Assembly: GCA_001462345.1 (NCBI GenBank)
Contig: LIUM01000046.1
Location: forward strand, 124,001-188,000
Length of the DNA stretch: 64,000 bases
Direction: 5' to 3'
Source: Fibrobacteria bacterium AD312
GTDB lineage: Bacteria > Fibrobacterota > Fibrobacteria > Fibrobacterales > Fibrobacteraceae
Part shown: piece by piece, positions 1-64,000 of the stretch
Layout of the letters: the number at the start of each line of letters is the position of its first letter
How positions within the stretch are numbered: position 1 is the first letter of the stretch
Notes under the pieces: generated by a model
Database searches by the model: none
Seen by the model: only the letters and a program-made list of their open reading frames with translations
What the model was told of the DNA's origin: nothing
Program-made: the position numbers and the translations under genes

Positions 1-1209
1 AGTCATCCAAGTAGAATAATCCGTCAATTTGTAATAAGGGAGGAAATCTTGGAAACCGTCTGTAATCGTAAAGAATTTTGAAATATTCACTGTAATAGAT
101 AGAGAATCGGTAATATCTATTTCAACAGGGCCGCGCAAATAGCCCTTTATTGATTCCATGGAATCGATTGCTTCTTGCAAATCTTGTGGGCTAACATCTG
201 CTTGTTCATCTAATCCAACTACATATAAATCATTTTCTTGTGAATTCTTAGGATCATTATATTCTTCAATTCCATATTCTAAGCCCTCTTGTACATTAGA
301 AATCGCAGTATCTAAAAGGGCAGGAATTGACTTCCAAGAAGACTCCCAACCATCACGTACTGTGGTAAAAGGACTATTTGAACTTAAGAGACCCGTCACA
401 TGATCCAATGCAGCTCTTTGCTCAGTGGAGAGATTCTCGAAGTCTGAGGAATTCATGTCAGAAAGAGTTAAAGCCCATTGATAAGATTTATCTTTAGAGG
501 CGTCAATGTTTATACTTGCAGCAGCAATAAGGTAAGCCTTCGCAAAGTAAAGAACACCAAGAGCAGGAGCAATCTCACCCTTATCTAATTCAACCGTTCT
601 TCCTTCTACAGTAAAAGTAAAAGAGAAACCCTCTGTATTTGCAATATTTCTTAAGAGAACAATTGCAGAATCAATAGCAGGAAGAACGCCTCTAGCAATA
701 GCAGATTGAACCTGGTCCGTTATTAGTGGTTGTTCACTACTTTTTGCTAAAACACTTGTTTTCATTAGAATCTTTGAATAAGATTCTGGATCCACATTCA
801 ACAAAGTACTTGGTTCTTCATTCGTTACTCTGTTATAAAGATCATTCACGTCTTTATTATTAACTAAGTCAGAGATGATGGTAACTGCATAACCGAGTTG
901 AGCACCACAGTTTTTTGGATTATCAGTGAGAATAGTTTTAAATGTGCTTTTGGTCTTTGCACTAACCACTTTGGCACTGTCAAAATCTCCACTTGCAAGA
1001 GCTTGAAAAATACCAATGCTACTGTTTGTCGCTTCGTCAAGTTCCGCTTGAACTTCAGAATCAGAGATATCTGCACAAGCACTGACCTTGTAATCAATTT
1101 CCTTTGGAGCATCTCCTGTAGAGGCAGGATCCACCTCTGAAGAGCAGCCTGCATAAAAAATGACGGATGTGGCTACTATCATCCCCCAAAACTTCTTTGA
1201 TCCAAACAT
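1..1209 (-). CDS. Secreted lipoprotein, C-terminus beyond window edge
   Basis: An open frame of 403 codons runs from ATG at 1209 (AGGAG just upstream) to the window edge without a stop. The N-terminus MFGSKKFWGMIVATSVIFYAGC is a lipoprotein signal ending in a YAGC lipobox, so the mature protein should be lipid-anchored, starting CSSEVDPAS. The rest is soluble and mostly helical-looking, rich in Ser, Asp and Leu, with no catalytic motif I recognise. Large lipoproteins of this style are common in Fibrobacter, but I cannot name the family. It is the last gene seen of a leftward run. Short open frames on both strands inside it are shadows. Confidence 0.75.
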   Translation of the reverse strand, partial: MFGSKKFWGMIVATSVIFYAGCSSEVDPASTGDAPKEIDYKVSACADISDSEVQAELDEATNSSIGIFQALASGDFDSAKVVSAKTKSTFKTILTDNPKNCGAQLGYAVTIISDLVNNKDVNDLYNRVTNEEPSTLLNVDPESYSKILMKTSVLAKSSEQPLITDQVQSAIARGVLPAIDSAIVLLRNIANTEGFSFTFTVEGRTVELDKGEIAPALGVLYFAKAYLIAAASINIDASKDKSYQWALTLSDMNSSDFENLSTEQRAALDHVTGLLSSNSPFTTVRDGWESSWKSIPALLDTAISNVQEGLEYGIEEYNDPKNSQENDLYVVGLDEQADVSPQDLQEAIDSMESIKGYLRGPVEIDITDSLSITVNISKFFTITDGFQDFLPYYKLTDYSTWMT

Positions 1210-1400
1210 AAGCGTCTCCTGAAAAAATTATTATTGAATATGTAACTTATTTTTGACTTACTTTGTTAAAAATATAGCACTTTTTGTAATATCCTTGCCA
1301 CTTTTTCAAATAACAGTTCTCTATCATTTTTTTTGTTTTTTATTAAAATAATGCATTTTTTTCGTTTTTACCCATTAATTTCTAAATACATTCTTTTTCC

Positions 1401-1430
1401 AAAAAAAAATTAGGGTGACTGTCATCACCC
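1401..1430 (-). terminator. Rho-independent terminator after the 1493-2416 gene
   Basis: Read on the minus strand, a GGGTGA/TCACCC stem (1413-1418 with 1425-1430) is followed by a run of nine T (1401-1409). It lies about 60 bases past the stop of the secreted-protein gene. Confidence 0.6.
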
Positions 1431-1492
1431 CATTTTGAAATATATAATCCGTTTCTAAAACAAAAAGAGTTATTTCTCAGCGAATACAACTT

Positions 1493-2416
1493 TTATTTAA
1501 TCACAAATGAATGTCTTATTTTCTTTTGATCGTTAAGCTGAATTTCTAAAACGTACATTCCATGAACTAAATCAGAAACATTTAAGCCAAAAGAATTGTG
1601 GCCTATTATTTTCGTCTTCATGATTTCTCCCTGCATGGAATATATTCTTACACTTTCTATTTGTTTGTTTTCAGAAACAACGCTTAATTGATTGTTCGTT
1701 AGATTAATCACTACAGGTTTCAATAGATTATTCTTTAATTCTTTTATTTCAACCACTTTTTCTATACGTGAGAAAACAACTTCATCTATAGCCTCTATTA
1801 ACGGAGAATTCTTATAAAAAGAATCATTTGAAAGCACCGTAAAATAATCTATTCCTATACCATCAAACCCTGTGACAACAATTAAGGAGTCCCTTTTTAA
1901 ATAGCCTTTAGCCAAAAGATCTGATGAGTCATAAAAATAGACGGAGTCTTTTTCTTGTACTATTGTGCAAGTATCTATACCAACAACAGCAGGAACAGCT
2001 CCATCATCATTATCACCTGCGGGTAAAATAATTCTACCATAATTTATTTGTTCCCATTCTCCATTTAAATCTAGCCTAGAAAAAGAAAATGTAGGAATAG
2101 AATTATTAGCAGTAATAGAAGAGATTAATGAGTCTTTATTCACAATACGAATCCATTCTATAAAATATAATTCAGATCCTTGTTCTACAAAAATCGTATC
2201 ATTCCTCAAAAAGCCTTTCGAGATTTGTGTTTTATTTATATAAAAATGAACTGAATCTCTTTCTACTGAAATATCGATATTATCAAATCTTTTTTGAGAG
2301 CCATCAAATACATTTCCATAATACTTCCACAGGCCTTGAAGATTCACTGTTTCTGCATTCACGAACGAAACACTTAAGAAAGTTGTTAATAGAAGAATCT
2401 TTGTAATACTTCTCAT
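1493..2416 (-). CDS. Secreted protein with type IX-like C-terminal sorting domain
   Basis: I place the start at ATG 2416 (MRSITKILLLTTF), which has AAGGA seven bases upstream; an in-frame ATG eight codons earlier has no such site. A cleavable signal peptide ends near VNA. The middle holds two similar segments containing GLWKYYG and NGEWEQINYG, each followed by DSVHFYI- or DSVYFYD-like strands and a KG(F/Y)L-R(N/K)D(T/S) turn, which suggests an internal duplication of a beta-rich module. The last 70 or so residues (VRIYSMQGEIMKTK, then GMYVLEI) resemble the C-terminal sorting domain of type IX secretion cargo. The function of the repeated module is unknown. It lies downstream of the polysaccharide lyase on the same strand. 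Confidence 0.7.
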   Translation of the reverse strand: MRSITKILLLTTFLSVSFVNAETVNLQGLWKYYGNVFDGSQKRFDNIDISVERDSVHFYINKTQISKGFLRNDTIFVEQGSELYFIEWIRIVNKDSLISSITANNSIPTFSFSRLDLNGEWEQINYGRIILPAGDNDDGAVPAVVGIDTCTIVQEKDSVYFYDSSDLLAKGYLKRDSLIVVTGFDGIGIDYFTVLSNDSFYKNSPLIEAIDEVVFSRIEKVVEIKELKNNLLKPVVINLTNNQLSVVSENKQIESVRIYSMQGEIMKTKIIGHNSFGLNVSDLVHGMYVLEIQLNDQKKIRHSFVIK

Positions 2417-2483
2417 TTTTAAATCCTTTTTTATAAACACCTACTATCTAAAAAGATAATCAGAAGAGCCCCCTTTTCGCAAC

Positions 2484-2515
2484 AAAAAAAGCTAGTTGTA
2501 CAAACAAACTAGCTT
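2484..2515 (-). terminator. Rho-independent terminator of the PL14-type gene
   Basis: On the minus strand the stem AAGCTAGTT/AACTAGCTT (2507-2515 with 2489-2497) is followed by a run of T (2484-2490). It lies 25 bases after the lyase stop codon. Confidence 0.8.
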
Positions 2516-2539
2516 AAAATCAAAAGGGATTAATTTGTA

Positions 2540-3616
2540 TCACCTTGTTTTAATTATGAAAACTTTATTTTCATTTGGAAGGCTAATCCTTGTCGTTTCT
2601 TTGGCGTATGTTTTTGTTTTATACCATTGACCCTCAAGTGTATAAAAATCAAAACTGGTTTCTTTTTTTAGTGGGGTTTTCAAAAGAACCGAATTTCCAA
2701 TAGCAATTTGGAAATTCTTATTTGCTATTTCTTGTTTAGTAGAAATCATTCTTGTGGTCGAAGAAGTGACAGGAATGGAATCTTTAGATATTACAAAATG
2801 ATCGTATCGAATATAACTATCCACTGTTGGAGACCACGTGTTATCACTACCTCCATGAAATGTAGAGAGATAAAAAATATCAATGCGCTGATCAGCATAA
2901 TCTCTTAGTCGAAGAGTATCTAAATCTAAAGCTAACTCTCCATCAAACCAGCTTTTTATTTTTCCGTCTTTTTCTCCATGACCTTCGTTAGTCACCGTAT
3001 TCAAAGTGATTTTTGTAACCAGTCGATGCCATGTTCCTATTTGGAAATATTTTTGATTTGCTGTTCCACTTAAATCCCAGTTGGCATCATCTCCATAAGT
3101 TTGAGCTTGGTCCACAAAATAGAGGTATTGTACGACTTTCCCATCGGGGCGCCACATCACTCGTGCACTCCAGCCATCACCTGTACTTGGCCGGTTGCCT
3201 CCAGTATAGCATTTACCACCGCAAAGCCCAGGAAGCTTTCCTCCTTTCACAAAGTCAAAACCCTCTTCAAAATAGAGTTCATAGGCGACCCACATTTCTT
3301 CTGCTGTTTCTGTGAGAGGCTGCTTAATTTGACCTGCGCAAGCAAGTGGATCATCATTTGGCCCTAGGCAACCCACAGGGTATTTTAATTGAAGTACTTT
3401 TCCATGATCTTCATCGTCTAAAACAATTTTTGCATTTTGACCCTTATTTTGCTCCATCGCATACCAATTAGATGCTCCACTCCGTGGAACAAAATCTTTT
3501 TTAGCAAGTGCATTTGTATAAGCACCTTCACTTTGATTTTCAAAATCTACTGAGACTATTTGAGCAAAAGAAAGAGTGACGCTTAAAATAGAGAGAATAG
3601 CGAGTTGTTTTTTCAT
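2540..3616 (-). CDS. Secreted polysaccharide lyase, PL14-like
   Basis: The 358-residue product begins with a signal peptide (MKKQLAILSILSVTLSFAQ). The catalytic-type module spans about residues 20-280. The segment GGKLPGLCGG, the preceding YELYFEEGFDF and the later YLSTFHGG are typical of the PL14 alginate/glucuronan lyase fold (a beta-jelly roll that beta-eliminates uronate polymers). The C-terminus (DFYTLEGQWYKTKTY, ending VFIIKTR) looks like a type IX sorting domain, so export to the surface is expected. It sits beside a GH26 mannanase with the same tail type, suggesting a shared role in plant or algal glycan degradation. The substrate cannot be read from sequence. Confidence 0.75.
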   Translation of the reverse strand: MKKQLAILSILSVTLSFAQIVSVDFENQSEGAYTNALAKKDFVPRSGASNWYAMEQNKGQNAKIVLDDEDHGKVLQLKYPVGCLGPNDDPLACAGQIKQPLTETAEEMWVAYELYFEEGFDFVKGGKLPGLCGGKCYTGGNRPSTGDGWSARVMWRPDGKVVQYLYFVDQAQTYGDDANWDLSGTANQKYFQIGTWHRLVTKITLNTVTNEGHGEKDGKIKSWFDGELALDLDTLRLRDYADQRIDIFYLSTFHGGSDNTWSPTVDSYIRYDHFVISKDSIPVTSSTTRMISTKQEIANKNFQIAIGNSVLLKTPLKKETSFDFYTLEGQWYKTKTYAKETTRISLPNENKVFIIKTR

Positions 3617-3659
3617 TTTAAGAATTTCCTAAATAGATACTATCCTAAAATAAATAAAA

Positions 3660-3735
3660 AAAGTGCCCCATGTACCATACCAAGGCATCCACCAGCTCCG
3701 AACTCGTGTTACTAGAATAATCGTAAGCACTACAA
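3660..3735 (-). pseudogene. Remnant of a GH26 mannanase gene
   Basis: The gap between the lyase and mannanase genes holds 19 bases (3676-3694) identical to 4174-4192 inside the intact mannanase gene. Read on the minus strand this encodes SWWMPWYGTW, matching SWWMPWYESW of the enzyme. Just upstream, in another frame, YDYSSNTS resembles NDHSSNAA of the same enzyme. The two pieces are closer together than in the intact gene and out of frame, so this looks like a decayed, internally deleted copy. That reading is an inference from a short match. Confidence 0.45.
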
Positions 3736-3744
3736 AAAATAAAA

Positions 3745-3786
3745 CCCTTCATAAAAAAAGCCCTAAAAGAGCTTTTTTATGAAGGG
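3745..3786. terminator. Long-stem bidirectional terminator
   Basis: A nearly perfect inverted repeat pairs 3745-3761 with 3771-3786 (one bulged A), with A-rich and T-rich arms on either side. It lies 17 bases after the mannanase stop on the minus strand. Confidence 0.75.
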
Positions 3787-3802
3787 AGTGGGGGGAGGAT
3801 TT

Positions 3803-5560
3803 TTATTTTATAGTAATTGTCCTATTAAGAACACCCATAGTTCCTTGAACGCGTAACATATATAAACCTTGAGAAAGATCATCTAAAGAAAAGCGATGTG
3901 ATCCTAAAGAAAGAGTCCCTTTCGCTAAGGTTTTTATATGAGCTCCATTCATGCCATAGACTTCAATCTTGATATTGTCATTTTTTGAAGTTTGAATGAG
4001 TAATGATTTTCCTTGAACACTCCATTTTAACGAATTAATAGATGCTGTTTTAGAGATGGAAATAGAACCACTCCAGCCTGGCATTTTATCTAGAGTAAGA
4101 ATACGGTCATCGTTCAAATTTGATTGCCATACAGAAGCAGCAGTCTTACTTACATAGCCACCACTCCAAGATTCATACCAAGGCATCCACCAAGACCAAA
4201 CCGCTTCATCATCATGCATGTTTTTCACATCTGGAATCGGCCCATTTTCTGAAAGGGCAAGAATTTTATTTTTACTGATATTATTTTTTAAACCATTAAA
4301 CGCAGCCGCATTGCTAGAATGATCATTGTCGTTATTGTAAATGTCTACGCTCAAAATATCGAAATATTCTTCTCCAGGATTCCAGTCTTTTAAGGCCGCT
4401 GTTTGTGGATTCCAATTCCAAACTAAGTTCTTGACGCCATTGATTTTAACCATACGATCATAAACTAAGCGGTAAAGGGCTACAAATTCCGCACCTGAAT
4501 GTACGTCACTTTTACTTACAGCACTCCACCAGAACCAAGCGCCACCACACTCATGAAGCGGACGGAAAATGGCGGCTACCTTTTGTTCTTGTAAAGTCAA
4601 GAATAGATCAGAAATTTTATCGATATCTTCTACGATTTGTTTATACGTATCTGAATTAGTATCCCATTCCGTTGTACCCGCCTTAAAGCCCGTTCTATAA
4701 TCAAAGGTGGTGAATTCGTTACCATTTCCTTGAGCTCCTTCAATATAAAAAGCATCTACAGCATTACTTGGGTCTTTCCAATGCCATGTAAAAGCAGGTA
4801 TACCACCTAAATCCCATAATTCTTTAGCAAGCTTTATTGTTTCATTTGTATAATCTTGATTCCAGGAATTTACATCGCCAGCTTTTCCTGTAGCAAATAA
4901 AAAGTCAAAGCCCACTAGAACAGGGTATTTTCCACCAGCCGTATGCACTGCGACAACATCTGCCTGAGATTTTAAAGGAGTTCCAATAGCAACATCACCT
5001 GTCATCACACCAGAAATTGTTTTCTTCTGGAAATTATTCACAAGGAATGTATATAGCTTTTGCGCTTCCTCTGTAGCACCTGCTGTAACAACAGTCGAGC
5101 TAATATTAAATGCTTCAGCTACATAATCACTGACTTCAATATAGTCTACGTCTATCCAACCCCAAGAATTATTGATTGAAACTGTATTCTGCCCCGCATT
5201 CAAACGAGCCACACTTTCCACATCTTCAAAAGTACTTGCTTGAGTTTCTGGAAATACTATAGAACCAATAGTATTGCTACCTACAGCCAAAATATTTTCT
5301 TTTGAACCACCGTAATTGTTCTTATAATGAATTTTTATAGCATAGTTTTTCGTTTCTGCAGCAGTCACTGTCACAGAAATGGAACCACCATTCATTTTCA
5401 CATACTTGCCGCCCGAAGCACTCGCATCTGATGCAATTGCTGGATTCTGAGAAGCGTCACTAGCATTCCCTAAAGTTCCCAATTCTGCTTCATAAATCGT
5501 AGCTGCCATGGCCATGGAGGCTAAAGCGCTAACCAAAAAAAAGGTTTTTCTAATACCCAT
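3803..5560 (-). CDS. Secreted GH26 beta-mannanase with N-terminal CBM
   Basis: The 585-residue product starts at ATG 5560 behind GAGGAG and has a signal peptide (cleavage near AMA). Residues about 20-145 form a CBM35/CBM6-like carbohydrate-binding module (IYEAELG at its start, WGWIDVDYIEV at its end). Residues about 160-500 are a GH26 barrel: RPLHECGGAWFWW carries the acid/base Glu, and ALSENG the nucleophile Glu. A C-terminal domain (IEVYGMNGAHIKTL to GLYMLRVQG) is a type IX-like sorting signal. It should hydrolyse beta-1,4-mannan outside the cell. A remnant of a second GH26 copy lies downstream, and a TIGR02147 regulator is divergently placed upstream. Confidence 0.92.
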   Translation of the reverse strand: MGIRKTFFLVSALASMAMAATIYEAELGTLGNASDASQNPAIASDASASGGKYVKMNGGSISVTVTAAETKNYAIKIHYKNNYGGSKENILAVGSNTIGSIVFPETQASTFEDVESVARLNAGQNTVSINNSWGWIDVDYIEVSDYVAEAFNISSTVVTAGATEEAQKLYTFLVNNFQKKTISGVMTGDVAIGTPLKSQADVVAVHTAGGKYPVLVGFDFLFATGKAGDVNSWNQDYTNETIKLAKELWDLGGIPAFTWHWKDPSNAVDAFYIEGAQGNGNEFTTFDYRTGFKAGTTEWDTNSDTYKQIVEDIDKISDLFLTLQEQKVAAIFRPLHECGGAWFWWSAVSKSDVHSGAEFVALYRLVYDRMVKINGVKNLVWNWNPQTAALKDWNPGEEYFDILSVDIYNNDNDHSSNAAAFNGLKNNISKNKILALSENGPIPDVKNMHDDEAVWSWWMPWYESWSGGYVSKTAASVWQSNLNDDRILTLDKMPGWSGSISISKTASINSLKWSVQGKSLLIQTSKNDNIKIEVYGMNGAHIKTLAKGTLSLGSHRFSLDDLSQGLYMLRVQGTMGVLNRTITIK

Positions 5561-5724
5561 GTTTACTCCTCTTTAAGTTTTTCTTAAAAATAGACCCTTT
5601 TCTCTTTAAAAGGGCTTAAAAAATTTCAAAGGTGATGACAAAAATGTCCACACCTAGATATTAATTTTCTTCTATTTTTAGCCAATCAAACAAAATTGAT
5701 GTAAATTATTTTTAAAGGTTTACT

Positions 5725-6582
5725 ATGCTAACAGGTCATCAGCTTAATATTTTCGATTACTTAGACTATCACGAGTTTTTGCGTGATTTTTATACGCTAG
5801 AAAAAGCGACAGATCCGTTATTTAGTTATAGAGTATTTGCTGTTGCCGTTCATATTGATGCAAGTCTTCTAGTAAAAATACTGCAAGGTAAACGCCACCT
5901 TTCTGCTGAAGGTATTGAACAATTCATTTCATTTTTTCGTTTTAAATCAGCGAAATCAGAGTATTTTCGAGAATTAGTAGCATACGCTAAAGCACGCCGT
6001 GATTCAGATTTAAAAAGACATTTTGAAAAGCTTCAAAAAATGAGGCCTGCAGCGAAACGACAAATTGACGAAGCCCGTTATCGCTATTTTCAAATGTGGT
6101 ATTTTCCTATGATTCGCTCGGCTATTGATGTTTTTGAATACTATAGCCATGAGCAAGCTGAAACACTAGGTTCTCTTTGCCACCCCAAATTAAGTGCTAC
6201 ACAAGTGATTGAAGCCTTAACCCACTTGGAAAAACTTGGCCTGATTCAAAAAGATTTTTCTGGACGCCTTGTTCCTACCGATGCGCATTTAAGCACAGGA
6301 GAACGGTGGCAAAGCGCCGCTGTTCAAGACTACCAAAAACAAATGGTGGATCACGCTAAAAACGCAATCGATTCTATCCCTCGTGAAAAAAGAGACATCA
6401 GCACCCTAACACTTGCTTTAGATTCATCTCAAATTGAGCGTATCAAAGCGGTTCTTGCCGAAGCAAGAACTTCTATTGTAAAGCAAGTAGGAGCCATGCC
6501 TTCTAAGGAATGCGACGCCGTTTACCAACTCAACATCCAGCTTTTTCCTGTCATGCAAAAGGAAAAGGAGTTGGATTCATGA
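5725..6582 (+). CDS. TIGR02147 family protein (Fibrobacter-type putative regulator)
   Basis: A 285-residue soluble protein with the hallmarks of TIGR02147: N-terminal IFDYLDYHEFLRDFY, a helix-turn-helix-like region with LVKILQGKRHLS around residues 45-60, then a second winged-helix-like part (ALTHLEKLGLIQKD) near residues 165-180. The family is greatly expanded in Fibrobacter and is thought to be regulatory, though this is unproven. It is divergent from the mannanase gene and its TGA overlaps the ATG of the next lipoprotein (ATGA), so the two are translationally coupled. That pairing suggests it acts with or on the lipoprotein. Confidence 0.8.
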   Translation: MLTGHQLNIFDYLDYHEFLRDFYTLEKATDPLFSYRVFAVAVHIDASLLVKILQGKRHLSAEGIEQFISFFRFKSAKSEYFRELVAYAKARRDSDLKRHFEKLQKMRPAAKRQIDEARYRYFQMWYFPMIRSAIDVFEYYSHEQAETLGSLCHPKLSATQVIEALTHLEKLGLIQKDFSGRLVPTDAHLSTGERWQSAAVQDYQKQMVDHAKNAIDSIPREKRDISTLTLALDSSQIERIKAVLAEARTSIVKQVGAMPSKECDAVYQLNIQLFPVMQKEKELDS

Positions 6583-7868
6583 AAAAGAACATGATGGAAA
6601 AGGATCATTTTTTATTAAATCAAAACTTTTTTAATGATGATAAATTATATTCTCCTTATTCAAGTACTTTTAAACAAATACGCCTTACAATGAATCCCAT
6701 TTTTTTATTACTCACTTGTTTCTTTCTTTTTTATGGTTGCAGCCCTAATCAAAATGCAGGAGCAACCACAGAAACAACTAATGGGATTGCTCTATTTATT
6801 AAAGACTCCAGCAACCAGCCACTCCCCATGGCTAAAATCGCTCTTTTTGACTCTACTCTTTCTTCTCCTTTTGCCACTGCTACGTCTGATTCTAATGGAG
6901 TAGTTCAATTTACTCTTAATGATTCTATAAAAGACTATTTCATCGAAGCCATTTACGGAGCCGATTCCTCTGCAATGGCCTGGGAACAATTTGAAGGCGA
7001 TAGCTCGATAGTTCAGGTTCTTTCGTCTGTAGAAATCAAAGTGGCTTTTAATACTCAAGACACTCTTCTTTTACCTAATTCTATTTACTTAAAAGGAACT
7101 CCTTATCAAGTTATTTCAACCGAAGATGGTTTTATTTTCAAACGTGCTCCTCAAGGTATTTTTGAAGTCCGTACTGATAATGATATTTCGCTAGGCACTT
7201 TTGAAATCAATCAAAGTAGTTCTTTTACTTTTAATGAAGACGCCTTAAGAAAAACCTTATTACTAGAAGACTTTAATGATGGAAACATTCAATTTAAATA
7301 TGGAGATAAACTCTCCGCCTCTGGTTGGTATTTTAGTTCTTCCGATGACGGCATTTGGTATGCTAATGAAAATATAGAATGGACAGACCCCACTGAAGAA
7401 ATAGAACACCCCGCTCAGTTTATATCAGAAAATGCTTTTGAAGGCATGTCTATTTCTCTTCACTATTCTACAGGCGATTCTGGAATGCTCGTATTAGGAA
7501 CCCACCTTGGTGCAGACTCTATAAGCTATGATTTTTCTGAAATGAAAGCAGTCCGATTAATGGTTCGTGGCGATGCTATTTTTGATGTTGCTTTAGAATC
7601 TAATCGCACCGTTGGAGATAATCATTATCCAAAAGTCCTATGGCGCGATACCGCTTCTACGGAATGGACAGAATATGTATTTTATCCAGGAAATGAAATT
7701 GTTCTCCCTGAACACCAACAATATACCTGGAATGAAGTAAAGCAAGAAATTGGTATTTTCAGTATTTTTATTAATAGCGGGTCGTTTATTGAAATTGATC
7801 AAATTATCATCGACGGCATCAATGAAATAACGCTTGAAAAGCCCATTAAAATTTCTTCTGAACCTTAA
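6579..7868 (+). CDS. Lipoprotein coupled to the TIGR02147 gene
   Basis: I place the start at ATG 6579, which overlaps the previous stop and has AAGGAG eight bases upstream. This gives about 37 residues before a hydrophobic stretch and lipobox (FFLFYGC). A shorter start at ATG 6690 would give a normal-length signal but has no ribosome site. After the lipobox comes a carboxypeptidase-regulatory-like beta domain (IALFIKDSSNQPLPMAKIAL), then a jelly-roll-like region from about residue 225 (LLLEDFNDGNIQFKYG) resembling carbohydrate-binding or CIA30-like modules. A surface-glycan role is an inference. The gene converges with the RgpF-like gene three bases away. Confidence 0.7.
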   Translation: MKKNMMEKDHFLLNQNFFNDDKLYSPYSSTFKQIRLTMNPIFLLLTCFFLFYGCSPNQNAGATTETTNGIALFIKDSSNQPLPMAKIALFDSTLSSPFATATSDSNGVVQFTLNDSIKDYFIEAIYGADSSAMAWEQFEGDSSIVQVLSSVEIKVAFNTQDTLLLPNSIYLKGTPYQVISTEDGFIFKRAPQGIFEVRTDNDISLGTFEINQSSSFTFNEDALRKTLLLEDFNDGNIQFKYGDKLSASGWYFSSSDDGIWYANENIEWTDPTEEIEHPAQFISENAFEGMSISLHYSTGDSGMLVLGTHLGADSISYDFSEMKAVRLMVRGDAIFDVALESNRTVGDNHYPKVLWRDTASTEWTEYVFYPGNEIVLPEHQQYTWNEVKQEIGIFSIFINSGSFIEIDQIIIDGINEITLEKPIKISSEP

Positions 7869-7871
7869 AAG

Positions 7872-8762
7872 TCAAGACTTTCTTAACTTATTTTTTTTCA
7901 AGATTTTTTTTATTTTTTCCGTTGGATTAATTAAAGCGTAAAAGAATAAGCATAAGAAAAAATCTTTCATTTGATTTTGAAGAGTTTTTTTATGAACTAC
8001 TATGGAATCTATAGGAAAAGAAGAATCAGCGTCTCCAGATTTTTTTATCATTTCATAATAATTAGCATATAGCGCAGAAAAGCCGCCGTGCCTTAAAAAA
8101 TGAAATTTTTCTTTTGGAGTAAATCGACGTTCCAAAAGTTTGCGCTTAATAAACCCTGCTTTTTCTTTTATCAGTTCATCATAAGAAAACAATACGTTCC
8201 GAGATGTTTTAAAAAGAGATTCTAGTTTCAGGCCACACTTAAGCATTCGAGAACTTAAACCGATTTCCATATTACGCACAACTTCGTAAAAAGAATCCGA
8301 CTCAGCTGCCTCCTCTAAATGCACATATAAAACCGTCATCGCTGATGGTTTGAGATATAAGAAAAACGATTGTAGATGAAAAGACAATTCTTCGCTACAA
8401 GTCAACGAGACCATATCCGCAGACATGCTTTCGGCTTTAGAAAAGAAAGACCCAAACTGATTTTTATAATAAATCACTGAATCGTTTATTAAGCATAAGC
8501 GATCCCATGATTTTTTTTCTTCTAAAGAGATGCTTTTTAAGTAACGGCTCCACATTCCAAAATCAAACCCTTTATTCTCTGATAAAAAGAGTTCAATCTT
8601 TTTTGCATTTAGAAAATCAATCGATTCTTCATCCAAATCTCTTTGGTTCGTTAAGTATACGACAGAAATATTTAAGGCAGAAAGTGCTTCTAATGCATAG
8701 CGAACATAATAAGGAATATTATTTCCTTTTACGTAAGAAGCATAAAGCACTTTCGTTTTCAA
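7872..8762 (-). CDS. RgpF-like polysaccharide biosynthesis protein
   Basis: The 296-residue product matches the rhamnan-synthesis-F (PF05045) pattern: SENKGFDFGMWSRYL, then LCLINDSVIYYK, then a segment around SFHLQSFFLYL. Such proteins are glycosyltransferase-like enzymes for cell-surface rhamnose or O-antigen polysaccharides. Translation apparently begins at TTG 8762, directly after the rnr stop, with AGAGG inside the end of rnr as ribosome site. It is the last gene of the minus-strand housekeeping operon. No membrane segment is evident. Confidence 0.7.
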   Translation of the reverse strand: MKTKVLYASYVKGNNIPYYVRYALEALSALNISVVYLTNQRDLDEESIDFLNAKKIELFLSENKGFDFGMWSRYLKSISLEEKKSWDRLCLINDSVIYYKNQFGSFFSKAESMSADMVSLTCSEELSFHLQSFFLYLKPSAMTVLYVHLEEAAESDSFYEVVRNMEIGLSSRMLKCGLKLESLFKTSRNVLFSYDELIKEKAGFIKRKLLERRFTPKEKFHFLRHGGFSALYANYYEMIKKSGDADSSFPIDSIVVHKKTLQNQMKDFFLCLFFYALINPTEKIKKILKKNKLRKS

Positions 8763-10910
8763 TCAACGCCTCTTTCTTGAAAAAGTCTTCTTAGTAGAAC
8801 GCGTCCGATTTCTTTTTTCTTCTGTCATAAAATCGTCCATAGACTTCACTAAGCCTAATTCTTCAGCAGCTTCAGCACGATCTTTATTCGAAGGACGACG
8901 CCCAGAAGCACGAGTTTTTTCATCTTCTAATTTTTTTAGTAGAGCAAAATCAGCTTCACCACGAAGAGGATTCACTCGAAGTAACTGCACTTCGACTTTA
9001 TCGCCGCGACGCAATGTTTTTCCGCCTCTTTTGCTAAAGACAAAACCTTTTTCTGGATTAAAGATGTAATAATCGTTGCCCGCAATATCTTTGAAACGAA
9101 CAAGGCCTTCAGCCATTGGATCTTTGACAGAGACATAAATGCCCCATTGCTCAATGCCATTAATCGTCGCTTCAAAAGTATCTCCAATGCGATCTTTTAA
9201 AAGGTATGTAGCACAGACTTTGATTGCAATGCGTTCTGTTTTTTGGTTTTTAATTTCATTCGCAGAAATCCAATCACAAACTTCAATTACGCTATTCTTA
9301 CGTTCTTGTTTTTCTGTCTTTGCAGTTCTTGCGAGTTCTCTATGACACCATAAATCCGCATAACGACGAATGGGCGATGTGAAATGAGAATAATCTTGCC
9401 AATTCAATGCAAAATGACCAAAGCTATTGCTGTCATAATGAGCTTTTTGCATACTCCTTAAAATACGATTGATAAGCGTTTCATCGCCAGCGGCTCTAAT
9501 CACTAAATGTTGGTATAGTGAAAAGACTATAGGATTTAAGTTTGAATCGCCTCGACGAGGTTTCCCTAAATCTCGAAGTTCCACTGGAGAGTCTTTGAAA
9601 AGATCAGGGTACAAATAATAAAGTTCCATGATGTCCTTAGTATCTGGAGCTTCATGGATTCGGAAAATTCCCTGTAGCTGTCGACGCACTAATTCTTTGG
9701 CACAGCAATTATTTGCAATCAACATACATTCTTCAATCCAAGAATTGGACTCATCATTTTTTCTAGGGACAATTTGAACAGGCTCATTCTTTTCATCAAA
9801 TAAGCATTGGTACTCTGTGCCGCCAAGTTCTAAAATGCCGCTTTTGGCGCGGTTTTCTTTTAATAATTTGGAGACTAGTGCTAAGTCTGCCACGGCAGTA
9901 TTGCCTTCGTTTTTCATTTCTACAGCACGTTCATAACTGATAGAAAAAGTCACGTTTATAACGCTTCGGTGAAATTCATACGATTGGACTTCGCCTTTTT
10001 TATTTAAGACCATCATACACGTAAAAGCACAACGATCGACACCTTCATGTAAAGAGCACAAATCTCCAGAAAGGCGTTCTGGTAGCATGGGCACAGCACA
10101 CCAAGGTAAATATTGGGTGTAACTACGATTCAAAGCTTCTTCATCTAAGGCGCACCCTTCAGGAACATAATAACTCACGTCAGCGATATGAACGCCCAGC
10201 TTAAAACCTCCACCAGGAAGACGCTCTACAGAAACGGCATCATCATGATCGCGAGCTCCTTCTGGGTCAATACAAAGAATGGTTAGACCTCGATAGTCTA
10301 CGCGACCTTTAAAATCTTTTGCTGTTGGACTCTTTTTCGAAGCGGCAAATTCCTCAATTTCTTGACTAAAAGATTCTGGTAAATTTGAGCTTTTCATAAA
10401 CTCATCTTTCACTTCCTTCCACGTGATCTCAGGAGACATGGAATGCTCTTCCACTTTAGCAAGATAAGAATGCTTTTCTTTTGGATGTGGGTAAAGCGTG
10501 AAAGAAATCGTTTGACCATCATTGCCTGGAGCATTTTTTCGGTGTGCTACTTTAAATTCTTTTCCTGTAGAAGACTCTATAACAATCCAGCGGTCTTTTT
10601 CAACTAATTTTAAGACGCCTCTTTTTATGGAAATAGTGGAAACGGGGTCTATCTTCTTACGGCTTTTAGCAGCTGGTCTCGGGAGAGAACTAGTGTCTTT
10701 TGTAAATGGAGTTGGTTCACTATTCCCAAGAATATATTCCTTATGGCATGTTCTTTCCAATAATCCTTCACGCACCATTTCAGCAAGCATTTGCTTAAAT
10801 GATAATTTTAATTTCTTAGGCAGACCTAAAGCGCCTCTTAAGCGACTCCCCGTCATAGACTCATCGCGAATAATCGCAATCACTTGATCTTTTGTCGGTA
10901 ACAAAGCCAT
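8763..10910 (-). CDS. rnr: Ribonuclease R
   Basis: A 715-residue 3'-5' exoribonuclease of the RNB family. The order is an N-terminal winged-helix part (residues about 1-60), cold-shock-type RNA-binding segments, an RNB catalytic domain with DPEGARDHDDAV (the metal-binding Asp cluster) and HIADVSYYV, and a C-terminal S1 domain (GIEQWGIYVSV) with a basic tail. It degrades structured RNA and takes part in RNA quality control. Its ATG directly follows the plsC stop (TAAATG), so it is co-transcribed. The length is in the normal range for the family. Confidence 0.93.
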   Translation of the reverse strand: MALLPTKDQVIAIIRDESMTGSRLRGALGLPKKLKLSFKQMLAEMVREGLLERTCHKEYILGNSEPTPFTKDTSSLPRPAAKSRKKIDPVSTISIKRGVLKLVEKDRWIVIESSTGKEFKVAHRKNAPGNDGQTISFTLYPHPKEKHSYLAKVEEHSMSPEITWKEVKDEFMKSSNLPESFSQEIEEFAASKKSPTAKDFKGRVDYRGLTILCIDPEGARDHDDAVSVERLPGGGFKLGVHIADVSYYVPEGCALDEEALNRSYTQYLPWCAVPMLPERLSGDLCSLHEGVDRCAFTCMMVLNKKGEVQSYEFHRSVINVTFSISYERAVEMKNEGNTAVADLALVSKLLKENRAKSGILELGGTEYQCLFDEKNEPVQIVPRKNDESNSWIEECMLIANNCCAKELVRRQLQGIFRIHEAPDTKDIMELYYLYPDLFKDSPVELRDLGKPRRGDSNLNPIVFSLYQHLVIRAAGDETLINRILRSMQKAHYDSNSFGHFALNWQDYSHFTSPIRRYADLWCHRELARTAKTEKQERKNSVIEVCDWISANEIKNQKTERIAIKVCATYLLKDRIGDTFEATINGIEQWGIYVSVKDPMAEGLVRFKDIAGNDYYIFNPEKGFVFSKRGGKTLRRGDKVEVQLLRVNPLRGEADFALLKKLEDEKTRASGRRPSNKDRAEAAEELGLVKSMDDFMTEEKRNRTRSTKKTFSRKRR

Positions 10911-11681
10911 TTAGGCCTCCTCATTTTTTTGTTTTTTATAAGGCAATTCACTTTCTACAATATCGTGAGCAGAATCTCGTAGTTCTTCCATAGACATCTC
11001 TTTATACTGCTCTGGAGTGATAGGAGGATGCACTACAATACGAATAGGCCCTGGTCTAAGACCAAGAGTATTCCTAGATAAGCGCTTCCCTGTATCCACT
11101 AAAGTGATTGGAAGAATTGTTAATTCATGTTCTTTGGCTATTCTAAAAATGCCGTTTTTAAATGAAGTCATCTTCCCGTCTTTGGTACGATTACCTTCTG
11201 GAAAGACACAATAATTAAAGCCCTCATCAATATGCTGTTTTATTATTTTTCCCATGCCCGCATTCTTTTTCGGGTCTTTTCTATAAATTGGAATTGAACC
11301 GCTTCTACTCATTCCCCAACCAAAATAGGGGATTTTCCAAAGGTCCGCTTTTGCTAAAAAAGCAGTGTGACTCACACCAGCAAAAACAGCATTGATGTCT
11401 AAAAAACTTTGGTGGTTAGCGACCATGACAAAGCCACTTTTAGAAGGAATATTTTCCTTACCCTCCACGACCATTTTTATTCCAAAAATTTTAAACATTG
11501 GAATAAAAAATAGACTACAAATATGCGTTAAATCATGCCAATCCTTTCGACGATAGCAATGGAAAAAAGCATATAAAGAGCCTCCAAAAAAAGCAGCTAT
11601 ACCAATCATAAAATAGTAGACGATCGCTAGTATTTTGTGACGCCAATTGTATTTTAGAACGAATGGTTCTTCTTCAATCAT
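10911..11681 (-). CDS. plsC: 1-acyl-sn-glycerol-3-phosphate acyltransferase
   Basis: The start is ATG 11681 (MIEEEPFVLKYN), overlapping the pyrC stop as ATGA with GGAG upstream; a longer reading frame into pyrC exists but has no support. The product has a hydrophobic N-terminal segment, the HX4D acyltransferase motif as NHQSFLD, and the glycerol-phosphate-binding motif FPEGNRTKDG. It acylates lysophosphatidate to phosphatidate at the inner membrane in phospholipid synthesis. Translationally coupled between pyrC and rnr. Confidence 0.9.
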   Translation of the reverse strand: MIEEEPFVLKYNWRHKILAIVYYFMIGIAAFFGGSLYAFFHCYRRKDWHDLTHICSLFFIPMFKIFGIKMVVEGKENIPSKSGFVMVANHQSFLDINAVFAGVSHTAFLAKADLWKIPYFGWGMSRSGSIPIYRKDPKKNAGMGKIIKQHIDEGFNYCVFPEGNRTKDGKMTSFKNGIFRIAKEHELTILPITLVDTGKRLSRNTLGLRPGPIRIVVHPPITPEQYKEMSMEELRDSAHDIVESELPYKKQKNEEA

Positions 11682-12676
11682 AAAAGACTCCACTCCAGTG
11701 TTTTTCCTGCTGCTAATGGAACTACTCCATGAATTAAATTTGGAACAGTCCAACTTTTTTTAACTAATTGAATTTCGCGTGTTGTTCTTGGTAAGCCATA
11801 AAAATCAGCCCCATACCCTGCAATAAAATTGGGAAGCTTATCAAGAGCATTTTCTTTTTCAAACTCTCGAACTAAAATAGGCAAAAGCACGGGAGCAGAA
11901 TAAATTCCTGCAGCACCATACGCACATTCTTTCTTCTCTTGCTTGTGCGGCGCACTATCAGAGCCAAAAAAGAATTTTGGGTTTCCGCTGAATGCCGCTT
12001 TTCGAATAGCCTCTCTATCTGAAGGGAGCTTTAAAATCGGCTTACAAAAATGATGCGGTCTTAACGCATCACCAATTAAATCTTCCAACGTCATCGTTAA
12101 ATGATGAACCGTGATTGTACCTGCTACTGTAGAAGGCATTTCTAAGACCGCTTTCACAGCTGCTGCTGTAGAAACATGTTCAAATACAATTCTTAATTTC
12201 GGAAATTTTTGAGCTAGCGTTTTTATTTTCGGGATAAAAGCAGTTTCTCGATCTAAACAAAAAACATTGGGCTCTTCAGCATGAACAGAAAAGACAAAGC
12301 CCATTTTTTCCATCATTGAAACGACAGGGAAAATGCTTTCGAAATCACTCACTCCATCTTCACTATTTGTCGTTACTCCAGCAGGATAATATTTGCCAGC
12401 GACCACACCCATCGCTTTAAATGATTCTAAATCACTGGACGTTAAACCAGAATGGATTTTAAAAGTCATCAAAGGCTCGAGATTTGGCGCTGCCGACAGA
12501 ATTGCATTTTTGTAATTAAGAATGCTTTCTGTTGTAGACAATGCAGGCACCGTGTTTGGCATCACAAGAATGCGACCAAATTGGCAAGCAATATCTCTTG
12601 CATAATCGGCTAATGCATCTCCTTGGCGAAGATGCACATGGAAATCATCAGGTAAAGGTAATTTTAAGGTAGACAT
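11678..12676 (-). CDS. pyrC: Dihydroorotase (PyrC, E. coli-type)
   Basis: A 332-residue amidohydrolase that closes carbamoyl-aspartate to dihydroorotate in pyrimidine synthesis. It carries the zinc HxH motif in DDFHVHLRQGD, the carbamylated-Lys region GKYYPAGVTTNS, later zinc ligands in FSVHAEEP and FEHVST, and the catalytic Asp in FFGSDSAPH. I chose ATG 12676; a GTG directly before it could also serve. AAGGG sits unusually close, so the start is slightly uncertain. It overlaps plsC by four bases. Confidence 0.93.
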   Translation of the reverse strand: MSTLKLPLPDDFHVHLRQGDALADYARDIACQFGRILVMPNTVPALSTTESILNYKNAILSAAPNLEPLMTFKIHSGLTSSDLESFKAMGVVAGKYYPAGVTTNSEDGVSDFESIFPVVSMMEKMGFVFSVHAEEPNVFCLDRETAFIPKIKTLAQKFPKLRIVFEHVSTAAAVKAVLEMPSTVAGTITVHHLTMTLEDLIGDALRPHHFCKPILKLPSDREAIRKAAFSGNPKFFFGSDSAPHKQEKKECAYGAAGIYSAPVLLPILVREFEKENALDKLPNFIAGYGADFYGLPRTTREIQLVKKSWTVPNLIHGVVPLAAGKTLEWSLL

Positions 12677-12717
12677 CACCCTTGTAAAATAAGTAAATCT
12701 GGCAAAGAAGGAAATGT

Positions 12718-12942
12718 TTATTCGTCTATTTCAACGACTTTTTTTGAATTAGTAGAACCTAACAGGACTCGCACTGCTCTTTTTGGCTTTTTAAAAAATT
12801 CTGCTAACAATAAACAGACAGCTTCATTCGCCGCTCCCTCCACAGGAGGTGATTTCACTTCTACTTTATAGGAACCATCGGGAAGAGGACCCAAAACGCG
12901 TTCTCTTTTACTACGTGCATGAACCTTGATGTTGATTTTCAT
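12718..12942 (-). CDS. DUF167/YggU family protein
   Basis: A 74-residue protein of the UPF0235 (YggU) family, recognisable from VEVKSPPVEGAANEA and LLGSTNSKKVV. The family is small, widespread and of unknown biochemical role. In many genomes it neighbours DivIVA and YggT-type genes, and here it lies three bases after a DivIVA-domain gene, which fits that conserved pairing. Confidence 0.85.
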   Translation of the reverse strand: MKINIKVHARSKRERVLGPLPDGSYKVEVKSPPVEGAANEAVCLLLAEFFKKPKRAVRVLLGSTNSKKVVEIDE

Positions 12943-12945
12943 AAA

Positions 12946-13467
12946 TCAAGCAAGAACCTGACCACTCCCTGGTGAAGGTCTTTTCACAACAGAAGGATCT
13001 TCAGCTAATGACCGTTGATCTTGTTCCATGGCTCTCAGTAATTCTTCTTGACTGCGAATCAATGCTCGTGTACGGATAAAATAGTTTGCTCGAAGCTGTT
13101 TCAATTGTTCAATTTCACTGCGCATTTCTTCTGCCTGACGTTTTGTGTTTTCCACTTCACGAACGGCACGTGCTTTTGCCTCTGCAATAATCAACTCGGC
13201 TTCTTTATCAGCACTGCGCTTGACTTCATCAACACTTCTTTGCATGGTCATCACAGCATCTTGAATTGTTTTTTCAATCTGCTTATAGTAATTCACTCGT
13301 TCTTCGGCAATTTTAAGACGTTCTACTAAATCGGTTCTCATGCGAGACATTTGTTCAAATGCTTGGGCGGCAGTTTCTAAAAAAGCCTTTACTTCTTCAG
13401 GATTAATACCCCCAAAACGTTTAGTACTAAAAGTTTGATTGCGAATATCCAAAGGAGTGAGTTCCAT
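12946..13467 (-). CDS. DivIVA-domain coiled-coil protein
   Basis: A 173-residue protein starting with the DivIVA lipid-binding motif (LTPLDIRNQTFSTKRFGG, then NPEEVKAFLE), followed by a long coiled coil over residues about 35-150. DivIVA proteins bind curved membrane at poles and division sites and recruit other factors. It is the first gene of the leftward operon with yggU-like, pyrC, plsC and rnr. Whether it works in division or polar growth here is open. Confidence 0.88.
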   Translation of the reverse strand: MELTPLDIRNQTFSTKRFGGINPEEVKAFLETAAQAFEQMSRMRTDLVERLKIAEERVNYYKQIEKTIQDAVMTMQRSVDEVKRSADKEAELIIAEAKARAVREVENTKRQAEEMRSEIEQLKQLRANYFIRTRALIRSQEELLRAMEQDQRSLAEDPSVVKRPSPGSGQVLA

Positions 13468-13749
13468 TTTTACCTACCGAAAAAACTGACTTTTTAGAAA
13501 ATATATAAAAACTATTGTGATTCATACCAGTTTTGATTGTTTCGTCGACCATTGTTTTGCTTTGATTTCATCCACGACCTCGAAAAAACTCTTTCCAACT
13601 CTTTTTTGATACTTTCTACGCTTATAAAAGCCTCAAAAACAAGCAAATCCCTTATAAAAACCCTGTTTATATATTAAAAGGCTTTCGATTTATGGCCTCT
13701 TTATAATTATTATTTCAGTTTTCCCATTTGAACTGTTTATATTAGTCAC

Positions 13750-14004
13750 ATGCCTCATTTTGTATATATGCTTGAGTGTGCGGGTAATCGAATTTATACT
13801 GGCTATGCGACAGACGTGGAGAAGCGTTATCAAAAACATTGCGAAGGCAAAGGGGCCCACTTTACAAAAGTGTTCCCTCCACAGAGAATCCTCAAAATAT
13901 TTGAAACCATGACAAAGTCAGAAGCTCTATCTCTAGAATTCAAAATCAAACAACTCCCCAAGCCTAAAAAAGAACGTCTGATTTTAGGACAACTGGAGAT
14001 TTAG
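13750..14004 (+). CDS. GIY-YIG domain protein (UPF0213/YhbQ-like)
   Basis: An 84-residue protein consisting of one GIY-YIG nuclease-like domain: FVYMLECAGNRIYTGYA carries the GIY...YTG pair, followed by VEKRYQKH with the conserved Arg and a later Glu in SLEFKIKQL. Stand-alone members are small nucleases or structure-binding proteins whose physiological role is poorly known. No clear ribosome site precedes the ATG. It is monocistronic or leads the EamA gene. Confidence 0.8.
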   Translation: MPHFVYMLECAGNRIYTGYATDVEKRYQKHCEGKGAHFTKVFPPQRILKIFETMTKSEALSLEFKIKQLPKPKKERLILGQLEI

Positions 14005-14097
14005 TTTCTATAAACGTTCACCACTATATTTAATGAAAAACAACACAAGTACTTCAATCTCTCTTTCTATATTTTTTTCTTTAACAAGAGGTTTTTT

Positions 14098-14511
14098 ATG
14101 TGGATATTATTAGCTATTGCTTCTGCATTTTTTGCCGCCTTGACATCCATTCTCGCAAAAATTGGGATTGAAGGCATGAGCTCTAACCTTGCTACAGCGA
14201 TTCGTACCGTTGTTGTTTTAGTGATGGCATGGGCGATTGTTTTTATCAGCGGCGCCCATAGTGGCATTCATAACATCACCCAAAAATCATGGCTTTTTTT
14301 AATCCTTTCAGGAATTGCCACTGGACTTTCTTGGCTTTGTTATTTTAAGGCACTACAACTTGGAGATGCGAGTCGAGTAGTGCCCATTGATAAATTTAGC
14401 GTCGTAATTACGATGGTACTTGCTTTTACCATTTTAGGAGAAGCAATGACGGCAAAGACGATTGTCGGCGGCGCCTTAATTACGCTCGGTACTTTTGTTT
14501 TAATTCTCTAA
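14098..14511 (+). CDS. Half-size EamA/DMT family transporter
   Basis: A 137-residue membrane protein with about five transmembrane segments, preceded by AGAGG. It corresponds to a single EamA repeat, half of the usual ten-helix drug/metabolite transporter. The end (FTILGEAMTAKTIVGGALIT) carries the conserved GE...T..GG..I pattern of that repeat. Single-repeat members work as dimers. Substrate unknown. Nothing shows truncation: start, ribosome site and stop look intact. Confidence 0.8.
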   Translation: MWILLAIASAFFAALTSILAKIGIEGMSSNLATAIRTVVVLVMAWAIVFISGAHSGIHNITQKSWLFLILSGIATGLSWLCYFKALQLGDASRVVPIDKFSVVITMVLAFTILGEAMTAKTIVGGALITLGTFVLIL

Positions 14512-14738
14512 TTCATAAACCGCATGTTGAGAATAAATACCCTTTTTCATACTTGTCAAAAACAACCGATTCAAAATTAAAACGGCTGTCAAACCCTGTA
14601 TTTACAGGGCCTTTCAAAGGAATCAATAGATTTATTTGAAACACTTGTGCTATTGGATACCTCTAAAAATTCATTCACGGACAAAATTGCCTTGATCCTT
14701 CGCACTTTAGAAGGACTCTATTCTTTTAAAAACAAAAA

Positions 14739-14772
14739 ACCTCCGGCATTATTATGCGCGGAGGTCTTTTTT
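14739..14772. terminator. Bidirectional terminator before the carboxyltransferase stop
   Basis: The stem ACCTCCG/CGGAGGT (14739-14745 with 14759-14765) is flanked by an A-run on the left and a T-run on the right. It can end transcription of the minus-strand carboxyltransferase and of anything from the left. Confidence 0.8.
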
Positions 14773-14786
14773 GATAGGTCTATCTA

Positions 14787-16379
14787 TTACTTAAGAGAAG
14801 AGACCTGAACATCCCAAGACTGACCATTTAAGCCAATACGATATGTATTTGTGCCTTTCACAGTCATTCCAGCAGTATTAACAGCTGGTGCCGCAGGAGC
14901 GGCCTTTGGAGCCACAGCCGCATTAGGATCTTTTTTAGGAACGCCAATCTTGCGGTTACCCTTCAAGAAATCAATTCCTTTATTACCACCCTTAGTATTT
15001 AAAGCCCCAACGATAAAAATGTTTTCATCGGTAATAGGCAAGTTGTTTTCTTCCAAAAGCTTTTTCGCCTTAGGAATACCTGGTTCGATAATATCAGCGG
15101 CACACAAAACACCTGGATGCACTTTTGCAAATGGTTCCATTTTGAGTTGTTCTGCAGCTATTTTAACAAGTTCTGGATCTGGTTCTGTAGGTGTTTTACC
15201 ATAATAACCAAGAATCATTTTTCCATAACCTTCAGTCATTTTTGTCCAAGTATCAAGCCCTTTACTCTTATTCACTGTATTCACAAAGGCTTGTTGGAAA
15301 TAGAACTGAGAAACTGGAGTTACTGAAGAGGCAAATCCACCACGACTGACACATTCACTCATATTGGCAATCACTTGATCATAGAGATGGAACGTTTTTG
15401 TTTCACGCATCATCAATGTGTTTGCAGTTAAAGCACCACCAGGCATAGGTGAGAAGATCACGTCTGTAGAAATCTGGAGAGCTTCTGGTGGGAATTCGTA
15501 ATCTTTCAAGCATTCCACACTAACATTGTTAGCTTCCATGATCTTAGAAATTTGATCATCAACAATACCATCACCTAAAGCAAGCTTATAATCCGTGCCC
15601 TTAAGTGCATGATAAAGAGAGAATAAATCAGGTTGACCTGTACCACCAGAAAGAGGCTTACGAGCCAAGTCAACACCACTACAGCCACCTTCAATAGCAG
15701 CAACATATTGAGCAACTCCAGTGCCGCATGTATCATGCGTATGCATACGAATTTCTACAGAATCGCCCAAAAGCTTACGAGCAAGCTTAATGGTTTCATA
15801 TACTTTGCGTGGGTTACAAGTACCAGAAGCATCTTTAAAGCAAATGGAAGAATATGGAATACCAGCGTTCAAAATATCTTTTAGAGTCTTGATATAAAAT
15901 TCTGGATCATGTGCCCCAGTGCAACCTAATGGGAGTTCCATCATGGTAATCACGACTTCATGTTCAAGGCCTGCATCATGAATGCATTGTCCAGAGAAAA
16001 TCAAGTTATTTACATCGTTTAAGGCATCAAAGTTACGAATACGAGTCATACCATGTTTCTTAAACATATCGGCATGAAGCTTAATCATGTCTTTTGGTTG
16101 TGCTTCAAGAGCCACAACGTTAATACCACGAGCTAATGTTTGTAAACGAACCTTTGGGCCGACTACGCGACGGAATTCATCCATCATATCAAAAGCATCT
16201 TCACCCACATTTTGATAAAGAGCCTGGAAGCGAGCGCCACCACCTGCTTCAAAATGCTGAATTCCCGCAGCACAAGCAGCTTCTACAGCTGGCATAAAAT
16301 CTTTTGTAAACGCACGAGCACCGAAAATGGATTGGAATCCATCACGGAAGGAGGTATCTTGGAAGAGAATCTTTTTCAT
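14787..16379 (-). CDS. Oxaloacetate decarboxylase/pyruvate carboxylase-type carboxyltransferase without biotin domain
   Basis: A 530-residue carboxyltransferase barrel of the divergent OadA family: FQDTSFRDGFQS at the N-terminus, the catalytic Lys in CFKDASG, the metal site MHTHDTCGTG, and the conserved LSGGTGQPD. It should move CO2 between biotin and pyruvate/oxaloacetate. An Ala-Pro-rich linker (residues about 490-510) follows, but the protein stops about 20 residues later (YRIGLNGQSWDVQV), where a biotinyl domain would normally begin. No biotin-attachment MKM motif is present, so a separate biotin carrier protein must exist elsewhere. The start has AGGA upstream, and a small GGGGT/ACCCC hairpin lies in the leader at 16395-16409. 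Confidence 0.85.
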   Translation of the reverse strand: MKKILFQDTSFRDGFQSIFGARAFTKDFMPAVEAACAAGIQHFEAGGGARFQALYQNVGEDAFDMMDEFRRVVGPKVRLQTLARGINVVALEAQPKDMIKLHADMFKKHGMTRIRNFDALNDVNNLIFSGQCIHDAGLEHEVVITMMELPLGCTGAHDPEFYIKTLKDILNAGIPYSSICFKDASGTCNPRKVYETIKLARKLLGDSVEIRMHTHDTCGTGVAQYVAAIEGGCSGVDLARKPLSGGTGQPDLFSLYHALKGTDYKLALGDGIVDDQISKIMEANNVSVECLKDYEFPPEALQISTDVIFSPMPGGALTANTLMMRETKTFHLYDQVIANMSECVSRGGFASSVTPVSQFYFQQAFVNTVNKSKGLDTWTKMTEGYGKMILGYYGKTPTEPDPELVKIAAEQLKMEPFAKVHPGVLCAADIIEPGIPKAKKLLEENNLPITDENIFIVGALNTKGGNKGIDFLKGNRKIGVPKKDPNAAVAPKAAPAAPAVNTAGMTVKGTNTYRIGLNGQSWDVQVSSLK

Positions 16380-16496
16380 TCTGTTTTTCCTGTGGGGTTC
16401 GTCACCCCGGTCTATTGGTCTATCAATACTGTGCTAAAGATACAAAAAAAAATGAAATTAAGGACACGCCTAAAATCTCATTTTTTAGAGGTATCA

Positions 16497-17321
16497 TTAA
16501 ATAAATAAAATCGTGTTCAATTTCGAACGATACTCCCACGTCAATTCATGTTTTGGGCCTAAAACGCCAAAAAGAGTTAGCATCGCTTTAGACGCAGCAC
16601 CATTATTCCACTCTTTATTCTTTTGTACCAAATCTAAAAAGCGTTGTAAAGCCTTTTTATATTCACTTTGAACAGCAAAAAGGCTTGCTTCATGATAAAT
16701 CTGAGCATCCTCTCCCTGAACATCTGTTTTTGCGACTTCTACATGAAAATCAATTAAAGATAAATAGGAACGAGCTGAAGTATACTCATCATCAGAAGCG
16801 ATAAAACCTTCTAAAATTCCTTTAGCTAAGGGCACATGACCTTGCCCAAGAAGTGCTTTTGCTTTCAAAAGTAAATAGGGTTTATTGCCTGGATTTTCTT
16901 TAAGAACAGATTCGATTAGAGGAAGAGCCTCATCCCATAATTTCTGTTCGATAAGATTTTCCACATTTATAAGATATCGTTTTTCATCTGAAAGAAAGTG
17001 CTTTTCTAAACGAGCTTTCAATTTATCTTCTGGCATTACTCCAGAAATGGCATCGATAATCTGGCCATCAGAAATGATACGAACATCAGGAAGCGACTGC
17101 ACTCGAAATACTTGAATAAACTGGCTATTTTCAGGAACGTCTAAATTAACTGTTCCTAAAGTAAAATCTAAAATAGAAGCCTGTTTTTCAAGTAACGCAG
17201 CAAAAGTAGCGCATTCTGGGTATCTCGAAGAAAAGAAATGCAAAACAACTGGCCTTTCCTTAGAAGCGGCCATAACCATGGAATCAAAATTTTCAAGTGT
17301 AATTTCTAAGATTTGCGACAT
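16497..17321 (-). CDS. CnoX/YbbN-like thioredoxin-TPR chaperone
   Basis: The 274-residue product has a thioredoxin fold (residues about 1-110) followed by TPR-like helices (residues about 120-274). The usual active site is altered to SSRYPEC, leaving only the second cysteine. YbbN/CnoX proteins likewise often lack a full CxxC and act as holdases that protect or hand on clients to chaperonin and FtsH. The architecture supports that assignment; the exact role here is inferred. It is transcribed alone, divergent from the zinc-ribbon gene. Confidence 0.8.
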   Translation of the reverse strand: MSQILEITLENFDSMVMAASKERPVVLHFFSSRYPECATFAALLEKQASILDFTLGTVNLDVPENSQFIQVFRVQSLPDVRIISDGQIIDAISGVMPEDKLKARLEKHFLSDEKRYLINVENLIEQKLWDEALPLIESVLKENPGNKPYLLLKAKALLGQGHVPLAKGILEGFIASDDEYTSARSYLSLIDFHVEVAKTDVQGEDAQIYHEASLFAVQSEYKKALQRFLDLVQKNKEWNNGAASKAMLTLFGVLGPKHELTWEYRSKLNTILFI

Positions 17322-17445
17322 AGAACAGAATTTAAATAAAAGAAAATCATTTTAATTCTCATTAAGAAAAAAGCCCCTTAAAAACACTTCATTTTTAAAA
17401 AATAAAGCCAAAATACCAATGCCGCTTTTGTTATATTACTTCAAT

Positions 17446-17970
17446 ATGTCAAATATTTGTCCTTTTTGTGAAACCCCTGTTTCAAGTATAAAACTGCAAC
17501 ATTTTGTTTTGCGCATTTGCCCAAAATGTTATTCTACCTTTTTTCCTGCAAAAAATACTATGAGTTTTCGTGGTGAAGTTTCTGATAAAACACGAGAAAG
17601 TTGGCTATCTGTGCTTAAGTCCAAAGATGTCAAAGATCCCGTTCTTAAAGAAAGCCTAAAATGCATTGATCATGGCGAACCACTAGTCAAAGGATCTCTC
17701 CCTGATTATGGTATTGATGGCTATGTCACCACTTGTTGTGAAATGTTTCATTTACCTCCATCTCTCACTTGTCAAATTCTTGAACGCACCTTAAAATTTC
17801 CTTTTCATGCCACCAATAAAAGTAAGCATACTAAAGAACATTTTTTCTTTATTCATTTATTTGATCGGATTCTTTCAAAAATTATTGGCGAAAAACCTTC
17901 TGAAGAAGACCCTCTCGACTTAATTCAATATGACCTTCATTTTAAGGATATTTTAGGTCCAAAACCATGA
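17446..17970 (+). CDS. Zinc-ribbon protein of unknown function
   Basis: I start at ATG 17446 (MSNICPFCE), which puts the zinc ribbon at the very N-terminus; an ATG nine codons earlier is possible. Two CxxC pairs (CPFC and CPKC, about 16 residues apart) form a TFIIB-type zinc ribbon. The remainder has a conserved-looking HGEPLVKGSLPDYGIDGY and a TCCEMFHLPP segment with further Cys and His. I do not recognise the family. Its TGA overlaps the ATG of the following sensor gene, so it is coupled to that cassette. Confidence 0.65.
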   Translation: MSNICPFCETPVSSIKLQHFVLRICPKCYSTFFPAKNTMSFRGEVSDKTRESWLSVLKSKDVKDPVLKESLKCIDHGEPLVKGSLPDYGIDGYVTTCCEMFHLPPSLTCQILERTLKFPFHATNKSKHTKEHFFFIHLFDRILSKIIGEKPSEEDPLDLIQYDLHFKDILGPKP

Positions 17971-18677
17971 AAAGACTATACCTACTTTTAGGCGGAATTT
18001 CTGCACTTGCTCTCATTATTTATGCACTTGTTCCAAATCGAGAATTCAAGGAATCTCTATATCCTATTTCGGAAAGTACCATTGTCAGGACTTATGATGA
18101 CCAAGCCGATGGCGGTAAGTCTATTACTCAGCTTTCTATTGTAGATTCAGCTCTCTTGTTCAATTGCAAACTCCATAACGATACCACAAAACCCGCTTGG
18201 TGTGGTTTGATTTGGGATCTTAATTCACAAAAGAATGATGATTATCGAAACTGGACTTTTGTCGATTCCTTAATCTTAAATATTTCTAGTCAAAACATTA
18301 ATGAAATCATTATCAAGGTTTGGACTTATGATCCAGATGTCACTGATCCTTCCAAAGTAAACTCATTTCGTCCTCTCATTAAAGAATGGAGAGTAAAAGG
18401 GGGCGAGGAACGACTTGCTATTCCAATGAATGAACTCTATGTTCCTGATTTTTGGTATAAAGACAATAATGTCAATAAAAAGTTAAAACAAAGGCATCAG
18501 GAATCTGTAGCTCGATTTGAAATTGCTCCAGGTTGGAAAGTAGCTCGTGACTCAGAGTTTTCGATTTCTATAAAATCAATTGATGTCAAAGGGATTAGTA
18601 ATCTAGCTTTTGGGGTTATTTTATTTTTCTTTCTTGTCATTGTTTCAATCGCCATCGGATTTCGTCAAAAAAATTAA
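17967..18677 (+). CDS. Membrane-anchored periplasmic sensor-like protein, paralogue of the next gene's N-terminus
   Basis: The 236-residue product has a transmembrane segment at residues about 4-22, a periplasmic domain of about 190 residues and a second transmembrane segment near residues 213-232. The periplasmic part (RTYDDQADGGKS, WCGLIWDL, then VPDFWY) aligns well with the sensor of the downstream AraC-type protein (YSYGDQDDGG, AGMGIDL, IPEWWF). It looks like a galactose-binding/CIA30-type jelly roll. It has no cytoplasmic effector domain. Translationally coupled to the zinc-ribbon gene and two bases from the AraC gene. Function unknown. Confidence 0.7.
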   Translation: MKRLYLLLGGISALALIIYALVPNREFKESLYPISESTIVRTYDDQADGGKSITQLSIVDSALLFNCKLHNDTTKPAWCGLIWDLNSQKNDDYRNWTFVDSLILNISSQNINEIIIKVWTYDPDVTDPSKVNSFRPLIKEWRVKGGEERLAIPMNELYVPDFWYKDNNVNKKLKQRHQESVARFEIAPGWKVARDSEFSISIKSIDVKGISNLAFGVILFFFLVIVSIAIGFRQKN

Positions 18678-18679
18678 AA

Positions 18680-19819
18680 ATGAATAAGACACGTAGAATT
18701 TATACCCATTATTTGTTCACTATACTATGTCTCTTCATGACATGGTTTTTCTTTCATTCAAAACAAGTGGATATTTATCCGTCGGATTCATTTCCAAATT
18801 CAGTGATTTATTCTTACGGTGATCAGGACGATGGCGGCACATCGACGGCTTCCTTGTCAAAAGGGGATTCATCCATTACGTTATCATTACTCGTACGCTC
18901 TGGTATAGCCTATCCTTATGCAGGCATGGGAATAGATTTAATCTCTGACACAGAAAAACTCTCAGGTCATTTTATTGACTTTTCTTCTTATGATTCTCTA
19001 AGCATTACTCTTCGAACCAAATACATGAAGCAAGTTCAAGTCAAACTGATTACTCACGATCCTAATTTGACTCGTCTTGAAGACCCTATGTCTGCAAGAT
19101 ATTTATTGCAAGTGATTCCATCTGATCGTTCTTATCAAAACATACATGTTCCTATTTCCAGCTTTTCTATTCCAGAATGGTGGTTTGAACGCAATGGATT
19201 TAAAGCTCCAGACCAGCTAAAATATCTTGAACGAGGAATAAAAATTGATATTTCAAGTGGTTCAGGAACCATGCTTGGCATCGCTGATGAAATAGAAATC
19301 AAAAAAATACAGCTATTTGGAGAAAATCATTTTATTAATAAATTAGTTTTTACTTTAGCCATCATTTTTACTGTTCTATTCCTTGGTTATTTTTGGATTC
19401 ATCGATCCAGAATAATGGCAGAACAATCTATCGAAGTAAAACTCCGTAAAGAACAGGCATTAGAAAATTACAGTAAGCTTCCTATAGAAAGTCATCAAAA
19501 GCAAGAAACGGAACGAGTCATCGATTACATTAATTCAAACTATCATAACGCTTCTCTTTCTCTAGAAGATGTTTGTCGAGAAGTGGGGCTTAATCGTAAT
19601 AAACTTTCTGATATTTTGAAAAAAAACGTGGGTATGACTTTTAGTAGTTTCGTCAATGAAATACGCTTAAAAGAAGCTTGCCGTCTTCTAATAGAAACTG
19701 ATCTTCAAGTAGTTGAAATATCCATTAATATTGGTTTTGGCAACGTAAGTCATTTTAACAAGGTTTTTAAACAAGCATATCAAAAAACCCCTTTAGAATA
19801 TAGGAGGGAACATGCATAA
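18680..19819 (+). CDS. Membrane-bound AraC-family regulator with periplasmic sensor
   Basis: A 379-residue protein. A transmembrane segment lies at residues about 11-26, a periplasmic jelly-roll-like sensor at about 28-220, and a second transmembrane segment at about 222-242. A linker follows, then an AraC DNA-binding domain from about residue 275 (SLSLEDVCREVGLNRNKLSD as first helix-turn-helix; IGFGNVSHFNKVFKQAYQ as second). The topology would carry an external, perhaps glycan, signal directly to DNA. The sensor is paralogous to the whole previous protein, suggesting hetero-assembly. Target genes cannot be read. The last eight bases overlap the AI-2E permease gene. Confidence 0.88.
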   Translation: MNKTRRIYTHYLFTILCLFMTWFFFHSKQVDIYPSDSFPNSVIYSYGDQDDGGTSTASLSKGDSSITLSLLVRSGIAYPYAGMGIDLISDTEKLSGHFIDFSSYDSLSITLRTKYMKQVQVKLITHDPNLTRLEDPMSARYLLQVIPSDRSYQNIHVPISSFSIPEWWFERNGFKAPDQLKYLERGIKIDISSGSGTMLGIADEIEIKKIQLFGENHFINKLVFTLAIIFTVLFLGYFWIHRSRIMAEQSIEVKLRKEQALENYSKLPIESHQKQETERVIDYINSNYHNASLSLEDVCREVGLNRNKLSDILKKNVGMTFSSFVNEIRLKEACRLLIETDLQVVEISINIGFGNVSHFNKVFKQAYQKTPLEYRREHA

Positions 19820-20963
19820 ACATTGGACCACCGATCGAATCATGCAATTTATTTTTGGTTTGATTGTCATCACTGTACTCATTTTACTCTTGAATTACTT
19901 AAGTGCCGTTCTTGTGCCTTTTGGAGCCGCTTTTTTAATCGCTTATATTTTAGATCCTATCGTTAATAAATTACAAGTAAAAGTCAAGTTTCGTATCATA
20001 TCCGTTCTTATCGTTTTGTTTTCATTCGCTGCCTTACTCACCATTGCTTTAATCATTTTTATCCCTCAAGTCACAGAAGAAATCCAAAGACTCGGCGCTC
20101 TGTTATCAAAGCTTTTAACAGACTCTTCCTGGAGAGGCCGTCTAAACGAAGTCATTCCTGAAAATTTCTGGGAAGGTTTGCGTAATTTAATTTCAATGGA
20201 AAGTATTGCTGAATCCATGCGTAGCCTTGATTTCTGGAAGGATGTACAATCCATTTTGTCTAAAGTCGTCCCAGGAGCTCTAGGTGTTTTATCTGGTACA
20301 GCGACTGTTATTTTTTGGATTGTAGGCGCAGCCTTGATTGTCATGTATTTGATTTTCATTATGCTTGATATGCCAAAGTTAAGAAGCAATATCAAAAAAT
20401 TAATTCCCTTGAAATACAAAGAAGAGGCCGCAGAACTTGCAAAAGAAATGGATTATTTTATGGCCTCCTATTTTAGAGCACAAACCATGGTTGCCTTTAC
20501 TGTGGGTATTCTTTTTGCCACAGCCTTCTCCATCATTGGCCTTCCAATGGGATTTTTATTTGGTCTATTTATTGGAACCTTAAACATGGTTCCTTATCTG
20601 CAAATAATAAGTATTCCTCTTGCACTGATATTAGGGATTGTCTATGGTCTTGATACAGGTATTCCTTTTTGGGAAGTCGCTTTACTTATAACAGCCATTT
20701 ATGCTACTATACAAGTCATACAAGACATGCTTATAGTTCCAAATATTGTTGGAAGAAGTATGAATTTACCACCTGTAGGAATCCTTCTTTCTTTATCTGT
20801 TTGGGGTAAGTTACTTGGCTTCTTAGGGCTTATTGTCGCTATCCCATTTACTTGTTTATGCTTAGTTTACCTCGATAAAATAAAGCGAAATAAGGATGCT
20901 CAAGACTTATTTTGGGAGTCTAAAGAGGAAGAAAACCCCCTAGACCCTTCTGTAACCCCCTAA
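19812..20963 (+). CDS. AI-2E family transporter (PF01594)
   Basis: A 383-residue polytopic membrane protein of the AI-2E/PerM superfamily, with about seven to eight transmembrane segments. LPMGFLFGLFIGTLNMVPY and the final VGRSMNLPPVGILLSLS are typical. The family exports varied solutes; the autoinducer-2 label is not evidence of that substrate. A strong ribosome site (AGGAGG) lies within the end of the AraC gene, so the two are coupled. The C-terminus is charged and cytoplasmic. Confidence 0.88.
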   Translation: MHKHWTTDRIMQFIFGLIVITVLILLLNYLSAVLVPFGAAFLIAYILDPIVNKLQVKVKFRIISVLIVLFSFAALLTIALIIFIPQVTEEIQRLGALLSKLLTDSSWRGRLNEVIPENFWEGLRNLISMESIAESMRSLDFWKDVQSILSKVVPGALGVLSGTATVIFWIVGAALIVMYLIFIMLDMPKLRSNIKKLIPLKYKEEAAELAKEMDYFMASYFRAQTMVAFTVGILFATAFSIIGLPMGFLFGLFIGTLNMVPYLQIISIPLALILGIVYGLDTGIPFWEVALLITAIYATIQVIQDMLIVPNIVGRSMNLPPVGILLSLSVWGKLLGFLGLIVAIPFTCLCLVYLDKIKRNKDAQDLFWESKEEENPLDPSVTP

Positions 20964-20999
20964 AATAGGGGCTTAAAGCAAAATAATTCAAAAAAAAAC

Positions 21000-21027
21000 T
21001 TGCTTACGCCTAAAAAAAAGGTATAAT
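21000..21027 (+). promoter_or_regulatory. Sigma-70-type promoter of the HU gene
   Basis: TTGCTT (21000-21005) and TATAAT (21022-21027) are separated by 16 bases, with an A-tract upstream that could act as an UP element. It lies 40 bases before the HU start codon. Confidence 0.75.
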
Positions 21028-21066
21028 ATCTTACATTGAATTTTCAACAACTATCAAGGAGTCATA

Positions 21067-21369
21067 ATGAATAAACAAGATCTCATCGGTGCTGTTCTTG
21101 CAGATAAAGCTGCTGGTATCGAAACAAAAGCTGCTGCAGAACGCGCAGTTAACGCTGTTATTGCAGCTATCACAGCTGGTATCAAGAAAGACGGTAACGT
21201 CCAATTGATCGGTTTTGGTACTTTCCTCGTTAAAGAACGCAGTGCTCGCATGGGTCGCAATCCAAAAACTGGTGCCGCTATGAAGATTAAAGCTTCTAAG
21301 ACGGTTGGTTTCAAAGCTGGTGCAGCATTAAAAGAAACAGCTAAGAAAACAAAAGTGGTAAAGAAATAA
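21067..21369 (+). CDS. HU family DNA-binding protein
   Basis: A 100-residue histone-like protein with an AAGGAG ribosome site. The pattern is classic: N-terminal helices with AAERAVNAV, then GNVQLIGFGTFLVKERSAR and RNPKTGAAMKI, the DNA-gripping beta-arm. The C-terminal tail is extra Lys-rich (KKTKVVKK). It bends and compacts chromosomal DNA as a dimer. It has its own promoter and terminator, and its codon use looks biased as in highly expressed genes. Confidence 0.95.
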   Translation: MNKQDLIGAVLADKAAGIETKAAAERAVNAVIAAITAGIKKDGNVQLIGFGTFLVKERSARMGRNPKTGAAMKIKASKTVGFKAGAALKETAKKTKVVKK

Positions 21370-21383
21370 TTTTTCTTTTCATG

Positions 21384-21414
21384 AAAAAGAACCGCTTCCT
21401 TAGCGGTTCTTTTT
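21384..21414 (+). terminator. Rho-independent terminator of the HU gene
   Basis: An inverted repeat with core AGAACCGCT/AGCGGTTCT (21388-21396 with 21402-21410) is followed by T-rich sequence, 15 bases after the HU stop. Confidence 0.9.
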
Positions 21415-21536
21415 CTTTATTTCTTCAAAACTATAGTGTCTTATAAATTTAGGACAGAAAAATTTGATTCCTAAATTTAAAACAAAAGCTAATTTCAACC
21501 ACAAATGAATCAAAAAATGATAATTAAGAGCGCCTC

Positions 21537-22829
21537 ATGAAAAAAATATATTTGCTTTTTGCTGCTGCGGTTATGCTTACAGCCTGTGGCGATGATGCAG
21601 CAAGTTCCGCACCAGAAAACGTGAATGGCAGTTCAACAACCGAATTATCCAGTGCAACAGATTTGGAGAAATCCTCGGACTCCAAGATAAATTCAAATAT
21701 TTCTTCCAGTTCCACATACAAGGAACCCGAAGATTCAGATCACTTTGTGGACGCTCGCGATGGTCGCAAGTACAAGATTGCTCATCTTTTTTCCCAGTCT
21801 TGGATGGCCGAGAACCTAAAATATGAAGATGGCGAAAGTACATGCATTTACTGGAATCCCGAAAATTGTGAGGAATACGGACGTTTCTACACATGGGAAG
21901 GTGCTACAAAAGCTTGCCCCGAAGGTTGGCGAATGCCGACTCAGAAAGATTGGAACTTGATTAGCAAGGAAACCTGGCGCGCTGGTTATTATGAATACAC
22001 AGGTTTTCTTACTGCAACGAGCGGTGTAGACAGTATGGGGACTTACGGTTTTGGTGCTCGTTTTACGGGAATTGACACAGTAGGTACTGACTCCTTGGGT
22101 AAGGATGGCTGGGTTGGCTTAAATTATAGTGTCGATTATTGGGTTGCAGGGGAGTTTAATGATGAATATGGCTTTGGTGTGGAAATGAACATGACTAACG
22201 GTTCTCCATCTTTCCTATTCAATGACAGATATGCTCTTCCCAATAAGAAGTACCGTTTGCCGGTTCGATGCATTAAGGAAACTGAAGGTTCTATGACCGA
22301 TTCTCGCGACGGTCAAACATACAGAACGATTGCCATCGGCAATCAAGTATGGATGGGTGAAAATCTGAATTACAAGACAGATTCCAGTAGAACTCGCACT
22401 GGTGAAGAGAATAATCCCCACAAATACGGCCAGCTCTACTCATACAACGATGCGGAAAAGGTTTGTCCAAGTGGTTGGCACCTTCCGACTGTGGAAGAAT
22501 GGCAGCCGTTAATCAATCTCGTTGATGATAATGCTGCTTCTGCCAGACTTACACTCAAGTCTTCTGAGGGGTGGAGTAACAAATACATCCGTGAAGATGA
22601 CTATGGATTCACAGCCTATCCTTCTGGATATATCAATGATTTTGGTGGTCTTGAAATAAATGGAAAAACCTTTTTGGAATACGATGACAATGCGCTCATG
22701 TGGGCCAAGACTCCGGAGCAAAACAAGAATAAATCCGCTATCATGATTTCGGATAATTTCTTTGATGCAGAAGCTATAGAAAATGAACCAACCTATAATT
22801 TCTACTCAGTTCGCTGCATTCGTGACTAG
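21537..22829 (+). CDS. FISUMP lipoprotein (two Fib_succ_major domains)
   Basis: The 430-residue product has a lipoprotein signal (AVMLTAC), then a Ser-rich linker to about residue 65. Two FISUMP (TIGR02145) domains follow. The first starts at DARDGRKYKIAHLFSQSWMA and includes CPEGWRMPTQKDW; the second starts at DSRDGQTYRTIAIGNQVWMG and includes CPSGWHLPTVEEW. Each has paired Cys likely forming disulfides and ends with (V)RCI. These surface proteins are the most expanded family of Fibrobacter; their function is unknown. Base composition looks richer in G+C than the neighbours, so recent transfer from a Fibrobacter-like genome is possible. Confidence 0.92.
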   Translation: MKKIYLLFAAAVMLTACGDDAASSAPENVNGSSTTELSSATDLEKSSDSKINSNISSSSTYKEPEDSDHFVDARDGRKYKIAHLFSQSWMAENLKYEDGESTCIYWNPENCEEYGRFYTWEGATKACPEGWRMPTQKDWNLISKETWRAGYYEYTGFLTATSGVDSMGTYGFGARFTGIDTVGTDSLGKDGWVGLNYSVDYWVAGEFNDEYGFGVEMNMTNGSPSFLFNDRYALPNKKYRLPVRCIKETEGSMTDSRDGQTYRTIAIGNQVWMGENLNYKTDSSRTRTGEENNPHKYGQLYSYNDAEKVCPSGWHLPTVEEWQPLINLVDDNAASARLTLKSSEGWSNKYIREDDYGFTAYPSGYINDFGGLEINGKTFLEYDDNALMWAKTPEQNKNKSAIMISDNFFDAEAIENEPTYNFYSVRCIRD

Positions 22830-23134
22830 CAACAAAATTCCGTTTTGTAAGCCCCTTTTCTGATGATTTTCTACTGCACAAATCTACAATTTTCACTAAA
22901 ATCATCCTATTTGCTCCTACGCAAACATATATGAGGTATAGTCTGGTCTGACAGAGCCTAGGGTGGGGATAGAATCGCAGCCGTATATTTTGACTCGATA
23001 GAACTAACTATTTAATGCTTTATTGTGCCCTAGTTCTCCGTTTTTAGCTTCTAACTATATTATAACCCCTTGATTAATATGTGCGTTTTATTAGATTTGG
23101 GCTTCTGAATTGAAATTTTTAAAGGTTTAATATC
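22830..23134. other. Intergenic region upstream of rpmH
   Basis: About 305 bases without a convincing gene. It must hold the rpmH operon promoter; TTGATT at 23070-23075 is a weak -35 candidate without a good -10. I see no terminator for the FISUMP gene and no DnaA-box cluster. Confidence 0.5.
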
Positions 23135-23290
23135 ATGAAAAGAACATTCCAACCACACAATCGTAAACGCGCCAATAAACAAGGTTTTCGTGCCCGTATG
23201 GAAGACCGCTGGGGTAGTGCTGTTATCAATCGTCGTCGAGCCAAAGGCCGTAAACGCTTAACCGTTAGTGACACTATTTATAAAAAATAA
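23135..23290 (+). CDS. rpmH: 50S ribosomal protein L34
   Basis: A 51-residue basic protein with the invariant L34 sequence start ([18 protein letters not shown]), RARM and an [10 protein letters not shown] segment, preceded by AAAGG. It is a late-assembling protein of the large subunit near the exit tunnel. It heads the conserved rpmH-rnpA-yidD-yidC operon. Its TAA stop is in the same frame as the downstream rnpA. Confidence 0.96.
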
Positions 23291-23299
23291 GGTCGGGTT

Positions 23300-23644
23300 A
23301 TTGCCTCTTTAAGATCTTATCGGCTACGATCGCCATCTCAATTTCGACAAATTTCTGTCCAAGGCAAATTTGTCCGCTCTCCATCACTTACGATGAAGTG
23401 GATAAAAAGCCCAGACAGCATTTGTCGTTTTTGTTTTGTAGTCAAAAAGAAAAATGGTAATGCCGTCTATCGTAATCGATGCCGTCGTATCTTACGTCCT
23501 TTCTTCTTTGAATCCTCCTCTCAAATGAAAGAGCCTGTCTGGGCTATGATTTTCATTAACGAAAACTTCAAAGAGATGACTCCAGAGAAACTACGTGAGT
23601 CGGCAAATAAGCTTTTGTCTAAAATGGAGAAAAGCCTTTTATGA
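23300..23644 (+). CDS. rnpA: Ribonuclease P protein component, probable ATT start
   Basis: This frame encodes the protein subunit of RNase P, which binds the RNase P RNA and pre-tRNA leader; the signature is [15 protein letters not shown]. The only in-frame ATG (23393) would remove about 31 N-terminal residues that look like real RnpA ([20 protein letters not shown]). Between the rpmH TAA (23288-23290) and that ATG there is no ATG, GTG or TTG in frame. ATT at 23300 has AAGG seven bases upstream and gives 114 residues, a normal RnpA length. Restart or readthrough from rpmH, which is in the same frame, is the alternative. The stop overlaps the yidD start (ATGA). Confidence 0.85.
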
Positions 23645-23895
23645 TCTTAAAATCAATAAAAAAAATTTGCCAATTGATCTTAATTCTTCCTATTCGCGCT
23701 TATCAGTATATACACCCCTCTTTTTTTAGAGGGACATGTCGTTTTTATCCAACATGCTCTCACTATGCAATTGAAGCCATTGAAACTCACGGAGCTTTAA
23801 AAGGTTTCTATCTTGCTGTTTTTCGGATTATTCGATGCAACCCGTTTTGTAAGGGTGGCTACGATCCCGTTCCTCCACGTAAGGAATCATTATGA
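23641..23895 (+). CDS. yidD: Membrane protein insertion efficiency factor YidD
   Basis: An 84-residue protein with an amphipathic N-terminus and the YidD signature [19 protein letters not shown], then [14 protein letters not shown]. It associates with the inner membrane and assists YidC/Sec-dependent insertion. It overlaps rnpA and yidC by four bases each. Confidence 0.95.
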
Positions 23896-25724
23896 ATAGA
23901 AATACAATTATAGGCTCTGTTCTTATCGCTGCCATTATGATATGGTGGATGACAACAATGCCAAAGCCACAACCAGCACCTCAAAAAGTGGAAAAGGCTA
24001 TTGCTTCTGAAGTGTCTCAAGATGTCAAAAATGAATCAAAAAATTCTCTTGAAATTCCATCTCTCAAAAGCAATACTGATTCTACTTCAAGTAAAGCACC
24101 TGCTTTTTTTTCCTCTAATGACACTTTAGCAAAAGACTCTCTTGCAAGTGATTCTCTAATTGAACTGCCACCCCCTGTTTTAGAAAAAAGTATTGTTGTA
24201 GAAACAGACTTATTTATCTTAAAACTTTCTAATCGCGGTGCCAAAGTTTCAAGCGTCATTATCAAAACGCTTACTGATAACGAAGGAAATTTCCCAGAAC
24301 TCATAGAAGACACCTCTGCTGGTGCGCTTGATCTTAAATTAGACAAAACAAATCTAAGTGATGCTTTATTTGCTGTTTCACCAGAAACGCCATCTAAAAT
24401 CGTAGTTGATAAAGACACAACGATTCAATTCGTTTTCACAGACCCGAACCAAAATAAAGTAATTCGTTCGTATTCTTTTTCAAAAACAGGCTCTGCAGTT
24501 AGACAAAGTAACCGTTTTGAAGGATTTCAACCAAATGATTATGAAATTCTTTGGAATGGCGGTATGCGCGAAACAGAACAGTTTCCAAAAGGCAAGAACA
24601 TTGGGGCTAATTACTTCTTCAGCGAAATCATTTATAACAACACTTATAGTGTAGAACGCGAAGTAATTCAAGAAAAAAAGAAATTCAATGACACCGAAGG
24701 AAAAGTTTTATGGGCTGGACTACGTCGCAAGTATGTAGCCATGAGCATCCAATTTGACGAGCCCACCGATGCGGTCGTTCAAGGGGAACCATTAAAAGGC
24801 TCGAAAGAAAAGAATAATCCAGGTACTTATCAGTTAAGCGTGAGCGATTATCTAAAAGGCGCAGACTCCCTTAACTTTAACCTTATGATTCTTCCACTAG
24901 AATGGACAAAAATTAAATCTCTAGATAAAGATTATGAAAAAGTAATCGTCAGTGGCTGGCAGTGGATTGGCGCTGATGTTTGGTTTGTCGCTCTTTGTGG
25001 TTTACTATTATCATTATTAAAAATATTCTACTCATTTATCCCAAATTATGGTATTGCCATTATCTTATTAACAATATTAGTTCGTATTGCAACAACACCA
25101 TTAACCATAAAGCAATTACGCTCCACAAAAGAAATGGGTAAAATCAAGCCAGAACTTGATGCCATTAATGTGAAGTATCGTGCAGAGCCTCAGAAGAAAC
25201 AAGCTGCTATTATGGAACTTTATGCAAAACATAATATCAACCCCATGGCATCGTGCACGGGTGGCTGCTTCCCAATGCTTCTTCAATTCCCTATCTTCAT
25301 TGGTCTTTTTATTATTCTTGCTCGCGCCATCGAACTTAGAGGCATGCCATTTATAGGTTGGATTAGTGACTTGTCTAGATCCGATGTGATCTGGAATGGA
25401 ATGAGCATTCCTTATATTATGCCAGAAGGTCTTTCTATTCTACCTTTAATTATGGTTGTCACTACTTATTTCCAAACAAAACAATCTATGGCAGCAATGA
25501 CCGATCCAGCTCAACGTAAAATGATGATTTGGATGATGCCTGGTATGATGTTTGTCTTTAGTGCAGTGATGCCTTCTGGTCTTGTTTTATACTGGATTAT
25601 ATCTAATCTATGGGGTATTGGGCAATACGCTATTATTCATCGTGAAAAAGCAGTTGCTTCGCCTACAGACGCAAACATTCAAGATGCACAAATCGTTAAG
25701 CCTAAAAAGAAGAAAAAGAAATAA
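23892..25724 (+). CDS. yidC: Membrane protein insertase YidC
   Basis: The 610-residue product has an N-terminal transmembrane segment, a large periplasmic domain (residues about 90-350, behind a Ser/Lys-rich linker) and a C-terminal insertase core with five membrane segments. That core includes [16 protein letters not shown] with the conserved groove Arg, [20 protein letters not shown] and a Met-rich penultimate helix. A poly-Lys tail (KPKKKKKK) is typical. It inserts and folds inner-membrane proteins. It is coupled to yidD. Confidence 0.96.
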
Positions 25725-25740
25725 CTTTCTCTCTCAAAAA

Positions 25741-25769
25741 AAAAACGACGAGTAAAATCGTCGTTTTTT
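25741..25769 (+). terminator. Rho-independent terminator of the yidC operon
   Basis: The stem AACGACGA/TCGTCGTT (25744-25751 with 25758-25765) sits between A-runs and T-runs, about 20 bases after the yidC stop. Confidence 0.9.
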
Positions 25770-25863
25770 ATTTACCCCTTTTTTCAACCACAAAAATCAA
25801 TACTATTCAAGCTCAATAGATATGTTTTGTATTTATTAACGTTGCTAAAAAATTACTCGTGAT

Positions 25864-26658
25864 TTAATTCGTTTGTGACTTTAATTTCAAAAGCAATTGA
25901 TATAAGTCTAAAAACTGCTCTGGAGATAACTCTTCGGCACGAGTGTTTTCAGATAGGTTGAGAAAAGAAAGGGCCTTAAAAACCATTTCTTTTTCAAAAG
26001 AGGTACTTAAAGAATTAGCAATGCGCTTTCGCTTCATAGAAAAAGCAAGCTGAACCCATTCAAAAAAACCTTCTGGTGCTTTTATCGGATTTTCTCGAGG
26101 CACAATCATAATGGTTGCACTATCCACGTTTGGCTTTGGGGTAAAATGTTCAGGGCCAATTTTTCTTAATAGGCGTGGTTCTCCATAAGAGCGAACCCAT
26201 ACCGAAAGGCTTCCATATGCTTTAGTGCAAGGAACGGCACACAAGCGTTCTGCGGCCTCCAATTGCACCATACCCATAAAACCCGAGGTCTTTGACAAAC
26301 GAGGCATTAAGCCCGCAATGATAGCTGTAGAAACATTGTAAGGTAAGTTCCCTGTTATCCAAGACAAAGGGTGCTCTTCTAACCACTGCAAAAGATCAAA
26401 TTTCAAAAAGTCAACATTGACTATAGAGAAATTCGAATCCTCCGCAAAACGCTCTTTGAGTAATGCAGCACACTGATCATCAATTTCGACTGCCGTCAAT
26501 GGGACATTCTTTTTTAATAGATGCTTTGTCATGGCACCGTGCCCTGGGCCAATTTCTAATATAGCCTGGTTATTCACAGGTAAATCGTCTGCAATCAATT
26601 TTGCAGTTGAATCATCTAAAAAGTTTTGTCCAAATCGTCGACGGCGTGCTCTATCCAT
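25864..26658 (-). CDS. rsmA: 16S rRNA dimethyladenosine transferase
   Basis: A 264-residue SAM-dependent methyltransferase of the KsgA/Dim1 family, with FGQNFLDD at the N-terminus, the SAM-binding EIGPGHGAMT, and the NLPYNVST catalytic motif. It dimethylates two adjacent adenosines near the 3' end of 16S rRNA during small-subunit assembly. It stands alone on the minus strand, convergent with yidC. Confidence 0.95.
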   Translation of the reverse strand: MDRARRRRFGQNFLDDSTAKLIADDLPVNNQAILEIGPGHGAMTKHLLKKNVPLTAVEIDDQCAALLKERFAEDSNFSIVNVDFLKFDLLQWLEEHPLSWITGNLPYNVSTAIIAGLMPRLSKTSGFMGMVQLEAAERLCAVPCTKAYGSLSVWVRSYGEPRLLRKIGPEHFTPKPNVDSATIMIVPRENPIKAPEGFFEWVQLAFSMKRKRIANSLSTSFEKEMVFKALSFLNLSENTRAEELSPEQFLDLYQLLLKLKSQTN

Positions 26659-26711
26659 AAAATCAAATTTAGTTATTCCTTACTCATTAATAGAATAGTG
26701 AAAAAAATAAA

Positions 26712-26763
26712 GACTTAAATGAAACAAATTAACACTCGCTTAATTAAATAGGATTAATCACAT
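26712..26763 (+). repeat. Dispersed AT-rich intergenic repeat (copy 1)
   Basis: The stretch GACTTAAATGAAACAAATTA, followed by AACACTCGCTTAATTAAATA, closely resembles two stretches near 54508-54546 and 54686-54725, sharing a CTTAAAT...AACA...TTAATTAAATA framework. All three lie between genes. I cannot tell whether it is a mobile remnant or a regulatory element. Confidence 0.4.
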
Positions 26764-26841
26764 TAAATATCCTCCTTTTTTTTATCAGAAGATCCAGAAA
26801 ATAGTCTTTTACTTGACTTATTTATATTCTATTTTTTTTCG

Positions 26842-27672
26842 ATGGATTTTCTTTGGGTTTTATTCGCTTTAATATATCGGTTCTTTTATAAAATGAATCG
26901 ATTCGTTTTTTTGCGTCCTCAAAAGCCTCTTCAGAAATCCAAACTAATTATTATAGGTTCTTATCTTATGGGAGGCGCGGGGAAAACGCCTTTCACTCTG
27001 TATCTTGCTAAATCTTTCTTAAAAGAAAATTTCACCGTCGCCATTTTATGTCATTCTAAAGCAATGGATGAGTATGAGTGGTTACAACAAGAAGCTTTAG
27101 ATGCAAAAGTCTTTTCAACAAAGAATCGCTTTCGCTTAGCCAAAAAAATAGATGGACTATTCGATATTATTATTGCTGATGATGGTTTTGAAGATTTTAG
27201 ACTCTCTGCCCATCATAAAATCGCTCTCCAATGGGGCGAATTTGCTCATGATATAATTGATTTATTCCCATCAGGTTATTGTCGTAGCCTTAAAAAGGAT
27301 CACCCTGATGTAACGATGACTCTTTATTGTGGAAATTCTTTTATTGACCCCGATCTTGTTTTCTCTATTTCTGAAATAAAAAATGAACAGGGAGATTCTT
27401 TAAATAAGAGGGCCACGGCCATGTGTGGCATTGGAAATCCAGATCGCTTCTTTTCTGATCTTCAAGATTTTGGAATCACCATAGAAAAGAAAATCATCCG
27501 TCCAGATCATGATCGTAAATTTGAGCTGATGCTTAAAAAAGAACTCTTACTTGGCAAACCTATTGTCATTACAGAAAAAGATTGCTGCCGTCTAACTCTA
27601 GAAACAAGAAAAATCCCGCTTGTTTTTGTCGCCAAACAAAAACTTTCTGTATTACATGATTTCAAACTATGA
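26842..27672 (+). CDS. lpxK: Tetraacyldisaccharide 4'-kinase (LpxK-like)
   Basis: The 276-residue product has an N-terminal hydrophobic helix, a Walker A motif GGAGKTP, the LpxK-type DDGFEDF segment, GIGNPDRFF, PDHD and VITEKD. LpxK phosphorylates the lipid A disaccharide at the inner-membrane face. The protein is shorter than typical LpxK (about 320-350 residues) and the region after the P-loop (HSKAMDEYEW in place of the usual SRGYG) is divergent, so activity could differ. It overlaps the radical SAM gene by four bases. Confidence 0.82.
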   Translation: MDFLWVLFALIYRFFYKMNRFVFLRPQKPLQKSKLIIIGSYLMGGAGKTPFTLYLAKSFLKENFTVAILCHSKAMDEYEWLQQEALDAKVFSTKNRFRLAKKIDGLFDIIIADDGFEDFRLSAHHKIALQWGEFAHDIIDLFPSGYCRSLKKDHPDVTMTLYCGNSFIDPDLVFSISEIKNEQGDSLNKRATAMCGIGNPDRFFSDLQDFGITIEKKIIRPDHDRKFELMLKKELLLGKPIVITEKDCCRLTLETRKIPLVFVAKQKLSVLHDFKL

Positions 27673-28535
27673 AATATGCCTATATAGAAATTGCAAATGC
27701 CTGCAATTTAAATTGTAGCTTTTGTCCTTATTCTCAAAAAACGCATTCCCCTTCATGGATGAGTGTAGAGTTGTTTTCTAAAATCATAGATGATATCAAA
27801 AATCATGTAGAAGAAATCTACCTACATGTTTTGGGAGAACCATTATTACACCCAAACCTAAATATTTTCTTAGAAATTGCGAAAAAAGCCCACCTATGCG
27901 TGAATATCACCACAAATGGAACTCTCATTAAAAAGAATCATCAGCTATTATTAGAATCTACAGTTGTTAGGCAAATCAATTTTTCTGTACATGCTTTAGA
28001 AGAATGGAACAATCAGGAAAAAGCGTTATCTGCGTTAAATGATATGCTTCTCTTTGCACAAGAAGCGGCTGAAAAACGCCCCGATCTCTATATTAATTTT
28101 AGACTTTGGAATATCCAAAAAGAGAATTCTTCTCATTGGAATAGACTCGTTTCTAGCCAATTGGAATCCACTTTTCATTGTGACCTTTCCTCACATGATT
28201 TTTCTATTCGCCACAAAAGCTTTCCGCTTCAAAATCGGATTTATCTTCATTTTGACACTCGCTTTGAATGGCCCGATGGCAAACAAGAAGGGCTCTCTAC
28301 AAAAGGCACTTGTAAAGCCCTCGATTCTCATATAGGCATTTTATGTGATGGGCGTGTTGTCGCTTGTTGTTTGGATCATAATGGAAATCTCGAACTAGGA
28401 AAGCTTCCTAAACAAACACTAAGCTCTATTTTATCTAGCCCAAGAGCTGTTGCCATGAAACAGGGGTTCAAAGAAAAGAAACTGGTAGAACCTTTTTGCC
28501 AAAGCTGTGGATTTTGTAAGCGTTTTAAGGTTTAA
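27669..28535 (+). CDS. Radical SAM/SPASM domain protein
   Basis: A 288-residue enzyme with the radical SAM cluster motif CNLNCSFC near the N-terminus and an HVLGEPLLHP segment akin to the GGEP motif. The Cys-rich C-terminus (GTCKAL, GRVVACCLD, CQSCGFC) looks like a SPASM-type auxiliary cluster domain. Substrate unknown. It is translationally coupled to lpxK, which could hint at envelope lipid or peptide modification, but that is only context. No small peptide gene is evident beside it. Confidence 0.8.
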   Translation: MKYAYIEIANACNLNCSFCPYSQKTHSPSWMSVELFSKIIDDIKNHVEEIYLHVLGEPLLHPNLNIFLEIAKKAHLCVNITTNGTLIKKNHQLLLESTVVRQINFSVHALEEWNNQEKALSALNDMLLFAQEAAEKRPDLYINFRLWNIQKENSSHWNRLVSSQLESTFHCDLSSHDFSIRHKSFPLQNRIYLHFDTRFEWPDGKQEGLSTKGTCKALDSHIGILCDGRVVACCLDHNGNLELGKLPKQTLSSILSSPRAVAMKQGFKEKKLVEPFCQSCGFCKRFKV

Positions 28536-28837
28536 TTTTAACAAGCTTCTAAAAATGTTTTATTTTTTACTTTAATGATTTTCTAAAAATTGGTTAACGA
28601 AAGACAAAATCAAATTGATCAAGCAAAAGCAGGCGCTTAAAATCGCGACAATTCAATAAGCCGAATATTGCGGTCAAGCTTGCTTGAGCATAATTGAGGC
28701 GAGAATTGGCACAAAGTACAATATTGATGATTGGTAATATTTGCTACTTTGAACAACGAACTATTGCGAAGATTCAAAACTATTTTGGCCGTAAATGAAT
28801 TTTTAGAGTTGTCTTTATTTATAATGCAGGTATTTTT
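28536..28837. other. Intergenic region between radical SAM gene and glmM
   Basis: About 300 bases with no gene. A short inverted segment (CAAGCTTGCTTG at 28674-28685) is present, but I see no clear terminator or riboswitch. The glmM promoter must lie here. Confidence 0.4.
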
Positions 28838-30178
28838 ATGTCAAAATTAATGCGCTCTGTATCAGGTATTCGTGGTATCGTTGGCGATTCTCTCACCCCG
28901 ACCACACTTCTTTCTCACGTAAAAGCGTTTTTAGAAATCACCAAAGCAAAAAAAATTGTAATTGGTCGAGACTCTAGACCCACGGGAGAAGCCATTTCAA
29001 CTTTTGTCACTGCATTTTGTCGTTTAGCAGGAACTGAAGTGATTGATGCAGGCCTAAGTACCACCCCGACAGTTGAAATTTTAGTCACAGAAATGAAAGC
29101 CGATGGCGGTATCATCATTACAGCAAGTCATAATCCAGTGGAGTGGAACGCTCTTAAATTTTTAGACCGTAATGGACTATTTTTAGGTCCAAATGATGTG
29201 GAATCCCTATTTAATATAGCAGATCAAGGTGATTTTAAATTCCCTGATTACACTCAAGTAGCAACTAGCGCCATTCTCAAAGAGGCCGATGAAATTCATA
29301 TTAATGGGACTTTAGGGATTGAATTTGTAGACACTCAAGCGATAAAAAACAAGCGTTTCAAAGTGGCAATAGATGCCGTAAATGGAGCAGGATCTTTTAT
29401 TCTACCTCGCTTACTAAAAGCCCTAAATTGTGAAGTCGTTCAAATCCATTGCAGCCCTAATGGAAAATTTCCAAGAGGCGCAGAACCTCTTCCTGAAAAT
29501 TTAAGCGATCTCTCTAAAGCTGTTTTAGAGCATCACTGTGACGTTGGTTTTGCTCTTGATCCTGATGCCGATCGCTGTGCTTTAGTCGATGGTAATGGCA
29601 ATGCTATTGGAGAAGAATACACCCTTGCTATTGCCATGGAAGAAGTGCTTTCTCAAAAGAAAGGCTCTGTATGTGTAAACCTTTCTACCTCTCGAATGAA
29701 CGAAGATGTCGCTCAAAAGTATGGATGCGTTTGTACTCGAGCTAAAGTGGGCGAGATCAATGTTAGTCTTCAAATGATGCAAGAAAAATGCATTATTGGT
29801 GGTGAAGGAAACGGCGGAGTCATACTTCCTGCTCTTCATTATGGCCGTGACTCTCTTGTCGCTGCCGCTCTAGTTCTCAGTTGGATGGCTCGTCATCATG
29901 GCGGCCCAGAAAAGTTTGTGAGCGAAAATCCTAGCTATTTCATGCCTAAAAAGAAATTCAATTTAAGCAACAAGCCATTGAGTAGCATTTTAGAAGAAGT
30001 GAAAGTTGAATTTAAAGATTGGGAAATGGACTCAAGAGATGGTCTTCGTTTTGCAAAAAACAAATCCTGGGTTCACGTACGCGCTTCTAATACAGAACCC
30101 GTTCTTCGCGTCATTGCAGAAGCCCCATCAGAAAATGAGGCCAATGATTTATGCAAAAGAGTAGAACAACATATCTAA
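28838..30178 (+). CDS. glmM: Phosphoglucosamine mutase
   Basis: A 446-residue alpha-D-phosphohexomutase with the phosphoserine loop TASHNP, the metal loop DPDADR, the sugar-binding GEGNGG and the phosphate-binding RASNTEPVLR. Length and the start SVSGIRGIVGDSLTP fit the GlmM-like enzymes of the Bacteroidetes/Fibrobacter type, which convert glucosamine-6-phosphate to glucosamine-1-phosphate for UDP-GlcNAc. A phosphomannomutase activity cannot be excluded from sequence. Confidence 0.88.
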   Translation: MSKLMRSVSGIRGIVGDSLTPTTLLSHVKAFLEITKAKKIVIGRDSRPTGEAISTFVTAFCRLAGTEVIDAGLSTTPTVEILVTEMKADGGIIITASHNPVEWNALKFLDRNGLFLGPNDVESLFNIADQGDFKFPDYTQVATSAILKEADEIHINGTLGIEFVDTQAIKNKRFKVAIDAVNGAGSFILPRLLKALNCEVVQIHCSPNGKFPRGAEPLPENLSDLSKAVLEHHCDVGFALDPDADRCALVDGNGNAIGEEYTLAIAMEEVLSQKKGSVCVNLSTSRMNEDVAQKYGCVCTRAKVGEINVSLQMMQEKCIIGGEGNGGVILPALHYGRDSLVAAALVLSWMARHHGGPEKFVSENPSYFMPKKKFNLSNKPLSSILEEVKVEFKDWEMDSRDGLRFAKNKSWVHVRASNTEPVLRVIAEAPSENEANDLCKRVEQHI

Positions 30179-30194
30179 TTTAAGATAGCCTTTA

Positions 30195-30962
30195 TTAAAA
30201 TGGTTGATCCATATAAATAACAGGCCTATCTTCAATAGTTGTAATTACAGTATCACGGGAGATTCCTGTGGAGTCATCATAATCTTCTTCACCCAAAGGA
30301 AAAGTAGATTCTGTTAATGTTTTCGTTCTATAATCATAGGAACTTATGGATGCGCTGCAACACGTTCGATGACTTGATGAAGCATACACTAATATCCAAT
30401 TCCCATTTTCATAAGAATATTCATTCACCGCCTCCCCTCTCATATATTCATAATTAATTACAATATGACCATCTTGAATTGAAACAGAAAAATTAGATTC
30501 ATCATAACCATCGAACAATAAATCATTATCCATATCTTCAAAAGAATCTATCGCATAAAACGATTGTTTTATTAATCGATATTTTCCTTCTCGATACTCA
30601 TAAATAGCAAGGTTTCTCAGAAAGCTACCATTATTTCCTATAATAGGCGTATTATAGCCAACAACGTAACATAAACTATCTATACCTGTAATCTCTCCCG
30701 AATTGACGCTCACTTCATACCATAATTTAGGCAAAAATGCCTCTAAGGTACGCGCTTCCTTTATTACAATACTATCTCCATACTCATTATTTTGATATAG
30801 ACTTAGCCTTTTTTTATAAGCATTCTGCTTTTCATTATAATTCTTCCATGCTTGTTTTGGCAATAATTTCATCTGTGAATAAAGATGTTTAAGAATCTTT
30901 TTATTTGGAGAAAAATCAATTTTTATTTCTTCTTCCTTTGGCTCATAATAAGGGGGCTTCAA
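30195..30962 (-). pseudogene. 5'-truncated secreted-protein gene cut by the ISL3 element
   Basis: The frame encodes 255 residues of a beta-rich protein (SLCYVVGYNTP, LLFDGYDESNFSVSIQDGH) whose reading frame runs into the left inverted repeat of the insertion sequence. The only start there is a TTG lying within that repeat. The product has no signal peptide, unlike similar proteins of this genome, so the original 5' end was probably lost on insertion. On the far side of the element (about 32110-32140, minus strand) there is a GGAG but no signal-peptide frame. The family is not recognised. Confidence 0.6.
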
Positions 30963-32109
30963 GATATTGTGTGGGTAGTCTAGATATTTTCTAACTTTTC
31001 TTGCATGAGAGATACCGAATTATATGCCCAGATTCTTGGAGTTCAATCTCCTTGGAATGTTGATTGTGTAGACTTCCTCAAGGACAAGAAGGAAGTTTGT
31101 GTAACTGTGTCATTATCTAAAGCAGGCTATTGTTGTCCTGAATGCGGTAAGCCCTGCAATGGTTATGATGTGAAAAGACGGCGTTGTCGACATCTAGATA
31201 CCTGTCAGTATTCGACTTTCATTGAGGCTGATCTTCCTCGTGTTGAATGCAAGGAACATGGCATTCATTCCGTAGGCGTCCCATGGGCTGAAGAAAAATC
31301 CCGCTTCACGATTCTCCTTGAACGTTTTGTGATCGACCTATTGCATGAGGCCCCTATCAGTGTTATTGCAAGATGGACAGGGCTCTCATGGAGTCAAGTG
31401 GATGGCATTCAGTCAAGAGCCGTTTCCCGTGGATTAGCGAGAAAGAAGAAAGAGCCCGTGCAAGATATAGGTGTTGATGAAACCTCGTCAAAGAAAGGAC
31501 ACAACTATTTGACGATTGTTCATGACAAGGCTACTGGAAATGTAATCCATGTTGGCATTCGTAGGAATACAGAAACAATAGACAACTTCTACGAAGCATG
31601 GCAAGACCATTTATGGCCAGCGTTTATTGGCAGTGCAAAAAAATGGTTGAAGGACGCTGACTCCAAGATATGCTTTGATAGATTCCATGTCGCAGGCTTT
31701 TTTGGTAAGGCCGTAGATCAGGTTCGTAAACGCGAACACCATGATCTAAAGACAGATGGAAATGATTTGCTAAAGGGGACTAAATATGATTGGCTTCGAA
31801 ATGGAAATACAAAACGAAAACATGGGCAGAGAAGGCATGGCGCAATCTTTTTGGCTGGATGTGTAGAAGCAGGTTATCACCAATGGTTAATCTTGCAAAA
31901 TCACTTAAAAAGCATTTTTATGGAATCATGAACTCAATTATGCTTGGCATTGATAATGGAATGGCCGAAAGCATAAACTCGAAGATTCAGAAGGTGAAGA
32001 AGATGGCGTGTGGGTTTAGGAATATCAAGCGTTTCTAGAATGCGATAATGTTTCACTTTGGTGGACTTGATCTCTATCCCGCTTTACCCACACAATAGTT
32101 GGAAGCCCC
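30953..32109 (+). mobile_element. Decayed ISL3-family insertion sequence
   Basis: The element is about 1157 bases with 25-base terminal inverted repeats: 30953-30977 and 32085-32109 match at 22 of 25 positions, both beginning GGGGCTTC and containing TATTGTGTGGGTA. It carries a single ISL3 transposase gene broken by a frameshift/deletion and a premature stop. I find no clear 8-base target duplication (AATAAG on the left, AATATT on the right), so rearrangement may have followed insertion. It interrupts the gene at 30195-30962. Confidence 0.88.
31005..32098 (+). pseudogene. ISL3 transposase, frameshifted and prematurely stopped
   Basis: The first part has an N-terminal zinc-binding region (CCPECGKPC, then ECKEHG), a helix-turn-helix-like segment (APISVIARWTGLSWSQV) and the DDE region beginning IGVDETSSKKGH, with CFDRFHV as the second Asp. 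After KGTKYDWLRN near 31800 the frame is lost. The proper C-terminal half continues one frame over (TKTWAEKAWRNLFGW to GMAESINSKIQ with the catalytic Glu), implying an internal deletion of some 20-30 codons. A TAG at 32036-32038 then interrupts the conserved ending before FHFGGLDLYP. The enzyme should be inactive. Confidence 0.88.
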
Positions 32110-32186
32110 AATATTTTTTTTAATTTATCTCCAATTCTTTCTTCTTTTCTTATAGATGTCCCTCTTCAGCAGACTTTTTTAGATAT

Positions 32187-32215
32187 AAAAAATCGACCTT
32201 TTATGGCCGATTTTA
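32187..32215. terminator. Terminator after the poly-Ser lipoprotein gene
   Basis: An AAAATCG.CC/GG.CGATTTT stem with one mismatch (around 32190-32213) is bounded by A- and T-rich arms, 30 bases past the stop of the minus-strand lipoprotein gene. Confidence 0.65.
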
Positions 32216-32244
32216 ATAACGTTTCTTTTTATTTTAACTAGACA

Positions 32245-33261
32245 CTATTTTGCTTGAGCAGGGCACACCGCTGTCACCAATTTTGATGTCACTTCAAGTG
32301 TATCTGCAAATCCAAGACGATTACTTGCAATCAAACGCCATTGTAATTCATCGCCTTCTATTTTTGGAATAGAATCTGTTATTAATATTTTAGTATAACC
32401 ACCATCAGTAAGTTGCGGGCACTGTATTTCTTTTTTATTACATGGATCAAACTCAAATATTTCGCATCCATAACCTAGAGACATGTCTCTATTAAAAATA
32501 GGTGACTCGGTATCTGTTATAATTTCAATATCCCAATCGGCATTATCATTTTGAAAATGAGACATTACGGGAACACCATGCTGACCAGAAATGCCATAAT
32601 ATAGCGTGTCCAATGAAGCTAAAATAGCTTCTTTATTTATAATTTCAACAGTTGGTACAATCGATTCTTCACCATAAATGGCGTTTTCAGTATAATTCAA
32701 GTAAACGGTATCTTTATATCTAATTGTTGGAGTCACATATGTATCATCCAAATTATAAAGCGAATCTCCTGGACATACTACTATAGAGTCAAAAGACATC
32801 TCTCTTATAGGTACTATGAAACCGCATCCGTCTACCGTGATTAACGAATCAAGTTTATACAAAGGAGAATAAACCCTTTCATTTCCAACAAAGCCGGCAC
32901 AAACCAAATAATCTAAAGTGAATGATGTCGAATCAATTATTGTATCTCTCTTCCCTTCTCCATTCTCTTCTATCCAAGAAAATGTATTTAGTGTATCATT
33001 ACAAACCTGTATTTTTTTACATTGTTTTACTTCTTCGCTTGAAGAAGATTTTATCTCTTCTCCCGAAGAATTCTTTGTCTCTTCGCTTGAAGAAGATTTT
33101 ATCTCTTCTCCCGAAGAATTCTTTGTCTCCTCGCTTGAAGAAGATAATATCGCATCACTCGAAGAAGATTTTGTTTCTTCAACCGTTGAATCTTCTGATG
33201 TTAGACAGCCAAACAAACCTAAAGTAAATATTGAAACAATAACAATAATAAACTTTTTCAT
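32245..33261 (-). CDS. Lipoprotein with repeated Ser/Glu linker
   Basis: The 338-residue product starts behind AAAGGGG and has a lipoprotein signal (TLGLFGC). Residues about 25-85 are a poly-Ser/Glu linker in which the 16-residue unit SSSEETKNSSGEEIKS is repeated. The rest is a beta-rich, Cys-containing domain (VQVCNDTLNTF-like start after QCKKI, later CPGDSLYNLDDT and CEIFEFDPCNKK) of no recognised family. Such linkers space a surface domain from the membrane in Fibrobacter lipoproteins. It sits directly beyond the insertion sequence in the accessory patch. Confidence 0.75.
   Translation of the reverse strand: MKKFIIVIVSIFTLGLFGCLTSEDSTVEETKSSSSDAILSSSSEETKNSSGEEIKSSSSEETKNSSGEEIKSSSSEEVKQCKKIQVCNDTLNTFSWIEENGEGKRDTIIDSTSFTLDYLVCAGFVGNERVYSPLYKLDSLITVDGCGFIVPIREMSFDSIVVCPGDSLYNLDDTYVTPTIRYKDTVYLNYTENAIYGEESIVPTVEIINKEAILASLDTLYYGISGQHGVPVMSHFQNDNADWDIEIITDTESPIFNRDMSLGYGCEIFEFDPCNKKEIQCPQLTDGGYTKILITDSIPKIEGDELQWRLIASNRLGFADTLEVTSKLVTAVCPAQAK
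33032..33127 (-). repeat. 48-bp tandem repeat in the lipoprotein linker
   Basis: Two identical 48-base units (33032-33079 and 33080-33127) plus a partial, diverged third unit encode the Ser/Glu linker of the lipoprotein. The unit is a multiple of three, so copy-number change would lengthen or shorten the linker without a frameshift. Confidence 0.9.
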
Positions 33262-33728
33262 AAGATAATCCCCTTTATAGAATTAAGTGTTGTTCTATTC
33301 ATTTCTAAATAATTATATATTCATAAATAAACTTGTTTTATTACACACACATCAATGTAATTTATCATAATATAAAACAAATGATTACCTATTTCACTTC
33401 ATTACAAAAAGGCGTGATTTTCAATTCTCAATTTCTGTAATATTTAATTTTTGTAACTGGTTTTATGTTTTATTATTAAGCTGTCGCAGTAAATTTTACC
33501 ATCCTTTAAAAGACTAACTATCTATGGGAATCGAGTGTTATTGTCTTGTTTTGAATTTGATTTAAAATATTTCGAATTTAAGCTGATTTAGTCGTTTATC
33601 TTACGAAAACCTGTTGCTTTGTACATTAGTTGAGTTGCTTATTTAATGGAGAATCAGATAGACTTAACATTTATCACAAAAAAAATCTTAATGTATCCCA
33701 CAAATAAAAAAAGAGATATATTCAATAT
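33262..33728. other. AT-rich intergenic region
   Basis: About 470 bases between divergent lipoprotein genes. It must carry both promoters. I see no coding frame, RNA gene or strong hairpin in it. Confidence 0.5.
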
Positions 33729-34085
33729 ATGAATTTACTACAAAAAACATCATTTATCCTTATTTCTATTTTGGCTATTTCATTATTTACTAGTTGCAGT
33801 GGTGAATGCGAGAACGAAGATCCTACTGCAAGAATAGTTAATAATGGAACAGACAAAGCAAGCGTTCAAATCAAAACTTCAGAAGGAAATACTATTAATA
33901 TCAATAATGTAGATCCTGGAAAAACTTCACCTTATTCTTCTTATGCGCCAGGTTTGGTCACCTACACAATTACTGTTTCTGACGTTGACTATGTAGAAAC
34001 GGTCCAAATGGATGTCTGTAACACTTATGATATTATAATTGATGCAGAAAATGTCATCACGACAAACGTAGACTGTGATGACTAA
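33729..34085 (+). CDS. Small lipoprotein of unknown function
   Basis: The 118-residue product has a lipoprotein signal (ISLFTSC) and a mature part of about 95 residues predicted as beta strands (ARIVNNGTDKASVQIKT, VTYTITVSDVDYVETVQM), resembling a small immunoglobulin-like fold. Three further Cys may form disulfides. The ribosome site is weak (AGAGA). No family recognised. Confidence 0.65.
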   Translation: MNLLQKTSFILISILAISLFTSCSGECENEDPTARIVNNGTDKASVQIKTSEGNTININNVDPGKTSPYSSYAPGLVTYTITVSDVDYVETVQMDVCNTYDIIIDAENVITTNVDCDD

Positions 34086-34168
34086 AAAACACCTAAGTTA
34101 TGTAGTCTATGTTTTAAAACAAACCAAATAAGCGTTTAATTCATAAACAAAAATGTTTCTTTTTGAAT

Positions 34169-34197
34169 AGCTCCTTTTTAAAAAGGGGCTTTTTTTC
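34169..34197 (+). terminator. Terminator between the small lipoprotein gene and hsp20
   Basis: The hairpin AGCTCCTTTTTAAAAAGGGGCT (arms 34169-34179 and 34180-34190, one G-T pair) is followed by seven T. It lies about 85 bases after the lipoprotein stop. Confidence 0.8.
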
Positions 34198-34231
34198 TTT
34201 TATTCGATTAAACCTACCCATTTCAAAGTAT

Positions 34232-34247
34232 TGGCATCACATTTGCT
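34232..34247 (+). promoter_or_regulatory. Sigma-54-type (-24/-12) promoter of hsp20
   Basis: TGGCATCACATTTGCT has the GG and GC dinucleotides exactly 10 bases apart and matches the -24/-12 consensus at nearly every fixed position (T instead of C after GGCA). It lies 50 bases before the Hsp20 start codon and no sigma-70 pair with proper spacing is seen there. Confidence 0.6.
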
Positions 34248-34296
34248 TTATACCTATCAGAAACAAGAAGTTTATACAATCATAAGGAGATACACC

Positions 34297-34659
34297 ATGT
34301 TAACGAATCAACTTGTACCAAGTACTTTTTTTGGATTAAAAGATTTCTTTAATAACTTTGAGGATTCAAAAACTACGTTTCCTGCCGCCGCTATTTACGA
34401 AGCAGAAAACGGTTATACTTTAGAAGTAGAGCTTCCTGGAGTTAAAAAAGAAGACGTCTCCATCGAAATGGAAAGGAATGTTCTTACCATTAAAGGCTCC
34501 CGCAAACGTGGAGAAACAGAAACAACCTACGAACGTTCCTTCCGCGTGGCAGATCAAATCGATTCTGATAATGTCACTGCGGTAATGGAAGACGGTGTAC
34601 TTCGTGTCTCTTTAAATAAGAAGAAAGAGTCCGAAGCGAAAAAAATTGTTATCCAATAA
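34297..34659 (+). CDS. Small heat-shock protein Hsp20/IbpA family
   Basis: I choose ATG 34297 (MLTNQLVPSTFFG), which has AAGGAG eight bases upstream; an upstream in-frame start overlaps the promoter. The 120-residue product has an alpha-crystallin domain from about residue 30 (YEAENGYTLEVELPGVKKED, VLTIKGSRK) to the end (VLRVSLNKKKESEAKKIVIQ, with a C-terminal IxI-like motif). It is an ATP-independent holdase that binds unfolding proteins. A sigma-54-type promoter precedes it. Confidence 0.93.
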   Translation: MLTNQLVPSTFFGLKDFFNNFEDSKTTFPAAAIYEAENGYTLEVELPGVKKEDVSIEMERNVLTIKGSRKRGETETTYERSFRVADQIDSDNVTAVMEDGVLRVSLNKKKESEAKKIVIQ

Positions 34660-34672
34660 AAGACACAAAGCC

Positions 34673-34707
34673 AAATGAAGTCCTTCGAAAGAAGGGCTTC
34701 ATTTTTT
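34673..34707. terminator. Bidirectional terminator between hsp20 and the TolC-like gene
   Basis: AAATGAAGTCCTTC (34673-34686) pairs with GAAGGGCTTCATTT (34691-34704) and ends in a T-run. The two genes converge on it. Confidence 0.85.
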
Positions 34708-36031
34708 AAAATGCCGCTCGATACAAATCAATTCGCTTTCTCATCAATAGACTATTATACTTTGCACTATTTAAATTGAGTTGCGCCGATTCCAGTTTAT
34801 TTTTTTGTTCTAAAAAATCGGTATAAGAAATCATACCCATTATTCTTTGCTCTTCAACAACACGGTATGCTTCTTCTTCAGACTCTTTTTGCAAAAGAGC
34901 TGCTTCCCATTGAAGATCCGCTGACTTTGCATTTAAGTATAGAGTCTCTATTACATTTTCCAAATTCTTTTCTGTTTCTCTTTTATTTAATTGAGCTTGT
35001 GTCACTCCTATTTGAGCCTGCAAAACATTCGCCGTTTCTACGCCATTATCTATAATAGGAATACTGACACCTAATGAGATACTATGTGTATACCCATTTT
35101 TCATTTGATTACCATAAGCATTAGATTCCCATGCCGTTAAACCTGTCGACGCCGAAGCGCCAAGAGAAACTTTTATAGAACTCGTTTTAGAGGCTATCAA
35201 TTTTTCTTTTTCTGAAACTAAGACGTTAATACTATCTGCTTGTAACCCTGGATTTTTTTGCCTCACTTCCACTAATAATTTTTCTAACGGAATTAATTCA
35301 GGAATGTCTAAAGGAGTAGAGACGTCCCACTTAGGCGCTACAATTTCAAAAGAATCTTCTCTCGGAATTTCTAATAACTGTCTTAAAGTAGTCTTTTGAT
35401 TTTCAAGCGTTTGTTCTGCAACAAGAGCTGCACTCTTTTTCTGTGCGAGTTCCGATTTAGCTAAAACAAAATCTTTTTGAGTCGCGCTCCCGACATCATA
35501 TAAATACTGAATTCTCTTTAATTCTTCTTCTGCTAAAAGGAGTGCCGACCGAGCCACTTGTATGTTTTCTTGAGCAGCGAGCAGAGAAATATAAGCATTT
35601 AGAACAGACTCTTGAATACTAAGCCACATTTGTTCTGTTTCAAAAGAAGAACTTTGTTTTTTCAATGTATTACTTTGAATATTCAAATTAGTAGCGCCAC
35701 CATCCCATAAATTCATGGAACTAGAAATTCCTAAACTCAAGCGGTAATGATCTTGAGCGCCTGATTGAAAAGGACTATCGTAAAGAGAATTATTGACACT
35801 CGCTGATAAATCAGGATACCTGCTATTTTTTGCTTTCCTTAAAGAAATAGAAGCAGATTCTTCATTTAATTTAGATGATTGTAATTTTAAGCTCGCTTTT
35901 TTCGCTTGATTAATACAATCTTCAAGGGTCCATGCGGTTGAAGAGGCAAAAACTGATAAACTGCCCAAAAGAAACAGAAAAATAATGGTACGCGTTAAAA
36001 GAATCATATTTTTTAGATGATTCAAATACAT
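34706..36031 (-). CDS. TolC-family outer-membrane efflux protein
   Basis: I start at ATG 36031 (MYLNHLKNMILL) with GGA upstream, giving a signal peptide ending near VFASS. The mature 410 or so residues show the two-repeat TolC pattern: LEDCINQAKKASLKLQSSKL, long coiled-coil helices, and VSIPIIDNGVETANVLQAQI in the second half. It would form the trimeric exit duct of a type I secretion or RND/MFS efflux system. No inner-membrane or adaptor gene is adjacent; the upstream gene encodes an LRAT-domain protein whose stop overlaps the leader. Confidence 0.85.
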   Translation of the reverse strand: MYLNHLKNMILLTRTIIFLFLLGSLSVFASSTAWTLEDCINQAKKASLKLQSSKLNEESASISLRKAKNSRYPDLSASVNNSLYDSPFQSGAQDHYRLSLGISSSMNLWDGGATNLNIQSNTLKKQSSSFETEQMWLSIQESVLNAYISLLAAQENIQVARSALLLAEEELKRIQYLYDVGSATQKDFVLAKSELAQKKSAALVAEQTLENQKTTLRQLLEIPREDSFEIVAPKWDVSTPLDIPELIPLEKLLVEVRQKNPGLQADSINVLVSEKEKLIASKTSSIKVSLGASASTGLTAWESNAYGNQMKNGYTHSISLGVSIPIIDNGVETANVLQAQIGVTQAQLNKRETEKNLENVIETLYLNAKSADLQWEAALLQKESEEEAYRVVEEQRIMGMISYTDFLEQKNKLESAQLNLNSAKYNSLLMRKRIDLYRAAF

Positions 36032-36043
36032 GAATGGTTCCAA

Positions 36044-36952
36044 TCAGGATTGGTTTTTTGTATCTGCATCATCCGTTTTAAGACTTGTATCGACGTTCGC
36101 CGCTTCAGAATTAGAAAGATCTTCTTTGTTACAAGAATCCATTTTGGCTTTTTCCATTTCATCGGTACGTCTCTTTTCACGTACTTTGACTCTCTTTTTT
36201 GTATCTAAAGTTCTTGCTACTGCATAAGTACCTATTCCCCCTATAAAAGGAACAAAGTAGGGAGATAAACTGGCAAACAAGCGCCAGCGTTTCGCGACAC
36301 CAAATAAAGATAAAGGCACAGCAAAAAGCACACCAACCCAGCTACCTATGCGGCCAAAGCGTCTATTACGACGTTCCCGTGCACGAATTCCTTCTGCTGG
36401 TTGTAATGCTTGTTGCGTCAAAAGCCCCGTTGCAAAAGAACCAGATACAGCAAAGAAACTACCAAAAATAAACTTAAACGTATTGTCTTTTTTTACACTG
36501 CCACCAGCTAAAAGCCAATGCAAAGTGGAGCCAATTAGCACAAAGCCTAAAATGATTTTTGTTACAAAAGGACTACGAAATTCGTCATCAATACACCAAT
36601 TCACAAAGTGCTCGCAGTTATTACTATAGATATAATAGGATCTTTCGAATAAGCGCTTTTTTGCACGTTCTACAGCTTGCTCACCAGTAAATTTTGGATG
36701 TGGATGTGGTTTGATTCGATATCCATGACCATCACAAAAAAAGTTCAGTGATGTTTTTACGATACTTCCATAACGCACTAAATTCGGAAGTTCTCCAAGT
36801 TCTTTATAGCCTATAGAACGAGCCATACCCGAATAATGAATCACTTTCCCTCGACCAATATAAAGACCATGATGATTATATCCCTTACGAGAGGTAATCA
36901 GATGAGCCCCAATAGGTGGTTCTGGAAGTGTTGAAATATCGACTTTTGCCAT
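36044..36952 (-). CDS. LRAT-domain (NlpC/P60 superfamily) membrane protein
   Basis: A 302-residue protein. Residues about 15-125 form a permuted papain-like LRAT domain: HHGLYIGRGKVIHYSG carries the catalytic His, and NNCEHFVNWC the catalytic Cys. Three or four hydrophobic segments follow (residues about 130-250), then a charged cytoplasmic-looking tail with KKRVKVREKRR. Relatives include acyltransferases and phospholipid-acting thiol enzymes. A membrane-lipid or amide-acyl role is plausible but unproven. It lies 12 bases ahead of the tolC-like gene on the same strand. Confidence 0.8.
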   Translation of the reverse strand: MAKVDISTLPEPPIGAHLITSRKGYNHHGLYIGRGKVIHYSGMARSIGYKELGELPNLVRYGSIVKTSLNFFCDGHGYRIKPHPHPKFTGEQAVERAKKRLFERSYYIYSNNCEHFVNWCIDDEFRSPFVTKIILGFVLIGSTLHWLLAGGSVKKDNTFKFIFGSFFAVSGSFATGLLTQQALQPAEGIRARERRNRRFGRIGSWVGVLFAVPLSLFGVAKRWRLFASLSPYFVPFIGGIGTYAVARTLDTKKRVKVREKRRTDEMEKAKMDSCNKEDLSNSEAANVDTSLKTDDADTKNQS

Positions 36953-36999
36953 ATTTTGAATATAACAAAAAAGACTTTGATAAACAAAGTCATTTTTAA

Positions 37000-37074
37000 T
37001 GGACGATACTGGATTCGAACCAGTGACCTTTGCCGTGTGAAGGCAACGCTCTAAACCAACTGAGCTAATCGTCC
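37000..37074 (-). tRNA. tRNA-Val (anticodon CAC)
   Basis: The minus strand folds as a cloverleaf: acceptor GGACGAT/ATCGTCC, D-arm with AGCTCAGTTGG, anticodon stem TTGCC/GGCAA with loop TTCACAC (anticodon CAC), T-arm ACTGG-TTCGAAT-CCAGT. The discriminator is A and CCA is not encoded. It reads GUG codons. Confidence 0.93.
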
Positions 37075-37128
37075 TTGAGCAAGCGAAAAATATAAAAGAT
37101 GCTTTTTAACGTCAATAAAAACTAACGA

Positions 37129-37593
37129 TTAGAGATATTTATCTTCTGCTTGTCTTAAGATGGTTATAAAATCAGATGGTGTTTTGGAATGAATCAAATC
37201 ATTTCTCACCATACCATCTGCAAGTAAACGGCTTACGGATGAAAGTGCTTTTAAATGAGGACCAACAGTATTACCTGGGCTCACAATTAAAATCAGAAGG
37301 AATACAGGCTCGCCGTCAAATGATTCAAAGTCAAGCCCTTTCTCTACTGTTGCCGCCACCATACACATCCGATCGACATAATCTATCTTAGCATGAGGAA
37401 CAGCTAAGCCACAACCAATGCCTGTTGAACGTGTCTTTTCTCGATTCCATACAGCTTCGAAAATTTCATCACGATGTTCCAAATTATAAGCGCTGCAAAG
37501 CGTATCTACTAACTCATTAAGAATTCGTTCTTTATCTGTACTCGTAGAGTTAATAATTATCGAATTATCAACGAATCTTTCAGTAAGGCGCAT
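37129..37593 (-). CDS. PTS IIA-type (PtsN-like) protein
   Basis: A 154-residue protein of the PTS EIIA-fructose/nitrogen family, with the phosphorylatable His in GLAVPHAK and the preceding GIGCG typical of EIIA-Ntr. Such stand-alone IIA proteins regulate metabolism through their phosphorylation state rather than carry sugar. No EIIB/EIIC gene is adjacent, which favours a regulatory role. Confidence 0.85.
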   Translation of the reverse strand: MRLTERFVDNSIIINSTSTDKERILNELVDTLCSAYNLEHRDEIFEAVWNREKTRSTGIGCGLAVPHAKIDYVDRMCMVAATVEKGLDFESFDGEPVFLLILIVSPGNTVGPHLKALSSVSRLLADGMVRNDLIHSKTPSDFITILRQAEDKYL

Positions 37594-37765
37594 ATTAAGT
37601 GACCCTTGTGTTAACTTTATTAGATGATATTTAGCAAAAAAAAGGTTTTATCCAATGTACCAAGCTAAAAAGTACCCCAAATAATTAACGCAATAATTTA
37701 AATATACGCATAGACATGCGTTTTTTTCAAAATATTCAATTGTTATTAAAGATAAACCTGATGGT

Positions 37766-38545
37766 TTACGATTCCCTTATCTCTTCCAAAAAGAGACTCA
37801 TTTGCTCTTCTGTTTTACATTCTCGTAAAAATTGTATTGCTTGAGTCATTTTTTTGGCTGATAACAAGCCAGGAACCAAAACATCACTGATGCTACCGTA
37901 AGTTAAATTCGCTCCCATCGCAAGGGACCAAACTCGGCTAACAGATCCAGAGACGCCCATCGCGAAAGCCGCCCGTAATTCAAACTGTGATTCTATTCGT
38001 CTTAAAAAATCATAAAGAGGGCGTGCATCGCCTGGACTATGGCTCATTGCAGCCACCTTCACACCACAAGCACCAAAATCTATCGCCCGTTTTGCGAGTA
38101 ATTCTAGTTCTGGAGTGGTAGGGATTTTTAAAAAATCATGCATAGAAATAAAAAGACGAGATCCCTTAGCACTTGCCATTTCTTTAAGTAAAAGAGCTTC
38201 TGGCCCTAATGCAAATAGTTCTAAATCTATCCATAATGGAACTACGTCTGCACTTAAAATCGATTCCCAAAGCCAAAGCCTTTCTTTTACAATAGAATCC
38301 TCAAGTGCCCCACCATCTCGTTTCAATCGAATCGTCCCAATAATTTTGGCCTCTGGATGTAAAGCTCGAACCCTTGCCGCTATAAGAGGCCAATCTTGTA
38401 TGGATTCAAAGAGATCATATCGAATTTCTAAGACAGGGCATAGTAAAAGACCAGAATGAAGGTCTCCCCCAAGCATTGATTCAGCCTGAACTAAGTTTGT
38501 CTGCGATATAATACCAGCTAAGAGAGGGCTTCCTGCATTGTTCAT
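37766..38545 (-). CDS. aroD: Type I 3-dehydroquinate dehydratase
   Basis: I start at ATG 38545 ([11 protein letters not shown]). A longer frame runs into the divergent clpP gene and is not credible. The 259-residue product is a class I barrel: [10 protein letters not shown] carries the conserved Glu, SMHDF the catalytic His, and [11 protein letters not shown] the Schiff-base Lys. It dehydrates 3-dehydroquinate to 3-dehydroshikimate, feeding chorismate to aromatic amino acids and, in this organism, to futalosine menaquinone synthesis (mqnA at 43 kb). The ribosome site is weak. Confidence 0.88.
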
Positions 38546-38582
38546 TTCCCAAAAATACGTACTTTTTTCTAAATTAGGGATG

Positions 38583-38588
38583 TATAAT
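38583..38588 (+). promoter_or_regulatory. Probable -10 box of the clpP promoter
   Basis: TATAAT lies 21 bases before the clpP start in the 64-base gap to the divergent aroD gene. The -35 region is only T-rich, so the promoter assignment is moderate. Confidence 0.45.
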
Positions 38589-38609
38589 TTTCCCCTACGG
38601 AGTTTTTTA

Positions 38610-39197
38610 ATGGAAAAGAAAGAATGCGAGAAAGAAAACGAATCTAAAACCCCTGATTTTCTAAAGACTGCTGAAGAATATTTAGCTAAAGAACGTCGTT
38701 TGTTCCTTTGGGGAGCCATTGACGATGAATCTGCTGAAAAAATAGTAAAACGCCTTTTGTATTTAGATTCATTAGAAAACAAAGACATTATTCTTTTTAT
38801 CAATAGCCCTGGTGGCGTCATTTCTAGTGGCCTTGCCATTTATGATTGTATGCAAGCCATTAAAAGCGATGTTGTCACCGTTTGTTGCGGTCAAGCAGCA
38901 TCGATGGGAGCCGTTCTTCTTACTGCTGGTGCCAAAAACAAGCGCTTTGCATGGCCAAACGCACGCATTATGATTCACCAGCCTTTAATCCATGGCGAAA
39001 TGGTTGGTCCTGCAACCGATATTCAAATCCAAGCCGAAGAAATGCTCCGCATTCGCAGCGTTACAGGGCAAATCCTTGCTAAACATTCTGGCAAAAAAAT
39101 TGAAGATATCGATCGTGATACTGAACGCGATAACTTCATGTCAGCCGAAGAAGCTGCTGCCTATGGTTTAATTGACTCTGTTAAAAGCATTCTATAA
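38610..39197 (+). CDS. clpP: ATP-dependent Clp protease proteolytic subunit
   Basis: I start at ATG 38610 ([12 protein letters not shown]) with GGAG upstream. The 195-residue product has the ClpP catalytic triad: Ser in [11 protein letters not shown], His in MIHQPL, Asp in [28 protein letters not shown] is also diagnostic. It forms the tetradecameric chamber fed by ClpX or ClpA, neither of which is adjacent. ftsY follows after two bases, so the two are co-transcribed. Confidence 0.94.
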
Positions 39198-39199
39198 GT

Positions 39200-40126
39200 A
39201 TGGGCTTTTTATCGGTTATTAAAGGTGGTCTCACCAAAACAAGAAACGCTCTTCTCAGCGAACTGAAAGGCATTGTCGGGGCTGGAAAAATCACCGATGA
39301 AATGCTTGAAAATCTTGAAGAACATTTAATTAAAGCTGATGTTGGCGTAGAAGCTGCTTTTCTTTTAACAGACGCTCTTAGAGAAAACGCTCTTGGCAAA
39401 TCTCTTTCTACTGAAGAAGTACTCGGTATTATGCGTACCGAGGCAGAACGGTTATTATCAGATCCTCCCCCATTTGAACTAAAAGGGAAACCACACGTTA
39501 TATTAGTGATTGGGGTGAATGGCGCAGGTAAAACGACAACCATCGGTAAACTTGCTTCTCGTTTTATTTCAGAAGGGAAAAAAGTTTTGATTGCCGCAGG
39601 AGATACTTTTAGAGCGGCCGCGATTGAACAATTAGAAGCTTGGGCAGAACGGTCTCAAGCCGATTTTGTGAAGCATCAAGAAGGCTCGGATCCTGCTGCC
39701 GTAGCTTACGACGCTTGTGAAGCCGCTAAAGCTAGAGGCTGTGATGTTGTTCTAATTGATACTGCTGGTCGTTTACACAATAAAGACCACTTAATGGAAG
39801 AGTTACGTAAAGTAGTTCGAGTGATTAAAAAACACGATCCATCTTACCCTCATGATCTCTGGCTTGTAATCGATGGGAATACAGGACAAAATACAATTAA
39901 CCAAACAAAAGTTTTTCATCAAAGCTTTCCTCTTACTGGTCTTGTCATTACTAAGCTAGATGGCACGGCAAAGGGTGGTTCCGTATTAAGCATTTCAAGT
40001 GCACTACAGATTCCTATTCGCTGGATTGGTATGGGAGAACAAATCCATCAGCTTGTGCCTTTTAATAAACAAGAATACGTTGAAGGCCTTTTTGAAAACG
40101 CTCTTTCAAATGAAGACGCAAACTAA
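39200..40126 (+). CDS. ftsY: Signal recognition particle receptor FtsY
   Basis: A 308-residue SRP GTPase: a short N domain (LLSELKGIVGAGKITDEML), Walker A GVNGAGKTTT, GDTFRAAAIEQL, G3 DTAGR, G4 TKLDGTAKGG and the closing MGEQIHQLVPF. It lacks the long acidic A domain of E. coli FtsY, as in many phyla. It docks ribosome-SRP complexes to the translocon. Its last 17 bases overlap the next lipoprotein gene. Confidence 0.95.
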   Translation: MGFLSVIKGGLTKTRNALLSELKGIVGAGKITDEMLENLEEHLIKADVGVEAAFLLTDALRENALGKSLSTEEVLGIMRTEAERLLSDPPPFELKGKPHVILVIGVNGAGKTTTIGKLASRFISEGKKVLIAAGDTFRAAAIEQLEAWAERSQADFVKHQEGSDPAAVAYDACEAAKARGCDVVLIDTAGRLHNKDHLMEELRKVVRVIKKHDPSYPHDLWLVIDGNTGQNTINQTKVFHQSFPLTGLVITKLDGTAKGGSVLSISSALQIPIRWIGMGEQIHQLVPFNKQEYVEGLFENALSNEDAN

Positions 40127-40454
40127 AAAAACAAATCGATACTGGTGGGTATCTATTTTTTGTATATGCTTTTTTCTCATAAGTTGTGAAAAGCTGTCTC
40201 CTGTCGTTTCAGAAGATTTTATTAACGCGTATATTGAACTACGAGCTACCTCTCTAGAACTAGGAGATGTAGATCCTAACGCTCGCATTCAAAGAACCAA
40301 AATTTTAAAAAAGTATAATTTCACAACAGAATCCTTTAATCAAGAATCGGAAAGAATACGATCCAAGCCCGAATTATGGCTTTTATTTCAACAAAAAGTC
40401 GTTGATACTCTAGACTCCCTTCCCTTAAACACGCCATCGGAAAATAAAAAATGA
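40110..40454 (+). CDS. Small lipoprotein overlapping ftsY
   Basis: The start is ATG 40110 (MKTQTKKTNRYW), inside the end of ftsY in another frame. The 114-residue product has a lipoprotein signal (CFFLISC) and a helical mature part (DFINAYIELRATSLELG, then RIQRTKILKKYNFTTESF). The pattern resembles small helical lipoproteins of unknown function in related genomes. It is coupled by overlap to ftsY and to the thioredoxin gene. Confidence 0.7.
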   Translation: MKTQTKKTNRYWWVSIFCICFFLISCEKLSPVVSEDFINAYIELRATSLELGDVDPNARIQRTKILKKYNFTTESFNQESERIRSKPELWLLFQQKVVDTLDSLPLNTPSENKK

Positions 40455-40960
40455 GATCCTTATCTATCTCAAAATTTTTATTTAATAAACTTCTTAAAGG
40501 GCATTTTATTTTATTGATTATTGCTCTCACTTCTATAACCGCTTTTTCTAGTGATAATGCGATAAAAGTACAATGGGAACCCTATAGTAAAGCTCTAAAA
40601 AATGCCGCTGTGGATAAGAAAATGGTTTTTACGTATTTGTCAGCGAGCTGGTGCACTTCTTGTAAAGGAATGGAAAAAAATACTTTTACAGATCCTTTTA
40701 TCGTAAATATTTTGAATACACGGTTTCATCCAGTAAAATTAGATGTAAATTCAGAAGAAGCAATTGTGTGTGATGAAAAAGAAAAAACGGTGGAACGTTG
40801 TTTTTTTGATGTTTGGAAATTAAATGGCGTACCTTCTTTTGTATTAATTGCTCCAAAAGGATTAAGTATTTTGACATTAACACAATCACTTGAATCTAGC
40901 GAAATGCGTCTTTTATTACAGCACTTTCTTAAGAAAGAAAAAGAGTGGGTGCTAGAATGA
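40451..40960 (+). CDS. Secreted thioredoxin-like protein
   Basis: The 169-residue product has an N-terminal hydrophobic signal or anchor (residues about 18-33) and a thioredoxin-like domain with active site SASWCTSCKGMEKNTF, close to the C-terminal domain of DsbD and the thioredoxin_7 family, ending in the cis-Pro region NGVPSFVLI. It should act as a periplasmic disulfide reductase or relay. Overlaps of four bases on both sides put it in the ftsY-to-glycosyltransferase chain. Confidence 0.82.
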   Translation: MRSLSISKFLFNKLLKGHFILLIIALTSITAFSSDNAIKVQWEPYSKALKNAAVDKKMVFTYLSASWCTSCKGMEKNTFTDPFIVNILNTRFHPVKLDVNSEEAIVCDEKEKTVERCFFDVWKLNGVPSFVLIAPKGLSILTLTQSLESSEMRLLLQHFLKKEKEWVLE

Positions 40961-42585
40961 CATCTATCCTCTTTTACAGTGAAATCATATATTGGATTTC
41001 CCTTCTTTTAATTGTTCATTGTTATCTTGTTTTTCCTATAACTCTTCCTTTTGTAAGTGAGTTTTTTAAGCGTAAACACAAGTCTTTTTCTGGAAATTAT
41101 CAACCTAAGGTTTCCATTCTTATTTCTGCATTTAATGAAGAAGGGATTATAGAAAAAAAGATTTTAAACCTACTTGAACTAGACTACCCCAAAGAGAAAC
41201 TGGAAATTCTTATCGGAGATGATGGCTCTAGTGACCGTACGGCAGAAATCATTTTACGATATAAAGATCAAGGGATTCGCTTAATTCAAGCAGAAAAAAA
41301 TGCAGGCAAAGCGGCGATGTTAAATCGCTTGCAAAAAGAAGCGCAAGGAGAAATACTCCTATTTTGCGATGCCAACACATTATTTTTTCCAAATGTGGCT
41401 CGGAAAATTGTGGCTCCTTTTGAAGACCCCAAAGTCGGCTGTTCTTGTGGCCATTTAATTTTATCCGATTATAGTGGCAGTATTCTTGGTCAAGGCGAGA
41501 GTTCTTATTGGGATTTAGAATCTGAAATCAAACGCTTTGAAGGGGTCTTAGATCGCTTAATTGGAGGCAACGGCGCTCTTTATGCGATTCGTAGTGACCT
41601 TTACACTCCCCTCCCAATTAAAAAGAGCGTGATGGATGATTTTTTCATTACTGTAAAAGTCCTTCAAAAAGGATATTTCTCTACTTTTGTTTCGACAGCA
41701 ATAGGCACAGAACAAACATCTAAAGAATCCATTGGTGAATTTCGAAGAAAGGTACGCATCGGAAGAGCAAACTTTAATTTCTTACTTTCTTATTTACCGT
41801 TATTAAATCCATTTCGTCCTCTTTTAGCCTATTTATTTTTCTCTCATAAACTCCTTCGCTGGTTTACACCTCATTTAGGAATTATCTTACTTCTATCTAA
41901 TTTATTCTTAATCTTCACTAAGAAACCCCTATACTTTGGCTCCTTCATCTTTTTCATTTTATTAATTTTTACAGGAGCCTTGCGTTTAATTCCTAGTGCT
42001 TATTACTTTTTATCTATGAACATCGCCATTCTTAAAGGTTTTTTCTTATCGTTCCTACGCGAAAAAAGTGGCGGGTGGCAACGGGAAGCACGTACTGATG
42101 ATCAAACCAATGCTGTTTCCATCAAGAGCATCTCTTTCCTTATTTGTTTTATTCTTTCTCTTTCTGTTGCTGTCCCTAACGCTAATGCCATTTTAACCAT
42201 GGATCTCACCGTTGGAGCAATAACGACTGCGCCAAAACCAGACCGAGCCAATATCAGCTTAGGAGGCCATCTCTGGCTTCCTATTGATCAAATGATTTTT
42301 ATTGGTGTTGGCGGTAACTATCAAGAAATTGATAAAACTGTTTTTGTTCCAGTAACAGGAAGTTTATGGATAAGACTTCCAATAGGTAAACAAGTTCTTC
42401 CTGTTGTCACTAGCGACTTTGGTTATGCCATTGGAAAGGAACATCAGTTTATATGGAACGCTGGCGTTGGTATTGATATTAAAAACGGAGATTACTCCTC
42501 TCTAATTCTGCTCGCTGGTTATCAGAAACTAAAAAAGAAAGGCGACTACATTTATTTACGAGCCGGTATTTTAATTGAAATTTAA
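40957..42585 (+). CDS. GT2 glycosyltransferase fused to a C-terminal barrel-like domain
   Basis: I start at ATG 40957 (overlap ATGA). After a first membrane segment (residues about 7-27), a processive-type GT2 domain spans about 45-290: VSILISAFNEEGIIEKKILN, GDDGSSDRT, a LFCDAN metal site, and a QxxRW-like RRKVRIGRA region. Three or four membrane helices follow (about 290-370). From about residue 385 comes a sequence like an internal signal peptide (SFLICFILSLSVAVPNANA). Then come about 130 residues of amphipathic strands (LTVGAITTAPKP to YIYLRAGILIEI) resembling a small outer-membrane barrel. No in-frame start codon begins the second part, so it is a real single frame. The glycan product is unknown. 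Confidence 0.8.
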   Translation: MTSILFYSEIIYWISLLLIVHCYLVFPITLPFVSEFFKRKHKSFSGNYQPKVSILISAFNEEGIIEKKILNLLELDYPKEKLEILIGDDGSSDRTAEIILRYKDQGIRLIQAEKNAGKAAMLNRLQKEAQGEILLFCDANTLFFPNVARKIVAPFEDPKVGCSCGHLILSDYSGSILGQGESSYWDLESEIKRFEGVLDRLIGGNGALYAIRSDLYTPLPIKKSVMDDFFITVKVLQKGYFSTFVSTAIGTEQTSKESIGEFRRKVRIGRANFNFLLSYLPLLNPFRPLLAYLFFSHKLLRWFTPHLGIILLLSNLFLIFTKKPLYFGSFIFFILLIFTGALRLIPSAYYFLSMNIAILKGFFLSFLREKSGGWQREARTDDQTNAVSIKSISFLICFILSLSVAVPNANAILTMDLTVGAITTAPKPDRANISLGGHLWLPIDQMIFIGVGGNYQEIDKTVFVPVTGSLWIRLPIGKQVLPVVTSDFGYAIGKEHQFIWNAGVGIDIKNGDYSSLILLAGYQKLKKKGDYIYLRAGILIEI

Positions 42586-42651
42586 AATACCGATAAATTA
42601 ATCTTTTTGAAATATTGAAAAATAAAATGAACCAGCCCCCATGGTCGAAGC

Positions 42652-42960
42652 TTAAACTTCTGAACCAACAGGTGCTTCTATTACGTTTAGTTCTTCGTCT
42701 AAAATATTTAAGCCCATAATGACGTCTAAATCATCTGGTGCTCCGTAAAAATCAACGACTAAGCCAACCTTTTTCATTTCATCTTTTTGCTTTTCGAAAT
42801 GGACAATGTCATACACCTTGACACTAATCACTGCTGCTTCTGTAATAGGAATTTCGAGAATCATTCCTCGGTTAATTGGGCCTTCTATTACTTTGCCTTT
42901 AAAAATAAGACTGGTTTGATCATCCCCAAGGGACGTTTTCTTTACATGAAATTTTGGCAT
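42652..42960 (-). CDS. Hypothetical small beta-rich protein
   Basis: The 102-residue product has no signal peptide. Its N-terminal half (KTSLGDDQTSLIFKGKVIEG, GMILEIPITEAAVISVKVYD) resembles the beta-barrel domain 2 of translation GTPases, a fold also found in stand-alone proteins. The acidic C-terminus has no known motif. It is transcribed alone, convergent with the glycosyltransferase gene. Function unknown. Confidence 0.6.
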   Translation of the reverse strand: MPKFHVKKTSLGDDQTSLIFKGKVIEGPINRGMILEIPITEAAVISVKVYDIVHFEKQKDEMKKVGLVVDFYGAPDDLDVIMGLNILDEELNVIEAPVGSEV

Positions 42961-43031
42961 GTTGTTCGATTATTTTGAAAAGTGTTAAAAACGATATTGT
43001 AACTCATTGGTAAAAAGTTACCTTTTTTTTT

Positions 43032-43853
43032 ATGAATCTCAATATCGGTCGTATCCCTTTTTTGGTCTGTGCCCCATTCTTTTACAATTTTTTAACGAAA
43101 GAGGGCGATTTTCCTGATTTTTTATTCATTGATGGTACTCCACGAGCTCATAATGAAGCCTTAAAGAATAATTCTATCGACTTAGCTCCAGCATCTTCTA
43201 TCACTTTTGCAAAAAAACCAGAGCTGTTTCTTTTATCTCCAAAGCTCTGTACCTCGTGTCATTTTGAAGTTCAGTCTGTAAAGCTTTTTAGCCAAAAACC
43301 TTTATTAGAACTCCATCACATGAACATTCATTTAACAAATCAAAGTGACACCTCTATTGCTTTATTAGAAGTGTTGCTTTCCTGTCGTTTTAATGTGACT
43401 CCAACCTATATTCGTGATAGGGCTTATGACCCCAAACAAGATGCCGCCCGCCTCCTCATAGGTGACCAAGCACTTCTAGAAACCAATGCCAATCACTTTC
43501 CTTATAGCTACGACCTCGCCACATTATGGGAAGAATGGCATCACCTCCCCTTTGTTTTTGGAGCATGGATAATACATAAAAATGCTCTTTCTAAAGAAAA
43601 AAAGCCTATCCTCGACCGTTTCTTAGATGCTGCTGAAGAAAATGTAAAATCCTTTAGAAGAGACCCTCAAACAGCAATTGATACCTGGTTAAAAAAATAT
43701 CCCATTCCATTACCCGCTTCAATGATTTTTTCATACTACGATTCTCTAGACTACTCGTTTACTTCCGAACGAAAAGAGTCTCTTGAACTCTTTTATAGCT
43801 TGTGTAATCAAATTGGTATTATTCCAAATGCGACTAAATTAAGATTCATTTAA
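43032..43853 (+). CDS. mqnA: Chorismate dehydratase MqnA (futalosine pathway)
   Basis: A 273-residue periplasmic-binding-protein-like enzyme. RIPFLVCAPFFYNF at the start, IDLAPASSITFAKKPELFLL, VQSVKLFS, LLIGDQALLE and HHLPFVFGAWIIH all match MqnA. It dehydrates chorismate to 3-enolpyruvylbenzoate, the first step of the futalosine route to menaquinone, the likely quinone for fumarate respiration. Other mqn genes are not in the window. A geranylgeranyl reductase that could act on menaquinone lies 1.5 kb downstream. Confidence 0.88.
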   Translation: MNLNIGRIPFLVCAPFFYNFLTKEGDFPDFLFIDGTPRAHNEALKNNSIDLAPASSITFAKKPELFLLSPKLCTSCHFEVQSVKLFSQKPLLELHHMNIHLTNQSDTSIALLEVLLSCRFNVTPTYIRDRAYDPKQDAARLLIGDQALLETNANHFPYSYDLATLWEEWHHLPFVFGAWIIHKNALSKEKKPILDRFLDAAEENVKSFRRDPQTAIDTWLKKYPIPLPASMIFSYYDSLDYSFTSERKESLELFYSLCNQIGIIPNATKLRFI

Positions 43854-44170
43854 GATTCAGTTTAACGCCTTATCGTACATCATTTATAAGTCTCTTTATT
43901 TTCTTTGTTTGATTTGTGAATTAACGTTTATTATCCATTTTCGCTAATTTTCCTTTTGCAGGTGCCCGTAAAATCAAGGTCTTCACTCTCTCCCAAAAGA
44001 GTAAAAAAAGTCTCTGTAATAAAATAAACCGTTTTATATTCGTTAAAGAAGAGCAATCTCCCGTTGTAAAAAAAATTTTTTCATTCAAAAAGAGAGTATT
44101 TTAAAAATTTATGATTTCCTTAAAAAATGGCTAAGCTCTCAAATCCTAACTTGTTGAAAGGCGGGTTTTT
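43854..44170. other. Intergenic region before the GGDEF gene
   Basis: About 317 bases without a recognisable gene. I see no clear terminator for mqnA, no riboswitch fold I can name, and only an AT-rich stretch that may hold the promoter of the response-regulator gene. Confidence 0.45.
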
Positions 44171-45043
44171 ATGATTGAAGAAAAAATTCTCATTGTAGAT
44201 GACAATCCAGCCATCTTACAAAAAACCGAAGATTTATTTACCCAAGTGGGTTATAAAGTGGCATTCTGTTCTTCTGGTGAAGATGCTCTTCAATTTTTAG
44301 AAACAGAGCGAGTGGATCTCGTGCTATTAGACATTAATATGCCTAAATTAAACGGCTATGAAGTCTGCTTACGCATTAGACAGCAATATGCTTTGGATGA
44401 TCTACCTATCATCTTTCTAACAGGCCGAGAGGATTTTGAAAGCATTACAAGAGGGTTTCATGCTGGAGCATCTGACTTTGTAAGTAAAGCCTCTGTTCCA
44501 GAAATTCTCCTCGCGAGAGTCAATGTCCATATTCGCTTAGCGAGAACATTGAATTTTTTGCGTGATATTTCTTTAACTGATGACCTAACTCAGTGTTATA
44601 ACAGGCGCCATGCGATGTACACTCTTAAGGAATGGTTTGCAAGAAGTAAACGCTATGGCACTCCTTTTTCATTGATTTACTTTGACTTAAATGGATTAAA
44701 AAGAGTAAATGATAAATATGGACATCAAGCGGGTGATTTGCTTTTACGCTCCGTTGTGGCTGCTATTAAAAAACTGCTTCGAGAATCGGATATGTTGTTC
44801 CGTATGGGTGGTGATGAATTTATGGTTTTATGCCCTGATACAGACAAACGTGGTGCAGATATTTGTGCAGAACGAATGCAAGATGCAGTAAAAGCCGTTA
44901 CCATTATTGATCAGAACATCTCTTTTGCTTATGGAATCAGCCATTCTGTGGATTTATATAAAGACATGGACGAAATGCTAAGCACAGCAGATAAATTAAT
45001 GTATCAGTGCAAAAAAGAAATGAAAAGTAAAGAAGCGAAGTAA
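44171..45043 (+). CDS. Response regulator diguanylate cyclase (REC-GGDEF)
   Basis: A 290-residue PleD-like protein. The receiver domain (residues about 5-120) has the acidic pair ILIVDDN, the phospho-acceptor Asp in LVLLDINMPKLNGYE, the Thr in FLTGRED and the Lys in FVSKAS. The GGDEF domain (about 135-285) has an intact MGGDEF active site and an inhibitory RESD site five residues upstream, so it should make cyclic di-GMP under product feedback. The cognate histidine kinase is not nearby. It is monocistronic, with a terminator after it. Confidence 0.93.
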   Translation: MIEEKILIVDDNPAILQKTEDLFTQVGYKVAFCSSGEDALQFLETERVDLVLLDINMPKLNGYEVCLRIRQQYALDDLPIIFLTGREDFESITRGFHAGASDFVSKASVPEILLARVNVHIRLARTLNFLRDISLTDDLTQCYNRRHAMYTLKEWFARSKRYGTPFSLIYFDLNGLKRVNDKYGHQAGDLLLRSVVAAIKKLLRESDMLFRMGGDEFMVLCPDTDKRGADICAERMQDAVKAVTIIDQNISFAYGISHSVDLYKDMDEMLSTADKLMYQCKKEMKSKEAK

Positions 45044-45072
45044 AAATAATTCATTACTAATTGATTTTATTT

Positions 45073-45109
45073 AACCAGTAAATATTTTATGATTTGCTGG
45101 TTCTTTTTT
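45073..45109 (+). terminator. Terminator of the REC-GGDEF gene
   Basis: AACCAGTAAAT (45073-45083) pairs with ATTTGCTGGTT (45092-45102, one mismatch), followed by a C and seven T. Confidence 0.8.
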
Positions 45110-45122
45110 TAATCAGCGAACC

Positions 45123-45404
45123 TTGGCTAACAAAAGACTTATACTGCCTTTTTATGAAATATTTCTTTATTATCAAACTCAAACGCAAGATAATTTGTAT
45201 TTTTTAAAAGTGAAAAAATTATCTCATGACAGAAAAAATTGCCTAGAGTGCGCAGGATGCGTTGGTGTTTGTCCTACGATGGCTCTTGATATGTTCGGCT
45301 TAGATTTGCAAATCAATCATGATAAATGCAATCGTTGCGGTATATGCGTTCGAGCTTGTCCTGCTGGTGTACTTAATTGGATAGAAAAGCCTGATGAAAA
45401 ATAA
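45123..45404 (+). CDS. Ferredoxin-like 4Fe-4S protein
   Basis: A small protein with two 4Fe-4S motifs: CAGCVGVCPTMAL (with an earlier CLE Cys) and CNRCGICVRACPAG. The longest frame starts at TTG 45123 (93 residues) without a clear ribosome site; a GTG at 45210 would give a 64-residue core ferredoxin. The start is therefore uncertain. It overlaps the reductase gene by 11 bases and most likely supplies its electrons. Confidence 0.85.
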   Translation: MANKRLILPFYEIFLYYQTQTQDNLYFLKVKKLSHDRKNCLECAGCVGVCPTMALDMFGLDLQINHDKCNRCGICVRACPAGVLNWIEKPDEK

Positions 45405-46575
45405 AGAATATGATGTTATCGTTATTGGCGCAGGCCCAGGTGGCTCTGTTATAGCACGCCGTTTATCTCAATATGGCCATAGTGTTTTATTAATTGAGAA
45501 AAGAGAACAAATCGGATTTCCCGTTCGATGCGGAGAAGCAAGCACCACTTTAGAAGATATCGAATCTTATGGTCCAATCGATGAGGATTGCATTGAAACC
45601 ATTATTGATGGGCTTTTCGTCTATGGTCCTGGCGGGACCACGGTTGAATCCTTAAAAAAAGATACTGGTATTATGCTCAACCGAGAAAAATTCGATCCTT
45701 GTCTTGCAAAGCTTGCTGAACAAGATGGCGTTGAATTAGTGACAAATGCTCGTGCTGAATCTGTTAGCGCTGTTATAGGAAAGTTCCGAGAAGTTTCTAT
45801 TGTAACACCAGAAGGTACAGAAAAAATAAAAGGGCGAATGATTGTCGGCGCCGACGGAATGGAGTCTTTAGTGGGGCGCATGGCCGGATTAAAATGTCTT
45901 CACAATGTGAACTCTACTTGTACAGGTGTTGATATTGAAGTAGAAGGTATTCTTACTGACCCTCGCTATTTAACTTTTTGGCAAGGGCATGATTTTATTA
46001 ATGACGGTTACATTTGGAGTTTTCCAAAAGTAAAGAGTAATGTCACTAATTTCGGTGCTGGTTTTTTAATTCCAAAATCAAAAGATCTTTCTATTCAAGA
46101 TATTACTTTACAGTGGCTTTATAAACTTTTTCCAGAGGCTAAAGTCAATAAAATTACTGGTGGATTAATTTCTGTTTCTGGTAATTTAAAAGAGTATGTT
46201 ACTGACCGTTTAATTCTAGTTGGAGATGCTGCTCATCATACTAATCCACTTACTGGTGGTGGTATTGCTGCCGCTATGCGTGCCGCAAAAGAAGGAGCAG
46301 AAGTCATTCATAACGGCTTAATAAAAGATGATTTATCTAAAAACTTCTTAAAAAATTATGAAGAACGATGCTCTATTGTATTTGGTAAAAAGCATCAATT
46401 ACTTTTAAAATTCAGAAAATTTTTATTAGGTCAAAAAAGAGAAGATCAAATTGAATTTTATAAGGTCATCAAAACTTTTGTGAAAAGTAATTTCAGCTAT
46501 TTGGCATTAATCAAATGCCCGATAATTACTTTAAAATGCTTGTATCGTTATTTAAGGAGTTCTTCTAAAATTTAG
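45394..46575 (+). CDS. Geranylgeranyl reductase family flavoprotein
   Basis: A 393-residue FAD enzyme: Rossmann motif VIGAGPGGSVIARRL, then FPVRCGEAS, the family signature GYIWSFP, and the second FAD motif GDAAHHTNPLTGGG. Members reduce double bonds of isoprenoid chains (archaeal lipids, chlorophyll phytol, menaquinone tails). Coupled to a ferredoxin gene and close to mqnA, it may partly saturate the menaquinone side chain; that is inference. Its end overlaps the convergent SDR gene by 24 bases. Confidence 0.85.
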   Translation: MKNKEYDVIVIGAGPGGSVIARRLSQYGHSVLLIEKREQIGFPVRCGEASTTLEDIESYGPIDEDCIETIIDGLFVYGPGGTTVESLKKDTGIMLNREKFDPCLAKLAEQDGVELVTNARAESVSAVIGKFREVSIVTPEGTEKIKGRMIVGADGMESLVGRMAGLKCLHNVNSTCTGVDIEVEGILTDPRYLTFWQGHDFINDGYIWSFPKVKSNVTNFGAGFLIPKSKDLSIQDITLQWLYKLFPEAKVNKITGGLISVSGNLKEYVTDRLILVGDAAHHTNPLTGGGIAAAMRAAKEGAEVIHNGLIKDDLSKNFLKNYEERCSIVFGKKHQLLLKFRKFLLGQKREDQIEFYKVIKTFVKSNFSYLALIKCPIITLKCLYRYLRSSSKI

Positions 46576-47223
46576 AAGTTCTAATCCTGTTATTTTTCGA
46601 TTGTAAACAATCCGCTTTCCCTCTGGTGGTTGCAACAAAGAAAGTATCATGGCGCTTGCAACTGATTGTGCATGAACAGGCCTAAAAAACGCAGGAAGTG
46701 AGTACAATCTTTTTGATAAAAATTTCTTAAACAAATCTTCCGCTCTTCTTTTTTCTACACGATCTCCTAAAAGTAGAGAAGGACGAACTAAAGTCAAAGA
46801 TTCAAATCCCATCATTGATAATCCCTCTTCCATTAAGCCCTTTGTTCGGTTATAATGAATCCAAGAGTGAGGATTGGCGCCCATTGCACTAATAGCTAAA
46901 AAATGTTTTACGCCAGAGGCTTTGGCAAGAGCTCCTGCAGCGAGAGGCATTTGTAAATCCACCGCTTCAAATGCTTTACGATTTCCCGCTTTTTTTATTG
47001 TTGTTCCTAAACAACATATCACAGCATCTGCTTCAAAAAAAGATTTGTATTGCGTTAAGTTTGTAAAATCAACCACACTATAGTGAACTTTATCACTTTC
47101 CTTAATAGACGAATCTATTGATCGAACTAAGCAATGCACATGAGTTACCTTAGGTTCCAAAGCAAGTATATCTCGACAAAACCCTCCAACTAAACCACTT
47201 GAGCCTAATAATACGACTTTCAT
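46552..47223 (-). CDS. Atypical SDR / NAD(P)H-binding protein (HTATIP2-like)
   Basis: A 223-residue Rossmann protein with nucleotide motif LLGSSGLVGG, a VICCLGTT segment, LAISAMGA and a YNRTKG catalytic-type YxxxK, as in HTATIP2/YbjT-like atypical short-chain dehydrogenases. The substrate is unknown. It is preceded by AAGGG and overlaps the 3' end of the convergent reductase gene. Confidence 0.78.
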   Translation of the reverse strand: MKVVLLGSSGLVGGFCRDILALEPKVTHVHCLVRSIDSSIKESDKVHYSVVDFTNLTQYKSFFEADAVICCLGTTIKKAGNRKAFEAVDLQMPLAAGALAKASGVKHFLAISAMGANPHSWIHYNRTKGLMEEGLSMMGFESLTLVRPSLLLGDRVEKRRAEDLFKKFLSKRLYSLPAFFRPVHAQSVASAMILSLLQPPEGKRIVYNRKITGLELLNFRRTP

Positions 47224-47513
47224 AAGGTGCCCTTAATAAAATTGCTTTAGATAATATAATCCGTTTAGAATGATATTAAATCATGATATTGAACAAAATC
47301 GAGAATGTGATATTTAGCATATGCACTTTCAACCCATTCTGGAAGCCATTTGTAGCAATATATCACAGTCTATTGTTTGATTAATCATTTTAAGGGTGTT
47401 TAAAAAATAAGATGTCATGATTTTGAAACATTCAATGCAAAAATATTCCTCCTGAATACACAAAAAAAAGCTAAATTCCTTTACGGAAAAACCTTTCACA
47501 TTCAAAGGATAAT

Positions 47514-49994
47514 ATGGCTAAAGTCACTTCAAAAAATGATTCTTCTGCATCCTCCGTTTTAGATACTTCTGCAGAAGCCTTTAAAAAAGCCTTTACAGAT
47601 CACATTCATCACACATTAGCCCGTAATGAAAAAACAGTGGCTGAGCACGAAAAGTTTCTCGCTGTCGCTTATGCTGTTCGTGACCGATTGATTGATCGTT
47701 GGATTCAAACACAAGAAACCTATTACAATAATGACGTCAAAAGAGTTTACTATCTCTCTTTGGAATTTTTAATTGGTAGAACACTTGGTAATTCTGTTCT
47801 CAATCTTGATGTAGAAGGTGCTGTAAACGAAGCCTTGCATGAACTCAGCATGGATTTTGAAGAACTACGCGAACAAGAAGTGGATGCTGGCTTAGGCAAT
47901 GGTGGTCTTGGTCGTTTAGCAGCTTGCTTTTTAGATTCTATGGCCACACTTGAACTCCCAGCAACGGGCATGGGTATTCGATACGAGTATGGTATGTTCC
48001 ATCAAAAAATTCAAGATGGTCAACAAGAAGAACATCCTGATAACTGGCTACGCCTACCTAACCCATGGGAAATCGCTCGCCCTGCAAACGCACTACGTAT
48101 TCCTTTCTACGGCTATGTTGTCAGCTGGGTTGATGAAAAAGGCAAACTGAATAATCGCTGGGAAACGAAGGATTACGTTTTAGCTCTTCCTTACGACACC
48201 CCTATCCCTGGCTTTAAAAACAATACTGTGAACAATCTTCGCTTATGGAGTGCTAAAAGCACGGATAATTTTGGTTTAGCCTATTTTAACAATGGCGATT
48301 ATCTTGCCGCTGTTCACGATATGGAATTATCAGAAACCATATCCAAAGTGCTTTACCCTAACGACTCCTCAATGAACGGAAAAGAGCTTCGCTTAAAACA
48401 ACAATACTTCTTATGCTCTGCTTCTCTTCAAGATATTGTGAATCGTTTTAAGAAAACACACAACAATGATTGGGCTTTATTCCCAGAAAAAGTAGTCATC
48501 CAATTAAACGATACTCATCCAGCTATTTCTATTGCTGAATTGATGAGAATCTTAGTGGATATTGAAAATATGGAATGGGATGCGGCATGGGATATTGTGA
48601 CAAAAACATTTGCCTATACAAATCACACCTTAATGCCTGAAGCTCTTGAAAAGTGGCCCGTTTCTCTATTCGAACGCCTACTTCCAAGACACATGCAAAT
48701 TATTTATGAAATTAACGCTAGATTCTTGCGTCTTGTTTCTATGAAATGGCCTGGCGATACAAAGCGTCTCACACGTATGTCCATTATAGAAGAAGGTGGC
48801 GAAAAAATGGTTCGCATGGCTTTCCTGTCTATTATTGGATCTTTTGCTGTAAATGGCGTCGCTGCTTTACACAGTAACCTTTTGAAATCACATTTGTTCC
48901 TCGACTTTTACGAACTATGGCCAGAAAAGTTCAACAATAAAACAAACGGCGTAACTCCTAGACGCTGGGTACGTAAAGCCAACACAGCTTTATCTGCTTT
49001 AGTTACTTCTAAGATTGGTGATTCTTGGATCCGTCAATTAGACGATCTAAAAAAATTGGAACCATTTGCTAAAGACGCCTCTTTCCAAAAAGCCTTTATG
49101 GACGTTAAATTGGAAAATAAAAAGCGTTTGGCTCTTTACCTAAAACAAACACAAAATGTTGATCTTGATGTAAATACTTTATTTGATGTTCAAGTTAAAC
49201 GTATTCATGAATACAAACGTCAATTATTGAATGTTTTACACGCCATTCATCTTTACATTAAAATTAAAGATGAAAAAGAAATTGTTCCTAGAACCATTAT
49301 GATTGGTGGTAAAGCAGCTCCTGGCTATTGGATGGCTAAACAAATTATTCGCCTCACCACAGCTGTCGGAAATATCATTAATAATGACCCTGATTGCAAA
49401 GGTAAACTATCTGTTATTTTCCTAGAAAATTACCGTGTTTCATTTGCTGAAAAAATAATTCCTGCTGCTGATTTATCAGAACAAATTTCTACTGCAGGTA
49501 CAGAAGCTTCTGGAACAGGTAATATGAAATTTGCCTTAAATGGAGCCCTTACTATTGGTACTCTTGATGGTGCTAACGTAGAAATGCTTGAAGAAGTCGG
49601 CGATGACAATATTTTCATTTTTGGTTTAACAGTTGAACAAGTTCAAGATCTCCTTGCTAAAGGATACAGACCTAAAGACTATTATGAATCCAATGATGAT
49701 TTACGTCGAGTTCTAGACTTAATTCAAAGCGGCTTCTTTAGTCCAGAAAGGCCTGATTTATTTAAACATGTTGTGGATAAGTTACTTTCTAACGACTCCT
49801 ACCTTTTACTCGCTGATTTTGCTGATTATATTAAGACACATAAAACAGTGGAAAAACTCTATTTAGATAAAAAAGCCTGGGCAGAAAAAGCAATTCTTAA
49901 CGTCGCTAGAATGGGCAAATTCAGCTCGGATCGAACGATTAATCAATATGCAAAAGAAATTTGGAATGCCAAAGCTTGCCCAATTAAGCTCTAA
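47514..49994 (+). CDS. glgP: Glycogen phosphorylase
   Basis: An 826-residue GT35 enzyme. Diagnostic parts are VYYLSLEFLIGRTLGNSV, GNGGLGRLAACFLDSMATL, the conserved NDTHPAISIAELMR, RIHEYKRQLLN and the PLP-Lys region SGTGNMKFALNGALTIGTLD. It releases glucose-1-phosphate from glycogen; glycogen storage is known for Fibrobacter. AAAGGA precedes the start. Its terminator has been copied downstream as part of a tandem duplication. Confidence 0.96.
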   Translation: MAKVTSKNDSSASSVLDTSAEAFKKAFTDHIHHTLARNEKTVAEHEKFLAVAYAVRDRLIDRWIQTQETYYNNDVKRVYYLSLEFLIGRTLGNSVLNLDVEGAVNEALHELSMDFEELREQEVDAGLGNGGLGRLAACFLDSMATLELPATGMGIRYEYGMFHQKIQDGQQEEHPDNWLRLPNPWEIARPANALRIPFYGYVVSWVDEKGKLNNRWETKDYVLALPYDTPIPGFKNNTVNNLRLWSAKSTDNFGLAYFNNGDYLAAVHDMELSETISKVLYPNDSSMNGKELRLKQQYFLCSASLQDIVNRFKKTHNNDWALFPEKVVIQLNDTHPAISIAELMRILVDIENMEWDAAWDIVTKTFAYTNHTLMPEALEKWPVSLFERLLPRHMQIIYEINARFLRLVSMKWPGDTKRLTRMSIIEEGGEKMVRMAFLSIIGSFAVNGVAALHSNLLKSHLFLDFYELWPEKFNNKTNGVTPRRWVRKANTALSALVTSKIGDSWIRQLDDLKKLEPFAKDASFQKAFMDVKLENKKRLALYLKQTQNVDLDVNTLFDVQVKRIHEYKRQLLNVLHAIHLYIKIKDEKEIVPRTIMIGGKAAPGYWMAKQIIRLTTAVGNIINNDPDCKGKLSVIFLENYRVSFAEKIIPAADLSEQISTAGTEASGTGNMKFALNGALTIGTLDGANVEMLEEVGDDNIFIFGLTVEQVQDLLAKGYRPKDYYESNDDLRRVLDLIQSGFFSPERPDLFKHVVDKLLSNDSYLLLADFADYIKTHKTVEKLYLDKKAWAEKAILNVARMGKFSSDRTINQYAKEIWNAKACPIKL

Positions 49995-50016
49995 TTCTTA
50001 AATCTTTATTATTTAC

Positions 50017-50045
50017 AACTCGCTTATCCGTAAGCGAGTTTTTTT
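50017..50045 (+). terminator. Terminator of glgP
   Basis: AACTCGCTTA (50017-50026) pairs with TAAGCGAGTT (50031-50040), followed by a T-run. A near copy follows the next gene at 50683. Confidence 0.9.
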
Positions 50046-50114
50046 ATAGAAAAGACATTTTATGTAATAATACGTGAGAAATGGCATTGTTTTATGCTTT
50101 TACAAGGTTACTCT

Positions 50115-50143
50115 TTGCAAAAAATCTTCTTTTTCGTTATTTT
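50115..50143 (+). promoter_or_regulatory. Candidate promoter of the first Ser-rich lipoprotein gene
   Basis: TTGCAA (50115-50120) and TATTTT (50138-50143) are 17 bases apart. The same pair is preserved in the duplicated copy near 50784-50812. Confidence 0.45.
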
Positions 50144-50174
50144 ATCTATAGAATAATTTTTGGAGCTTAATGAT

Positions 50175-50660
50175 ATGAATATCAAAATAAAACACTTTCA
50201 AAAAAAAACTCCCTATTCTAGTAGTGGAAAAAACAAGCTTTTAGCAGCTCTTGGCTTAATGGCGTCTTTAGGTGTTTCTGGTTGTGATATTACAGAACAA
50301 CCTTTATCAGGTGATCCAGCTATGCCTGAAAGTTCATCTTCAGAAGAAGAACCAGAAGCTGGTGTTATTGCAATGCCTGAAAGTTCGTCTTCAAGTGATG
50401 TAATAGTAAAATTGGATACAATTCAACCGATATCTGGATCTATTATTTACGTAAAAGAATCTTCCTCTTCCACGTCTTCATCATCTTCAAGTGATGTAAT
50501 AATTGAAATAGTTCCACCTTTACCTTTGAGCGGTGTTATTCAAATAGAAATGCCTGAAAGTTCATCTTCAGTAGAAACGCCTATTCCTATGGGTGGTGTT
50601 CCCATTGACAGCACTGTTCCAATTGATGTAATAGAACCCATCAACACTGAAGAACCTTAA
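50175..50660 (+). CDS. Ser-rich repeat lipoprotein, copy A (possible radical SAM substrate)
   Basis: I start at ATG 50175 (MNIKIKHFQKKTPY), nine bases after GGAG. A leader of about 36 residues with LLAALGLMASLGVSGC ends in a lipobox. The mature 125 residues have no other Cys and are built of repeats: four ESSSS blocks (mostly MPESSSS), each preceded by a (S/A/G)G-x-(I/V) strand, with acidic spacers. It has no domain I recognise. The adjacent paralogue and the radical SAM/SPASM gene two genes downstream make it a candidate modified lipoprotein, an inference from context. Confidence 0.75.
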   Translation: MNIKIKHFQKKTPYSSSGKNKLLAALGLMASLGVSGCDITEQPLSGDPAMPESSSSEEEPEAGVIAMPESSSSSDVIVKLDTIQPISGSIIYVKESSSSTSSSSSSDVIIEIVPPLPLSGVIQIEMPESSSSVETPIPMGGVPIDSTVPIDVIEPINTEEP

Positions 50661-50682
50661 ACTTTAAATCTTATTCATTTAT

Positions 50683-50711
50683 AACTCGCTTATTTTTAAG
50701 CGAGTTTTTTA
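50683..50711 (+). terminator. Terminator after lipoprotein copy A
   Basis: AACTCGCTTA (50683-50692) pairs with TAAGCGAGTT (50697-50706), followed by a T-run. It is the duplicated version of the glgP terminator. Confidence 0.9.
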
Positions 50712-50843
50712 TTTCTAGAATAGCCATTTTATGTAATAATACGTGAGAAAAGGCATTGTTTTATGCTTTTACAAGGTTACTCTTTGCAAAAAATCTTCTT
50801 TTTCATTATTTTATCTATAGAATAATTTTTGGAGCTTAATGGT

Positions 50844-51368
50844 ATGAATATCAAAATAAAACACTTTCAAAAAAAAACTCCCTATTCTAGTAGTGGAAAA
50901 AACAAGCTTTTAGCAGCACTTGGTTTAGCTGCCTCTTTAGGTATTGCAGGTTGTGAAACAACATCAACATCAGGTGATCCAGTTATGCCAGAAACTTTGT
51001 CTTCGGCAGAAGTACCAGAAAGTTCTTCTTCAGAAGAACCTCCATTAGGTGGTGAAATTCAAATGCCTGAAAGCTCTTCGTCAACAGAAGTACCTGAAAG
51101 CTCATCTTCAATAAAAACTCCTATTCCTATAGGTGGTGTTCCTGTTGATCCAATTCAACCGTTGGCTGGAACTATTATTGAGGTTTATCGCTTTGAGTCA
51201 TCCTCTTCCGTGTCCTCCTCATCCTCAGAAGAACCTCCATTAGCTGGTGGAGTACAAATAATTGATAGTTCTTCTTCAACGGACTCCCCTAAAGCAGGTA
51301 TTGTCGAAATACCTGAAAGTTCATCTTCAACAAATGCTTCATTAGATGATGAGTCTCTCATCCTTTAA
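50844..51368 (+). CDS. Ser-rich repeat lipoprotein, copy B (possible radical SAM substrate)
   Basis: The start is ATG 50844, nine bases after GGAG as in copy A. The leader is nearly identical to copy A (KIKHFQKKTPYSSSGKNKLL) and ends in the lipobox IAGC. The mature part of about 140 residues has six SSSS blocks (for example MPESSSSTEVPESSSS and ESSSSVSSSSSEEPPLAGG) and shares IPIGGVPVD with copy A. No further Cys. It ends nine bases before the radical SAM gene with no terminator between, so the two are probably co-transcribed. Confidence 0.78.
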   Translation: MNIKIKHFQKKTPYSSSGKNKLLAALGLAASLGIAGCETTSTSGDPVMPETLSSAEVPESSSSEEPPLGGEIQMPESSSSTEVPESSSSIKTPIPIGGVPVDPIQPLAGTIIEVYRFESSSSVSSSSSEEPPLAGGVQIIDSSSSTDSPKAGIVEIPESSSSTNASLDDESLIL

Positions 51369-51377
51369 TTTTAAAAT

Positions 51378-52439
51378 ATGAATCTTGTTTTAAATCTTAC
51401 TGAACAGTGTAATTTACGCTGTTCCTATTGTTATTATAATCATCTTCAAGAAGAACGTTTTTGCTCAATGAATTTAAATATCTTAGAGCGTGCCATAGCT
51501 TATGGTTTTCAACGTTCTTTAGAATTAGGAGACTCTTTCTTAAACATCACTTTTTTTGGCGGAGAACCTCTTCTTAAAAAAGATCTCATCTTAAAAGGCG
51601 TTGACATTGCTAAAAAATACAAACCCGAAAAGATGAAACTTCAATTTGCCGTTAACACAAATGGGACCTTGATTAATTCTTTTTGGCTTGATTTTTTTAA
51701 GAAAGAAAACTTCTATTTGTATTTGTCTTTAGATGGTCCTGCAGAAATTCATGATAAACAAAGATATACTATTCGTAAACACGGTACTTTTGCACTCATT
51801 GAGCCTCACTTAAAAACGATTCGTCAACTGAATACCACTATTTTACGTGTAATCACTCATGACCATATTCAGGGATTAAGCGACTCTATCGAGTGGATTG
51901 TGAATCAAGGATTTACGAAAGTCACAACGGCTGTTGATTTTGATGGAAAATGGACATCAGATCATTTTAACGAGCTAAAAAAAGAGTACGAAAAAATAGC
52001 TTCTTATTGGGTCTCTCTTAAAAAAAAGAAACACCCGCTTTATTTAGGAACAATACAAGATAAAATCCGCTTAGAATTAGAAAGTACTTCTTATAAGAAA
52101 AAAACTTGCTCCATCCTGGAACGCATTCTTGCAGTTTCTGCGAATGGAACGTTGTTTCCATGTACTCGTTTTGTCTCTTCTAAACCTGATGCTTTATATA
52201 AAATTGGAACTGTTTATACAGGGATTGATGAATCCAAGACTCAAGAAATAAAATCCTTTTTAAAAAGTGATAAAGAAACTTGTAAAGAATGCGAATTAAA
52301 AAGTCGATGTGTGGGTAATGAATGCGGTTGTATTACTTTTTCAACAACCAATACCTTATCTAAAGTGTCTCCAGAAGTTTGTACTCATGAACGTATGCTT
52401 GCTTTAATTTGCGATGAAGCAGCAATGCAATTGATATAG
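51378..52439 (+). CDS. Radical SAM/SPASM peptide-modifying enzyme
   Basis: A 353-residue enzyme: radical SAM motif CNLRCSYCYYN at residues about 11-20, FFGGEPLL, NTNGTLI and SLDGP in the barrel, then a SPASM-like C-terminal domain with Cys at KKTCSIL, FPCTRF, ETCKEC, SRCVGNECGC and EVCTHERM. This architecture is shared by anaerobic sulfatase maturases and RiPP or lipoprotein maturases, which modify side chains of ribosomally made proteins. The two Ser-rich lipoproteins directly upstream are the obvious candidate substrates; the Bacteroidales rSAM/lipoprotein systems are a precedent as I recall them. No sulfatase gene is seen. Confidence 0.85.
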   Translation: MNLVLNLTEQCNLRCSYCYYNHLQEERFCSMNLNILERAIAYGFQRSLELGDSFLNITFFGGEPLLKKDLILKGVDIAKKYKPEKMKLQFAVNTNGTLINSFWLDFFKKENFYLYLSLDGPAEIHDKQRYTIRKHGTFALIEPHLKTIRQLNTTILRVITHDHIQGLSDSIEWIVNQGFTKVTTAVDFDGKWTSDHFNELKKEYEKIASYWVSLKKKKHPLYLGTIQDKIRLELESTSYKKKTCSILERILAVSANGTLFPCTRFVSSKPDALYKIGTVYTGIDESKTQEIKSFLKSDKETCKECELKSRCVGNECGCITFSTTNTLSKVSPEVCTHERMLALICDEAAMQLI

Positions 52440-52447
52440 TTTTGCTA

Positions 52448-54223
52448 TTAACTTCCTATCGAGTCAAGCTCTTCATATCGTTCATAGAATTTCAATAAAA
52501 GACTTTCTTTTTCTGCTAATTCCGTTTGTATTTTTATCAATTTTTCTGGATTAGTATAAACAGAGGCGTCTGTCAGCTCTATTTGTAACTTCTCAATTTC
52601 AGCTTCTAATTGTTCAATTTTATCTGGAAGCGCATTATATTCCATTTCTTCTTTATAGCTACGTTTTTTCTTTGTGGTAGAAATTCGATTTTCTGAAATT
52701 TCTTTTGATTGTTTTAAAGAGACATTTTCTGTTATTTCAGTCTCTCGGCGTTTTTTCGATTTTTCATAGTCTGAATAACCACCCACACATTCATAAATCA
52801 TTCCATTTTCTTCAATGCCAATAATAGTGGTGGCAATAGAATCCAAGAACGCGCGATCATGACTTACCACAAGAACAGTTCCTTTGTATTCTCCTAATAA
52901 ATCAGCCAATAAATCGAGCGTTTCCATATCTAGATCATTGGTGGGCTCATCTAAGACTAATACATTCGAAGGTCTAGAAAAAAGACTCGCTAATAATAAC
53001 CTGTTTTTTTCTCCTCCAGATAGAGCGCTAATTGGCCCTCGAGCGCGATCCGCAGAAAAAAGAAAATCCTGCAAATAACTTAAAACATGTTTCTTTTTCC
53101 CTTGGAGCTCAATATATTCCTGCCCATCTCCAATATTTTCTACAAGCGATTTATCTTCGCGCAATCGATTTCGCATTTGATCAAAATAGGCTATTTCCAA
53201 ATTGGTTCCAAGACGAACATCACCTGTAATCGGAGTTAATTCTCCTAACATTAAACGCAATAAAGTGGTTTTTCCGCTTCCATTTTCACCAACAATTCCA
53301 ATTCGATCACCTCTAGAGATTTCTGTAGAAAAGGGTTGTATTAATGGATTTTCTTCATAAGAATAACTCACATTATCTAAACGAGCAACTAGTCTTCCAG
53401 AACGATCCGCTTCAGTAATCTGCATTGAAACTTGACCCGTTCGGCTTCGCCTTTCTTTTCTTTCTTCACGCATTCGAATTAATGCACGAACTCGGCCTTC
53501 ATTTCTTGTACGTCTCGCCTTAATTCCTTTTCGAATCCATACTTCTTCTTCAGCAAGCCTTTTATCGAATAATTTATTAGCACGTTCTTCATCTTCAATT
53601 TGTGCCATTTGGTAATTCACAAATTGGTCATAAGTGCAATTCCACGAACGAATTTGTCCTCGATCTAATTCCAAAATACGCGTGGCTAAGCGACGAACAA
53701 AAGCGCGGTCATGGCTAATAAATAAAATAGCACCGTTGTAACGGCTTAAAATTCCTTCAAGCCATTGAATAGAAGGAATGTCTAAATGATTTGTGGGTTC
53801 GTCTAGCAAGAGAATATCTGGTTCAAGGGCAAGAGCCTTGGCAAATAAAACACGACGTTTCTGGCCGCCTGAAAGAGAATCATAGGGGAGCTCTGGATCA
53901 ATTCCTGTTTTTCCAAGAATCGCTTCTTTTGCAGAATACCCTTCGTGCTCCTCATTTCCAAAAACAATTGAACGCACTGTTCCGTCCATATGAGCAGGAA
54001 TTTCTTGAATCAAACGAGCCATTCGAAGCCCTGTTTTCGAAATCACTTCTCCAGAATCTGAAGCCATCTCTTGAGACAAGATTTTAAAAAGAGTACTTTT
54101 CCCTTCTCCATTTCGCCCAATAAGACATATTCGCTCCATAGGTTCAACGTCAAAAGATACACCATCTAAAAGGGGAGGGCCGCCAAAAGTCAATTTTAAA
54201 TTCTGAACTGAAAGTAATGCCAT
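52448..54223 (-). CDS. ABC-F family ATPase (Uup-like)
   Basis: A 591-residue soluble protein with two ABC domains: Walker A GRNGEGKST and GENGSGKTT, signatures LSGGQKRR and LSGGEKN, Walker B LLLDEPTNHLD and LVLDEPTNDLD. The linker between them and a C-terminal coiled coil (residues about 520-585) fit the Uup/EttA-type ABC-F group. These act on ribosomes or nucleic acids rather than transport. No ribosome site is obvious at ATG 54223, and a terminator-like hairpin lies just upstream, suggesting leader control. Confidence 0.9.
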   Translation of the reverse strand: MALLSVQNLKLTFGGPPLLDGVSFDVEPMERICLIGRNGEGKSTLFKILSQEMASDSGEVISKTGLRMARLIQEIPAHMDGTVRSIVFGNEEHEGYSAKEAILGKTGIDPELPYDSLSGGQKRRVLFAKALALEPDILLLDEPTNHLDIPSIQWLEGILSRYNGAILFISHDRAFVRRLATRILELDRGQIRSWNCTYDQFVNYQMAQIEDEERANKLFDKRLAEEEVWIRKGIKARRTRNEGRVRALIRMREERKERRSRTGQVSMQITEADRSGRLVARLDNVSYSYEENPLIQPFSTEISRGDRIGIVGENGSGKTTLLRLMLGELTPITGDVRLGTNLEIAYFDQMRNRLREDKSLVENIGDGQEYIELQGKKKHVLSYLQDFLFSADRARGPISALSGGEKNRLLLASLFSRPSNVLVLDEPTNDLDMETLDLLADLLGEYKGTVLVVSHDRAFLDSIATTIIGIEENGMIYECVGGYSDYEKSKKRRETEITENVSLKQSKEISENRISTTKKKRSYKEEMEYNALPDKIEQLEAEIEKLQIELTDASVYTNPEKLIKIQTELAEKESLLLKFYERYEELDSIGS

Positions 54224-54236
54224 AACACAAAGTTAC

Positions 54237-54265
54237 AAAAAAAGCCAAGCTTCTTAAAGAAGCTT
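54237..54265 (-). promoter_or_regulatory. Terminator-like hairpin in the ABC-F leader (possible attenuator)
   Basis: On the minus strand AAGCTTCTT (54265-54257) and AAGAAGCTT (54255-54247) form a stem, followed after GGC by a run of seven T (54243-54237). It ends 14 bases before the ABC-F start codon. It could end upstream transcription or attenuate the ABC-F gene. Confidence 0.55.
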
Positions 54266-54314
54266 CTAAAATTCATTCCCACAGGGGTATCATTACCACA
54301 AGGGTATCACTCTT

Positions 54315-54475
54315 ACTAAGCGCTAAAGCGCAAGTGTACGTGTTTCTCGCTAAGTACTAAAGTACTAAGCGCTCAAGCGCAAGTGTACGTGTTTCTCACA
54401 GCTCTGCATGGTTCCGACTAAAGCACTAAAAGTGCTAAGTCTCACGTAAAATGCTGAAGCATAAGCGTTCATGTT
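54315..54475. repeat. Array of short variable palindromes with a 34-bp direct repeat
   Basis: A 34-base sequence occurs at 54315-54348 and 54364-54397 with one difference; it holds AGCGCT(A/C)AAGCGC and then AAGTGTACGTGTTTCTC. Between and after the copies are further mini-palindromes of different sequence but the same build: AGTACTAAAGTACT, AGCACTAAAAGTGCT and ATGCTGAAGCAT. None has a T-run. No coding frame spans the block. Confidence 0.75.
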
Positions 54476-54489
54476 ATTGTAAATTCAAT

Positions 54490-54975
54490 AGCGCAGGCTT
54501 AAATGACAAAAAACAACTCAGTTAATTAAATAACAATAGTTGCATAGCCGACGGAAATGGCTGTTATTGATGAGCTCGTTTTGAAATGTAATTGCTAGAA
54601 AAGTCAATGAGAATCTCATCTAAAATAGCCCTGTTTTTTTATGAAAAGTCGAGCGTTAATGTTGATTAGTTAATCAACTAGCGAAGACTTAAATAAAAAA
54701 ATAACACCAATTAATTAAATAACAGTATTAATTTAGCAGACGAAAATGGATTTTGCTTTAGAGCGACTCTTGAATAGAATTCAACGGAGCGAGAAAGCAA
54801 AACCATTTCCGTCAACCATAGTATTAATGATGTTTAATGAAAAAATCATTTCCGTCAATAATGGTTATATAGAATCATATCGTAATGAAAAAACCATTGC
54901 CGCCAACATTGGCTATATAGATTTAATCGTAATGAAAAAAAACATACGCTATGCAGACAAAACATTTTTTATCTT
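54490..54975. repeat. Degenerate non-coding repeat region
   Basis: Two related stretches (about 54503-54570 and 54680-54750) share CTTAAAT...TTAATTAAATAACA and end near GACGGAAATGG or GACGAAAATGG. Farther right the opposite orientation appears (CCATTTCCGTCAA at 54804). Then an approximately 47-base unit (AATGAAAAAA-CCATT-CCG-CAA-A-TGG-TATATAGA) occurs twice with a partial third (54837-54960). A 77-codon open frame here is only this repeat read through. The region is gene-free. Confidence 0.65.
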
Positions 54976-54981
54976 ATAGCT

Positions 54982-55758
54982 ATGAACACTTTTGCTGAAT
55001 GGGCCCCTATATTTGAAATCATGCGCAAGGCTAGCCAAGCCGTTTTAGATTCCTATAAAAGTGACTTTACCGTTTCTTCAAAAGAAGACGCCACTCCTGT
55101 TACGAGTGCCGATTTAGAAGCGAATCAAATCATTATGGACGGCTTACGAGAATATTACCCCGAAATCCCCATCATATCTGAAGAAATTCAAAATAGTTCG
55201 ATAGAAGAACGTTCCTCTTGGAATCGTTTTTTCTTGATTGATCCCATTGATGGAACTAGTGAATTTGTCGCGCATCAAGGTGATTTCACCGTAAATATCG
55301 CTTTGATAGAAAACGGCCTTGCCGTTCTTGGTTTTGTTGCCGTTCCAGTGACTGGAGAACTGTTTGTTGGTAACACCCAAGAGTCTTGGGTTACTCCACT
55401 ATGGAATAAAGAAGATTTTCAAAGCCGTCGCTTAATAAAAGAATCTTGGGATCTAAATCAAATGAATCCAGAGTCTAAAATTCTTGTGAGTGTGTTGCAT
55501 TTTGATCAGCCAACGGAAGAATATGTATCTTCGCTAGGTGGAACGGTTTTACCTATTGGTTCTAGTCTCAAATTTTGTCGAATTGCCGATGGTACCGCAA
55601 ATTATTATCCTAGATTAAGAAAATTGCACGAGTGGGATATTGCGGCAGGCCACGCCATCTTAAAAGGGGCGCTTGGCAATGTTTATCTATGGAAAACAAA
55701 GACAGAGTTGCGTTATGGCTCCTCTTTGTTTGAAACGGAACCTTTTGAGGCCTATTAA
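54982..55758 (+). CDS. cysQ: 3'(2'),5'-bisphosphate nucleotidase CysQ
   Basis: A 258-residue inositol-monophosphatase-fold enzyme: metal ligands in PIISEE and LIDPIDGTSEF, then the CysQ-type GSSLKFCRIADG and HEWDIAAGHAIL. It hydrolyses 3'-phosphoadenosine 5'-phosphate left from sulfate activation. It is followed after nine bases by the M50 protease gene. Confidence 0.88.
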   Translation: MNTFAEWAPIFEIMRKASQAVLDSYKSDFTVSSKEDATPVTSADLEANQIIMDGLREYYPEIPIISEEIQNSSIEERSSWNRFFLIDPIDGTSEFVAHQGDFTVNIALIENGLAVLGFVAVPVTGELFVGNTQESWVTPLWNKEDFQSRRLIKESWDLNQMNPESKILVSVLHFDQPTEEYVSSLGGTVLPIGSSLKFCRIADGTANYYPRLRKLHEWDIAAGHAILKGALGNVYLWKTKTELRYGSSLFETEPFEAY

Positions 55759-55767
55759 GGTCATGGA

Positions 55768-56457
55768 ATGAATATGGGAAGTGAGTCTTTACGTTTAGGT
55801 ACCCTTTATTTTTTAGCGATTGTTTTATCTCTTGCGTTTCATGAGGCCGCTCATGCCTTGATGGCTTATGTTTTGGGCGATTCGACGGCGAAGGATCGCG
55901 GGCGCTTAACATTGAACCCCTTGGTGCATTTAGATACGCTTGGAACAATCATGATTGCGTTTATGGCTTTTCAAGGGATGGGAATTGGTTGGGCAAAACC
56001 AGTCCCTGTGGACACGAACTCCTTGAAAAAGAGCCGTTACATCGGTTTAGTCTCTTTAGCAGGCCCTTTATCGAATCTGATTTTAGCGGTATTAGGCTTT
56101 CAATTATTCCTGCTTTTTCAAGCCATATTACTCCCGAATATAGGCTTACACGTGAATATAGAGCGATTAATCATTGATTTTCTAAGGGTTTTTGTGCTTG
56201 TAAATATTGCTCTAACTGCTTTTAACTTGCTTCCAGTTTACCCTTTAGATGGAGCGAAAGTGGTTTCTTCGCTTTTACCTCCCACTTTAAGTCGTCAATT
56301 TGATGCCTTTTTCATTAAATTTGGCTCTTGGCCTTTATTATTTTTTGTGGTTTGGGAGTGGTTTTTCCCATTTCCAGGGCCATTATCTTTCATTTTAGGC
56401 CCTTTTACTCGTTTTTTATTGCAAGTTTTAGAAAAATCAGCTTTTTGGATTATGTGA
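55768..56457 (+). CDS. Site-2 protease family (M50) membrane metalloprotease
   Basis: A 229-residue polytopic protein with the zinc motif HEAAH in its first membrane segment, GRLTLNPLVHLDTLGTIM typical of compact M50B proteases, and the third ligand region NLLPVYPLDGAKV. It cleaves substrates within the membrane; no target or anti-sigma factor is nearby. AAGG lies upstream of ATG 55768. Confidence 0.9.
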   Translation: MNMGSESLRLGTLYFLAIVLSLAFHEAAHALMAYVLGDSTAKDRGRLTLNPLVHLDTLGTIMIAFMAFQGMGIGWAKPVPVDTNSLKKSRYIGLVSLAGPLSNLILAVLGFQLFLLFQAILLPNIGLHVNIERLIIDFLRVFVLVNIALTAFNLLPVYPLDGAKVVSSLLPPTLSRQFDAFFIKFGSWPLLFFVVWEWFFPFPGPLSFILGPFTRFLLQVLEKSAFWIM

Positions 56458-56459
56458 CC

Positions 56460-56488
56460 TTGACTGATTTTAGAATAAATGCTAAACT
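56460..56488 (+). promoter_or_regulatory. Sigma-70-type promoter of rpsT
   Basis: TTGACT (56460-56465) and TAAACT (56483-56488) are 17 bases apart, placing transcription start about 40 bases ahead of the rpsT start codon. Confidence 0.65.
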
Positions 56489-56533
56489 TGCGGCAATAAA
56501 ATTAAGTATAGGTTTTCACCCGGAGATTTTAAG

Positions 56534-56803
56534 GTGCCTAATCATTTATCTTGTAAAAAGCGTTTACGTCAAGCTGAAAAAGCTAATGCTGTCAATCGTT
56601 CCGTTCGTTCTGCGATTCGTACCAGCTTAAAAACAATCCGTACAGCCACTTCTAAAGAAGATGCTGTCAAAGAAATGCCAAATCTTTTCAGCATGTTAGA
56701 TAAAGCAGCTGCAAAAGGCCGTGCTGGTTTTTCTGCTAATCGTGCAGCAAACTATAAAGCAAAAGTATCTAAGGTTATTAGTAACCTAGCTGCTAAAGCT
56801 TAA
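56534..56803 (+). CDS. rpsT: 30S ribosomal protein S20
   Basis: An 89-residue helical, basic protein with the S20 pattern (KKRLRQAEKANAVNRSVRSA, KAAAKGRAGFSANRAANYKA). The start is GTG 56534 with GGAG eight bases upstream; non-ATG starts are common for rpsT and can serve autoregulation. It binds 16S rRNA early in 30S assembly. It has its own promoter and a strong terminator. Confidence 0.94.
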   Translation: MPNHLSCKKRLRQAEKANAVNRSVRSAIRTSLKTIRTATSKEDAVKEMPNLFSMLDKAAAKGRAGFSANRAANYKAKVSKVISNLAAKA

Positions 56804-56835
56804 TCTTAATCACTTTTGTTATTGAGAGATATAAG

Positions 56836-56863
56836 TCGACAGTGTTTTACACTGTCGATTTTT
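56836..56863 (+). terminator. Terminator of rpsT
   Basis: A perfect ten-base stem (TCGACAGTGT/ACACTGTCGA, 56836-56845 with 56849-56858) is followed by T-rich sequence. Confidence 0.92.
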
Positions 56864-57016
56864 ATATATATACTTAATTTGAGCTAGTCGTAACGTATTC
56901 TTTAATAATAAGTTACGCTTATTTAAAATGGCTCAAAACATTGGTTTTTTTTTTCAATAATTAAAACATAGATGTTAGAAATTAGTTAGATTAGGTGTAA
57001 ATACGAAGGAATAGAG

Positions 57017-57982
57017 ATGTCTTCAATAAATTTTGCAACACGCGAAATCAGTTGTAAGGTTGTTTATTACGGACCCGGTCTAAGTGGTAAAACGACAAAT
57101 TTGCAGGTGATTCATCAGAAAATGCCGCAAGATAAACGAACGGATATGGTCTCGCTCGCTACGGAAGGCGATCGTACGTTATTTTTTGATTTTTTACCGT
57201 TGAATTTAGGTGATATTAAAGGTTTTAAAACTCGTTTTCAACTATATACAGTGCCTGGTCAGGTTTATTATAACAGCACCCGTAAGCTTGTTCTTCGTGG
57301 TGCAGATGGAATTGTTTTTGTTGCTGATTCTCAACGTTCACGCCAAGCTGAAAATTTGGAAAGCTTGCAAAATTTAAGACAAAATCTTCAAGATTATGGG
57401 ATGGATTTAGATGACATGCCTTTTGTTCTTCAATACAACAAAAGAGACATGGACGATGTATTCACATTAGATGAAATGAATAAATATTTGAATCCACGCT
57501 CTATTCCATTTTTCCCAGCTACAGCACATAATGGCAAAGGTGTCGTGACTACGCTTAAAACGATTGCCATGCTTGTGATTGAAAAGTTTAATGTAAAGCA
57601 AGGCTTTTTACGTAAGGCCGCTGAGAGCGTTAATAATACGGGTGTTCATGATTTAACGCTAAATAAAAATGGCGTTTCTATGACAGATATTCCGGCTAAA
57701 GAAGCCTCCAAATCAGGCCCACCAGATCTACAAAGTTCAGGTGCACCAAACTCTCCATTTAAGATGCCATCATTTGCAGCAAAAGCACCTGCACCAGAAC
57801 CACCTCGAACGGGAAATGCTGGTTTGTTCCAAAAAAGTGCATTAGCATCTCCATTTGGTCGTCCAAAAGTAGGAACGCCTCCACCTCAAAGAATGCCCAC
57901 CTTTGGTCGTGATGTACCAAAGCCAAATCAAGATGTTTCAGAAGATGATATTGAATTACGTCCTTACATTCCAAAAAAGTAA
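57017..57982 (+). CDS. mglA: MglA-type polarity GTPase with long C-terminal tail
   Basis: The 321-residue product has an MglA GTPase domain in residues 1-195: KVVYYGPGLSGKTTNLQ (P-loop), YTVPGQVYYN (switch II), VFVADSQ and QYNKRD. MglA in its GTP form marks a cell pole and directs motility or secretion machines. Unlike usual MglA of about 195 residues, it carries 125 more residues, rich in Pro, Ala and Lys (PPDLQSSGAPNSPFKMPSF, then GTPPPQRMPTFG). The tail is probably a flexible interaction arm. A roadblock (MglB-like) gene follows after 32 bases. Confidence 0.9.
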   Translation: MSSINFATREISCKVVYYGPGLSGKTTNLQVIHQKMPQDKRTDMVSLATEGDRTLFFDFLPLNLGDIKGFKTRFQLYTVPGQVYYNSTRKLVLRGADGIVFVADSQRSRQAENLESLQNLRQNLQDYGMDLDDMPFVLQYNKRDMDDVFTLDEMNKYLNPRSIPFFPATAHNGKGVVTTLKTIAMLVIEKFNVKQGFLRKAAESVNNTGVHDLTLNKNGVSMTDIPAKEASKSGPPDLQSSGAPNSPFKMPSFAAKAPAPEPPRTGNAGLFQKSALASPFGRPKVGTPPPQRMPTFGRDVPKPNQDVSEDDIELRPYIPKK

Positions 57983-58014
57983 GAACTAAAGATTGAATTA
58001 GAACGAGGTTTTTT

Positions 58015-58431
58015 ATGAGCGATTTTGCAGTATATTCAGAAGATGCCGAAAAAGTGCGTCGATTGATGCATGCTTATCAGGGAAGTGTTAAGGCAGATTA
58101 TGTCGTTCTTTGTCACAGGGATGGATCGATTATTGCAGAAGTAGGTTCATTAGGGGTAGATGCTACTCCTCTAGCCGTATTAAGCACCGCTTCTTTTGAC
58201 TCTGCAAAACAAATCGGTATGATGCTTGGTGGAGAAAACTTCCAGTCTGTATCGTACGGCGGAGAAAATCGTTCCATTTATATTTCACCAGTGAATGATT
58301 CTTTGCTTTTAGTCCAAATTTTCCCAGGGACTAAGCTACCTAATCGTATAGAAGATTTTAATCGTTTGTTGGTTGAAAAACTCGTAGACGCTGTTCCTGC
58401 GTTTACTCAAAATACAAGTAAATTAATTTAA
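58015..58431 (+). CDS. mglB: Roadblock/LC7 domain protein, MglB-like
   Basis: A 138-residue single roadblock domain (YVVLCHRDGSIIAEVGSLG, then MMLGGENFQSVSYGGE, LLVQIFPG). In Myxococcus and many phyla such a protein beside mglA is MglB, the GTPase-activating partner that sets MglA polarity. The assignment rests on domain and neighbourhood. A good ribosome site (GAGG) lies upstream. Confidence 0.87.
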   Translation: MSDFAVYSEDAEKVRRLMHAYQGSVKADYVVLCHRDGSIIAEVGSLGVDATPLAVLSTASFDSAKQIGMMLGGENFQSVSYGGENRSIYISPVNDSLLLVQIFPGTKLPNRIEDFNRLLVEKLVDAVPAFTQNTSKLI

Positions 58432-58442
58432 TAGAGGTGTCT

Positions 58443-58916
58443 GTGGAAGGCATTCCGCCACTTCGTTATATAAGAAAAACAGTACTGATTCTTGCAGTAG
58501 TGTTTTTTTCTTTTTTTATACATCGAATATATGTGAGCCTAAAGTCAGATATCCCTGAACCCGTTGTAGAAGCTCTTTCTCTTTTATCTCCAGAACAAAG
58601 CGTGGTTTGTCGAAATATTGTGGGTGGTGCTCCCTTTGGAGTGGATTCCGTTTTTGAAGAAAATACACGCCTGTATTTTTTCTCTCATTTGCCTATGGAG
58701 AGTGAATTTGGTACTATAGATACTCTTCCTTTTAAGCAGATTTGGTTTATTGGCCTAGATACGATGCTTGTTGAATCTTGTAAAAAACAAGAGCATGTTT
58801 GCATTAGTTCCATTGCGCCTAATCGTCTGCGTGCTGGAGAATGGAGTGTCGATCTTCTACAAGGCCGTAAGCTATGGGCTTCTCGTCAATTTAAGGTAGA
58901 ATCAAAAGGATTTTGA
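58443..58916 (+). CDS. DUF2914-like membrane-anchored protein
   Basis: I choose GTG 58443 (MEGIPPLRYIRK), five bases after AGAGG; a GTG two codons earlier is possible. The product of about 157 residues has one transmembrane segment (residues about 12-28) and a domain matching the DUF2914 pattern: NTRLYFFSHLPMES, IWFIGL, and SSIAPNRLRAGEWSVDLLQG. Function is unknown. Its stop overlaps the region of the next start, and it continues the mglAB operon. Confidence 0.75.
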   Translation: MEGIPPLRYIRKTVLILAVVFFSFFIHRIYVSLKSDIPEPVVEALSLLSPEQSVVCRNIVGGAPFGVDSVFEENTRLYFFSHLPMESEFGTIDTLPFKQIWFIGLDTMLVESCKKQEHVCISSIAPNRLRAGEWSVDLLQGRKLWASRQFKVESKGF

Positions 58917-58918
58917 TT

Positions 58919-61783
58919 TTGAAAAATCATAATCGATTTGGATTTTTTTTTGTCCTATTAACCTGCTTTTTTACGGCATCGTGGTCTTTGAATATAGATT
59001 CCTTACCTGTATGGAACGACAATCAAAATCAAATAAAAGACGAAATACAAATTCCTGTTAAAAGAGACTCTTTGAAATTAAAAACTCAAGGATCTAAATC
59101 ATTACAAGTCGTTGTTGGAGATGGTGGCACTCAAGTAGATCAAGAATTACGCCTTTCTATTCAAGGAGAAATTTCTCCGTCGGTTTATGTAGATGCTCTT
59201 TTATCTGATGTGGGGAGAAGTCCTGCAGACCAAAATACAGCCACGCTGCAAGAAGTTGATCAGATATATTTTAGAGTAGAATCGCCTCATGTATCACTTC
59301 ATTTAGGTGATTTTTCTTGGAAACATAATGAGTTTGGTTTACTTGGTTTAGAACGATCTTCTTTAGGTATTGGAGCTGCTTTACGCTACTCTAATGTAGA
59401 AGTCAGGGGCGCTTATGGTTCTGATGAATTAACTCGGGATGTACATGTTTTTAATGGTGTTGACGGGCAGCGTTCTGGTTATATAGTGAGCTCTGGCGGT
59501 CTTTATCAAACCATTGTTCCTGGGTCAGAGAAGGTTTGGATCAATGGTTCATTATTAAAAAAAGACTTGGATTATGATTTGAATTATGCTGGTGGCGTGC
59601 TTGATTTTAAGGGAACGCAACTCCCAGGAGCTCAAGATGAAATTCGTGTGGAATATGATTCTTATGCCTCTCAATCTATTTCCACATTAAAGGCTTTTGA
59701 AGGGCGTTATCGTTCGAAAAATATTTGGCTTGATGTGGGAGGTTTTAGATTATCTAGTGATGTGGAACGATTGAAAAGAGGCACGTGGACTGAAAACGAT
59801 TATGAAAAATTAAAAGCCGATACGGGCACAAGCTCTTTATGGAGTGATTCTTTAGGGGCATTAGAACGGCCACTTGAAACGGATAGAATGAGTGCAAGAA
59901 TTCGCGCTCAAGCACAGCGACGCTTCTTTTTAGATGCAGAAATTGCTTATCAAAAAAAAGACACGAATACCATTTCTGATTTTGTAGGCGGGCCTGTTGG
60001 AAGAGCCTCTCGCTGGCTTTTATCTTCTGATACATCTACAAACTTGAATCATTTTCCGCTAGCGGTTTCTCTTTATGGTAATTATTATGAAATGGGATTT
60101 TTGAATACTCTTTTTCAAGGGACGGATCGAGATTGGGAATCTTACCGCCTTAATGAAGAATGGGATTTAGATAGTAGCTTACTTACAAATTCTTTAAGAC
60201 ATGATCATTTGAAAGCAGAATGGCGTTTGCCTTTAAGATTTTTTACAGGCATAGAAATGGGGTATAGGCAAAGTGCAGATACGTCTTTATGGAATGCATC
60301 TCGGGGTCGTTTCTTTTTAGATCATCGCCACCAGAAAGTCAGAAGTTCTCTTTCACTTGTCCGTGTGAATGCTGTACAACTTTTAGAAACGGAACGCTAT
60401 CAGGGAATTTTAGAAACACGTTTCTTAGAAGGATTTTTTAGGCCTTTTGGTTTAGTGAGTTACACGTTTTGGAATAAAGATTCTTTAGGTAATATGTTTT
60501 ATAGTGATCGAATCAAGGGAAATACAGGCTTTGAAACAAAATTCTATAATATAAAAGTATCAGAAGATTTAGCGGCTCAACAATCGAGACGAGGGGTATC
60601 AAAGGAAAATCTTGAAGATTCTCTAGTGTTATGGCAATGGACTCAAAAAGTAGAGATGGAGAAAAAATACTTCCAATTAACAAATCTTTTGCACTATAAA
60701 AATGCGTGGAATGATTCGATGGGAACAGCAGATACTTGGCTTGGAGAAATCTCGTTTGTTACAAAACCAAATCAGAAAGGGATTTCTTTAAGTTCTTCTT
60801 ATGAATTAGGGCTTACCAATGAACAAGCTTATGTTCCCGTATATAAAGCAGTAGCTGCAGGCACAGGAGATGTTCTTTACGATAGCCTCACAGGAACATT
60901 CATAGAAGGTGTGGATAATGGAAACTTTGTATATGAGGGAATGGGACGAGTGGATTCTTTAGGTGCTGTAAGAGCTTCTACAGCGGCAATCGACTTAAAT
61001 GCAGAATGGTCTCCAGCGAAGATGTTTGCCATTAAAAATGGTTTTTTACGAGACATTTCATTTACTTTACAAGGCCATTTTGAAGGGCGAGATACTACAG
61101 GAAAAACTATTTATGCGCCCCCTTTTAGAAAAAAAACATTAGAATCACTCACGAATGGTTTGGTGCATTACGAGGGTTCACTTTTATGGCTTTATCCTAC
61201 GGGCTTCGCTTCAGTTCTTTATTCTATGGGCTATGAAGACGAAAAGAAAAATTCAGTTTTCTATTATTTTCAAAATAAAAAGTGGCATTCTGGAGAAGTA
61301 CGCTTAAACTTAAATACATCCAATGAAGTGACTTTCTCCTTAAAAAGAGAACAAGTGGATTTGATTTCTTTACAACAAATGAATTGGATTTTATGGGATA
61401 TCAAGGCCTCTTGGAAACGCTCTTTATTCTCTTACTTTTCTGTAGAACCAGGGGCCTTTTTCCGAAAAGGAGACGGCATTGATGAAATTAGTGATTTGAA
61501 TTTATTCTTAAAACAAGGCAATATAAAACTCTCTTGGGAAAAATCAAAAGTGGCTTCGGCTTTTGCTCTTTTCAGTGCAACCCATGTTTCTACCGAAGGA
61601 TACTCTTTGCCTTATCAAATGAATTCAGGCTTTTCAGAGGGCTTAACTTATCGCATAGAAGCAAATGCTTCTTTTAATATCAATGATTATCTCTCTTTTT
61701 CTTTGCGCTATTTGATTCGTTTTGGTGATGCAGAAGAAAATATATTTCAAAAATGGACGACTGAAGCAAAGGCTTATTTCTAA
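58919..61783 (+). CDS. Large outer-membrane beta-barrel protein of unknown function
   Basis: Translation probably starts at TTG 58919 (MKNHNRFGFFF), eight bases after AAGGA; another TTG two codons earlier is too close to that site. The roughly 954 residues begin with a signal peptide. Residues about 60-260 are a beta-sandwich-like region (DQELRLSIQGEISPSVYVDA, VESPHVSLHLGDFSWK, VWINGSLLKKDLDYDLNYAGG), a pattern also seen in SprA-like and related outer-membrane proteins. The rest is alternating amphipathic strands ending in an aromatic residue (TTEAKAYF), as expected for a barrel. It directly precedes a BamA-like gene, overlapping by one base. Confidence 0.75.
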   Translation: MKNHNRFGFFFVLLTCFFTASWSLNIDSLPVWNDNQNQIKDEIQIPVKRDSLKLKTQGSKSLQVVVGDGGTQVDQELRLSIQGEISPSVYVDALLSDVGRSPADQNTATLQEVDQIYFRVESPHVSLHLGDFSWKHNEFGLLGLERSSLGIGAALRYSNVEVRGAYGSDELTRDVHVFNGVDGQRSGYIVSSGGLYQTIVPGSEKVWINGSLLKKDLDYDLNYAGGVLDFKGTQLPGAQDEIRVEYDSYASQSISTLKAFEGRYRSKNIWLDVGGFRLSSDVERLKRGTWTENDYEKLKADTGTSSLWSDSLGALERPLETDRMSARIRAQAQRRFFLDAEIAYQKKDTNTISDFVGGPVGRASRWLLSSDTSTNLNHFPLAVSLYGNYYEMGFLNTLFQGTDRDWESYRLNEEWDLDSSLLTNSLRHDHLKAEWRLPLRFFTGIEMGYRQSADTSLWNASRGRFFLDHRHQKVRSSLSLVRVNAVQLLETERYQGILETRFLEGFFRPFGLVSYTFWNKDSLGNMFYSDRIKGNTGFETKFYNIKVSEDLAAQQSRRGVSKENLEDSLVLWQWTQKVEMEKKYFQLTNLLHYKNAWNDSMGTADTWLGEISFVTKPNQKGISLSSSYELGLTNEQAYVPVYKAVAAGTGDVLYDSLTGTFIEGVDNGNFVYEGMGRVDSLGAVRASTAAIDLNAEWSPAKMFAIKNGFLRDISFTLQGHFEGRDTTGKTIYAPPFRKKTLESLTNGLVHYEGSLLWLYPTGFASVLYSMGYEDEKKNSVFYYFQNKKWHSGEVRLNLNTSNEVTFSLKREQVDLISLQQMNWILWDIKASWKRSLFSYFSVEPGAFFRKGDGIDEISDLNLFLKQGNIKLSWEKSKVASAFALFSATHVSTEGYSLPYQMNSGFSEGLTYRIEANASFNINDYLSFSLRYLIRFGDAEENIFQKWTTEAKAYF

Positions 61784-63153
61784 TGTTACGTAAGAACCTT
61801 TTAATACTTCTTTATTTATTCTTTAGCACAACACCTGCTTTTGCTTCTTGTGTGATTAAAGATTTTGTATTCGAAGGGTACTTTCAAAAAGAACACTACA
61901 GGCTATATCAAGAATCCATAAATAAACCTTGTACTATTATAGATGAAATAAATCAAAATGTTATAGAATGGCATGAAAATCATGGATTCCCTGCGGCAAA
62001 AATTAAATGCGAAGTCTTAGAAAAGGGAACAATAAAAGTCTCTTTAGAACGAGGAGACGCTTGGGTTTGGGCTTCTCCAGAAAATAAAGGGAAAACGAAA
62101 ACAAAGAAAAATATTTGGTCAAAAATGACAGGGATTGAAGAAGGAAAACCTTTCTCTTTAAATCAAATAGAAAAGGCTGAAACTCAATTAATGCGTTTAG
62201 GCTATTTTGAAAAAGAACAGGAAACGCAAATTTATAAAGAGAGAAGACGAAATCGATTAGTCCCTGTTTTTTATATGAAGGATCGTCCTATTAATCATTT
62301 GGAAGGGTTCTTAAGCTATTCCAGTGAAGATAAAGAATATACGGGGTCTATAGAAATAGCTCTTTTGAATATGATAGGAACGGCGAGAGACCTTTATCTT
62401 GAAGGAGAAACAGGATTATGGGGGAGAAGTCTTTCATTAAAGTATAAAGAGCCTTGGCTTTTTTCAACCGCGTGGAATGGCTTAATTCGAGGCATGATTG
62501 ATGAAGATTCTTTAACACAAAAAGCTCTTTTAGAACTTGGAGTTTCTCGAAGAATAGGTGCTGAATTGGATTTTGCCATTTTGGGCGGCATTGGAAATGA
62601 TGAATGGAGAACGGCCTTAGAAGTAAACTATTTAACTTTAGATCGTTTTATATTGCCTCGTTCTGGGATTTCTTTTGATGCTTCTATGACGGTAATTCAA
62701 AAACGAGATTCCTCTGAAAACGCTCTTGTGGCTATAACAGCGAGTGGCTATTACTTGATTCCCATTTTTAGAACAGGTGTGGCTCGGTTTTCTTTTGGGA
62801 CAGGCACTCTTTTACCTTCAAGAGAAAATAATGCTTTAGAAGACCTATTTGCTCTTGGTGGCGTATCTAGTTTTAAAGGGTATCGTAATTCCTTTTTCAG
62901 AAGCCGTGCTTATGGCTTTAGTGAATGCATGCTCGAATGGCAAGCGATCTCATCCACCGCGTTTCAGGCTTTTTACCAACCAGGGATTTACAGAGCAAGA
63001 TCTCCTGAACATGGCTGGAAAAAACTTTATAGTTACGGCTTAGGCATTTCACAATATCGTGAACGGTGGAATATATCTATTTACTACGCAATGAATTCAA
63101 ATGCTTCGTTTTTAGAAGGACTTTTACACCTTAATGTGAAAACGTTGTTTTAG
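61783..63153 (+). CDS. BamA/TamA-like outer-membrane protein with POTRA repeats
   Basis: The 456-residue product has a signal peptide (ending AFA) and about two POTRA-like repeats (residues about 20-170: INQNVIEWHENHGFPAAKIK; QIEKAETQLMRLGYFEKEQE). A 16-strand Omp85-type barrel follows, with the signature FALGGVSSFKGYRNSFFRSR (the FxRGY-like lid motif) and a terminal Phe. It is shorter than true BamA (five POTRAs), so it is more likely a TamA/FhaC-like or lineage-specific paralogue. It ends the mglAB operon. Confidence 0.82.
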   Translation: MLRKNLLILLYLFFSTTPAFASCVIKDFVFEGYFQKEHYRLYQESINKPCTIIDEINQNVIEWHENHGFPAAKIKCEVLEKGTIKVSLERGDAWVWASPENKGKTKTKKNIWSKMTGIEEGKPFSLNQIEKAETQLMRLGYFEKEQETQIYKERRRNRLVPVFYMKDRPINHLEGFLSYSSEDKEYTGSIEIALLNMIGTARDLYLEGETGLWGRSLSLKYKEPWLFSTAWNGLIRGMIDEDSLTQKALLELGVSRRIGAELDFAILGGIGNDEWRTALEVNYLTLDRFILPRSGISFDASMTVIQKRDSSENALVAITASGYYLIPIFRTGVARFSFGTGTLLPSRENNALEDLFALGGVSSFKGYRNSFFRSRAYGFSECMLEWQAISSTAFQAFYQPGIYRARSPEHGWKKLYSYGLGISQYRERWNISIYYAMNSNASFLEGLLHLNVKTLF

Positions 63154-63161
63154 TAGCTTAA

Positions 63162-64000
63162 TTAGCATAAAGGCGTTTTGCTTTTTTCATTAGCGATTTC
63201 TCGAACTAATCTTGGCACTAAATAGCCTGGCAATTCGATTCGGATATTTTCAAGTAAATGAATGGCTTGGCTGTCAGGGACTTCAAAGTGGGAAGTCCCT
63301 TCCGCTTTATCTAACTGGTGTAAATAATAGGGGAGTACCCCTTGAGAAAATAATTTGTATGATAAATCCACCAAAGCCTTTACTGTATCATTAATGCCAC
63401 GGAGCAATACGGATTGGTTTAAAAGAGTAAAGCGTGCTTCTCTAAGAGTTTTATATAAGGCAGACGATTTTTCATCAAGCTCTTTGGCATGATTTACATG
63501 GCTCACAAGAATGGCATTCTTTTTTAGCGGAATCGTTTTTAAAATGGGTAGTAAGGGTTCAAGGCGATCTGGGTCAGTCACAGGGAGTCGAGAATGAAAA
63601 CGAATCGTTTTTACGGTTTCATGCTTTAAAACACTATCGGTGAGTTTCTTAAAAAAAGAAGGCGATGTAAAAAGAGGGTCTCCACCAGAAAAGATGATTT
63701 CATGAACATCGGGGTGAGAGCCTAACCAGCGATCTAATCGATTTGGAAGAGCTTCTGTCGATTCGTAATTAAAATGTTTTCGAAAGCAGAAACGACAATG
63801 GAGACTACAAGCGCATGTGGAGATGACTAATGCTCTTGAATTGTACTTTTGAAGAATACCTGGCTCTTGGGTAGCATTTATGTCTCCAACAGGATCTTTT
63901 GTAAAACCAGATTTTTGCTTTTTCTCTTCTAGTAGAGGAAGAATTTGTAATAATAAGGGGTCTAAAGGATTGTTCTTTTCGATTTTTTGAGCATAATGAA
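63162..64000 (-). CDS. epmB: EF-P beta-lysylation protein EpmB (KamA family), N-terminus beyond window
   Basis: The frame is open from the right window edge to the stop at 63162 (about 279 codons). It shows FTKDPVGDINAT, the radical SAM motif CACSLHCRFCFRKHF, and SGGDPLF, followed by LLRGINDT and LPYYLHQLDKAEGTSHF of the lysine 2,3-aminomutase family. The short C-terminus and the DPVGD/N-ATQEPG start are typical of EpmB, which makes beta-lysine for elongation factor P. The extreme N-terminus is outside the window. Confidence 0.88.
   Translation of the reverse strand, partial: HYAQKIEKNNPLDPLLLQILPLLEEKKQKSGFTKDPVGDINATQEPGILQKYNSRALVISTCACSLHCRFCFRKHFNYESTEALPNRLDRWLGSHPDVHEIIFSGGDPLFTSPSFFKKLTDSVLKHETVKTIRFHSRLPVTDPDRLEPLLPILKTIPLKKNAILVSHVNHAKELDEKSSALYKTLREARFTLLNQSVLLRGINDTVKALVDLSYKLFSQGVLPYYLHQLDKAEGTSHFEVPDSQAIHLLENIRIELPGYLVPRLVREIANEKSKTPLC

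Follow-up and report, generated by a model that had tools for sequence, protein, structure and literature searches.

A radical SAM/SPASM enzyme gene beside leader-bearing lipoproteins with repeated glycine motifs in Fibrobacteraceae: a candidate protein modification system

Fibrobacter are major rumen cellulose degraders. In the window, by which we mean the whole 64,000-nucleotide stretch of DNA analysed here, ORF calls and direct reading place two tandem lipoprotein genes, A and B, ahead of a radical SAM/SPASM gene. The features of the locus are as follows.

49997..50174, + strand: upstream region of A, within the 88% identical block
50175 (ATG) to 50660 (stop), + strand: precursor lipoprotein A (161 aa); leader profile match E 1.4e-13
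50175..50285, + strand: leader and signal peptide of A, MNIKIKHFQKKTPYSSSGKNKLLAALGLMASLGVSGC, from the leader profile; long conserved n-region, the proposed enzyme recognition segment
50301..50324, + strand: Gly motif A1, PLSGDPAM
50352..50375, + strand: Gly motif A2, PEAGVIAM
50427..50450, + strand: Gly motif A3, PISGSIIY
50523..50546, + strand: Gly motif A4, PLSGVIQI
50586..50609, + strand: Gly motif A5, PMGGVPID
50663..50843, + strand: upstream region of B, within the 88% identical block
50683-50706, + strand: terminator-like stem AACTCGCTTA...TAAGCGAGTT between A and B
50844 (ATG) to 51368 (stop), + strand: precursor lipoprotein B (174 aa); leader profile match E 5.6e-15
50844..50954, + strand: leader and signal peptide of B, from the leader profile; differs from A by a few residues near the lipobox
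50964..50987, + strand: Gly motif B1, STSGDPVM
51042..51065, + strand: Gly motif B2, PLGGEIQM
51126..51149, + strand: Gly motif B3, PIGGVPVD
51159..51182, + strand: Gly motif B4, PLAGTIIE
51237..51260, + strand: Gly motif B5, PLAGGVQI
51288..51311, + strand: Gly motif B6, PKAGIVEI
51378 (ATG) to 52439 (stop), + strand: radical SAM/SPASM enzyme gene (353 aa), from the ORF call and family scans

The upstream DNA and the leader together form a duplicated block (about 49997-50356 versus 50663-51019) that is 88% identical over 363 bp, and the enzyme ATG lies exactly nine bases past the stop codon of B. A first-pass annotation of this DNA had reported tandem lipoproteins with near-identical upstream DNA and leaders, no cysteine past the lipobox and, nine bases further on, an intact radical SAM/SPASM gene; all of this is borne out. 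A stem identical to the one between A and B is also found downstream of glgP (50017-50040); since the same stem stands behind both glgP and A, B and the enzyme gene are probably one unit and A another. Elsewhere in the window (54280-54470), short repeated units of the form CTAAGTACTAAAGTACTAAGCGC... AAGTGTACGTGTTTCTC lie between an ABC-F gene and the next gene.

Lipoproteins A and B begin with the same leader/n-region and signal peptide, followed by lipobox Cys37, which is the single Cys of each protein, and then by five (A) or six (B) Gly motifs spaced by poly-Ser linkers. Every Gly of both mature proteins sits in a motif of the kind P-x-(A/S/T/G/P/L)-G-x-(P/I/V/L/M), with B1 starting STSG rather than P-x-x-G and A5 reading PMGGVPID. 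The first-pass annotation had taken ESSSS as the repeat unit, and [ED]SSSS units are indeed present (four and six in the two proteins), but the mature parts are better described as poly-Ser linkers alternating with Gly motifs, of which only the Gly motifs are common to relatives. The precursor leaders are unusually long, with the lipobox Cys at a median position of 37 versus 22.5 in 28 control lipoproteins taken from the same loci (p=8e-12). Neither A nor B has an NCBIfam match near cut-off (LppK only, 16 versus 125 bits), ten related precursors likewise gave none, and no tested precursor came near the cut-off of any Pfam or NCBIfam model.

The enzyme carries a CX3CX2C motif (Cys11/15/18) and a set of auxiliary-cluster cysteines in the SPASM region (Cys244, 262, 302, 305, 311, 316, 318 and 335), which place it in the radical SAM/SPASM superfamily; Pfam Radical_SAM scores 50.5 bits, above its cut-off, and Pfam SPASM 19.5 bits, below its cut-off of 21.5. 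Cys11/15/18 and the eight C-terminal cysteines are kept in 113-115 of 115 homologues. Because CX3CX2C begins at residue 11, the enzyme has no N-terminal recognition domain. The closest folds to its AlphaFold model (pLDDT 89.8, pTM 0.89) are CteB, anSME and the leader-binding maturase ChlB. Among solved structures CteB (SCIFF maturase, 5WGG) and ChlB (9GM3) are nearest, with TM-scores of about 0.79 at an identity of about 20-24%. ChlB was crystallised in complex with the leader region of its precursor, and CteB, which makes a Cys thioether, has a longer N-terminus than the window enzyme.

Three families to which the enzyme might be assigned were rejected. It scores 21.3 bits against TIGR04133 (cut-off 425), for which the genome holds two true loci elsewhere (600.6 and 560 bits), and A and B are not adjacent lipoproteins of the TIGR04133-matching NCBIfam family. 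The parallel with Bacteroidales radical SAM/lipoprotein pairs proposed in the first-pass annotation survives as an analogy, in that a SPASM enzyme lies beside a lipoprotein, and not as a family relationship. The best NCBIfam match is PapB (NF047865) at 229.6 bits, short of the curated cut-off of 340. PapB requires Cys-Xn-Asp/Glu sites in its precursor (PMC9413430), and these are missing from A and B, whose only Cys is that of the lipobox. PapB shares with the window system the SPASM architecture and a multi-site precursor with a leader, but the window core is Cys-free with Gly motifs and its precursors are exported lipoproteins. Anaerobic sulfatase maturases share the SPASM fold and modify proteins that are then exported, but the enzyme reaches 118 of 349 bits against TIGR03942, its partners are not sulfatases, and the position of anSME Asp277 is occupied by Thr263; of the 115 homologues, 79 have Thr here and 36 have Ser. 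In anSMEcpe this Asp (D277), which comes after the SPASM Cys, is the catalytic base. A match in WOR-3 (44% over part of the enzyme) was also set aside, being longer and from a different radical-SAM family, with no such precursor seen. Given that the enzyme falls outside TIGR04133, PapB and the anaerobic sulfatase maturases, that the precursors match no model, and that no description of this system was found in the literature searched, we file the pair as a SPASM maturase plus leader-bearing substrate.

Enzyme and leader are found together across the family. Of 111 Fibrobacteraceae genomes, 64 encode an enzyme homologue and 67 have a match to the leader plus signal peptide profile; both are present in 63 genomes, neither in 43, and five are discordant (Fisher p=6e-25). 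The sole genome with an enzyme and no leader match (G133) is a fragmented assembly estimated to be 74% complete. Leader-only genomes number four: G032, G024 and G017 have weak matches (E 0.0006 to 0.005), and G069, which is 84% complete, has a match at E 6e-7. Enzymes were divided into two classes by tree position and a reading of the downstream gene. Class I comprises 80 tree rows, and a precursor lies directly upstream of the enzyme in all 79 where the contig permits the check, including one (L186) whose precursor starts with TTG. The expectation that a lipoprotein with a KIKHFQKKTP-type leader would always be adjacent thus held in all of these assessable class I loci; together with the co-occurrence, this adjacency gives good support to reading the locus as an enzyme with two leader-bearing substrates. 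Where measured, the gaps between precursor and enzyme are mostly -4 or -1 nt, overlaps that suggest translational coupling, and two to five tandem precursors occur in 27 of 78 counted class I enzymes. In the loci read, no third gene accompanied the pair consistently. Leader-bearing orphans encoded far from the enzyme mostly have one or two copies of the Gly motif (EPLGGIVYIPD, GPTAGMPYYDY, DALAGIMEDSD), and one (L279) has none even by a looser pattern. Among the orphan leader proteins L289, L291, L292, L293 and L295 are some in which the hydrophobic segment is not followed by a lipobox Cys; these would be exported unlipidated or remain membrane-anchored.

The motif common to the precursors occurs 69 times in 72 non-redundant sequences versus 7.0 expected (maximum 18 in 500 shuffles), a count to be read with the knowledge that the pattern is loose, that it was spotted by eye and then counted on those same sequences, and that the shuffles ignore shared ancestry, for which the redundancy filter corrects in part. 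Per Gly, the precursors have it at a frequency of 0.141; for 575 other ORFs from these loci the figure is 0.0051, which makes the enrichment 27-fold. It is absent from the poly-Ser control lipoproteins, a small set of five. Checks on the motif that are more independent come from the spirochaetes, the orphans and class II.

In three spirochaete genomes, the enzyme stands behind 4, 7 and 6 tandem exported precursors (17 in total) whose conserved, folded mature domain is unrelated to the Fibrobacter mature parts. With few exceptions they have a long n-region followed, soon past the signal peptide, by a segment of the type PPLAGKPVYNP, KTAGVPVYNP or KTTLGEPVYNP. The pattern [KP]xxGx[IVPLM] is found near the signal peptide in 13 of 17 versus 2.6 expected (maximum 8 in 2000 shuffles), the 17 precursors being mutually related and so not 17 independent observations. 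The leaders resemble those of Fibrobacter with an hhalign probability of 86%, a likeness that is no more than suggestive and is owed in part to the shared hydrophobic signal segment. These arrays (L103, L299 and L300) have in common a domain with the sequence IEFxADGYNxxxKIAYEWV, which gave no Pfam or NCBIfam match for the one protein tested, and they are flanked by a HydF-like GTPase gene.

Class II is a clade of 34 enzymes that has good support in the tree, is nested within class I and has no leader lipoprotein. A small Lys/Ala-rich protein is encoded 11-40 nt downstream of all 34, and G-(I/L/M/V/Y)-P is kept in these partners; among 27 non-redundant ones, it occurs 14 times versus 2.3 expected. 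The P-x-x-G form is not enriched in the class II partners, whose motif is related to that of class I and not identical. This derived clade, having lost the lipoprotein, has switched to Lys-rich downstream proteins that are apparently cytosolic. The window genome has one class II paralogue (L031, 5242-6944). A class I subclade (L158, L182, L205, L216 and relatives) has precursors whose conserved C-terminal tail reads SMVTTFE..DI, in most cases close to a Cys, and which also contain VDIPLSHE segments; for about a dozen of its enzymes the precursors have no P-type motif. Target or chemistry in this subclade may differ from the rest. As a general target the SMVTTFE tail was rejected, since the window clade, the spirochaetes, class II and most orphans do not have it.

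We consider it probable that the locus encodes a self-contained modification unit, in which the enzyme reads the leader in the cytosol and modifies the Gly motifs before the proteins are exported. The observed basis of this mechanism is the gene order, the conservation of the leader, the co-occurrence, the common motif and the intact cluster cysteines; from these we infer that the partners are substrates, the motif the target and the leader the recognition element, with modification taking place before export. The enzyme would recognise the long conserved N-terminal segment of the prolipoprotein, MNIKIKHFQKKTPYSSS, and act on the P-x-(A/S/T/G/P/L)-G-x-(P/I/V/L/M) motifs at or next to Gly, while the poly-Ser stretches would serve as flexible linkers separating the modified sites. 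Export would then follow the usual Sec and lipoprotein pathway, with cleavage and lipidation at Cys37, and the modified motifs would end up exposed at the cell envelope. As in RiPP systems, a conserved leader and a variable core lie beside a modifying enzyme; no dedicated protease or exporter of the RiPP type was seen in the window neighbourhood, and export is explained by the predicted Sec/lipoprotein signal. Since the mature parts of A and B have no Cys beyond the lipobox, the bond change at the motifs would be Cys-independent, for example a cross-link, an oxidation or an epimerisation. The lipobox Cys itself was discarded as a target, as it is absent from class II partners, several orphans and several spirochaete precursors.

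The lipoproteins could alternatively be envelope partners or regulators of an enzyme that acts elsewhere. Although the substrate role of A and B is one that we infer from sequence, we regard this alternative as unlikely: a conserved leader joined to a variable repeat core is substrate-like, the precursors form tandem arrays of up to five in Fibrobacter and seven in spirochaetes with orphan copies elsewhere in the genome, one clade has a different partner with a related motif, and no other constant gene accompanies the pair in the loci read. Ranthipeptide-type chemistry, with a PapB- or CteB-like enzyme making Cys thioether cross-links, is quite unlikely, even though PapB is the top NCBIfam match, CteB the nearest fold, and many precursors of the SMVTTFE-tail clade have a conserved Cys near Asp or Glu. 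The PapB score is below cut-off, and PapB needs both Cys and Asp/Glu (PMC9413430), whereas the window mature proteins have no Cys except the lipidated one and some spirochaete precursors are entirely Cys-free (G135_3). To judge by the composition of A and B, the modification at the window motif sites cannot be a Cys thioether; such chemistry could yet operate in the tail clade.

The first-pass annotation had favoured Ser or neighbouring residues of the ESSSS units as the target, a reading that has in its favour the frequency of ESSSS in both window lipoproteins and in most Fibrobacter precursors. This is very unlikely in view of the wider set. The closest relative (enzyme 73% identical, L035 in genome G007) has a precursor without ESSSS, no spirochaete precursor contains it, and class II partners and several orphans lack it as well, whereas a Gly motif is common to nearly all of these ESSSS-free cases; poly-Ser is also found in lipoproteins without such an enzyme alongside. 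Oxidation of Ser to a formylglycine-type product, the chemistry of anaerobic sulfatase maturases, would fit the shared SPASM superfamily, a fold TM-score of about 0.8 and the abundance of Ser, but is highly improbable with Thr or Ser at the Asp277 position in 115 of 115 homologues, no C/S-x-P/A-x-R sulfatase motif, and no sulfatase found beside the homologues, which the first-pass annotation had named as the neighbours that would count against its proposal.

Returning to modification at the Gly motifs, we lean on balance towards a previously undescribed system, in which a leader fused to a signal peptide would guide repeated modification at Cys-free Gly motifs before secretion and so yield envelope proteins with modified residues in series along Ser linkers, with a derived clade switched to Lys-rich, apparently cytosolic proteins and with unrelated exported domains served in spirochaetes. 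To our knowledge, most radical SAM/SPASM maturases act on small peptides or catalytic proteins. If true, our reading would extend SPASM chemistry to the Fibrobacter envelope and to the multi-copy decoration of exported lipoproteins, with the leader fused to the signal peptide. The motif predicts sites in a small set of expressible precursors, which makes the question directly testable.

Two likenesses to other systems may serve as leads. The PlpX splicease, a radical SAM enzyme, acts on a single precursor repeatedly, at XYG (PMC10373908), and repeated action at a short Gly-containing motif would be a feature common to both systems; unlike the PlpX sites, the window motifs have no Tyr before Gly, and no PlpY partner was seen. 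The second lead concerns the two TIGR04133 loci of the genome, whose partner lipoproteins have Y-G-V-(P/F) motifs that resemble the window G-x-P motif. At one locus (L264 701-1375, G000:C12:6713) the partner lipoprotein has LYGVFY/LYGVP repeats with poly-Ser linkers, and at the other (L265 1013-1477, G000:C49:29886) it has AEYGVPYAIF.
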